A DNA stretch of 38,253 nt, from positions 28,529 through 66,781 of the forward strand of contig NVWO01000010.1 in the NCBI GenBank assembly GCA_002746255.1, written 5' to 3'. Source of the stretch: Rhodospirillaceae bacterium (GTDB lineage Bacteria; Pseudomonadota; Alphaproteobacteria; GCA-2746255). Shown piece by piece: positions 1-38,253 of the stretch (positions within the stretch are counted from its first letter, which is position 1; each line of letters begins with the position of its first letter). The translations under genes were made by a program, and so were the position numbers. The notes beneath the pieces are model-generated. The model was given only the letters and a program-made list of their open reading frames with translations. It searched no databases and was not told where the DNA came from.

Positions 1-827
1 CCGATCGGCATCCGATTAAAGTTGCCCCAAGCTTCGACCTTATCATTTGCGTAAAGGTTGATGTACTCGCTGTCCCTAAATTTCCCGGTCTGGAAGGGGA
101 CAACGTTGTAGCGTTTCCATTCGGAATATTCGGAAACGACCTTATTCTGCGATTTTTCCCATATTTCGAGCATGTTAGGGAGAAGGGCCACGTAAAGCGC
201 ATTTGCTTCCTTCATGTCGAGTTTGTTATGTGCTTCAAGGGCGGCTTTTTCTTCCGCCGACATCAAGTCTTCCCGGCCAACCACTTCGCCGCGTACGACC
301 GGGGACTCAATGGCATGGACGACCAGCGTGTCGCCCTCCGTGGAAACGATAATTTCCCAGTACATGCCCGTTGCAAAAAGGGAGGTGACGGCAAGAACGA
401 ACAAGTCCTTGTCAAAAGCTTCGCCGGGCCGCGTGCGCTTGGCATGGTCTTCACCCAGAATGTAACGTCTGGCAAAACCTTCCTCGAGAAGTTCCGTGCC
501 CTCGACGCGCAGTTCCTTAATAACTTCGCCATTCTTCATGGGCCAACTTTTTGGCGCATAGAACTTTCCGGGGTTGTCTACCGGATCCGGATAGAAGCGA
601 TATTGATTTTTTTCAATCTTGATAAATTTCTGAAGGGCGGGTTCTCCGTCAAAGGTCGATTTGGGGATGTTGTATTCATGGCCCCCGCGTAGAAAGGTCT
701 CCGGCGCTTCCGGCGATTCCGCCTTGGCGGGATTGCTCATGGCAAGTGCGGCGGCTGTTGCGGCCCCGACCATAAGTGGAAGGATTGCCCCGGATGACAG
801 AAGGGATTTCACGAAACTTGAGCGCAT
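1..827 (-). CDS. Secreted protein of unknown function (partial, C-terminus outside window)
   Basis: I do not recognise this gene. The frame is open for 275 codons from the ATG at 825-827 to the left edge of the window, so the C-terminus is missing. A good SD (GGTGAGGA) lies just upstream of the ATG. The first ~37 residues form a Sec signal peptide: a basic start (MRSSFVK), a long Ala/Leu/Met hydrophobic stretch and a likely cleavage after AKA, so the product is probably periplasmic. The mature part is rich in charged residues and has no CxxCH haem motif, no EF-hand loop and no obvious membrane segment. It lies on the same strand as, and beyond, the cytochrome c and pqq genes, with a plus-strand gene between. 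A role with the quinoprotein system is only inferred from position. An array of 8-base repeats sits immediately upstream of the SD. Confidence 0.75.
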   Translation of the reverse strand, partial: MRSSFVKSLLSSGAILPLMVGAATAAALAMSNPAKAESPEAPETFLRGGHEYNIPKSTFDGEPALQKFIKIEKNQYRFYPDPVDNPGKFYAPKSWPMKNGEVIKELRVEGTELLEEGFARRYILGEDHAKRTRPGEAFDKDLFVLAVTSLFATGMYWEIIVSTEGDTLVVHAIESPVVRGEVVGREDLMSAEEKAALEAHNKLDMKEANALYVALLPNMLEIWEKSQNKVVSEYSEWKRYNVVPFQTGKFRDSEYINLYANDKVEAWGNFNRMPI

Positions 828-1102
828 GGCTTCCTCACCGTCTGTGTAGCTGTGTATCTGTTTGTCTGTGTATCGAGTTTGGGGATTCGTTATTTTTATC
901 GTTGGCGTTATGCTGCCCCATTGAATGGACTAACATATTTTCAACAGGATAAAAAAGCCAGTCAGTATCGCGCATTTTTATTGCCTATCTTCGCACCTTC
1001 CCCCAAGCATGCTTTCTTAACCCATTGATTAAAATGAATAAACATGGCTGATTTTATTTTTGCACGGAATTTTTGCGATTTGCCTGGGGTGACCAAAGCA
1101 AA
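828..1102. promoter_or_regulatory. Divergent intergenic region (275 bp)
   Basis: This is the longest non-coding stretch in the window. It separates the minus-strand secreted-protein gene from the plus-strand DUF6969-like gene, so promoters for both should lie here. It is visibly more AT-rich than the flanking genes, particularly 930-1075, and has the octamer repeats at its left end. I could not pick a convincing -35/-10 pair or a sigma-54 site. I see no small ORF with an SD and no RNA-like fold that I would defend. Confidence 0.5.
841..872. repeat. Four imperfect 8-bp tandem repeats in the 5' leader of the leftmost gene
   Basis: Four consecutive octamers read TCTGTGTA, GCTGTGTA, TCTGTTTG and TCTGTGTA. 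The array ends about 14 bases before the ATG of the minus-strand secreted protein, abutting its SD, so it would fall in the 5' untranslated leader or core promoter. It could be a regulator-binding array or a slipped-strand repeat. The function is not known. Confidence 0.6.
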
Positions 1103-1801
1103 ATGACGGATTTGGCTGCGATTTCGCATCCCAAGCTTAAGGCGCAGTGGACAGCCGGCCGCGAGGTCCTGGAGTGCTACCGGCTTCTTGCCAAGACGGG
1201 GGACAACGTCGTTGGTGAGCTAATCCGCGGGCATAAAACCTTTTATCAGTGGGATCACTATCCCGAGGGAGACGCCTATGATGGGGAAACCCATTCCCAG
1301 TATTACTACCATGCACACCGGGAACATCGGGATGAGCATGGGCATTTTCACGTCTTCCTGCGGCCAAAGGGAATGCCCCCTGGCATACGACCGACGCCCT
1401 TGCCGGATTTCGAGCCCCCCGCAGATGACAACGTCGCGTTAAGCCATTTGATTGCTATTTCGATGGATGCCTTTGGCCATCCAAGCTGCCTGTTTACAGC
1501 AAACCGCTGGGTGACCGGCGAAACTTGGTATGCGGGGGAGGATGTGTGCCGGATGGTTGCGTGTTTTAAAATGGACCAGGCGCGTCCGTCCTTGCTGGTC
1601 AATCGTTGGATTACGGCGATGCTGAAGTTTTTTGAGCCTGAAATATGCGACCTGATTGCTCGCCGCGACCTGTCGGTAGAGGCGTGGAAGAAACAGCATC
1701 CAGATGGCAATGTTTTTGAGGATCGAGAGCTTGAGACGACTTCGGAAATAGAAATTTCCGTTGATGACAAGCTGCGGCAACTCGAAGCGATTTTGGATTG
1801 A
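1103..1801 (+). CDS. DUF6969-like protein of unknown function
   Basis: This 232-residue soluble protein has no signal peptide or membrane segment. It resembles, from memory, the DUF6969 family of proteobacterial proteins. Recognisable stretches are a Leu/Lys-rich start (LECYRLLAKTGDNVVGE), the aromatic/acidic segment QWDHYPEGD, the His-rich block SQYYYHAHREH followed by HGHFHVFLRPKG, and NRWVTGETWY plus LVNRWITAMLKFF further on. The dense His/Tyr/Asp content around residues 60-105 could bind metal, but no function is established. A TTG at 1073 would add 10 residues; I prefer the ATG at 1103, which has a modest GGGGTGA upstream. The gene is transcribed towards the cytochrome c gene and shares a terminator hairpin with it. 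Confidence 0.75.
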   Translation: MTDLAAISHPKLKAQWTAGREVLECYRLLAKTGDNVVGELIRGHKTFYQWDHYPEGDAYDGETHSQYYYHAHREHRDEHGHFHVFLRPKGMPPGIRPTPLPDFEPPADDNVALSHLIAISMDAFGHPSCLFTANRWVTGETWYAGEDVCRMVACFKMDQARPSLLVNRWITAMLKFFEPEICDLIARRDLSVEAWKKQHPDGNVFEDRELETTSEIEISVDDKLRQLEAILD

Positions 1802-1817
1802 AATTAGCCGGGTGCCA

Positions 1818-1866
1818 ATAAAAAACGGTGCCGTCTCCTATGCCCCTATGGGAGAACGGCACCGTA
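1818..1866 (-). terminator. Intrinsic terminator after the cytochrome c gene (possibly bidirectional)
   Basis: A 10-bp perfect stem (ACGGTGCCGT at 1825-1834 with ACGGCACCGT at 1856-1865) is extended by an imperfect CTCC/GGGAG pairing around a short loop. On the minus strand it is followed by TTTTTTATT, the classic rho-independent layout for the cytochrome c transcript. On the plus strand the tail is weak (AAAGGTC), so it would stop the DUF6969-like transcript less efficiently. It lies between the two convergent stop codons. Confidence 0.85.
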
Positions 1867-1897
1867 AAGGTCATCTAACTGAAATTGTCCGAAAAGG

Positions 1898-2281
1898 CTA
1901 CTTCGTGGCTTCTTTCAAATAGGCGATCAGATCCTTGCGCTTGGCTTCTTTCTTCAGGCCGGGGAAGGCCATCTTGGTACCCTTGATGTATTTTTTCGGC
2001 TTGGTAAGAAAGGCATCAAGCGTTTCCTCATTCCAGACAATGCCGGCGTCCTTCATTGCGGCTGAATATTTAAACCCTTCCACGGTCCCAGAGGTGCGGC
2101 CAAAGATGCCAGCCAGAGACGGGCCCACTTTATTTTTACCGGCGACCAACGTGTGACAGGCTTTGCACTTTTTGAAACCCTTTTTGCCTTTTTTTACGTC
2201 GCCTGCCATTGCAACGCCGCTAACCAGCGTAAACGCAAAGGCAAATACGACGCCGAGGCCTAGAATCTTCGATGATCTCAT
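1898..2281 (-). CDS. Class I c-type cytochrome (c2/c550-like), periplasmic electron carrier
   Basis: The 127-residue precursor has a signal peptide ([10 protein letters not shown]... cleaved after AMA, about residue 26) and a mature domain of about 100 residues, typical of small class I cytochromes c. The haem site CKACH is at residues 39-43. The sixth ligand is probably Met104 in the KGTKMAFPG segment, which matches the mitochondrial/c2 pattern. The N-terminal and C-terminal parts are very Lys-rich, as expected for docking to acidic partners. A strong SD (GGAGAG) precedes the ATG. The gene follows pqqE by 81 bases on the same strand and is closed by a terminator, so it may be the last gene of the pqq transcript. 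A plausible job is to accept electrons from a quinoprotein dehydrogenase and pass them to an oxidase; the partner is inferred. Confidence 0.93.
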
Positions 2282-2362
2282 TTATTCTCTCCAGAGCGTT
2301 CCACGGGGCTGTGTGAATTCGCCAGCAGTATCCAAAAGATAGCGGCGACTTGCAACTGGTTC

Positions 2363-3451
2363 TTAATTCCCTTTTCGGCGGTAACGGAAGGGGGAAACCG
2401 GATGGCTGGCTTCGCTTGCCGTCATTTGACGGATCTGGTCGTGGTCTGGGGAAAGCTCGCAGACGGGGTCCATCCTTGCCGCATCGCCGGTCAGCAGCAG
2501 CGCCTGGCAACGGCAGCCGCCCCAGTCAATTTCACGCTGCTCGCAGGAAAGGCAGGGCTCCGGCATCCAGTCGGTGCCGCGGAAATGCTGGAAGGCGGTT
2601 GATTTCAGCCAGATGTCGGCCAGGCCGCGCTCCCGGACATTGTCGAATTGAAGGCCTGGGATCTGCTCGGCGGCGTGGCACGGCAGGGCCTTGCCCGACG
2701 GGCTGACGTTCAGAAATTGGTTGCCCCATCCGCCCATGCAGGCCTTCGGGCGCTTCGCATAGTAATCTGGCGGCACGTGATCGATGAGGAGAATGCCTTT
2801 CAGCCGCACCTCGGCCTCGGCGATGAGGGCACTTGCCTTTTCGATCTGGTCGCGGCTTGGCAGCAAGGCTTGCCGGTTTTCAAAGGCCCAGCCGTAATAT
2901 TGGGCATGGGCGATTTCAAGCCGCCCGGCGCCAAGTTCAACGGCCAGGTCGATCATCGCGTCGAGATGCTCCAGATTCTGACGGTGAAAGACGCAATTGA
3001 TCGTAAGGGCAAGCCCGGCCTGATGGACAAGTCTTGCGATGATCAGTTTTTTTGCGTGCGCGCCCTTCATGTTGGCAATTCGGTCGGCGGCCTCGGCGAC
3101 GCTGCCCTGAAGGCTTAGCTGGACATGTTCAAGGCCGGCATGTGCAAGGGCCTTGATCTTTGCCGCGTCGAGGGGAATGCCGGACGTGATCAAATTCGTA
3201 TAAAGCCCGGCAGCGTTTGCATGGCGGACAAGCTGGCAAAGGTCTTTGCGCGTGGCGGGCTCGCCCCCGGAAAAGTGGACCTGATAGGTGCCAAGTGCCG
3301 CCGCCTCGTCCAGAACCCGGCACCATTCTTCTGTCGAAAGTTCGTTCTCCGCGCCTTCAAGGGCCAATGGGTTCGAACAATACGGGCATTGCAGGGGGCA
3401 TCGGTGGGTAAGCTCTGCAAGGAGGGCCAGGGGCGGTGCCGGCGTGCTCAT
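2363..3451 (-). CDS. pqqE: PqqE, radical SAM/SPASM enzyme of PQQ synthesis
   Basis: PqqE forms the Glu-Tyr carbon-carbon crosslink in PqqA, the first committed step of PQQ synthesis, in the cytoplasm with PqqD as peptide chaperone. The 362-residue product carries the radical SAM cluster motif CPLQCPYC near the N-terminus (Cys18, Cys22, Cys25) and a HFSGGEP segment typical of the SAM site. Cys-rich C-terminal SPASM elements follow (CMGGWGNQF, LPCHAAEQ, CLSCEQREIDWGGCRC and a late Cys) for auxiliary Fe-S clusters. The length fits the family. The ATG at 3449-3451 overlaps the pqqD stop as ATGA, so the longer open frame upstream is not used. It is last of the four tightly overlapped pqqBCDE genes. 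Confidence 0.97.
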   Translation of the reverse strand: MSTPAPPLALLAELTHRCPLQCPYCSNPLALEGAENELSTEEWCRVLDEAAALGTYQVHFSGGEPATRKDLCQLVRHANAAGLYTNLITSGIPLDAAKIKALAHAGLEHVQLSLQGSVAEAADRIANMKGAHAKKLIIARLVHQAGLALTINCVFHRQNLEHLDAMIDLAVELGAGRLEIAHAQYYGWAFENRQALLPSRDQIEKASALIAEAEVRLKGILLIDHVPPDYYAKRPKACMGGWGNQFLNVSPSGKALPCHAAEQIPGLQFDNVRERGLADIWLKSTAFQHFRGTDWMPEPCLSCEQREIDWGGCRCQALLLTGDAARMDPVCELSPDHDQIRQMTASEASHPVSPFRYRRKGN

Positions 3452-3735
3452 AGGGTAAGGATTCTCTGATCCGTCAGGTCTTGCAGAAGTTCCAGAACAT
3501 CCGCTTCGATCGTTTCGTGGGGGGCTTGGTAACGTTCGGCAAGGGCGGTGATCATCGCGGCGATGGAGGTCTTTCCATCGCAAAGCTTCAGGACTTCGAC
3601 GGCGATCGCATCGGGTATGAGAAGCCGTTCCGGTGACAGCACAACCCATCGCGCGCGCGTTTCATCGAAGCGAAACCGCACATGGGGTGCCAGTCGCGGC
3701 AGGGCTTCGCTGTCGAGGATGCAGCGTGCCTTCAT
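3448..3735 (-). CDS. pqqD: PqqD, PqqA-binding chaperone
   Basis: PqqD is a small winged-helix RiPP recognition protein that binds the PqqA peptide and presents it to PqqE. The product is 95 residues, as usual for free-standing PqqD. Family features visible are the start region LPRLAPHVRFRFDETR, the segment WVVLSPERLLIPDAIAVEVL and the C-terminal DVLELLQDLTDQRIL helix. The start at 3733-3735 (MKARCIL) is fixed by the ATGA overlap with the pqqC stop. Its own stop overlaps the pqqE start in the same way, which keeps PqqD and PqqE synthesis coupled. Confidence 0.95.
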   Translation of the reverse strand: MKARCILDSEALPRLAPHVRFRFDETRARWVVLSPERLLIPDAIAVEVLKLCDGKTSIAAMITALAERYQAPHETIEADVLELLQDLTDQRILTL

Positions 3736-4484
3736 GGGGTGTCTTCCGGTTGAAAGGCACCGGGCGGAATGTGGCCAGGTTCGACATAGGCGTGCATCAG
3801 CGCGTCCAGTTGTGCCCACAACATATTGCATTTGAAATAGAGCGCCTGGAGGACGCGTTGTTGGGCTGCGACCGTTCTGGCTTCGCGCTTCATATAATCA
3901 AGAGCAAAATCGGCGTCCCGCGTCGCCTGATCAAGCCGCCCACGGAAATAGGAAAGCGTCGCTTCATCGATGAAATCGTAATGCTCCAGCATGCCAGAAA
4001 TCCGTTCACGATGAATTTTCGGCGCAAAAAGTTCCGTTAGCGACGACGCAATCCCTTCGAGAAGCGGACGTTCGCCAACAAAATGCACATAGGCCTCGAC
4101 GGCAAACCGCGTGGCCGGCAGCACACCTTTCATGGCGATGACATCGCTTCGGGGAAGGCCAAGGCCGTCCGTCAGTTTCAGCCAGCGCGCGATGCCTCCT
4201 TCGCGTTCCGGGGTTCCGTCATGATCTTCGATGCGTACGCGCCAGATTTGTCGCAGGGCCGGGTCCGTCATGCGCGCAAGCAGCGTGCTGTCCTTGATCG
4301 GGATATGCGCCTGATAGCAATAGCGGTTAAGCGCCCATGCCTGCACCTGCCCCTTTCGCAGCTTGCCGCCGTGGAGAAGGGCGTGGAAAGGGTGCCGGTC
4401 GTGATAGCGTTCGCGACCGATTGCCCGCAATTCGGATTCAAGCGCGTCCGGCGTTAACAGCGCATTGTCCGGCGCGTTTTTCAT
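3732..4484 (-). CDS. pqqC: PqqC, pyrroloquinoline-quinone synthase
   Basis: PqqC is a cofactor-free oxidase that closes the ring and carries out the last oxidations from AHQQ to PQQ. The 250-residue protein is the normal length and almost entirely helical in character, with the family stretches RYHDRHPFHALLHGGKL, WALNRYCYQAHIPIKDS, RIEDHDG and FVGERPLLEGIASSLTE. His and Arg residues in the first three contribute to the active site in known PqqC enzymes. The ATG at 4482-4484 overlaps the pqqB stop as ATGA. There is no sign of truncation or of fusion to PqqD, which some genomes have. Confidence 0.97.
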   Translation of the reverse strand: MKNAPDNALLTPDALESELRAIGRERYHDRHPFHALLHGGKLRKGQVQAWALNRYCYQAHIPIKDSTLLARMTDPALRQIWRVRIEDHDGTPEREGGIARWLKLTDGLGLPRSDVIAMKGVLPATRFAVEAYVHFVGERPLLEGIASSLTELFAPKIHRERISGMLEHYDFIDEATLSYFRGRLDQATRDADFALDYMKREARTVAAQQRVLQALYFKCNMLWAQLDALMHAYVEPGHIPPGAFQPEDTP

Positions 4485-5413
4485 AGTCGAATTTCCATTC
4501 CGTCATAGGCGACTTCCCAATCGGCATCGGTGACGCATTTTTGTTCCGGTGAATCATCCATCAAAACGGGGTTCGTGTTGTTCAGGTGAATAAAGACTTT
4601 CCGTTTGACGCCCAGCGTCCGGAAGGCTGCCAACGTACCCGCTTCGCCCGAGATGCTCATATGCCCCATGCGGTTTCCCGTTTTCACCCCGACGCCGGAG
4701 GTGATCATTTCATCGTCCTGCCAAAGGGTGCCATCGAACAAGACCAGCGGGGCGCCGCGAAGACGTTGCGCCAGTTCGTCGGGGAAGGCAGCACAGCCAG
4801 GTATGTAATAGAAATGGGAATTGCCGGTCGCCGATGCCACCCGAAGGGCAATCGTATCTTCTGGCACGCTGCCGAAATTGGGGCCTGCCGTCGGGTCTTC
4901 CAGATAAAGCGCTACTTTCCCAGGAACGGTGAAGGCTTCGACTGTAATGCCCGAGGCGGCACCGTCGGCCGTTTCAAGGCGCGTTGGCGTGTTGAGCGTG
5001 AATTTTCGCCGTTGCACAAATTTCTCGTTCAGGGCGTGAAAAATACGGTTCGCATTCAGTGTGTCTTGGACCCGTCCCGTCGCGTAAAGGCTAAGCGGCT
5101 GGCTTTCCCGCAAATTTAAAAGACCGGCAATGTGGTCGATGTCGGCATTGGTCACCACGACGCCACCAATCGGGCTGCTGCGGTGTTTCTCGGGGGGATG
5201 AAGGGCGGGGGTTTCGTTTAATTGCTGGCGCAGATCGGGCGATGCGTTCAGTAGGAACCATGGCCCGTCATCTGCCCGTACGGCAAGGGAAGACTGGGTT
5301 CTTGGGCGGACCATTGGGTCTTTTGCGCGCGCGCGCTGGCAGACATGGCAACCGCAATTCCACTGGGGAAGGCCGCCGCCGGCCGCCGATCCCAGGACAA
5401 GAATCTGCAACAA
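4481..5413 (-). CDS. pqqB: PqqB, metallo-beta-lactamase-fold protein of PQQ synthesis
   Basis: PqqB is the metallo-hydrolase-fold oxidoreductase thought to hydroxylate the tyrosine ring of the processed PqqA dipeptide. The product is 310 residues. It opens with ILVLGSAAGGGLPQWNC, followed by CGCHVC (Cys20, 22, 25), the structural zinc site of the family. TNADIDHIAGLLNLRE is the divergent metal-binding HxHxDH-like motif. Conserved GTLWQDDEMI and MGHMSISG come later. There is no ATG at this position. The start is TTG at 5411-5413 (the next codon is also TTG) with GGGAG upstream, so initiation may be weak relative to pqqA. A 59-base gap separates it from pqqA. Confidence 0.95.
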   Translation of the reverse strand: MLQILVLGSAAGGGLPQWNCGCHVCQRARAKDPMVRPRTQSSLAVRADDGPWFLLNASPDLRQQLNETPALHPPEKHRSSPIGGVVVTNADIDHIAGLLNLRESQPLSLYATGRVQDTLNANRIFHALNEKFVQRRKFTLNTPTRLETADGAASGITVEAFTVPGKVALYLEDPTAGPNFGSVPEDTIALRVASATGNSHFYYIPGCAAFPDELAQRLRGAPLVLFDGTLWQDDEMITSGVGVKTGNRMGHMSISGEAGTLAAFRTLGVKRKVFIHLNNTNPVLMDDSPEQKCVTDADWEVAYDGMEIRL

Positions 5414-5472
5414 CCGGTTTCTCCCGTTGTGGGATGATTTTTATCGTGGGTGGTGACTAAAAAAAGTGGAGA

Positions 5473-5562
5473 TTAGCCTTCGGAGCAGGCGTAGGCATTG
5501 ATCTCAAGGCCGATGCGGATTACTTGAATCCGAGGCTTTTTCCACTGCTTCCGCATATCCAT
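5473..5562 (-). CDS. pqqA: PqqA, precursor peptide of PQQ
   Basis: PqqA is the ribosomal peptide whose Glu and Tyr side chains become PQQ. The 29-residue frame reads MDMRKQWKKPRIQ, then VIRIGLEINAYACSEG. The required E-x3-Y pattern is Glu20-Ile-Asn-Ala-Tyr24, and WKKP resembles the Klebsiella-type leader. Either the ATG at 5562 or the one at 5556 may be used; AAGG in the leader lies 4 and 10 bases away respectively, and the second spacing is the more usual (27 residues). The core is followed by a Cys (residue 26) and a short acidic tail. It heads the pqq operon, 59 bases before pqqB, and is divergent from an ABC importer. Confidence 0.93.
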   Translation of the reverse strand: MDMRKQWKKPRIQVIRIGLEINAYACSEG

Positions 5563-5602
5563 TGAACCTTGTTTTCTTTTCGAAACTGGTCTTTCCATGC
5601 AA

Positions 5603-5632
5603 AGTATGGCCTCTCCGTCTGCTATCAGGCAA
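5603..5632 (-). promoter_or_regulatory. Candidate sigma-70-type promoter for pqqA
   Basis: Upstream of pqqA on the minus strand, TTGCCT (5627-5632) and CATACT (5603-5608) are separated by 18 bases, each matching 4 of 6 consensus positions. This would give a leader of roughly 35 bases before the pqqA start. It lies in the 127-base divergent region shared with the ABC binding-protein gene. This is pattern matching only, and no transcript data support it. Confidence 0.3.
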
Positions 5633-5689
5633 GGGTTTAATCGAAGCCGGTGGTTTGAAGGCGGCGAAAAACGAAGAAGGGATGCCGGG

Positions 5690-6724
5690 GTGTTGCGACG
5701 ACGAAGCATTCGATGGCAGGTGGGCATGACCCTGGCGGCTGCCCTGTTCTTGCTGCCTGCCGTGACGCATGCTCCGCCCGCCATGGCTCAGCCGAGTCTG
5801 GCTCAGCCGAGTCTGGCTCAGTCGATCCGGATTGGGGCTTTGAAATTCGGCTCCGTTGCCTGGGAATTTGATGTCATTGCCCATCACAGGCTGGATCGCA
5901 AACACGGGTTTTCTCTGGACATTGTTCCGCTTGCCAGTACCCAGGCCCTGAAGGTTGCCCTTCAGGCCGGTGGGGTGGATGTCATTCTTGCCGATTGGCT
6001 TTGGGTTTCGCGGATTCGCCAATCCGGCTCGGACGTAACGTTCGCGCCCTATGGCGCCTGGGCCGGTGCGCTCATGGTTCCGGCGGCTTCCAAGACGCGG
6101 ACGCTGGGGGACCTTGCGGGCTTGCGCATTGGCGTTGCCGGTGGGCCGATCAACAAGAACTGGCTGCTTCTCCAAGCCCTGGCGGCAAAGGAAGAGGGCC
6201 TGCGCCTTGCCGATGAAATGGAAATTGTCTTTGCGGCCCCGCCGCTTTTGCGGATGGAAATGCAGACCGGGCGTCTGGACGCGGTGCTGACCTATTGGCA
6301 GGACGCAGCCATGCTTCAGACGATCGGGTTTCGTCGCATGATCGACACGGCAGAGGTGGCAAGGCGCCTGGGCGTTTCCCGGCGTGTTCCATTTTTGGGC
6401 TATGTTTTTTCGTCCGCCTGGGCAGAGTCGCGCCGCGATGCGCTGCGGGGCTTTCTTGCGGCATCGCGTGAGGCCAAGGCCATCCTTCGTCACTCGGATG
6501 CCGAATGGGAACGTCTTGCCCCCCTTACGCGCACGGACGGCGCAACCCAGCTTCACACGGTACGCGACGCCTACCGGCGGGGGCTTCTCGAACATTGGGG
6601 CGAGGAGGAACGTCACGCCGCCGAAGCCCTTTTCGGCGTTCTTTCGGGGGTGGCTGGGACGCCATTGACCGGTGGGCAAACCCGCCTGGCACCGGGAACC
6701 TTCTGGGCGGAGGACCGTTTTTAA
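5690..6724 (+). CDS. ABC importer periplasmic binding protein, NitT/TauT (SsuA/ThiY-like) family
   Basis: The product should be a secreted ligand-binding protein. From the GTG at 5690 (AAGAAGG upstream) it has 344 residues with a basic n-region (RRRSIRW), a hydrophobic core (MTLAAALFLLPAV) and cleavage near PPAMA. The mature protein begins IRIGALKFGSVAWEFDVIAHH and then carries GGVDVILADWLWVSR and LAGLRIGVAGGPINKNWLLL, the pattern of type II binding proteins for nitrate, taurine, sulfonates and thiamine precursors. The first mature residues contain a duplicated PSLAQ. An ATG at 5597 would give a 31-residue extension with no SD. It is followed directly by its permease and ATPase. The ligand is unknown; position opposite pqqA suggests a link to the PQQ system. 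Confidence 0.85.
   Translation: MLRRRSIRWQVGMTLAAALFLLPAVTHAPPAMAQPSLAQPSLAQSIRIGALKFGSVAWEFDVIAHHRLDRKHGFSLDIVPLASTQALKVALQAGGVDVILADWLWVSRIRQSGSDVTFAPYGAWAGALMVPAASKTRTLGDLAGLRIGVAGGPINKNWLLLQALAAKEEGLRLADEMEIVFAAPPLLRMEMQTGRLDAVLTYWQDAAMLQTIGFRRMIDTAEVARRLGVSRRVPFLGYVFSSAWAESRRDALRGFLAASREAKAILRHSDAEWERLAPLTRTDGATQLHTVRDAYRRGLLEHWGEEERHAAEALFGVLSGVAGTPLTGGQTRLAPGTFWAEDRF
5786..5820 (+). repeat. 15-bp tandem duplication in the binding-protein gene
   Basis: The unit GCTCAGCCGAGTCTG occurs twice in a row (5786-5800, 5801-5815), followed by the first five bases of a third copy. It encodes AQPSL repeated just after the signal-peptide cleavage site, so copy-number change would only lengthen a flexible linker. 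Confidence 0.85.
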
Positions 6725-6727
6725 CCC

Positions 6728-7477
6728 ATGGGTTTCCTAAAAGAGATGTGGCCGAGAATTGTTTCCTTCCTCCTCCTTCTTCTCCTCTGGAAATACGGGG
6801 CGGTGGTCGTTGACAGCCGCCTTCTGCCACCGCCGGAAATTGTATTTGCCGTGCTGTATGACGGGTTTCAAAGTGGCGAAATCCCCCACCACATCGGCAT
6901 CACCCTTGGGCGCGTGGCGGCAAGTTTTGTTCTGGCGATGACGATCGGGTCGGCCATCGGCATTGCCATGGGAAGATCCCGATTGCTTGACCGGCTGTTC
7001 GACTCCTGGCTGGTTCTGTTTCTGAACATTCCCGCACTGGTCGTTATCCTGTTGGCGTATGTCTGGTTTGGGCTGGTTGAATCCGCTGCGATCTTGGCTG
7101 TCGCGGTGAACAAGATTCCAAACGTGGCCGTGACGCTTCGGGAAGGATCGCGCGCGCTTGACCGGGACTGTCTTGAAATGGCGCGCAGTTTCCGCCTGGG
7201 CTCCCTTCGGACCTTTCGTCATGTCGTGCTGCCGCAACTTTCCCCTTATTTTCTGGCATCCGCCCGTTCGGGGTTGGCGCTGATCTGGAAAATTGTTCTG
7301 GTCGTTGAATTGCTTGGACGCAGCAATGGGGTCGGCTTTCAACTGCATCTTTATTTTCAACTGTTCGATGTGGCCTCGATCCTTGCTTACACGCTTGCCT
7401 TTGTTGCTGTCGTGCTGGTAATCGAAGCTGTGATTTTACGCCCCCTTGACCGTCGGGCCATGCGGTGGCGGCGATGA
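6728..7477 (+). CDS. ABC importer permease, NitT/TauT (SsuC/TauC-like) family
   Basis: This 249-residue inner-membrane protein has about six hydrophobic segments. The first is near residues 8-28, and the last ends in VVLVIEAVILRPLDRR just before the C-terminus. The cytoplasmic EAA loop that contacts the ATPase reads as EMARSFRLGSLRTFRHVVLP followed by QLSPY, as in BPD_transp_1 permeases of nitrate/taurine systems. The ATG at 6728 lies three bases after the binding-protein stop. The stop overlaps the ATPase start as ATGA. These three genes are therefore one transcription unit. The substrate cannot be read from the permease. Confidence 0.92.
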   Translation: MGFLKEMWPRIVSFLLLLLLWKYGAVVVDSRLLPPPEIVFAVLYDGFQSGEIPHHIGITLGRVAASFVLAMTIGSAIGIAMGRSRLLDRLFDSWLVLFLNIPALVVILLAYVWFGLVESAAILAVAVNKIPNVAVTLREGSRALDRDCLEMARSFRLGSLRTFRHVVLPQLSPYFLASARSGLALIWKIVLVVELLGRSNGVGFQLHLYFQLFDVASILAYTLAFVAVVLVIEAVILRPLDRRAMRWRR

Positions 7478-8205
7478 GCGGAATGCAGGTTGACCTTCGC
7501 AAAAAGTATTTCCCGGACATGTCTGGAGAGGGTCGGCGGCAGGTCCTGGGTAAAATTTGCTTTTCCGCCAAGAAGGGGGAATTTCTTGCGATTGTCGGTC
7601 CGTCTGGTTGCGGCAAGACGACGCTTTTGAACCTGGTCGCCGGGCTGGATGCGGATTATGAGGGCAACATTGCGCGTGAGGGGATGGCCGAAAAGGCGAT
7701 GCCGAATATCGGCTACGTCTTCCAAACGCCGCGCCTTCTGCCTTGGCGGACGGTGTTCGAGAATGTCTGCCTTGTCCTGAAGGAGCCGGCCCCAAAAGAT
7801 GGCTTTGTGGAAAAACTGCTTGCCGAGGCCGGGTTGACGGAATTTCGGAACGCGTATCCGGAGAAGCTTTCCCTTGGCCAGCAGCGCCGTGCCGCGATCG
7901 TGCGCGCCCTTGCCATCGCGCCGGATTTGCTTCTAATGGACGAACCGTTTGTTTCCCTCGACAGGCCAACGGCGGAACGGCTTCGCCGGCTTTTGCTGGA
8001 TATATGGGGCGCGCGTCCGACAACGGTTCTGTTCGTCACCCATGATTTGGATGAAGCGATCGTGCTTGCCGATCGCGTGCTTGTTCTTTCAGACAGTCCG
8101 GCAACGCTTCTTGCCGATGTGCCGATTGCGGTGCCGCGAGACGAGCGGACGGCCGAGGTGCTGGCGGAATTTCGCCAGCGACTCCAGTTGCTGGAAAAAC
8201 CTTAA
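7474..8205 (+). CDS. ABC importer ATPase, NitT/TauT (SsuB/TauB-like) family
   Basis: This 243-residue nucleotide-binding subunit energises the importer. Walker A is GPSGCGKTT (residues 42-50), the Q-loop Gln is residue 84, and Walker B with the catalytic Glu is LLLMDEP (Glu157). The switch His is residue 190 in FVTHDLDEA. The ABC signature is LSLGQ rather than LSGGQ (residues 132-136), a variation that still fits an active ATPase. The ATG at 7474 overlaps the permease stop. A GTG nine bases earlier is possible but unnecessary. The stop codon overlaps the stop of the oppositely oriented PedC-like gene by four-base TTAA, leaving no room for a terminator. Confidence 0.93.
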   Translation: MSGMQVDLRKKYFPDMSGEGRRQVLGKICFSAKKGEFLAIVGPSGCGKTTLLNLVAGLDADYEGNIAREGMAEKAMPNIGYVFQTPRLLPWRTVFENVCLVLKEPAPKDGFVEKLLAEAGLTEFRNAYPEKLSLGQQRRAAIVRALAIAPDLLLMDEPFVSLDRPTAERLRRLLLDIWGARPTTVLFVTHDLDEAIVLADRVLVLSDSPATLLADVPIAVPRDERTAEVLAEFRQRLQLLEKP

Positions 8206-9005
8206 ACGCCGCCTTTTCGTTGCATCATACCCCGTGCCGGGTCGTAGCCAAGGACGGCCATGCCCATGAACAATGCAAAGCAGCCCAGGGTGATGGCAAT
8301 CGCCCAGGGGTTAAAATCGCCATAAAGGGCGAAACGGATCATCTCGACAACATGGGTAAAGGGGTTAAAGCGGCAGATTTCATAAAGCAGCACGCTTGAT
8401 TCCCGCATTTTCCAAAGTGGGTAAAGCGCCGAGGACAGAAAGAACATTGGGAAAATAACGAAATTCATGATGCCGGCGAAATTTTCAAGCTGGTGAATGA
8501 CCGAAGAAAACAACAACCCTAGCGCGCCGAGCATGAGGCCGGAAAGAATGAGCGCGGGCAGGATTGTGAAATAGCCAAGAAGCGGCGTCTCGATACCGAA
8601 CAGAAAGACGATTCCAAGAAAGGCATAGACTTGCAGGATGGAAACAAAGGTGCCCGCTGCCAGCTTGCAGATTAGCAGGTACCAGCGGGGAAGGGGGCTT
8701 ACAAGCAGGGTGCGCATGCTTCCCATCTCCCGGTCATAGACCATGGAGAGCGAACTTTGCATGCCGTTGAAAAGCTGGATCATGCCGATGAGGCCGGGAA
8801 GGATATAGACCTCATAGGGAATGTAGGTTTCATAAGGCGCCATGATCGCAATCCCAAGCGCCGCGCGAAAGCCGGCTGCAAAAACCAGCAACCAGATCAG
8901 CGGGCGCACAAGGGCGGCCAGGAACCGTTCGCGTTGTTGTAGAAACCGCAGCGCCTCGCGGGTGAGAATGCCCAGAAACCCACGTAGATAATGCATGGCG
9001 TTCAT
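8202..9005 (-). CDS. pedC: ABC-2-type permease of the PQQ-dehydrogenase-associated (PedC/LutF-like) transporter
   Basis: This 267-residue membrane protein has about six hydrophobic segments and the ABC-2 layout. The loop LVSPLPRWYLLICKLAAGTF is the conserved region before the later helices. It matches, from memory, the family annotated as ABC permease of the PQQ-dependent alcohol dehydrogenase system (PedC of Pseudomonas putida, LutF of Methylobacterium). Homologous systems are required for growth with lanthanide-dependent methanol or alcohol dehydrogenases, which suggests metal or metal-chelate transport. The start ATG at 9003-9005 overlaps the ATPase stop as ATGA. It is the last of four co-directional genes. 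Confidence 0.88.
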   Translation of the reverse strand: MNAMHYLRGFLGILTREALRFLQQRERFLAALVRPLIWLLVFAAGFRAALGIAIMAPYETYIPYEVYILPGLIGMIQLFNGMQSSLSMVYDREMGSMRTLLVSPLPRWYLLICKLAAGTFVSILQVYAFLGIVFLFGIETPLLGYFTILPALILSGLMLGALGLLFSSVIHQLENFAGIMNFVIFPMFFLSSALYPLWKMRESSVLLYEICRFNPFTHVVEMIRFALYGDFNPWAIAITLGCFALFMGMAVLGYDPARGMMQRKGGV

Positions 9006-9751
9006 GATGGGGCGTCCTTCGCCGTCAGTTTTGTGAACGCGTCGCCAAGGGTTGTCGCTTCTGCCGTCTGCAGGATGTCGGCGGTTGTGCCTTGCGCGCG
9101 AACGCGGCCCGAATCCAGCAGGACAATGTGGTCGTCGGGGGCAACTTCATCGATAAGATGCGTTGCCCAAAGCACAGCAATGCCTTCCGTTTTGCACAGC
9201 CCGTGGATGTGATTGACAATGGCCAGGCGTGTTGGCACGTCCAGGCCAATTGTCGGTTCGTCCAGCAGCAGAAGGCGTGGCCGGTGAAGAAGGGCGCGCG
9301 CGATCTCAACCCGTCGCCGATGTCCGCCATTTAGGGCGCGGACTTTCTCCTGTTTCCGTTCATCCATGTCAAAACGCCGCAGTTCGGTTTCAATCCGTTG
9401 AACGGCATCCTTTTTCCCCATGCCGCGAAGGGCGGCGTGGTAGCGAAGGTTCTGAAGCACGCTTAAATCAAGGTCGAGTGTCGGCTGCTGAAAAACGACG
9501 CCCATTTCGGCCATTGCGGGCAGGGGTGTTTTTTGAAGGTCAAAGCCAGCAACGGAAATGCGCCCCTGATTCGAGGCATAGAGACGGGTGATGAGGGAAA
9601 AAAGGGTCGTCTTTCCGGCGCCGTTCGGCCCTAGAAGCACGGTGAATCTCCCCGGCGCGATCGTGAAACAAATATTGCTTAAGGAGGTCTTCGCACCATA
9701 GCGAAAACTTACCCCGTCTATTTGAAGCGCGGGCGTGGCGGCGTCGTGCAT
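9002..9751 (-). CDS. pedB: ABC ATPase of the PQQ-dehydrogenase-associated (PedB/LutE-like) transporter
   Basis: The product has 249 residues from the ATG at 9749-9751. An open frame extends 19 codons further but into the preceding gene. Walker A is GPNGAGKTT (41-49), Walker B LLLLDEP leads to Glu165, and the switch His is in LWATHLIDE. The signature is LNGGH followed by RRRVEIARALLH, which I recall as the typical sequence of this family rather than a defect. The DEPTIGLD segment and Q-loop FQQP are normal. Its start is 2 bases before the propeller gene's stop in the transcription direction's downstream side, so the two are effectively contiguous. It pairs with the ABC-2 permease next to it. 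Confidence 0.9.
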   Translation of the reverse strand: MHDAATPALQIDGVSFRYGAKTSLSNICFTIAPGRFTVLLGPNGAGKTTLFSLITRLYASNQGRISVAGFDLQKTPLPAMAEMGVVFQQPTLDLDLSVLQNLRYHAALRGMGKKDAVQRIETELRRFDMDERKQEKVRALNGGHRRRVEIARALLHRPRLLLLDEPTIGLDVPTRLAIVNHIHGLCKTEGIAVLWATHLIDEVAPDDHIVLLDSGRVRAQGTTADILQTAEATTLGDAFTKLTAKDAPS

Positions 9752-9752
9752 G

Positions 9753-10727
9753 CTATGGCCCAACAGCAACCCCCCAGGGAAAGCGGCCCGTGGCGACGGA
9801 TTTTTCAACTTTCAGGGCGGCCACGTCGATGATGGAGACGTCGTTGCTGACGCCGTTCGTCGTGTAAAGCCGTTTCCCATCGGGTGAAAAAGCGAGGTTC
9901 CAGACCCGGCTGCCGACAAGAAGATATTTTTCAACCGCATAGGTCTTGCGGTTGATGACGGCGACGTGGTTCGCCGGGCCGAGCGCGACAAACGCCCATG
10001 GGCCGTCTTTCATATGGGCGATGCCGACCGGCTGAATCTTCGCGCTTTCGATACCGGAGATGGCAAAGGCAATGCGATGCGTGATTTCATGCGATGTGCT
10101 GTCGATGATGTTCACATTGCCGCCGATCTCGGCGGAAACCCACGCCTCTTTGGCATCTGGGGTGAAGGCGACGTATCTGGGACGGCTGTCGACAAGCACG
10201 TTTTTGACAAGGGTGTTCGTGGCGGTGTCGATCCAGTGGGTCATGTTTGTGGTTTCAGACGTGACAACGGCCCATTTTCCGTCCGGGCTTGTTCCCACCC
10301 CTTCCGGTTCGACGCCGACCGGAATTTCGGTAAGGATTTTACGCGTATTCACGTCGATCACGGTGACAAGGTTGTCGTCTTCATTCGAGACATAAAGAAC
10401 CCGGCCATTCGGATGAAGGGCGAAGGTTTCCGGATCGTCTCCGGAAGGAAGCGTATGGGTCACCTTTGCCGTTTCCAGGTCAAGCACCTGGATTATATCG
10501 TCGTCGCTGGCACAGATATAAAGCGACTTTTTATCAAGGCTTAGGACAATTCCACGGGGACGGCGGCCCACCGGAATGGTTTTTTTTAATGCGCCGGTTT
10601 CGCCATCAAGAAGGACGATTGTGTTGTCCTTTTCATTGGAAACGTAAACGGTTGTTGCCAAGGCGCCGTTTGGAATGGCAAGGATGAAAGCAAGGATCGC
10701 ATGTCTTAAAATTTTCCGCCTGTCCAT
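9753..10727 (-). CDS. pedA2: PQQ-system YVTN beta-propeller protein (PedA2/LutB-like), periplasmic
   Basis: The 324-residue precursor has a signal peptide (MDRRKILRHAILAFILAIPN, cleaved after ALA). About seven repeated blades follow, each with YVSNEKDNTI- or YVSNEDDNLV-like strands, VxDxxT turns and xVGRRPxG or PVGVEPEG loops. This is the family called PQQ-dependent catabolism-associated beta-propeller. It is a soluble periplasmic scaffold without catalytic residues that I can identify. In the Ped/Lut systems it accompanies the binding protein, ATPase and permease and may take part in capturing the cargo, possibly lanthanide. It starts 5 bases after the preceding gene's stop with AAGGAAA upstream. 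Confidence 0.92.
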   Translation of the reverse strand: MDRRKILRHAILAFILAIPNGALATTVYVSNEKDNTIVLLDGETGALKKTIPVGRRPRGIVLSLDKKSLYICASDDDIIQVLDLETAKVTHTLPSGDDPETFALHPNGRVLYVSNEDDNLVTVIDVNTRKILTEIPVGVEPEGVGTSPDGKWAVVTSETTNMTHWIDTATNTLVKNVLVDSRPRYVAFTPDAKEAWVSAEIGGNVNIIDSTSHEITHRIAFAISGIESAKIQPVGIAHMKDGPWAFVALGPANHVAVINRKTYAVEKYLLVGSRVWNLAFSPDGKRLYTTNGVSNDVSIIDVAALKVEKSVATGRFPWGVAVGP

Positions 10728-10731
10728 GCCT

Positions 10732-12033
10732 CTATTTTCCTTCCCCTAGGTATGAAGCCGTACAACCGCTTTCCGGTTCATCATAGCCTAGCGTATCGAG
10801 GGTGGTTTTCGGATGCAGAAAGCCCGCCTGGGGTGCCGATGCGACGAGGGCTTTTGGGGCCGCAAGCAGGATCGGCTGGCGCAATTGCCGGTTCCAGTGA
10901 CGGAAGGTCAGCTTTTGCCCTTTGAACCCCTGGAGGGAAAAATCAGGCCCTAAAAGATAGCTTCGAAGGGGCGCAAGATCCGTTGTACCCGTCCGCGTCG
11001 CCGCTTCGCCGATGGCGCGGACGGCAAGCCATGCCGCATAATCTTCTGCACGCATCGCGCGTCCGGCAGCCTTTTGAAAGCGCCGCTGAAGCTGGGAGGC
11101 GCCCCATTGTTCATGGGTCCAGTGCCAGGCCGTCGGGCGCAATCCTTGCGTGCCGGCAACCGGCCGCGCTTCCCAGGTGCGGTAGGCAAAATATTCGCCG
11201 AAATCCCCGCGTTCATCGGCAAGAATCAAAACATCGTAATTCACGTTTTGCGTGAACAGCGGTACTTCGGCCATTGCCGTCCGTCGGGCATCATGGGTGT
11301 AGGTCCAATCCTTCTCTTCCACGATGCGGCCGCCAAAGCGTTTGGCGGCTCGGCGCACAGCGCTGGCAAAATCCCGGTCCGCTTCCCTGGGGCCAACCAC
11401 AAGAAACCATCGTGACCAGCGTTTGCGAACAAGATATTGCGCAAGCGCATCGGCCAACATGGCGCGGCTTGGCAGGATGTGCAGAAGGTTGGGCCGACAT
11501 GCCTGATTTCGCAACGAATCATCCGGGGCGCCTGCGTTGTAAAAAAGAACATCCCTGGCCTCGGGTAAATCGGCCAGCGCAAGAAGGCTGTCGGTTGGAA
11601 GCCGGGTGACAATGTGGCGAAGGCCGGTGGCGATAAGCTTGCGCAACGCGGCAGTCGCATCGCCATCCGCTGGCAGGATAACAGCTTCAAGATGAAAGGC
11701 CTGGTTCAGGAATTTTCCTGTCGTGCCGTTGTCGCCGATTGCCAATTGCGCGCCCTGAAGCCCAAGATCGCCGGGTTCCGCCTCAAGATTCGAACGCGCC
11801 GGCCCGGCGGTGTTCTTCATGGCGAGAAAGGCGACGCGCAACGTGGGCGTCGCCACTTCCCCGGAAAATGCCCGGTTTTCGACGATTCCCAGGGGCAGCA
11901 GTGCAAACACCATGACGGCCAGCCAGCGTTGGCGATGCAAAAATATCCCAGGCAACCACGCCGTAATTTTTTTACGTTTTATCAGGACTTCCTCCGGATG
12001 ATCGGATTGTCGAAAAGATCCTTTTTCCGTCAA
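10732..12033 (-). CDS. pedA1: PQQ-dehydrogenase-associated ABC binding protein (PedA1/LutA-like)
   Basis: This secreted binding protein of the branched-chain-amino-acid receptor fold is specific to PQQ alcohol dehydrogenase loci. Visible features are a hydrophobic signal region (WLAVMVFALLPLGIVENRAF, about residues 36-55 of the long frame), a start of the mature fold at LRVAFLAMKNT, and the Gly-rich QGAQLAIGDNG. The closing TLDTLGYDEPESGC is the C-terminal signature I associate with this family. The start is unclear: the longest frame begins with TTG at 12033 without SD, while a perfect GGAGGAAG sits at 11988-11995 ahead of CTG (11985) and ATA codons; the first ATG is at 11913. It heads the four-gene transporter operon and is divergent from the glutamate dehydrogenase gene. 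Confidence 0.87.
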   Translation of the reverse strand: MTEKGSFRQSDHPEEVLIKRKKITAWLPGIFLHRQRWLAVMVFALLPLGIVENRAFSGEVATPTLRVAFLAMKNTAGPARSNLEAEPGDLGLQGAQLAIGDNGTTGKFLNQAFHLEAVILPADGDATAALRKLIATGLRHIVTRLPTDSLLALADLPEARDVLFYNAGAPDDSLRNQACRPNLLHILPSRAMLADALAQYLVRKRWSRWFLVVGPREADRDFASAVRRAAKRFGGRIVEEKDWTYTHDARRTAMAEVPLFTQNVNYDVLILADERGDFGEYFAYRTWEARPVAGTQGLRPTAWHWTHEQWGASQLQRRFQKAAGRAMRAEDYAAWLAVRAIGEAATRTGTTDLAPLRSYLLGPDFSLQGFKGQKLTFRHWNRQLRQPILLAAPKALVASAPQAGFLHPKTTLDTLGYDEPESGCTASYLGEGK

Positions 12034-12155
12034 GGTATCTCTGTTCTCAGATTAGACCTCCCTTGGCACGACATGGAAGGGAGTCTTTGGGAATAGGTAC
12101 AGACTGGGATAGCCTACGCAGGTGGGATCCTCCTGTCTCGCAGGGAGAAAAGAAC
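12034..12155. promoter_or_regulatory. Divergent control region between the PedA1-like and glutamate dehydrogenase genes
   Basis: These 122 bases must hold promoters for the four-gene PQQ-associated transporter (minus) and the glutamate dehydrogenase gene (plus). The near-palindrome GGTGGGATCCTCC lies at about 12120-12132, just before the dehydrogenase SD. I could not assign convincing -35/-10 boxes. If the transporter answers to lanthanide or alcohol, the operator is likely to be here. Confidence 0.4.
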
Positions 12156-15100
12156 ATGTCAAAAAAATCACCGCGCAAACAGACGGCTTTGATTAATGCC
12201 GTTGTGCGTGCTGCTGCAAAGAAAAAATGCGGCGGAAAAGACGCCTCTCTTGCGAGGTTTATTCGTCTCTATTATGGGGACGTTTTGTTGGCGGATATGG
12301 CCGCTTGTTCGACAGGCGCCCTTGCTTGTGCGGCGCTTTCAGTTTGGAGCCTCGGGCAACTTCGTGCGTCTGGAAAGATCGGCATCCGGATTTTCAACCC
12401 CAGTGTGAAGCAGGATGGCTGGGAATCTTCCCATACTGTCATCGAAATCATAAACAACGATATGCCGTTTCTTGTGGATTCCGTGACGGCGGAGCTGAAC
12501 CGGAATGGCTTAACCGTTCATCATATTGTTCACCCCGTTTTTGACGTTCTGCGTACGCCGGGCGGGAAACTCTCTCGTATTGACGGCCTTAAGGATGGTG
12601 GTGACAAGGCGTGCCGCGAATCGTTCATGCATATCGAGGTCGATCAGCAAATGAACCCGGATTTCATAAGCACCCTCCAGGCGGGCTTGGAGAGTGTTTT
12701 GGAAGACGTGCGGCTTGCCGTTCAGGACTGGGCACCATTGCGGAGCCAGATGCACGCAATCATTAGCGAAACCGATAAAACGCCGCCGCCGCTTCCGATG
12801 GAGGCGGTCGCCGAAGACGTGGCCTTCTTCCGGTGGCTTCTTGACGACCATTTTACCTTTCTTGGCTATCGCGAATACCATTTGGAGAAAAAGGGCAACA
12901 AGGCGTATCTGAAACCGGTGGCAAAATCCGGGCTTGGCATTTTACGAAAACCGTCACCGAAATTTATTGCCGGAAGTAAGTCGCCTGCGCCGTTGAAAAC
13001 GGCAAGCGTGGACCGCAAAGACAGCCTGTTGATTGTTACGAAGACGACGGCGCTTTCCACGGTCCATCGGCTTGCGCATATGGAATATATTGGCATCCGC
13101 ATTTTTGATGCGAATGGCAATGTGACGGGGGAAAGGCGCTTTCTTGGGCTTTACACCTCGACCGCCTATAGCCGCAGCCCTAGGGAAATCCCTATTCTTC
13201 GCCACAAAGTCGCAGCCACCCTTGCGCGCGCCGGGTTTCTTCCAGCAAGCCATAGTGGCAAGGCGTTGCTCCATATTCTGGAGAATTTTCCACGCGACGA
13301 GCTGTTTCAGATATCGGAAGCTGATCTTTCCCGTATCAGCATGGGCATTTTGGCGCTTCAGGAACGCAAGCATGTGGCGCTTTTCTGCCGTCACGATCCA
13401 TTTCAACGGTTTGTTTCCTGCCTTGTTTATCTGCCACGCGATATCTACAACACGGAATTGCGCGAGCGCATCGAGAAGGTTCTCGAAGAATCTTATGGTG
13501 GTGAGACAACCGACTACTACACAAAAGTCGGCGATTCGGTACTTGCGCGTCTTCGCTTTCTCATCCGCATAACGCCTGGCAAGGCGCTGAAACTTAGCGA
13601 TGCCGCGATTGAGAAGCAGTTGATCGTGATCGCCAGGTCCTGGGAGGAGGACCTTCGCGATGCGTTGATCGAAGTAGAAGGGGAATCCCAGGGCTTAAGC
13701 CTGCTTCGGAAATATGGGAAGGGCTTTCCGCCCTCCTATCGTGAGCATTTTGATGCGTGCGCAGCAATCGACGACATCGAAAAAATTTCAGACGTTCTTG
13801 AAAACAAGGAAATTGCTCTGAGCCTTTACCGAAAGGAAGGCTCCGCAAGCAACGCGCTCCGGTTCAAGATTTACAATTATGGCAAGCCCGTGCCGCTTTC
13901 GGATGCGCTGCCCATGCTTGAAAATATGGGACTTCGCGTGATTGGCGAAGTGCCGTTCGAAATTTCACCAAAGGGAGGCGCGCCCGTTTTCATCCATGAT
14001 TTTCACATGGTAACGGAGGGTGGGATCGACATTCCACTCGATGACATCAAGGAAAATTTTGAAGAAGCCTTTCTGGACGTCTGGAAAGGCCGCGTTGAGG
14101 ATGACGTCTTCAATCGCCTGGTCCTGATTGCCGGGCTGACGTCGCGGGAGGTCGTCGTTTTACGTGCCTTTCGGAAATTTCTTCGTCAGATTGGCGTTCC
14201 GTTCAGCCTCGCTTATATGGGGGAAACCCTGGCAGGCAATGCGTCCATTGCGCGGCTGATTATGGATTTGTTTGCGGCGCGATTCGACCCTCGAAACCGG
14301 CATCGTGCGGAAGTGCGCGTCGTGAAGCTGCGCAACGCGATTGAGGCGGCATTGGAGAAAGTTCCGAACCTGGATCAGGACCGAATCCTTCGCCGGTTTT
14401 ACAATCTTGTCGAATCGACCCTGCGGACGAATTATTTTCAGCAAGACGGGGAAGGGCAGCCAAAACCTTACCTTTCCTTCAAATTTGCCAGCCGTCTCAT
14501 CAAGAGGTTGCCGCTGCCGCGGCCCATGTTCGAAATTTTCGTCTATTCACCACGCATGGAGGGCGTTCACCTGCGGGGGGGGCGCATCGCCCGTGGTGGC
14601 ATTCGCTGGTCAGACCGGCGTGAGGATTTTCGAACCGAGATTTTGGGTCTGATGAAAGCTCAGATGGTGAAGAACGCGGTTATCGTGCCGGTTGGTGCGA
14701 AGGGGGGCTTTGTTGTCAAGCGCCCGCCGGCGGAGGGTGGGCGCGAGGCGTTGATGGCCGAAGTCATCGCCTGTTATCAAATGCTCATTCGCGGCATGCT
14801 GGACCTTACGGACAATCTTGATGGCAACCAGGCCGTCCAGCCGCTGGATACGATCTGCAAGGATGAGGCCGACCCCTATCTTGTGGTCGCCGCTGACAAG
14901 GGAACGGCCACGTTTTCGGATATCGCGAACGCTATTTCGAAAGATTATGGTTTCTGGCTTGGGGATGCCTTCGCGTCGGGCGGGTCCCAGGGGTACGATC
15001 ATAAGAAGATGGGCATTACTGCACGTGGCGCGTGGGAATCCGTCAAGCGTCACTTCCGGGAACTCGGTGTCGATATTCAAAAAACGGATTTTACCGTTTT

Positions 15101-16997
15101 GGGTGTGGGCGACATGTCCGGCGATGTGTTTGGCAATGGCATGCTGCTTTCCCGGCACATCTGTCTTCTCGCCGCGTTTAACCATCAACACATCTTTATT
15201 GATCCAGACCCGGATCCGGCTACGAGCTTTCTGGAACGCAAGCGGCTTTTCAAAATGCCACGTTCCAGCTGGACGGATTACAACGCAAAACTAATCTCGA
15301 AGGGGGGTGGGATCTTTGATCGCGCAGCAAAATCGGTCAAGCTTTCCCCGGAAATTCAAAAGCGGTTCGCGATTCCCTCGGTACGCATTACGCCGAACGA
15401 TCTTATGCGCTATCTTTTGCGCGCAGAGGCTGATTTGCTTTGGCTTGGTGGTATCGGCACCTATGTAAAGGCGTCCAGTGAAAGCAGCCTTGATGCCGGC
15501 GATCGGGCAAATGACGCGATTCGTGTGGATGCGACGGAACTGCGTTGCAAGGTTATTGGTGAAGGCGCGAATCTTGGCATCACGCAATTTGGGCGAGTCG
15601 AATATGCCCTGGAGGGCGGGCATCTTAATGCGGATTCGGTCGATAATTCCGCTGGCGTGAATTGCTCCGACCACGAGGTAAACATCAAGATTCTTCTGAA
15701 CGAGGTGGTCGCGTCCGGAAAACTGACGGAACAAAAGCGAAATGCCCTTTTGGTGCGGATGACGAAGGACGTTTCGAATTTGGTTCTTCGGGACAATTAT
15801 TTGCACACCCAAGCCATCACCTATGTTGCTTCGCGCGCGTCGGACTTTCTTGACGGTCAGGCGGCGTTGATTCGAACGTTGGAGGACAAAGGCCTGCTGG
15901 ATCGAGAGATCGAGTTTCTGCCAAGCGATGCCGTTATCGAAGAGCGGCTTATGGCGCGGCAGGGGCTGACACGTCCGGAAATTTCCGTTCTTATTTCCTA
16001 TGTGAAGAATTGGCTGTACAGCGCACTTCTCGAGTCGGACATACCAGACGATCCCTTCCTTGCCGCCGATTTCACTCGCTATTTCCCGGCGCCGCTTTGT
16101 GCTGGTTTTGCACGACAGATCGCAAACCATCGGTTGCGCCGCGAGATTATCGCCACGCAGGTTGCAAATGGCCTCATAAGCCGCATGGGCGGCGCCATGG
16201 TTGCGCAATTAGCTGAAAACACCGGCATGCCGCTGGAAAACATTGCGTACGCCTATCTGGTTGTGCGCGAAGCCTTTGGCCTTTCTGATTTGTGGGAGGG
16301 CGTTGAGACGCTTGATAACAAGGTTGCAGTGTGCACACAGACGGAAATGTTCGGTGATATTGGTCGGCTGGTTGAGCAGGCGACGTTCTGGTTCCTCCGA
16401 AATGGCGATCGGTCTCTGGCAATTGCGGCCCATCTGAAAAAATTTAGCGCTGGCGTTAGTGAATTTACGACATCGCTTGGAAAGATTTTGCCGGAGGCAC
16501 AGCGCAACGAGGTCAAGAAACGCGAGGCGCGTTATGTATCGGCGGGGGTTCCGAGAAAACTGGCGGCGGCAGTGGCCAGCATGGATTATTTGGCTCCGGC
16601 CTTCGATGTGGTTGTGGAGGCGCAGAGTTCCAGTCATAGCGTCGAGGAGATTGGCACGCTTTATTTCAAGGTTGGTGTTGTTTTCGGCCTTGATTGGCTA
16701 CGTGTCGAGGGGCGACAGATTTTGCCGGAAAGCCATTGGCAGAAGACGGCCATTGAGGCGATCTTGGACGATCTATCCGGGCAACAGGCGGCGCTTACAT
16801 GTCGGATTGTTCGGGCAGCGAAGGGTGCGGCGCGCCTTGATGGCATTCTCGATTCATGGATTTTGGCTAACAAGATCGCTGTTGAACGAACGCGCCAGAT
16901 GTTAAATGAAATTCACTCGGCAAGTGCGCTGCACAGCTTTGACCTTGCGATGCTGACGGTCGCCAATCGCCAGATGCGCTCTCTCATTCAGGCATAA
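12156..16997 (+). CDS. gdhB: NAD-specific glutamate dehydrogenase, large (~180 kDa) type
   Basis: This enzyme deaminates glutamate to 2-oxoglutarate and ammonia with NAD+, in the cytoplasm. It has 1,613 residues, the normal size of the large homohexameric Bac_GDH class. The N-terminal half carries ACT-like regulatory regions. The catalytic part begins around residue 800 with RGGRIARGGIRWSDRRED and the Lys-containing KAQMVKNAVIVPVGAKGGF (about 834-852). It continues through LGVGDMSGDVFGNGMLLS and EGANLGITQFGRVEYALEGG. The ATG at 12156 (MSKKSPRK) with GGGAG upstream is preferred over a frame extension to 12063 with no SD. It is probably monocistronic, with purH converging on it 33 bases later. 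The symbol is used loosely; gdhZ is also in use for this class. Confidence 0.96.
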   Translation: MSKKSPRKQTALINAVVRAAAKKKCGGKDASLARFIRLYYGDVLLADMAACSTGALACAALSVWSLGQLRASGKIGIRIFNPSVKQDGWESSHTVIEIINNDMPFLVDSVTAELNRNGLTVHHIVHPVFDVLRTPGGKLSRIDGLKDGGDKACRESFMHIEVDQQMNPDFISTLQAGLESVLEDVRLAVQDWAPLRSQMHAIISETDKTPPPLPMEAVAEDVAFFRWLLDDHFTFLGYREYHLEKKGNKAYLKPVAKSGLGILRKPSPKFIAGSKSPAPLKTASVDRKDSLLIVTKTTALSTVHRLAHMEYIGIRIFDANGNVTGERRFLGLYTSTAYSRSPREIPILRHKVAATLARAGFLPASHSGKALLHILENFPRDELFQISEADLSRISMGILALQERKHVALFCRHDPFQRFVSCLVYLPRDIYNTELRERIEKVLEESYGGETTDYYTKVGDSVLARLRFLIRITPGKALKLSDAAIEKQLIVIARSWEEDLRDALIEVEGESQGLSLLRKYGKGFPPSYREHFDACAAIDDIEKISDVLENKEIALSLYRKEGSASNALRFKIYNYGKPVPLSDALPMLENMGLRVIGEVPFEISPKGGAPVFIHDFHMVTEGGIDIPLDDIKENFEEAFLDVWKGRVEDDVFNRLVLIAGLTSREVVVLRAFRKFLRQIGVPFSLAYMGETLAGNASIARLIMDLFAARFDPRNRHRAEVRVVKLRNAIEAALEKVPNLDQDRILRRFYNLVESTLRTNYFQQDGEGQPKPYLSFKFASRLIKRLPLPRPMFEIFVYSPRMEGVHLRGGRIARGGIRWSDRREDFRTEILGLMKAQMVKNAVIVPVGAKGGFVVKRPPAEGGREALMAEVIACYQMLIRGMLDLTDNLDGNQAVQPLDTICKDEADPYLVVAADKGTATFSDIANAISKDYGFWLGDAFASGGSQGYDHKKMGITARGAWESVKRHFRELGVDIQKTDFTVLGVGDMSGDVFGNGMLLSRHICLLAAFNHQHIFIDPDPDPATSFLERKRLFKMPRSSWTDYNAKLISKGGGIFDRAAKSVKLSPEIQKRFAIPSVRITPNDLMRYLLRAEADLLWLGGIGTYVKASSESSLDAGDRANDAIRVDATELRCKVIGEGANLGITQFGRVEYALEGGHLNADSVDNSAGVNCSDHEVNIKILLNEVVASGKLTEQKRNALLVRMTKDVSNLVLRDNYLHTQAITYVASRASDFLDGQAALIRTLEDKGLLDREIEFLPSDAVIEERLMARQGLTRPEISVLISYVKNWLYSALLESDIPDDPFLAADFTRYFPAPLCAGFARQIANHRLRREIIATQVANGLISRMGGAMVAQLAENTGMPLENIAYAYLVVREAFGLSDLWEGVETLDNKVAVCTQTEMFGDIGRLVEQATFWFLRNGDRSLAIAAHLKKFSAGVSEFTTSLGKILPEAQRNEVKKREARYVSAGVPRKLAAAVASMDYLAPAFDVVVEAQSSSHSVEEIGTLYFKVGVVFGLDWLRVEGRQILPESHWQKTAIEAILDDLSGQQAALTCRIVRAAKGAARLDGILDSWILANKIAVERTRQMLNEIHSASALHSFDLAMLTVANRQMRSLIQA

Positions 16998-17030
16998 GCC
17001 GGCCCCCGCCATCGCTACGTGGGTCTGCGC

Positions 17031-18617
17031 TTAGTGGCGGAAGTGGCGCATGCCCGTGAACACCATGGCCAGCCCCTGTTCGTCGGCTGCCGCAATCACT
17101 TCTTTGTCACGGATGGAGCCCCCAGGCTGGATGACGGCGGTGGCGCCTGCTTCGGCTGCCGCCAGCAGGCCGTCCGCAAAGGGGAAAAAGGCGTCGGATG
17201 CCACGACGGAGCCTTGTGCCAGACTTTCTTTCATCCCGGCTATCCGTGCGGCCTCGGACGCCTTGTGGGCGGCGATGCGCGATGAATCGATGCGGCTCAT
17301 CTGGCCTGCGCCGATGCCAACGGTCGCCAGATCCTTCGTATAGACAATGGCATTGGATTTGACATGCTTGGCGATCGTAAAGGCGAAAAGAAGGTCGGCA
17401 AGTTCCTTTTCCGTCGGTTGGCGTTTTGTCACCACCGTGATGTCCTTCTCGTCAATTTGGCCATTGTCGCGGCCTTGAAGCAAAAAGCCGTTTGCAAGAT
17501 CACGAAACGCAAAGCCTGCTTCGGTTGGGTCCGGCATGTCCGTGGTGAGAAGAACGCGCAGGTTTTTTTTTGCCTTTAGGATTTCGCGGGCTTCTTCGTC
17601 TATGTCCGGTGCGATGACGACTTCCATGAAGAGTTTTACGATTTCCTCGGCCGTTGCCGCATCCAGAGTGCGGTTGGTGGCGATGATGCCGCCAAAGGCG
17701 CTCACGGGATCGCAGCGCAGCGCCAGGTCCCAGGCCGTTTTAAGGTTTTCGGCCGTGGCAACGCCGCAGGGGTTCGCGTGTTTGATGATGGCGATGGCGG
17801 GGACGTTGAATTCGGCGACAAGCTCGAAGGCGGCATCCGTGTCGTTCAGATTGTTGTAGCTGAGTTCCTTGCCTTGAATCTGTTTTGCCGTTGCGACGCC
17901 GGGTCGTGGGGCACCATTGACATAAAAGGCGGCTTGCTGATGTGGGTTTTCGCCATAACGGAGCGTCTGGCGCAGCTCGCCCGAGAAAGTGACCCGTCGA
18001 GGGAAATCTTCAGACAGCACGTTCCCGAACCAGTTGCCGATGGCGGAATCATAGGCGGCGGTTCGCTGATAGGCGGTCGCGGCCAGGCGGCGGCGCAGCG
18101 CCAGCGTTGTGGCGCCTTTCGTCTCCGTCATTTCTGCCATGACCGCCGCATAATCCACCGCGTCGGTGATGACGGTGACGAAGGCATGATTTTTCGATGC
18201 CGCGCGAAGCAGCGCCGGTCCGCCGATGTCGATGTTTTCAATGCAGTCGTCAAAGGAAGCGTCCTTCGCAATCGTCTCCTCAAACGGGTAGAGATTGACG
18301 ACCAAAAGGTCGATTGGTGCGATGCCGTGTTTTTTCATCGCGGCGATGTGGGCAGGATCGTCGCGGCGTCCAAGAAGCCCGCCATGAATAAGCGGATGCA
18401 GGGTCTTCACCCGGCCATCAAGAATTTCCGGGAAACCGGTGTGATCCGAAACCTCGGTAACCGGAATGCCCGCGTCCCGTAATTTTTTCGCCGAGCCGCC
18501 GGTGGAGAGGATTTCGACGCCAAAATCGTTAAGAAAACGTCCGAATTCTTCCAGTCCGCTCTTGTCGGAAACGGAAATCAGTGCCCGACGGATGGGGGTA
18601 AGGCGGGGATCAGGCAT
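17031..18617 (-). CDS. purH: PurH, bifunctional AICAR formyltransferase / IMP cyclohydrolase
   Basis: PurH performs the last two steps of purine synthesis: formylation of AICAR with 10-formyl-THF, then closure to IMP. It has 528 residues, the usual length. The N-terminal cyclohydrolase domain shows [30 protein letters not shown] and the signature [14 protein letters not shown]. The C-terminal transformylase domain shows [14 protein letters not shown], the catalytic KHANPCG and [10 protein letters not shown] near the end. The start at 18615-18617 (MPDPRLTP) has GGAG upstream; an in-frame extension to 18698 is not conserved in character. In many alphaproteobacteria purH follows the heparinase-like gene; here the surface-sugar genes come between. 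Confidence 0.97.
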
Positions 18618-18698
18618 GGTATATTCTACTCCGATGCGGTTGGGCTTGGGTGGCTGTGGGAGGCGAGTGTGCCTGAGCGGATTTCTGGCGGCAACCAC

Positions 18699-20642
18699 TC
18701 AGGATGCGGATTCGCGCGTAACGGCGTTTAAGGCCGGTTCCGGCAAGGGCTTTTGTTCCTTGAACTCTGGAACGAGCTTGTTGAGGAACGCCTTTACGTC
18801 GTCCGATTTTCGGGCCTGGCAGAGCCCGGCAAGTTCGTTGAAGGCACGGCCAAGAATTTCGTGATCCGCCGTTCGCGGTGCGGCAAGCAGGATGCCTTTG
18901 CAGGGCGTTTCCACGAGCTTTTCTGAGGCGTGGAAAAGTTCTTCATGCAGTTTCTCACCCGGTCGAAGGCCGGTAAATTCGATGGCAATATCCTTTTCCG
19001 GCTGCAGGCCGGCCAGGCGAATCATCTGTTTGGCCAGATCCAGGATGAAAATCGGCTTGCCCATATCAAGGACGAAAATGCCACCATGTTTTTCGCCCTT
19101 TGTGCCCAGGACAGACGCCTGCAGTACCAATGCGACCGCTTCGCGAACGGTCATGAAATAGCGGCTTATTTCAGGGTGGGTAACGGTTAGCGGGCCTCCC
19201 CGGCGCAGCTGGTTCTGGAAGAGCGGAACAACGGAACCGGTGGAGCCCAGCACGTTGCCAAAACGAACGGTCACAAAGCGCGTGCCATTGCCACAATTTG
19301 CGGCGGCAAGATCGAGGGACTGGCAGTAACTTTCTGCCAGTCGTTTCGTTGCGCCCATGACATTTGTCGGGTTTACCGCCTTATCGGTGGAAATCATGAC
19401 CATCGCGGTAACCCCTGCCTTTTGGCAGGCATCGGCAACGTTGCGGGTGCCGATGGCGTTTGTCAGCACACCTTCGACCGGGTTTTCTTCCACCATGGGA
19501 ACGTGTTTCAGGGCCGCGGCGTGAAAAACAAGATCCGGGGTCTCGCGGGCAAGGACGCTCGCCAGACGGCTGGAATCGCGCACGTCGCCAAGGCGCGCGC
19601 TTCGTGAAATCTTGCCATGGCGCTCCGCAAGCTGCCCATCGATCTGGTAGAGGTTGAACTCACAATTGTCGAACAGGGTTAAATGCGTCGGCGCGTAATC
19701 GGAAATCTGACGGACAAGCTCGGAACCGATGGTGCCGCCGGCCCCGGTAATCAGGATGCGCCGGCCAGCGATCATCTTGCGCATGGCATCCTGATCCAGA
19801 ACGGTTTGCGGACGGCCCAGCAAATCGTCGATTGCGATGGGGCGGATATCAAGGCTTTTGGCGTCGCTCCGCTGGAAATCCGTCAGTCTTGGAAGCCTCG
19901 AAAGGGGCATGCCAAGGCCATCGGCGATGTTGAGAATCTCGCTGATTCTCGCGCCATCAAGGTTTTGTCGTGTAAGGATCAGGCGCTGCGGTCGTTCTCC
20001 CCGGCGTGTCAGCCGTTCGACAGTCTCGGGCAAATTTTCCGGTGTGCCTAGAATGGGGACGCCGCGAATGTTTCGCCCGACCCGGGTTCCCTTCTCATCG
20101 ACAATGCCGACGACGCGATAGGCGGCACCCGCTTCGTGGTCGGTCGCGCGGATAAACATTTCCGTTCCCTCGCCGGTTCCAACAAGAAGAACAGGCACGC
20201 GACGGTAACCATCTCGTTCCAGAAAACGATCAAAACGCCGATCCTTGATCAGGCGGTAGAGAAAGCGGGGCCCTCCAAGAAGAGCCATGAGCACGAACCA
20301 GTTGATTAGAAGAATCGACCGCGGCAAGGCATCAAGGCGTGTGAGCATGAACATGAGCGGCGTGAAAATCAGGATCACAAGCGTGACGGCGCGCGTAATT
20401 GCAACGAGATCGTCAAGCGATGCATAGCGCCAGATTCCGCGGTAGAGCCGCATCGACAAAAACACGCCTGCGGAAACGACAGTGAAGATCGCCATTCCCT
20501 CAAGCAGAAATTCCCGTGCGTAGCTAAACGCGCCATCGCCGAGCCGCAAATAGAGCGAAATCAGGAATGATGCCGCCGCCATGAAGGTGTCATGGGCGAA
20601 GGCGATCCAGGGATGTCCAATGCGTCGGAAAAAATCAGCCAT
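18699..20642 (-). CDS. WbpM/CapD-like nucleoside-diphosphate-sugar 4,6-dehydratase, membrane-bound
   Basis: The 647-residue protein begins with about four membrane helices (residues 12-125). A first Rossmann region (RRVPVLLVGTGEGTEMF) follows, then the catalytic long-SDR domain: ITGAGGTIGSEL (NAD binding, 298-309) and STDKAVNPTNVMGATKR (418-434). The usual catalytic Tyr is Met429 before Lys433, as in the WbpM group with its Ser-Met-Lys triad. These enzymes convert UDP-GlcNAc to the 4-keto-6-deoxy sugar, the entry to QuiNAc or FucNAc. The start MADFFRRIG at 20640-20642 is preferred over a 12-codon extension. It lies at the end of the surface-glycan run, 75 bases after the SDR gene and 81 before purH. 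Confidence 0.93.
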   Translation of the reverse strand: MADFFRRIGHPWIAFAHDTFMAAASFLISLYLRLGDGAFSYAREFLLEGMAIFTVVSAGVFLSMRLYRGIWRYASLDDLVAITRAVTLVILIFTPLMFMLTRLDALPRSILLINWFVLMALLGGPRFLYRLIKDRRFDRFLERDGYRRVPVLLVGTGEGTEMFIRATDHEAGAAYRVVGIVDEKGTRVGRNIRGVPILGTPENLPETVERLTRRGERPQRLILTRQNLDGARISEILNIADGLGMPLSRLPRLTDFQRSDAKSLDIRPIAIDDLLGRPQTVLDQDAMRKMIAGRRILITGAGGTIGSELVRQISDYAPTHLTLFDNCEFNLYQIDGQLAERHGKISRSARLGDVRDSSRLASVLARETPDLVFHAAALKHVPMVEENPVEGVLTNAIGTRNVADACQKAGVTAMVMISTDKAVNPTNVMGATKRLAESYCQSLDLAAANCGNGTRFVTVRFGNVLGSTGSVVPLFQNQLRRGGPLTVTHPEISRYFMTVREAVALVLQASVLGTKGEKHGGIFVLDMGKPIFILDLAKQMIRLAGLQPEKDIAIEFTGLRPGEKLHEELFHASEKLVETPCKGILLAAPRTADHEILGRAFNELAGLCQARKSDDVKAFLNKLVPEFKEQKPLPEPALNAVTRESAS

Positions 20643-20684
20643 GTTTCTCAATCTATGACAGATGGCTAGGGAAAGCATACTGGT

Positions 20685-20702
20685 GGGTGCGGTGTCGCAC
20701 CC
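20685..20702 (-). terminator. Short hairpin between the SDR and dehydratase genes
   Basis: A 7-bp perfect stem (GGGTGCG with CGCACCC) encloses a 4-base loop, 16 bases past the stop of the SDR gene. There is no T-run after it on the minus strand, so it may act only as a weak attenuator or an mRNA-stabilising structure ahead of the dehydratase gene. Confidence 0.35.
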
Positions 20703-20717
20703 GGGAGATTGTCTTTA

Positions 20718-21683
20718 TTATTCGGATTTTCTCTGGTTTTGATACCAGGCGACGGTTTTTTGCAGGCCGTCGTCGAGGGAATGCGGTGGGTACCAGTTAA
20801 GAATGTCGTGAATATGGCGGCCATCCAGGGTAAGGGAGCCCAGCAGGCGGCGCGTCATGCCGCCTTTTCCGATCAGCCAAAGCATGGCCTCCAGCAGTGC
20901 CGGGGGGATCGGTGCCATGACGATTCGCTTCTTCATTTTTTTGGCGATTGCTCTGGCCAGATCGGGTGTTGAGACATCCTCACCATCGCTAACCAGGAAA
21001 GTTTCTCCTGGCGCTTTCGGATGGGTAAGGCAGCGGCCTATGGCGCTTGCAAGATTGTCGGTGCCAATCAGGCTGCGGCGGTTAAAAATATTGCCGAATG
21101 GAAGGGGCAGGCCAAGTTCGCAGAGGCGAAGCAATTGACGAAAATTTCCTTTCACGCCGGGTCCGTAAACCAGAGGTGGGCGAAGGATAACAAGCTCGAC
21201 GCCTGTGTTGTGTGTGATTTTGCGCAGGGCTTCTTCCGCCTCTAATTTTGAAACGCCATAAGGGTCTTCCGGCAGAGGAACGTCCTGTTCCCGATATGGC
21301 TGTGGGCCTTTCCCGTGGACCTTAACGCTGCTTAGGAAAACAAAGCGCCGGACTCTGGCCGCAACGGCCTGTTCGGCCAGGCGCTTTGTGCCTTCGACGT
21401 TCACCCTTCGGTGCGCGGCCAATGGGTCTGGGGCAGGGTCGCGCAGCATGTGGACGCGCGCGGCGAGGTGTACGACCGCGTCGGCTCCCTTCAACAGGGC
21501 TGTCCAGGACGTTTCCGGGCCGATGTCCGTGATTTTCTGAACCGAGATCGCTGGGTCCGGGGCCGATGGGTTAAGGGATTGCGGGCGGCGCATGGCCGCA
21601 ACAACTTGATGCCCGTCCAGGGCGAGAGCCGGGCAAAGCACATGCCCGATCATTCCGTTTGCGCCGGTTACCAAAACGCGCAT
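20718..21683 (-). CDS. NAD-dependent epimerase/4-reductase (SDR), GalE/WbpV/WreQ-like
   Basis: The 321-residue extended SDR has the NAD motif GANGMIG (residues 7-13), the catalytic Ser in FLSSVKVHG (around 118-119) and Tyr142-x3-Lys146 in DPYGVSKLEAE. The sequence also has LRPPLVYGPGVKGNF, typical of sugar epimerases and 4-ketoreductases. Between a WecA/WbpL-like transferase and a WbpM-like dehydratase, reduction of the 4-keto intermediate to UDP-QuiNAc or UDP-FucNAc is the best guess. A plain UDP-hexose 4-epimerase is the alternative. The ATG at 21681-21683 shares its A with the TGA stop of the upstream gene (TGATG), which rules out the much longer open frame that continues through that gene. 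Confidence 0.88.
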   Translation of the reverse strand: MRVLVTGANGMIGHVLCPALALDGHQVVAAMRRPQSLNPSAPDPAISVQKITDIGPETSWTALLKGADAVVHLAARVHMLRDPAPDPLAAHRRVNVEGTKRLAEQAVAARVRRFVFLSSVKVHGKGPQPYREQDVPLPEDPYGVSKLEAEEALRKITHNTGVELVILRPPLVYGPGVKGNFRQLLRLCELGLPLPFGNIFNRRSLIGTDNLASAIGRCLTHPKAPGETFLVSDGEDVSTPDLARAIAKKMKKRIVMAPIPPALLEAMLWLIGKGGMTRRLLGSLTLDGRHIHDILNWYPPHSLDDGLQKTVAWYQNQRKSE

Positions 21684-22696
21684 CAGTTTTTTTCCCGAAA
21701 GGGATTTTGGAGAATTCCAAGCACCATTGCGACCAGCAGAATGGCGACGATGAGGGAAAACCACGGTCGGCCGGTGGAAGCCAGAACGGCAAGCCCGAGA
21801 AGTCCGACATTCGTCGCCAGGACAATTCGCACGACGCCAACGTGACCAAGTCCCCGGCGGCTTGCCAATTGATAAAAGTGGCTGGCATGGGCTTCCCAGA
21901 TGCGCTTGCCTGAGAACAGGCGGCGGATCAGGGTCAGGGTCGAATCCGCGAGATAGTAGAGCGGCAGAATCAGGGCGGCGGCCCAGTGGCCTGCGGTGGC
22001 TAGAGAAAGCAGCAGCCAGCCAAGCAGGAAGCCAAGCGGGATGCTGCCGACATCGCCGAGAAAAATCTTCGCCGGGGGCCAATTCCACGCCAGGAAGCCA
22101 AGCGCCACCGCAGCGATGGTGATCCCTAGATAACAAAGATCCGGCGACAGGCTGCCAAGCAGGGCCACCAGCGCCACGCCAAACCCCAGACTTGCAGTTT
22201 CCACGCCGGCGATGCCGTCGATGCCGTCCATAAAATTAAAGAGATTTAAAAACCAGACCCATAGAAGCCCGGTGGCAATCCGGTCGAGAAGCGGGGGCAA
22301 GATTCCCTGAAAGGTTTCGGCGTTGCTCGGCAGGCTGAAAAGCACGGCGGCAACGGCGATGGCCTGACACAACAGGCGGGGGATGGGGGGCAGCCCGCGA
22401 AGGTCATCGACCCAGGAAATCACCGCCAAAAAGCCGGCAGCGCCAAGTAGAACCCATCGTTCAAGCGTTACGCCGGGATCGGATGGAAAAAAAGTGAAAA
22501 GGATTCCCCAAATCGGCAGCAGGGCCAGCATGACGCCAAGGCCACCGCCGCGCGGGGTGGGCAGGACATGGCTGCTGCGCGGATTCGGGTGGTCGAGAAT
22601 GGCATGGCGACGCAGCAGCCGGTGGGCAAGGCCCGTGCTGGCCCAGGAGGCCAGCACGGCGGCGCCTCCTGCCAGGAGGTATAAAATCCATTCCAT
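21683..22696 (-). CDS. WecA/WbpL-like undecaprenyl-phosphate HexNAc-1-phosphate transferase
   Basis: This polytopic membrane enzyme (337 residues, about 10-11 helices) transfers a sugar-1-phosphate from a UDP-sugar to undecaprenyl phosphate and starts the O-chain. The polyprenol transferase motifs are present: Asp97-Asp98 in SWVDDLRGLP, NLFNFMDGIDG (151-161), the metal-binding FLGD (212-215) and the basic loop EAHASHFYQ with His270 and His273. SSHVLPTPRGGG near residue 41 is also diagnostic. Co-location with the SDR and dehydratase favours a WbpL/WreU-type enzyme using QuiNAc or FucNAc over a housekeeping MraY, which would be larger and lie in the dcw cluster. The ATG at 22694-22696 has only a weak SD. 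Confidence 0.92.
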   Translation of the reverse strand: MEWILYLLAGGAAVLASWASTGLAHRLLRRHAILDHPNPRSSHVLPTPRGGGLGVMLALLPIWGILFTFFPSDPGVTLERWVLLGAAGFLAVISWVDDLRGLPPIPRLLCQAIAVAAVLFSLPSNAETFQGILPPLLDRIATGLLWVWFLNLFNFMDGIDGIAGVETASLGFGVALVALLGSLSPDLCYLGITIAAVALGFLAWNWPPAKIFLGDVGSIPLGFLLGWLLLSLATAGHWAAALILPLYYLADSTLTLIRRLFSGKRIWEAHASHFYQLASRRGLGHVGVVRIVLATNVGLLGLAVLASTGRPWFSLIVAILLVAMVLGILQNPFREKN

Positions 22697-22768
22697 GCTA
22701 CGGGTTATAGCTCGCCCGCCGGGCCTTCTGCAAAAGCAAGTTCGGTGGCGGTGAAAGCTTGAGTTTTC

Positions 22769-23995
22769 CTAGGGTGCCGATTTTGGCGAGGGGGTGGCAT
22801 CCCCTTCCCCGGCAATGCCCAGAAGAATGGCGGCAACAAAGAAAAGCGTCGTAATCCACCATGCCTGCCAGATGCCGTAGCTGAGGGAGGCGGCAACAAT
22901 GCCTGTAACCATGGCACCATTGAAAACAGCATTTGAATAGCGCGCCATTCGCCGTCGCAAGACCATCACAAACAGCCAGACCATGAAGAGGCCGCAGATA
23001 ACAGCGCCAACCAACCCGGTTTCCAGCCACCATTGCATGGCGGCGTTATGTGGGTGCAGGGGCAGAATATCACTACCTTCACCGACGTTCTGGATAAGTC
23101 GCGTACGGTCAGGGATGTTTCGCGATGTGTCGAGACCCCATCCCAGAAGGGGCCTTTCCTCGACGCGCTCGGCGACGAAACGCCAGATATATATTCGATG
23201 GATGGCCGAGGTTGGAAGATTGGGCATCGTTACCCATATTTTCTTGGGATCCGGCAGCAGTGGTGGAAGCCACGGCGCCAGGGCCGTCCCCGCCATGGTG
23301 AGACAAATGAGCGCGATGGCGATCCGCTTTGGAAAACGCAGGGATGGAAGGAAAACAAGCATTCCAAGTAGAAGGGCAAGCAGCGACGCGGCGTTTTCAA
23401 GCTGCGCGAGAACCACAAGGGACAAGACGAAAATCGCTGCCGCAATCCGGAACCGATGCCTTGGGTCGATCCACAGCAGGACCGGCCAGACAAGCAGCGC
23501 AAACACCGTGGTCCAGCGATTGAAAATTGTGTTGTCTGGGGTGCCGATCCCCCAGGATGAACTATATAGATGATAGGTGGCGAGATCCGTCACGACCTCG
23601 ATGGCGATGAACAGGGTAGCAATCCCCATGCCGGCCAGCAGGGCAGGGCCAAGGAGGCTGCGTTCATGAGGCTTGAGATCGCGGGCCCCGGCCAGCAGTA
23701 CCATCCCGCAGGCACCCAGACTGATAAGGTCGAACGCCTGGCTGAGGCTTCTTTCCGGCGCGACGGACCAAAAAGCGGTGACAACCCCCCAGAGGGCGAT
23801 TGCGCCGAAAAAAGCCGCGCCAATCCATGAGATTTTCAAACGCCTGGCGTTCGGACGGAACGAAAGGCCGAGAATTGCCAAGGCCATTAAAATCAGAAGC
23901 GGCGTCAAGAAGCCGGATAGATAGACGGCAAGGGTTGGAAGCAAAAAGGCCGAAATTGCCAACAGATGTCCGTTGTGCAGATCCTGCAGTTTCAT
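22769..23995 (-). CDS. O-antigen ligase/polymerase family (WaaL/Wzy-like) membrane protein
   Basis: The 408-residue protein has about ten to twelve hydrophobic helices and one large periplasmic loop. The loop contains IYIWRFVAERVEERPLLGWG and LPLHPHNAAMQWWLETG, the Arg/His pattern of the Wzy_C/O-antigen ligase family. It could be the WaaL ligase joining O-chain to lipid A-core, or a Wzy polymerase; the family does not separate these by sequence alone. The start MKLQDLHNG at 23993-23995 overlaps the FkbM stop (ATGA). A 33-codon extension is open but lies in that gene. A 72-base gap separates it from the following transferase gene. Confidence 0.88.
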   Translation of the reverse strand: MKLQDLHNGHLLAISAFLLPTLAVYLSGFLTPLLILMALAILGLSFRPNARRLKISWIGAAFFGAIALWGVVTAFWSVAPERSLSQAFDLISLGACGMVLLAGARDLKPHERSLLGPALLAGMGIATLFIAIEVVTDLATYHLYSSSWGIGTPDNTIFNRWTTVFALLVWPVLLWIDPRHRFRIAAAIFVLSLVVLAQLENAASLLALLLGMLVFLPSLRFPKRIAIALICLTMAGTALAPWLPPLLPDPKKIWVTMPNLPTSAIHRIYIWRFVAERVEERPLLGWGLDTSRNIPDRTRLIQNVGEGSDILPLHPHNAAMQWWLETGLVGAVICGLFMVWLFVMVLRRRMARYSNAVFNGAMVTGIVAASLSYGIWQAWWITTLFFVAAILLGIAGEGDATPSPKSAP

Positions 23996-24813
23996 GACAA
24001 CCGCGCCCCTCGGGAAGGGTGAAGAAAGAAATAATCGCGCCACGGCTCGTCTATGACGGCATCGACGCGTTGCGGCTTCCCGTCTTTCAGGCAATAGGCT
24101 TCATAGCCGCGTGACAGGAAAAAATCAAAAACCGCTTCCTTCGATGCGTTGAAATTTTTTTCAAGGGCGTGGGGATGGATTTCGATGAGGGCATTTGGAA
24201 GGTCGCGGTCAATTATTTTTTTACCTCCGTTCAGAACCTTGTATTCCGCACCTTCGACGTCGCACCGTAGAAAATCGATTTTTTCGATTCCGTTGCGTTC
24301 GCAAAAGGAGTCGAGGGTGATCGCTTGCGTGGATTCCGCTATCATGTCTTTTGCCTGAACGCCAGGAAAGGACGTGGTGTTTTCTTCGTTCCCGTCCTCG
24401 GTCACGTGGCCAAAAGAATGTCCAAGACGACCGCTTGTCTTCACCGGCACGACGAGCTTGACCTCACCCGGGCAATCCATGACGGCAACGTGAAAGCAGC
24501 TTACATTTCCAAGCCGATGAAAGGCGAGCACGCGCCTTAAAATTTCAAAGCTGTAGCTTGAGGGTTCGAAACAGTAGACATGCCCGCGCTCTGCCAGGCG
24601 GGCCATGATCAGGCTATGCCTGCCATCGCTGGCACCGACATGGAGGCAGATATCCTCTGACCGGATCATGTCCTTTAAAAAGGCGACTTCGGGTTCGAAT
24701 TTATACTGGCGAAGATTTCTGGAAATCACGCGGGCTGTTGCCATCCATGACCGCATGCGCGTGCCAAGCTTTGTCTGGATGGTGCTGTTTGACGACAAGG
24801 GACGGCCTCGCAT
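23992..24813 (-). CDS. FkbM-family SAM-dependent methyltransferase
   Basis: The 273-residue protein has a class I methyltransferase core. Motif I is CLHVGASDGRHSLIMA, followed by the acidic HVYCFEPSS strand, and motif ITLDSFCERNGIEKIDFLRC leads into DVEGAEYKVLNGG, the FkbM signature. FkbM members O-methylate sugars or polyketides; next to an O-antigen ligase, a surface-glycan sugar is the likely substrate. The ATG at 24811-24813 shares a base with the heparinase stop (TGATG). A GTG 12 codons upstream would overlap that gene further. The stop overlaps the ligase start as ATGA. Confidence 0.9.
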   Translation of the reverse strand: MRGRPLSSNSTIQTKLGTRMRSWMATARVISRNLRQYKFEPEVAFLKDMIRSEDICLHVGASDGRHSLIMARLAERGHVYCFEPSSYSFEILRRVLAFHRLGNVSCFHVAVMDCPGEVKLVVPVKTSGRLGHSFGHVTEDGNEENTTSFPGVQAKDMIAESTQAITLDSFCERNGIEKIDFLRCDVEGAEYKVLNGGKKIIDRDLPNALIEIHPHALEKNFNASKEAVFDFFLSRGYEAYCLKDGKPQRVDAVIDEPWRDYFFLHPSRGARLS

Positions 24814-26540
24814 CAGGCTGCGCGCGCAGGAATGCGCTTGAACGTCCACTTCACCCGGACGGCATTGCTTTCCAGGGGGGCGCTGACGACGATCTGTTCG
24901 CTGTGATGCATTTCACGCGCGTCGCCGAGATAGACATTTTTTTCGAGATTTATCACGCCGCCAACTGCCTGAAATTTCCAGCCACCACCTTTGGGAAGGC
25001 GCAGGAGAACGGTAACGCCATCCCGTGCCAGTGAAGCGGAAACATTTGGGTGCAAGAGAAAGCGGATGTCAAATTTTGATCCCTTTTCTCCTTCCAGACA
25101 ATCTTCGCCGCGAAAATCCTCTCCATTCGCCGAGAGGTAAAGCCGCCGATGGTGTGTGCGGCCAAAGAGCGCCTGATAGCCGTCATGGCTTGTTTCAATC
25201 CAGATGTTGCCATCTTTTTCATCCCGGCAACAGGTTGCGCGGTGGGGCCGCCGTCCGATTCTGCCATCGGAGAGAATCTCGGATGAATTTTTATCGTCGA
25301 TCGTTACGGTCGAATGGGCAGCGGTTGAACGGATGGGGTCACGCCAGGCATCTTTATTTCCAACATAGGCGCCGCCATTTACGACGAGGCGCTCCTTGCC
25401 GCAGCTCATCTCGAAGGAAAGGGTTCCAGCGTGGGTTTGCTGGGTTCCGGGCGGGGCCGGCTCTGGCACGCCGACGTCGAAGAGAAGAAGCGTGCGCCCG
25501 GCAACCAGGCGTTCGAAACCGGCATAAGGCGTGCTTTCCGGGGGGCTGCCCTGGGCGTCGGCACGCCCCAGCACCATGTCGATCAACCAGCTTTCGCCTT
25601 CGCAAGTGCCATTGAACAGCGCCAGCCCGCCATCGCCGTGGCGAAAGAAACGCAACATGACGCCCATGCGGTCCGTTGCCGATTGCAATATGTCAGGTAC
25701 CTCGCGATGGGTAGCCATGAGAAGGGCGCGGATCTCCGCAAGGTCGCGAAGGACCGCAAGCTGGACCTCGGGGCTTCGAAGAATGTGCCCGCCATCTGGA
25801 TAGATCTGTCTGGGCAGCTCTTTTTCAAGAAGCTGCAGGCCGTTTTGAAGGGCAAATTCGTGTTTTGCCGAAACCGCTCCGGCGTAGATCAGCCCTTTTG
25901 CAACGGCGAAGAGGGAGGGTCCCTGCAGGTGCCCGGGAGCTACGCGGTGGAGATGCCGTGCCTGGCGCGCAAAGGAAGTCAGAAAAATTGCACGAAAGCT
26001 GTCGGGTGCGCCGGCGCAGAGAAAATCACCATGCCCTGCCCAGGCGGCCATGCGTGTGCCAAGCACGTCCGCCCGCCAGCTGGTTGGATGCCAGAAACGG
26101 TTGTGCGCGATCCAGTCGAGGACGAGGTCGCGTGCCCTGCGGCGTGCGGTGTCAGTGCCGATCGTGCGCAGGTCGCGAAGCCAGGCAAAGCCATGAAGTT
26201 CGGCCAGCCAGCGTGTGTCCACATCATCCCTGTTCCAGAGATTGGTTTTGGCCCGGATCGTGGTGCCCAGGAAGGGGAAGGTGTTTTGCAGGATGGCTTC
26301 ACCGCGTTCCCGGTCGCCTGGCCATGGGTCTGGCGGAATCCCGTTTAGTCGCCTTGGTGTTCTGCCTGTCAGAAAAATAAAATAGAGGGGGTTCCCGTAA
26401 AGAAGGCGGTCAACGCTGCCCAGAATTCTTTGGAGGAAACGATGGAACGTGCCGTTGAAAACCGGCTTCCCCGAACCCGTGTGCGTATAGCGTGCCGTCC
26501 GCTCAATGGTGGTTTCTTCAAATCCGTCTGGAGGCGACAT
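24813..26540 (-). CDS. Heparinase II/III family protein
   Basis: The 575-residue protein has an alpha/alpha-toroid N-terminal half and a beta-sandwich Hepar_II_III C-terminal half. Conserved landmarks include [53 protein letters not shown] and [20 protein letters not shown] followed by [14 protein letters not shown]. This is the alphaproteobacterial heparinase-like protein found beside rsmB and purH. Its substrate is unknown, and a role in acidic polysaccharide turnover or export is inferred. The start is either 26540 (MSPPDG) or 26549 (MGPMS), inside the end of rpe in another frame. The long open extension beyond is rpe read in the wrong frame. No clear signal peptide is visible. Confidence 0.88.
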
Positions 26541-27204
26541 CGGACCCATTCCGCAGGAGCTGAATGTTTGTGGCGTAATGGTCGGGTCCGCCCTTAAAGG
26601 TGGCGGTTCCGGCGACGAGAAGATCGGCTCCCGCCGCGATGGCTTCGGCGGCGGTTTCAACATTGATACCGCCATCGACTTCAAGGGCAATATCGCGGCC
26701 AATGGCATCGATATTCTCCCGAAGATCACGGATTTTTTTCAATTGCGAGCGAAGGAAGGCCTGTCCGCCGAACCCCGGGTTCACGGCCATGACAAGCACC
26801 AGGTCGATTTCCTCAAAGACATTTTCCATGGCTGCGATGGGGGTGCCTGGATTTAAGGCGACGCCGGCTTTCTTGCCAAAGGATTTAATCAGTTGAAGGG
26901 TCCGGTGGAGGTGCGGTCCCGATTCGGGGTGGACGGTGATGATGTCGGCACCCGCTTCGGTAAAGGCCGCAATATAGGGATCGGCGGGGCGGATCATCAG
27001 GTGGACATCGAAAGGCAAATCCGTATGCGGGCGCAATGCCGCCACGACCGCCGGGCCAATGGTAAGGTTCGGGACAAAATGGCCGTCCATGATGTCGATG
27101 TGGATGCAATCGGCCCCCGCCGCGTCGATTGCCCGAATTTCCTCGCCTAATTTTGCGAAATCGGCGGAGAGGATGGATGGGGCGATCCGCGTGGGGTGTT
27201 GCAT
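26518..27204 (-). CDS. rpe: Ribulose-phosphate 3-epimerase
   Basis: Rpe interconverts ribulose-5-phosphate and xylulose-5-phosphate in the pentose phosphate or Calvin pathways. The 228-residue TIM barrel shows [33 protein letters not shown] with the metal-ligand His and Asp, [18 protein letters not shown] and the final [19 protein letters not shown] phosphate-binding segment. The ATG at 27202-27204 is preceded by AGGAAAA. It lies 79 bases after rsmB and its 3' end overlaps the heparinase start by about 20 bases, so the three probably form one transcript. There are no other pentose-cycle or Calvin genes nearby, so a general metabolic role is likeliest. Confidence 0.96.
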
Positions 27205-27283
27205 GCCATTTTCCTAACAGCTTCCAGGGGCGCTCGCAAGACGCAGCGGCAAGGTCGGAATGGCCGGGGATGCGAACCGCATG

Positions 27284-28585
27284 TTACGGCGTTTTGCGGT
27301 CTTTTCGAAGGCGGACGGCGTAGAATCCGTCGAGACCGCCCAGCGCTTTGAAATGTGAGGGGAGGGTGCGCAAATCGCCCTGGGGCGTGAGCAATTCGCG
27401 TCTGTCTCCAACTTCCCCGGCGGCAATCGGCACACGCGTGAATGGGGCACCCCCCGCCAGCAGGGCGTCGATCTGTTCCACACCTTCTTGCGGTTCAAGG
27501 GAACAGACCGCGTAAACGAGAAGGCCGCCGGGTGCGGTCATCGCGGCGGCGGCTTTCAGCAGCCGGGCCTGGAGGGCGCATAATTTTTTAACGTCGGCGG
27601 GTGTTTTCTGCCAGGCAATGTCGGGGTGGCGCCGGAGGGTTCCGGTCCCGCTACAGGGCGGGTCGAGAAGGACAAAGGCGGCTGGATTTTCTGGCCGCCA
27701 GGTGGTCGCATCTGCTGCGATCGTTTCAAGGTTTAGATGAAGGCGGGAAAAATTTTCGTGAACGCGCACAAGGCGGGAACGTGAACGATCCACGGCAAGA
27801 ACATGTGCGCCACGGTCGGCGAGTTGGGCCGCCTTGCCACCGGGTGCCGCGCAAAGGTCCAGGACAGTCGCGCCGTGCACATCGCCAAGAAGTTTTGCCG
27901 GGATTGCCGCCGCGCCATCCTGCACCCACCAGCTTCCTTCTGCGTAGCCGGCCAGCGCATCTACGCGGCCATGGGTGTACAGCCGGAAGCTTCCCGTCGG
28001 CAGGGGTGTCGCGCCAAGCGCTTCGGCCTGGTCCTCCATTCCCTTTCGGAAGCTAAGATCCAGGGGTGCTTCCTGAAGATGGGCGCTGGCGATGGCCCGG
28101 CAGGTTGTCTTTCCGTAAGCACGCTCCCAGGATTTCCAAAGCCATGCCGGCGTGTTCAGGCGTGGGGCATCGAGGCTGTCGAGCAAGTCCTTTCCCTCGC
28201 GCGTCAGGCGGCGAAGCACGGCGTTTACCAGTCCCTTGTAAGAGGCAAGCGGCGTGGCGTGGAGAAGGGTGACGCTTTGATCGACGGTGGCATGGGGAGG
28301 TGTGTCTAGAAAACAAAGCTGCGTGATGCCGATCTGCAACAGGTGTTGCACCGGCCTTGCTTTGTGCGGCAATGGTTTTTCGAGTGCGTGGTCGATCAGG
28401 GTGTTGATTTCGCCAAGATGGCGAAGAGTCGTGCCGACAAGGTTGCGAACAAAGGCCCGGTCTCGGGGTTCAAGCGCTGCAATGCCACCATGGCTCGCGA
28501 AGCCCTCTTCGAGGGGCGTTTTTCGTGCAAGCACGGCACCAAGAAGTTCAATGGCGCATTGTCGCGAGTTTGGAAAAGTGCTCAT
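27284..28585 (-). CDS. rsmB: 16S rRNA m5C967 methyltransferase RsmB
   Basis: RsmB methylates C967 of 16S rRNA. The 433-residue product has an N-terminal NusB-like RNA-binding domain (about residues 5-130, with LEPRDRAFVRNLVGTTLRHLG and NAVLRRLTREG). The C-terminal methyltransferase has the SAM motif VLDLCAAPGGKAAQLA (241-256), the acidic VLAVDRS strand, and the two RNA m5C cysteines: Cys311 in DPPCSGTGTLRRHPD and Cys361 in AVCSLEPQEG. Both catalytic positions are intact. It heads the long minus-strand run and is divergent from the SDHAF4 gene, 54 bases away. Confidence 0.95.
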   Translation of the reverse strand: MSTFPNSRQCAIELLGAVLARKTPLEEGFASHGGIAALEPRDRAFVRNLVGTTLRHLGEINTLIDHALEKPLPHKARPVQHLLQIGITQLCFLDTPPHATVDQSVTLLHATPLASYKGLVNAVLRRLTREGKDLLDSLDAPRLNTPAWLWKSWERAYGKTTCRAIASAHLQEAPLDLSFRKGMEDQAEALGATPLPTGSFRLYTHGRVDALAGYAEGSWWVQDGAAAIPAKLLGDVHGATVLDLCAAPGGKAAQLADRGAHVLAVDRSRSRLVRVHENFSRLHLNLETIAADATTWRPENPAAFVLLDPPCSGTGTLRRHPDIAWQKTPADVKKLCALQARLLKAAAAMTAPGGLLVYAVCSLEPQEGVEQIDALLAGGAPFTRVPIAAGEVGDRRELLTPQGDLRTLPSHFKALGGLDGFYAVRLRKDRKTP

Positions 28586-28639
28586 GGGCAGGACCGATCA
28601 TGCTAAGTTACAGGTCGCCATCTTTTTCAGAGCTTTCCC

Positions 28640-28834
28640 ATGACCGCAAGCCCCGATACGTCTTCTTCCAAGACTGGTGCCTCCTCCCAAGGGGAAAAAG
28701 AGGCCGTGAAAGATCAGGCGGCGGTCGTTTCCCCGGCGAAGGACGATGTAATTAAGGAAATCGGCGGGCCGAAGGGTCCAGAGCCGACCCGCTATGGCGA
28801 CTGGGAACGCAATGGCCGCTGCTCGGATTTCTAG
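28640..28834 (+). CDS. Succinate dehydrogenase assembly factor 4 homologue (SDHAF4, DUF1674)
   Basis: This 64-residue protein has a Ser/Lys/Ala-rich disordered N-terminal half and the diagnostic C-terminus [20 protein letters not shown], ending in RCSDF. The mitochondrial homologue binds flavinylated SdhA and protects it before complex II assembly; the alphaproteobacterial relative is presumed to do the same. The sdh genes are not in this window. Its place beside rsmB is common in alphaproteobacteria. It is short but unmistakable. Confidence 0.92.
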
Positions 28835-28940
28835 GCCGGCAGGGTATAGGCCTTTATTCCCTTATTAAGATTTTAAGCCTAAAGTTCTTGTTTTGTACCT
28901 GTTCTTGGTGCATGTTCTCGTGAGAAGTTGTTCGCGTAAG

Positions 28941-28977
28941 GGTTGTTTTCATGCGCGCGCATGCGTGAAAAACAACC
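28941..28977. repeat. Long near-perfect palindrome
   Basis: The arms GGTTGTTTT and AAAAACAACC flank a 14-bp perfect palindrome, CATGCGCGCGCATG, offset by a CGTG insertion on the right. It lies in the 191-base gap between the SDHAF4 gene and the thermonuclease gene. There is no T-run on either side beyond the arms, so it is not a textbook terminator. It could be an operator for a dimeric regulator, an mRNA hairpin or a scattered genomic repeat. The rest of the gap is AT-rich around 28860-28905 and holds no gene that I can support. Confidence 0.6.
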
Positions 28978-29025
28978 GTAACGTGCGAATGTCCAAGGTG
29001 CATTGCATGGCTATAGGCACGACAA

Positions 29026-29537
29026 ATGGGCGCGGCTTTTCGGCGGTTCTTTTTTTTGTTCCTTCTGGCCTTCGGGCTTGGTGGATTCCCGCCTGGGTTT
29101 TTTCCGGTGCTGGCGGCGGACGTCCTTCCCGGTCCGCTGGCGGCAGAAGTGTTGCGTGTTCTTGATGGCGATACGATCGCCGTGCGGGTTCGGATATGGC
29201 CGGGTCACCAGGTCGAGACGCTTGTTCGCCTTAAGGGCATCGATGCGCCGGAACTAAAGGCGCGTTGCAAGCGTGAACGCGTCCTTGCCCAGGGCGCGCG
29301 ACGGTTTCTGGAAGCTCATGCGGACGAAGGGCCGATCTGGCTTACGGATATTCATTTGGGGAAATATGCTGGCCGGGTTCTGGCCCGTGTCACGATGGCC
29401 ACCGGGGCGGATCTCAGTGCCCAGTTGATGGCGGCGGGCTTTGCGCGCGCCTATACGGGAGGCCGCCGCGCATCCTGGTGTGACGGTGCGTCCGATGCGA
29501 CCGGTGCGACCGGTGTAAAAAACGCGCGCCTGACGCC

Positions 29538-29541
<4 letters not shown>
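29026..29541 (+). CDS. Thermonuclease-family (staphylococcal nuclease-like) secreted protein
   Basis: The 171-residue protein has a hydrophobic signal region ([17 protein letters not shown], cleavage around LAA-D) and an SNase OB-fold domain. [11 protein letters not shown] holds the calcium-site Asp residues, [15 protein letters not shown] holds the catalytic Arg and Glu-like positions, and [12 protein letters not shown] holds the second catalytic Arg. Such proteins cut DNA or RNA outside the cytoplasm, but many alphaproteobacterial members are uncharacterised. The C-terminus (ATGATG, from a 9-base duplication) is low-complexity. The stop overlaps the acs stop on the other strand by three bases, so the two genes are convergent with no space for a terminator. 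Confidence 0.88.
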
Positions 29542-31475
<1,934 letters not shown>

Positions 31476-31552
31476 GCAGACGGCTTCCTTTCCTGATTTT
31501 GGACGCGCGTTTCCAGTCAGTCTAGGGAATCGCCGGGTCAAGGCAAGGGCGG

Positions 31553-31930
31553 CTACGGTTTTGGGGTTTTGTGCGGAATATCAAGATGGATTTTTCCGCC
31601 TTCAACGCGAAGCGGAACGCGTTCCAGTGTTTTGTCCAGACATGGGCCGGCGATGCAATGGCCGTCCTCGATCTGGAATTGAGCGCCATGGGTCGCGCAT
31701 TGAAGATGCGTTTTTTCAAGATTGAAGAAGCGGTCCGGTGTCCAGTCGAGAGGCGTGCCCTGATGAGGGCAACGGTTCCGATAGCCGTATATTTTAGACC
31801 CCTGCCGGACGACGAGAACCGCGCGTGGGTGAGATTCGCCTGGTAGGGGAAACCCCCGGGCTTCTCCGTCTGGAATGGCATCAATATGGCAAAGAAACGG
31901 ACCGGGTTTTTCGCAAGGCGGCATTTTCAT
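31553..31930 (-). CDS. Rieske [2Fe-2S] single-domain ferredoxin-like protein
   Basis: The 125-residue soluble protein is a free-standing Rieske domain with both cluster motifs: [10 protein letters not shown] (Cys54, His56) and CATHGAQF (Cys78, His81), separated by 22 residues. There is no signal peptide or membrane helix, so it is not the bc1 subunit. Such proteins serve as electron carriers to oxygenases or as domains of unknown partners; no oxygenase lies nearby. The ATG at 31928-31930 overlaps the EVE-gene stop (ATGA), which fixes the start and implies co-translation. Confidence 0.9.
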
Positions 31931-32340
31931 GCAGGCGCGTTGGCGAGTGCACAAATCCGTTCCCACGCGGCGGCATCGATGGGCATGACGGAAAGGCGCG
32001 ACTGGCGAATAAGCGCAAGGTGGGAAAGTTTTGGATCTTGCTTGATTTCGGCCAGAAGAACCGGACGTTTCACGGGCTCGATGGCCTTGACATCGACCAT
32101 GCCGAAACGCCCGGAGGCATCCGTTGGGTCCGGGTAATATTCTTTGACGATCTCAACAATGCCGACAATCCGCTTTTCTTTTACGGAGTGATAGAAAAAG
32201 GCGCGGTCGCCTTTTCGCATCGCCTTTAAGTTGTTGCTCGCCTGATAATTGCGAACGCCATCCCAAGGCTCAACGCCGACTTTTACCTGGTCGTCCCATG
32301 ACCAGGCTCCAGGTTCTGATTTCAGCAGCCAGTAGTTCAT
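31927..32340 (-). CDS. EVE domain-containing protein
   Basis: The 137-residue protein is a single EVE (PUA-like) domain: MNYWLLKSEPGAWSWDD at the start, WDGVRNYQASNNLKAMRKGD, FFYHSVKEKRIVGIVEIV and the YPDPTD loop. EVE domains bind modified bases in nucleic acids; the cellular role of this stand-alone alphaproteobacterial form is unsettled. In related genomes it often follows gpsA with a YciI-family gene between; here only 38 bases separate it from gpsA. It is co-directional with gpsA and tsaD. Confidence 0.93.
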   Translation of the reverse strand: MNYWLLKSEPGAWSWDDQVKVGVEPWDGVRNYQASNNLKAMRKGDRAFFYHSVKEKRIVGIVEIVKEYYPDPTDASGRFGMVDVKAIEPVKRPVLLAEIKQDPKLSHLALIRQSRLSVMPIDAAAWERICALANAPA

Positions 32341-32378
32341 TGTTGGAGGGCTCTTTTCTTTCCGGTCTTGAACGGGGG

Positions 32379-33389
32379 TTACGCAAAATCCATGTCGCTT
32401 GGCAATTCTTCCCCGGGGGGGCGGGAAAGAAGGTCTTCGATGGTTTGGTCAATGTCTGCGCCACGGTGAAGCACGTCGCGAACCGCCATTGCGATCGGCA
32501 TGTCGATTCCAAGCCGGGCGGCCAGATCGGGAATGGCGCGCGCCGTAAAGACCCCCTCGGTTACGGCTTTCCGTCCGGCCAGGATTTGTTTGAGGGGTGT
32601 GCCTTCCCCCAGGGCAACGCCAAGGGAAAGGTTGCGTGACTGGCGGCTGCTACAGGTGAGGGTAAGGTCGCCTAAACCGGAAAGCCCCATAAACGTCTTG
32701 GCTTGGGCACCGAGTGCGACGCCAAGGCATGCAATTTCCACAAGCCCTCGTGTGATTAAGGCGGCCCTAGCGTTGTCGCCGAAGCCACGCCCCTCGACAA
32801 TGCCGCAGGCGATCGCCAGCACATTTTTGACGGCACCGCCGATTTGGGCACCGATAACGTCCTTTGAAAAATAGGGGCGAAACCGGGGGCTGCCGATGGC
32901 TTGTTGCAATTTCTGGCCGATCTTTGGGTCTTCACAGGCGAGCGTTACGGCCGTTGGCAGGCCGCGTGCGACTTCTGCTGCGAAGGTAGGCCCGGATAAG
33001 ATGGCGCACGGCATGTCCGGCAGGGTTTCGGCAAGAATGTCACTCATCAGGGCGCCACTCTTTTCCTCAATCCCTTTTGCACAGATGATGAGCGGCGTTT
33101 CCGGCTTTGCGTAAGGGGCAAGCGCTTCGCAGGTCGTGCGCAGATGTTGCGCCGGGGCGGCCAGCAGAAGGATGTCGGCTTTTGCGACGACGCCGAGGTC
33201 GCCCGTCGCCTGGATGTCGGCATCAATCTGGATGCCTGGCAGGAAGGTGGGATTTTCGTGCGTGTTCTGGATGGCCGCAACGGTCGAAGGCTCGTGGGCA
33301 TAGAGCACCGTTTCGCTGCCTGCCCGCCGGACGGCAAGCGCAAGCGCCGTTCCCCAGGCACCGGCTCCAACGACCCCAATTCGCATCAT
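32379..33389 (-). CDS. gpsA: Glycerol-3-phosphate dehydrogenase [NAD(P)+]
   Basis: GpsA reduces dihydroxyacetone phosphate to sn-glycerol-3-phosphate, the backbone of phospholipids. It has 336 residues. The N-terminal Rossmann motif is GVVGAGAWGTALA, followed by CAKGIEEKSG and SGPTFAAEVARGLPTA. The catalytic Lys is in GGAVKNVLAIACG, and the C-terminal substrate part has FMGLSGLGDLTLTCSS and GRKAVTEGVFTA. The ATG at 33389 is 46 bases after tsaD, a common alphaproteobacterial pairing. Confidence 0.97.
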   Translation of the reverse strand: MMRIGVVGAGAWGTALALAVRRAGSETVLYAHEPSTVAAIQNTHENPTFLPGIQIDADIQATGDLGVVAKADILLLAAPAQHLRTTCEALAPYAKPETPLIICAKGIEEKSGALMSDILAETLPDMPCAILSGPTFAAEVARGLPTAVTLACEDPKIGQKLQQAIGSPRFRPYFSKDVIGAQIGGAVKNVLAIACGIVEGRGFGDNARAALITRGLVEIACLGVALGAQAKTFMGLSGLGDLTLTCSSRQSRNLSLGVALGEGTPLKQILAGRKAVTEGVFTARAIPDLAARLGIDMPIAMAVRDVLHRGADIDQTIEDLLSRPPGEELPSDMDFA

Positions 33390-33435
33390 GACGTCAGCCT
33401 AGCACAAATGGCGTCTGGGTCGCCCGGGTTCCAGA

Positions 33436-34494
33436 TCATGGGCGGGTCTGCCGGCCGTGACGGGTGGCGGCGTCCGGGTCTAGCGGCCAACGGGGTTTCG
33501 GCGTGAAGTCAAAGCGATCCGTCCAGCCCAATTGCAGCCGCTCAATGCCGGCCCATGCGATCATGACGCCATTGTCCGTGCAAAGCTGCGGCGGCGGCAC
33601 GTGTAATTTCACACCCATCGCGGCGGTCGTTTCGCAAAGCCGGGTCCGCAGATAGGCGTTTGCGGCAACGCCGCCGGCGATGACGAAGGCGTTTCCGCCC
33701 GGGTGACGTGTCTGGAAAAGGCGGATGGCATTTTGCGTACGATCCGCCAACACGTCGCCGATGGCAGCCTGAAAGGCGGCGGCAATGTCATTGATGGTCT
33801 CCGTCTTTTTTGCGTCCGCGCCAAGCCGCGACACGGTTCGGCGGACCGCTGTTTTCAGGCCGGAAAGGGAAAGATCGCACCCCTCTCGACCGGCCATCGG
33901 CCTGGGCAGGGCAAAGCGCTTTGCATCGCCTTCTTTCGCCGCCTTTTCAATTTGCGGACCGCCTGGATAGGGAAGGCCCAGAAGTTTTGCTGTCTTGTCG
34001 AAGGCTTCTCCCACTGCATCGTCGATGGTTGTGCCCAATTGGACATAACGTCCAACCCCTTCAACGATGACAAATTGCGAATGGCCGCCGGAAACAAGAA
34101 GCAGAAGATATGGAAAATCGACGGCCTCGGTTAAACGCAGGGAAAGCGCATGGCCTTCGAGGTGGTTGATGGCCAGAAAGGGAAGGTCGTGAACGGCGGC
34201 GATGGCCTTTGCCGTCATCACGCCGACGAGAAGCCCGCCGACAAGGCCGGGTCCGCCCGTTGCGGCGATGCCGTCAAGGTTGCAAAAATCGAGACCCGCT
34301 TTCGCCATCACATCGGCGACAAGGCTGTCCATGTAATCAAGATGGGCGCGCGCCGCAATTTCCGGGACGATGCCGCCATAAGGCTGGTGGTCGGCGATTT
34401 GCGAGTGGAGAGACTCCGCCAGAATCTGGCGTTTGTCGTTGACGATTGCGGCGGCGGTTTCGTCGCAACTGCTCTCTAACCCAAGGATACGCAT
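33436..34494 (-). CDS. tsaD: tRNA t6A37 threonylcarbamoyltransferase TsaD
   Basis: TsaD transfers the threonylcarbamoyl group to A37 of ANN-decoding tRNAs in complex with TsaB/TsaE. The 352-residue ASKHA-fold protein begins MRILGLESSCDETAAAIV and has the iron-site His111 and His115 in INHLEGHALS. GGPGLVGGLLVG, LLLVSGGHSQFV and GGVAANAYLR also follow the family. The start at 34492-34494 is set by this N-terminus; the frame stays open 32 codons further without conserved sequence. It is divergent from hemC, sharing a control region of at most 112 bases. Confidence 0.97.
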   Translation of the reverse strand: MRILGLESSCDETAAAIVNDKRQILAESLHSQIADHQPYGGIVPEIAARAHLDYMDSLVADVMAKAGLDFCNLDGIAATGGPGLVGGLLVGVMTAKAIAAVHDLPFLAINHLEGHALSLRLTEAVDFPYLLLLVSGGHSQFVIVEGVGRYVQLGTTIDDAVGEAFDKTAKLLGLPYPGGPQIEKAAKEGDAKRFALPRPMAGREGCDLSLSGLKTAVRRTVSRLGADAKKTETINDIAAAFQAAIGDVLADRTQNAIRLFQTRHPGGNAFVIAGGVAANAYLRTRLCETTAAMGVKLHVPPPQLCTDNGVMIAWAGIERLQLGWTDRFDFTPKPRWPLDPDAATRHGRQTRP

Positions 34495-34606
34495 TCCCAC
34501 TCCACTCCTGGCGGGCGTGGCCCCATGGTGATTTTTAAGGAGGCCAGCCTCTTTGGTCCGTAATAACCACTTTACCTTGCGGCTCGGCAAGCACTACACA
34601 CAAGGG

Positions 34607-35545
34607 ATGTTTAGGGCACCCATTCGTATCGGCACACGCGGCAGCGCGCTTGCGCGCGCCCAGGCGGCAGAAGTTCGCAAGCGTCTGATCGCGGCCCATG
34701 GCACGCTTGCCGCACCCCAGGCGATCGAAATTCGGATCATTCAAACGACCGGCGACAGGATTCTTGACCGTCCCCTTGCCGAAGTGGGCGGCAAAGGGCT
34801 TTTTACAAAAGAGATCGAAGAGGCCTTGCTGGCAGACGAAATTGATCTTGCCGTTCATTCGATGAAGGACGTTCCGACATGGTGCCCCGACGGGCTGGCC
34901 ATTGTGGGTTGCTTGCCACGGGAAGACCCACGGGACGCCTTTCTTTCCTGCCGCTATTCGACCTTCGAAGATTTGCCGCAAGGCGCGACATTGGCGACCT
35001 CTTCGCTTCGTCGTCAGGCGCAAGCCTTAAGCCTTCGCCCCGACCTTCGGGTGGTTCCCATACGGGGCAATGTGGGCACCAGGCTCCGTAAATTGGAGGC
35101 AGGCGAGGCGGATGCCATGCTTCTTGCCGTGGCTGGGTTGAAGCGCCTTGATCTTGAAGACCGCGTGACGGCGGTGCTGGCACCCGAAGTGTTTTTGCCT
35201 GCCGTGGCCCAAGGGGCGATTGGCATTGAATGCCGGGCGGAAGATGGCGGGCTGCGCGAAAGGCTTGATCCAATTTTTGATGCCGGGACGGGTGTTCGCG
35301 TGGCGGCCGAACGCGCTGCCCTTGCCGTTCTCGATGGGTCCTGCCAAACGCCGATTGCGGCCTTGGCGGAATTTGAGGACGAAACGACGTTGTTTCTTCG
35401 CGTCATGATTGCCCTGCCCGATGGGTCGATGCGCTTTGATGTGGAACGCCGGGGGCCGATCGTAGATGCCGAGAAAATGGGCCGCGACGCAGGTCAGGAA
35501 CTCCGCGACCGCGCCGGGCCGGAGTTTTTCGCCAAGCTTGGCTAG
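34607..35545 (+). CDS. hemC: Porphobilinogen deaminase (hydroxymethylbilane synthase)
   Basis: HemC joins four porphobilinogens into hydroxymethylbilane, a step in haem and corrin synthesis. From ATG 34607 (MFRAPIRIGTRGS) it is 312 residues, the normal size. Motifs are IGTRGSALARAQA, IQTTGDRILDRPLAEVGGKG, the active-site Asp in HSMKDVP, ATSSLRRQAQ and the dipyrromethane attachment Cys246 in DGSCQTPIA. The ATG has AAGGG directly abutting it, whereas a consensus AAGGAGG (34537-34543) lies 9 bases before an in-frame TTG at 34553, so a form with 18 extra residues is possible. Confidence 0.96.
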   Translation: MFRAPIRIGTRGSALARAQAAEVRKRLIAAHGTLAAPQAIEIRIIQTTGDRILDRPLAEVGGKGLFTKEIEEALLADEIDLAVHSMKDVPTWCPDGLAIVGCLPREDPRDAFLSCRYSTFEDLPQGATLATSSLRRQAQALSLRPDLRVVPIRGNVGTRLRKLEAGEADAMLLAVAGLKRLDLEDRVTAVLAPEVFLPAVAQGAIGIECRAEDGGLRERLDPIFDAGTGVRVAAERAALAVLDGSCQTPIAALAEFEDETTLFLRVMIALPDGSMRFDVERRGPIVDAEKMGRDAGQELRDRAGPEFFAKLG

Positions 35546-35551
35546 GAAAAA

Positions 35552-36268
35552 ATGCAAAAAACATACGTGCTTTTGACGCGCCCCAGGCAGGATTCAGAAT
35601 CGCTTGCGGCTCACCTTCAGGCGCGCGGCAAGGCATGCCGGATCGAGCCGATGCTTGCGATCCGCCAATATGGCGATGTGGCCCTTGCCCTTGAACAGGT
35701 GCAGGCGTTTCTTCTGACCAGTGCCAATGGCGCGCGCGCCTTGGCTGATACTACGGCGGAACGCCACCTTCCGGCCTATGTGGTTGGAGACAAGACGGCG
35801 GCGGCGGCGTGTGATTTGGGTTTTGAGAACGTCCATAGTGCCGATGGCGATATTCACGCTTTGGCAAGCCTCGTTATCGCAGCGGTGGACCCAAAGGCGG
35901 GCGTTCTGCTGCATGCGACGGGCGAAGCCATTGCCGGGGATTTGGCAGGGGTGCTAGTCGACTATGGCTTTGATGTGCGTCGGGTCGCGCTTTACCAAGC
36001 CCTGCCGACCGAAAAAATTTCCACCGCCACCGCTGATGCGCTGCGCAATGGCGAGATTACAGACGTTCTTTTTTTCTCTCCCCGGACGGCGGCGGCCTTT
36101 GTTAGGCTGGTGAATGACGCGGGGCTGACGTGCGAATGTGCGCAGGTTTCGGCCATTTGTCTCAGTCCTGCGGTGGCCGGGGCGGCTGAGGGCCTTCCCT
36201 GGAAAACGCTTCGCGTGGCGGCGCACCCAGATGAGGCGGCGCTGCTTCGTGAACTGGGCCTTGAATAG
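35552..36268 (+). CDS. hemD: Uroporphyrinogen-III synthase
   Basis: HemD closes hydroxymethylbilane into uroporphyrinogen III with inversion of ring D. The 238-residue, poorly conserved two-domain protein begins VLLTRPRQDSESLAAHL and has FLLTSANGARAL, YVVGDKTAAAACDLGF, DVLFFSPRTAAAFVRLV and a closing VAAHPDEAALLREL, all typical of HemD. It starts 6 bases after the hemC stop with AGGAAA upstream, so the two are an operon. Assignment leans on both motifs and position. Confidence 0.93.
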   Translation: MQKTYVLLTRPRQDSESLAAHLQARGKACRIEPMLAIRQYGDVALALEQVQAFLLTSANGARALADTTAERHLPAYVVGDKTAAAACDLGFENVHSADGDIHALASLVIAAVDPKAGVLLHATGEAIAGDLAGVLVDYGFDVRRVALYQALPTEKISTATADALRNGEITDVLFFSPRTAAAFVRLVNDAGLTCECAQVSAICLSPAVAGAAEGLPWKTLRVAAHPDEAALLRELGLE

Positions 36269-36312
36269 GGGCTGTGCCGGCAAACGGAAATTTAGAAAAT
36301 GAGCGAACCCCG

Positions 36313-37323
36313 ATGAACGACCCGAACGTTTCAAGCGCAGAAAAGAAACCGGCCTTCGCGGGAAAGAAGGGCTGGGTTTTCGGGGGTCTGGTTTTGCTGC
36401 TGGCCGTGGGCGGGGTCACTGCCTTTTTGTTCTTGCCGGCCTTGCCGGGTGCGGCCTTTCTGAAGGGCCTAGTGTCTTCGGACGCAAGGAATGCAACGGA
36501 AAGCCTTTCCAGGCGGCTCACCGTTCTTGAAGAGGCCATCGCGGCGCTGCCGAAGAATTCTGAAAATCCAACGTCGGCTTTAAATGCAATCGCGGTCAAT
36601 GTCGCCTCTCTCGACGCCAGGCTTGCCGCGCTTGAAAACGGCATTGCGCAAGGTGACGGTGCGGACGTGCTGACACACCTCGTCCCGGAAATTGAAAAAC
36701 TTCAAAGCGAGTTTGCGGCGCTTTCCGCGCGCATGGCTGAATTGGCGTTTGCGCCCAGGGGGATGGCGGATTTGAGCATGCCCGGTTCGGGAATGCGCCC
36801 CTATCTGCGTGCCGTCGAGGATCTTCGCGAAGGGCTTTGGGAATATGGCCCCTTTCGTGATCGCTTGGCGGCGCTTTTGGCGGTGGCAGGGGGCAATCCG
36901 GCGGCAGTGAAGGCGCTGGCGCCGATTGCCACTTACGCGGATCAGGGCATCCCAACATTGCCGATGTTGCGCGCGCGGTTCGATGATTTGGCGGCGGCTG
37001 TTCTGGCACGTCCCCCGGTAACAACCGGGGCGGGCTGGAAAGAGCGGGTTCTTGCCAATCTGTCCGGCCTTCTGACGATCCGACGGACGGGAGATATAGA
37101 AGGCGATGGCCTGGAAGCGGTGCTGGCGCGCGCGGAACAAGCGCTTCATGCTGGCGATCTGGGACGCGCCGTTGGCCTGCTTGAAAAAATTGAAGGCCCG
37201 GGTGTGGAGGCCGCCGGTTTGTGGCTTCGCGATGCGAAAGCGCGCCTTGGCGCTGCGGCAGCGGTGCGTCAGCTAAGGCGTCTTGCTTTCTCGAGAGAGG
37301 AAAACCCGGCGGAAGGGCCGTAA
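36313..37323 (+). CDS. Mic60/mitofilin-like membrane protein (COG4223 type)
   Basis: The 336-residue protein has a short cytoplasmic N-terminus, one membrane helix (about residues 22-44, WVFGGLVLLLAVGGVTAFLF) and a periplasmic region of heptad-like coiled coil (residues 60-140). A C-terminal mitofilin-type helical domain follows (PYLRAVEDLREGLWEYGPFR, GWKERVLANLSGLLTIRR, LLEKIEGPGVEAAGLWLRDA). Alphaproteobacterial Mic60 shapes intracytoplasmic membranes and is encoded with haem genes, as here between hemD and hemY. The start is chosen as ATG 36313; a GTG at 36274 is also open. The TAA stop shares its last A with the hemY ATG. Confidence 0.85.
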   Translation: MNDPNVSSAEKKPAFAGKKGWVFGGLVLLLAVGGVTAFLFLPALPGAAFLKGLVSSDARNATESLSRRLTVLEEAIAALPKNSENPTSALNAIAVNVASLDARLAALENGIAQGDGADVLTHLVPEIEKLQSEFAALSARMAELAFAPRGMADLSMPGSGMRPYLRAVEDLREGLWEYGPFRDRLAALLAVAGGNPAAVKALAPIATYADQGIPTLPMLRARFDDLAAAVLARPPVTTGAGWKERVLANLSGLLTIRRTGDIEGDGLEAVLARAEQALHAGDLGRAVGLLEKIEGPGVEAAGLWLRDAKARLGAAAAVRQLRRLAFSREENPAEGP

Positions 37324-38253
37324 TGATTCGTGCCTTCGCGTTTTTTCTGCTCCTTGCGGGCGTCGCCGTTTTTGCAGCCTGGCTTGTCGAACATCCTGGG
37401 ACCGTGCGGATCACCTTTGCCGATTACCGGCTGCATGCGTCGATCGGTTTTCTCGGTGTTGCGGTCCTGCTGCTGGTGCTTGCGGCAGTTTTCGCCGACC
37501 GTTTGTGGCGCTATCTGATCACCGCCCCGCACCGGATCGCTGTCACCTTTCGGGAAAATCGCCGTCGCCGGGGCTACCGGGCGCTCACCCAGGGGCTGGT
37601 GGCGGTGGCGGCGGGTGATGTCGAAAAAGCAGACGAGCTTTCCGGGCGCGCCAAGGGGCTTTTGCACGACCAGCCCCTTGCCATGCTGCTCTCGGCCCAG
37701 GTGGCGCAATTGCGTGGCGACGAGGGTGCGGCGGCAGATTATTTCGAAGCGATGCTCCACCATCCCGAGATGGCGTTTTTCGGCCTCCGTGGCCTTTTCA
37801 CCCAGGCCCTTCGGGAAGGGGACACGGAAAAGGCGCGCAGGCTTGCTAGGCGGGCTTATGCGCTGCATCCGAAAACGCCCTGGGTCGTTGAGGCGCTTTT
37901 TGAACGCGAATTGCATGCCGGAAAGCTGGAAGACGCGGAAACCGTTCTTCGCCAGGCCATCCGCCAGGGGGTTCTTCCGGCGGTGGAAGGAAACCGCCGC
38001 CGCGCGGTGCTTCTGCTTCGTCAAGGCGCCCTTTTGGAAGGGCAGGGCCAACCCCGCGAGGCCCGGCGTTTTGTGCAGGATGCCTGGAAGCTTGCGCCTG
38101 ATTTCAGCCCGGTGGCGATTGCTTACGCGCGGCTTGCCGTTGGGGAAGGCGCGCCACGGCGCGCCGAAAAGGCGATTGAAAAAGCCTGGTCGAAGAACCC
38201 GCATCCGGACCTTGCCAGGGCCTATCTGGAAATCGATGGGTTGGACGACAGCC
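37323..38253 (+). CDS. hemY: HemY-family tetratricopeptide membrane protein (partial, C-terminus outside window)
   Basis: The first 310 residues are present. Two N-terminal membrane helices (about 4-22 and 40-62) form the HemY_N domain with the GTVRITFADYRLHAS segment between them and ENRRRRGYRALTQGLVAVAAGD after. TPR-like helical repeats follow (LLSAQVAQLRGDEGAAADYF, ARRLARRAYALHPKTPWV, LFERELHAGKLEDAETVLRQ). This is the proteobacterial HemY found with hemCD, not the protoporphyrinogen oxidase also called HemY in Bacillus; its exact role is unsettled. The ATG at 37323 overlaps the Mic60 stop (TAATG). Confidence 0.92.
   Translation, partial: MIRAFAFFLLLAGVAVFAAWLVEHPGTVRITFADYRLHASIGFLGVAVLLLVLAAVFADRLWRYLITAPHRIAVTFRENRRRRGYRALTQGLVAVAAGDVEKADELSGRAKGLLHDQPLAMLLSAQVAQLRGDEGAAADYFEAMLHHPEMAFFGLRGLFTQALREGDTEKARRLARRAYALHPKTPWVVEALFERELHAGKLEDAETVLRQAIRQGVLPAVEGNRRRAVLLLRQGALLEGQGQPREARRFVQDAWKLAPDFSPVAIAYARLAVGEGAPRRAEKAIEKAWSKNPHPDLARAYLEIDGLDDS

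Follow-up and report, generated by a model that had tools for sequence, protein, structure and literature searches.

We suggest that a gene island on contig C10 of this genome (2.10 Mb in 33 contigs, 99.8% complete) probably provides PQQ, by synthesis and recapture, and imported Ln3+ to a single, unlinked PedH-like dehydrogenase of the lanthanide type. The island lies in the window, as we call the whole analysed stretch of 38,253 nucleotides. The gene families involved are already known; what merits attention is their arrangement and the conserved coupling of two ABC systems, one of the Ped/Lut type and one related to the PQQ-binding protein PqqT.

The pqqABCDE genes, a small cytochrome c gene and the PedA1-A2-B-C/Lut genes are all found within positions 1898-12033, as the initial annotation had described, and the NCBIfam and Pfam matches of this cluster bear the description out:

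1898-2281, minus strand: small periplasmic cytochrome c (c-550 type); PF00034, 41.8 bits; 3' of pqqE in the sister genome G001 too
2363-3649, minus strand: pqqE (listed ORF); TIGR02109, 549.8 bits, cut-off 381
3448-3831, minus strand: pqqD (listed ORF); TIGR03859, 81.5 bits, cut-off 46
3732-4484, minus strand: pqqC; TIGR02111, 369.9 bits, cut-off 240
4481-5413, minus strand: pqqB; TIGR02108, 401 bits, cut-off 245
5473-5562, minus strand: pqqA, 29-residue precursor peptide with E-x3-Y; ORF reading, 83% identity in G001
5597-6724, plus strand: predicted PqqT-type periplasmic PQQ-binding protein (listed ORF); 9b1u/9b1v (PqqT), E=1.5e-59, 38% identity, conserved Lys
6728-7477, plus strand: permease of the PqqT-type ABC system; PF00528, under all sulfonate, taurine and nitrate cut-offs
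7465-8205, plus strand: ATPase of the PqqT-type ABC system; PF00005, under all specific NCBIfam cut-offs
8202-9005, minus strand: pedC/lutF, permease; TIGR03861, 420.6 bits, cut-off 241
9002-9808, minus strand: pedB/lutE, ATPase; TIGR03864, 351.5 bits, cut-off 302
9753-10727, minus strand: pedA2/lutB, YVTN beta-propeller protein; TIGR03866, 486.7 bits, cut-off 287
10732-12033, minus strand: pedA1/lutA, periplasmic binding protein; TIGR03863, 505.4 bits, cut-off 414

PqqA to PqqE are complete and in order, and the 29-codon pqqA frame encodes MDMRKQWKKPRIQVIRIGLEINAYACSEG with the Glu-x3-Tyr pair. Homology in the listed pqqE frame starts only at residue 70, which places the true start nearer 3450; in the listed pqqD frame it runs from residue 45 onward, and the signal peptide of the binding protein suggests a start near 5726. 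PedA1, PedA2, PedB and PedC all score above the curated NCBIfam cut-offs. PedC falls in the exporter-like class of permeases (drrB-type), a feature that we count against our reading. The 3' end of the ATPase gene overlaps the convergent pedC. No Rfam family matches the window.

In G001 the order of the island genes is the same, with 58-85% protein identity for the cytochrome c, the pqq genes and both ABC systems, and hence the order is not a matter of chance. Another sister genome, G002, lacks the island but was rejected as a naturally occurring deletion: the neighbouring glutamate dehydrogenase is also missing there, which a gap in the assembly explains no less well than a loss. A contig scan across genomes gave two loci only, one of them apparently G003 itself.

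The second ABC system (5597-8205) is a binding protein-permease-ATPase operon, which occupies the other strand in the interval from pqqA to pedC. It was overlooked when rare-earth uptake tied to PQQ supply was first proposed for this cluster. That proposal is supported by the Ped/Lut genes and by a lanthanide-type dehydrogenase described below, but the overlooked transporter shifts the reading from rare-earth uptake with PQQ synthesis to the inward supply of both cofactor halves.

Pfam alone places the proteins of this operon as NMT1/SsuA-like. Against the PDB, however, the window binding protein matches PqqT (9b1u) with 205 bits and E=1.5e-59, and sulfonate-binding SsuA (2x26) with 23.5 bits and E=2e-4. 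A profile of this protein and four relatives finds 9b1u/9b1v and 9ooz at E of about 1e-79 and the rest at 1e-6 or worse; among solved relatives PqqT leads by more than 50 orders of magnitude. The homology to PqqT of Methylobacterium (Methylorubrum) extorquens AM1 spans the whole mature protein, and the family profile gives AM1 PqqT 272 bits; the identity is only 38%, which we also count against our reading. The cut-offs of the curated models for the SsuABC, TauABC and NrtABC classes (SsuA, TauA, NtrCD and SsuC) are not reached by any of the three proteins: the binding protein has 20.7 bits (cut-off 163.5), the ATPase 158.6 (cut-off 395) and the permease 100.8 (cut-off 347). With such scores, and with PqqT far nearer than SsuA, a sulfonate or nitrate importer was rejected. 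This suggests that an SsuA-like protein or a generic 'ABC transporter substrate-binding protein' beside PQQ genes is better named PqqT-type.

The column of chain Lys115 of PqqT is a Lys in 58/58 aligned members of the family, the window protein included. We take this residue to be K142, assuming a signal peptide of 27 residues, and K142 reportedly contacts PQQ in the PqqT structure, at the position of the metal. An invariant Lys at that position favours metal-free PQQ as the ligand. The residue before the Lys is Asn here and Asp in PqqT; also, the gene here shares with those of its permease and ATPase an operon that diverges from pqqA and converges on pedC. The structure 9B1V is reported as PqqT with PQQ bound, with a Kd of 50 nM (PMC12828617), and AM1 PqqT is described as a protein that keeps PQQ from being lost and helps to capture it (PMC12124388).

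The PqqT-type protein is closely associated with PedA1. We counted both across 386 genomes of Alphaproteobacteria, each 85% complete or better, with PedA1 scored on strong matches only. PedA1 occurs in 55 genomes and the PqqT-type protein in 49, spread over 25 families; 47 genomes have both, 8 PedA1 only and 2 PqqT only, and in 329 both are missing. Fisher's test gives p of about 2e-49, a value that should not be read literally because the genomes are related. The score of AM1 PqqT lies inside the census range of 216-567 bits, thus the census counts the PqqT family. In G032, one of the exceptions with PqqT and without PedA1, a TIGR03864-positive pedB is joined to the PqqT operon. The association holds among genomes with pqqC (both 36, PedA1 only 7, PqqT only 2, neither 23; p=5.5e-10), and PqqT is present in 11 of the 12 PedA1-positive genomes in which pqqC was not detected. 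Hence PqqT follows the lanthanide importer more closely than PQQ synthesis, and a tie to PQQ synthesis instead of Ped is the weaker explanation.

The association is seen in gene order as well. The PqqT-permease-ATPase operon runs on into pedB in 15 genomes, which belong to 7 families, and in two of these families the run extends through PedA2, PedA1 and PedC. The PedB calls were checked in four sampled genomes and in S. meliloti: TIGR03864 is the best model in all, with two of the four sampled proteins under its cut-off. On pSymB of S. meliloti the order is PedA1-PedA2-small protein-PqqT-permease-ATPase-PedB-PedC, and the reading frames overlap from PqqT through PedC. The xoxF region of pSymB thus has both ABC systems, as does our window, but there a single operon interleaves them, and xoxFGJ and formaldehyde genes lie close by, whereas here three separate operons are found and XoxJ, Fae and methanol genes are missing. 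PqqT-type genes adjoin xoxF-type, ped and/or pqq genes in Rhizobium, Phyllobacterium, Azospirillum, Roseomonas and Tateyamaria and in the gammaproteobacterium Ca. Thiodictyon; in Phaeobacter the permease is apart from its binding protein and ATPase, yet still beside pqqABCDE. Physical linkage, though common, is not general: for 17 of the 49 census genomes the search within 10 kb of PqqT recognised neither Ped nor ADH nor pqq genes. No description of a Ped/Lut system with an attached PqqT-type ABC operon was found in the accessible parts of the open-access literature on the Ped and Lut systems, on PqqT and PqqU and on XoxF of rhizobia (PMC6839425, PMC7391723, PMC12997753, PMC12628762, PMC11845868, PMC12124388, PMC12828617), and an earlier description elsewhere is possible.

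Such linkage raises the question of whether both ABC systems work as a single machine, importing an Ln-PQQ complex or using PQQ as the lanthanide carrier. The interleaved S. meliloti operon, the operons shared with PedB in 7 families and the persistence of PqqT beside PedA1 where pqqC is not detected all speak for it. Each ABC system, however, is complete in itself, with a binding protein, a permease and an ATPase, and the invariant Lys favours metal-free PQQ, so we regard a single machine as unlikely. A looser form of the idea is somewhat easier to accept, but still doubtful: the PqqT importer and the Ped/Lut importer might form one functional unit across Alphaproteobacteria, with PQQ and Ln3+ entering the cytoplasm together, so that Ln-PQQ would be assembled, stored or sensed inside the cell, or PQQ would help to carry the metal.

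The function of the Ped/Lut half is known from mutants in two organisms, in line with the initial annotation, which held relatives of this system to be needed for lanthanide-dependent growth. When growth depends on PedH, P. putida PedA1A2BC mutants reportedly require a La3+ concentration about 100-fold higher, whereas PedE-dependent growth is unaffected (PMC6839425), and in lutA, lutE and lutF mutants La is reported to stay in the periplasm (PMC7391723). The system described here has all four components of PedA1A2BC of P. putida KT2440 and of LutA, LutB, LutE and LutF of M. extorquens AM1, and shares their tie to a PQQ alcohol dehydrogenase. Unlike those systems, the island is joined to pqqA-E and to the PqqT-type transporter, and neither dehydrogenase nor regulator genes adjoin it; unlike in Lut, LutC, LutD and LutG were not recognised in the window.

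A search for an outer-membrane receptor of the LutH type had been proposed, and there is none: the only TonB receptor of the genome is BtuB-like and stands beside B12 genes (BtuF/BtuC-like). The lack of an outer-membrane lanthanide receptor is counted against our reading. However, P. putida KT2440 is reported to use lanthanides without LutH (PMC6839425), and S. meliloti 2011, with no obvious LutH, to use them for growth on methanol (PMC12628762); the missing LutH thus does not refute lanthanide use here, and makes the island similar to the Ped variant of P. putida. The genome has no match to TIGR03871 (XoxJ) and none to PF08714 (Fae), and its best match to glutathione-dependent formaldehyde dehydrogenase (TIGR02818) has 221 bits against a cut-off of 544. 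Methanol is therefore disfavoured as a growth substrate, and from its gene content the organism is unlikely to be a methylotroph.

The genome encodes exactly one PQQ alcohol dehydrogenase, at 38226-40022 of contig C2, with a cytochrome c gene directly 3' of it. The metal-ligand residues of XoxF and PedH are established, and an extra Asp (D334 in the C2 enzyme) marks the enzymes of the lanthanide type. Across the contigs of the genome PF13360 matches only C1, at one site in a 468-aa frame that we take as BamB-type, and C2, and none of these matches falls in the window. The initial annotation had likewise seen no quinoprotein dehydrogenase in the window and had placed the gene either just left of position 1 or elsewhere. 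The first option fails, as the 12.5 kb leftward on C10 hold fatty-acid oxidation, GMC oxidoreductase, DUF1329, DUF3179 and cytochrome P460-type genes and no such dehydrogenase; the second agrees with the gene on C2. The distance between this gene and the island is also counted against our reading.

The best PDB match of the C2 dehydrogenase is PedH (6zcw), from which it differs by a one-residue insertion after the Asn ligand. All metal ligands of PedH are present (E221, N289, D332 and D334, with the DYD motif), and position 334 is Asp here versus Thr in two aligned Ca-type structures. Thus the search for a dehydrogenase with the extra lanthanide Asp, proposed at the outset, was successful. The refuting case named along with it, in which PQQ dehydrogenases are missing or are represented by calcium-type MxaF alone, does not apply to this 99.8%-complete genome, whose sole enzyme is of the lanthanide type. 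Each of four genomes of the genus has one TIGR03075 gene, and DYD is kept in 4/4. In contrast to P. putida, this is the only PQQ alcohol dehydrogenase of the genome, has no PedE-like Ca-type partner and is unlinked to the Ped genes. Since no second, Ca-type enzyme was found in the genome, we predict that alcohol oxidation by this route requires a lanthanide. The extra Asp alone is no proof of such dependence; we nevertheless infer that the enzyme needs lanthanide in vivo, and its substrate would be a multi-carbon alcohol.

Should the enzyme use Ca2+ in vivo, the Ped-like system would carry another metal or a substrate. The missing LutH and the exporter-like PedC agree with this, but the four lanthanide ligands kept throughout the genus and the mutant data for Ped and Lut (PMC6839425, PMC7391723) make it very unlikely. 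Least probable of all is that the SsuA-like system is a bystander that takes up sulfonate, nitrate or some carbon compound formed by alcohol oxidation: the Pfam superfamily, the lanthanide-responsive ssuABCD of strain RH AL1 read as alkanesulfonate genes (PMC10848612) and a weak relative in Sagittula (32% identity) that adjoins type VI secretion genes instead can be cited for it, against scores far under every sulfonate, taurine and nitrate cut-off, the nearness of PqqT, PedA1 in 47 of the 49 genomes with the PqqT-type protein and the operons shared with pedB.

Hence we prefer the reading in which the island supplies both PQQ and Ln3+ to the C2 dehydrogenase, and suggest the following sequence of events. 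PqqA-E would make PQQ in the cytoplasm. PQQ is described as a product of the cytoplasm that works in the periplasm and can be lost from there by leakage (PMC12124388). The PqqT-type protein may catch free periplasmic PQQ, and its own permease and ATPase would return it to the cell, the system presumably working inward; if the conserved Lys fills the metal position, this route carries metal-free PQQ. PedA1A2BC, judging from the mutants of P. putida and M. extorquens, would carry Ln3+ across the inner membrane. PQQ and Ln3+ are thus the presumed substrates of the two transporters, and inward routes for both cofactor halves would be encoded together. The enzyme supplied would be the PedH-like dehydrogenase on contig C2, with its own cytochrome c.

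For this small-genome lineage, with a single lanthanide-type dehydrogenase, no Ca-type spare and no LutH, a dependence on lanthanides for alcohol oxidation is predicted. More generally, cells pump lanthanides into the cytoplasm although the enzymes that use them are periplasmic, and the conserved link between this importer and a putative pump for PQQ recapture opens the purpose of such uptake to direct experiment.

The left edge of the window is occupied by a gene for a periplasmic protein, the family of which has two copies on L008, the locus of the same contig that extends to the left of the window. The cytochrome c gene is flanked by a DUF6969 gene, and an oxidoreductase group lies to the left:

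Window 3-827 (full gene L008:12283-13356), minus strand: edge copy of the periplasmic family
L008:6023-7069: second copy, with a cytochrome P460 domain (PF16694)
Window 1073-1801, plus strand: DUF6969 gene (PF22308, 279 bits)
L008 8221-11817, directly left of the window: GMC oxidoreductase, small partner gene and DUF1329 gene

The edge copy, which is interrupted by five N of the assembly at window 3-827, matched no family in the Pfam search, whereas the second copy contains NPCAA(K) repeats as well as the heme motif CIACH. Related copies of the edge-protein family are found at the same position in the sister genome G001, where the position of the DUF6969 gene is conserved as well. The oxidoreductase group is adjoined by a DUF3179 gene and may form a further system for the membrane-linked oxidation of alcohols or sterols.

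Genes of the PqqT type, encoding a PQQ-binding protein homologue, permease and ATPase, were also located in other genomes, one of which has an additional PqqE-like gene:

L032 14920-16533 and NC_023138.1 190208-190990: Phaeobacter genes
L040 765-3041: distant ABC operon on a Sagittula plasmid (32% identity)
L024 360-1397, minus strand: second, diverged PqqE-like radical SAM gene of genome G019 (47% identity)

In Phaeobacter about 15 kb separates the permease from its binding protein and ATPase, although the permease, thus split off, still adjoins pqqABCDE. The Sagittula operon has type VI secretion genes as neighbours in place of PQQ genes. G019 carries, in addition to full pqqABCDE, the second PqqE-like gene and a second pqqA close to its PqqT operon.

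Several near-complete census genomes (e.g. G164, G233 and G356) possess Ped and PqqT systems together with PQQ-ADHs, and in these PedA1- and PqqT-positive genomes pqqC, the marker of PQQ synthesis, was not detected. Hence, we suggest that such bacteria may depend on imported PQQ.
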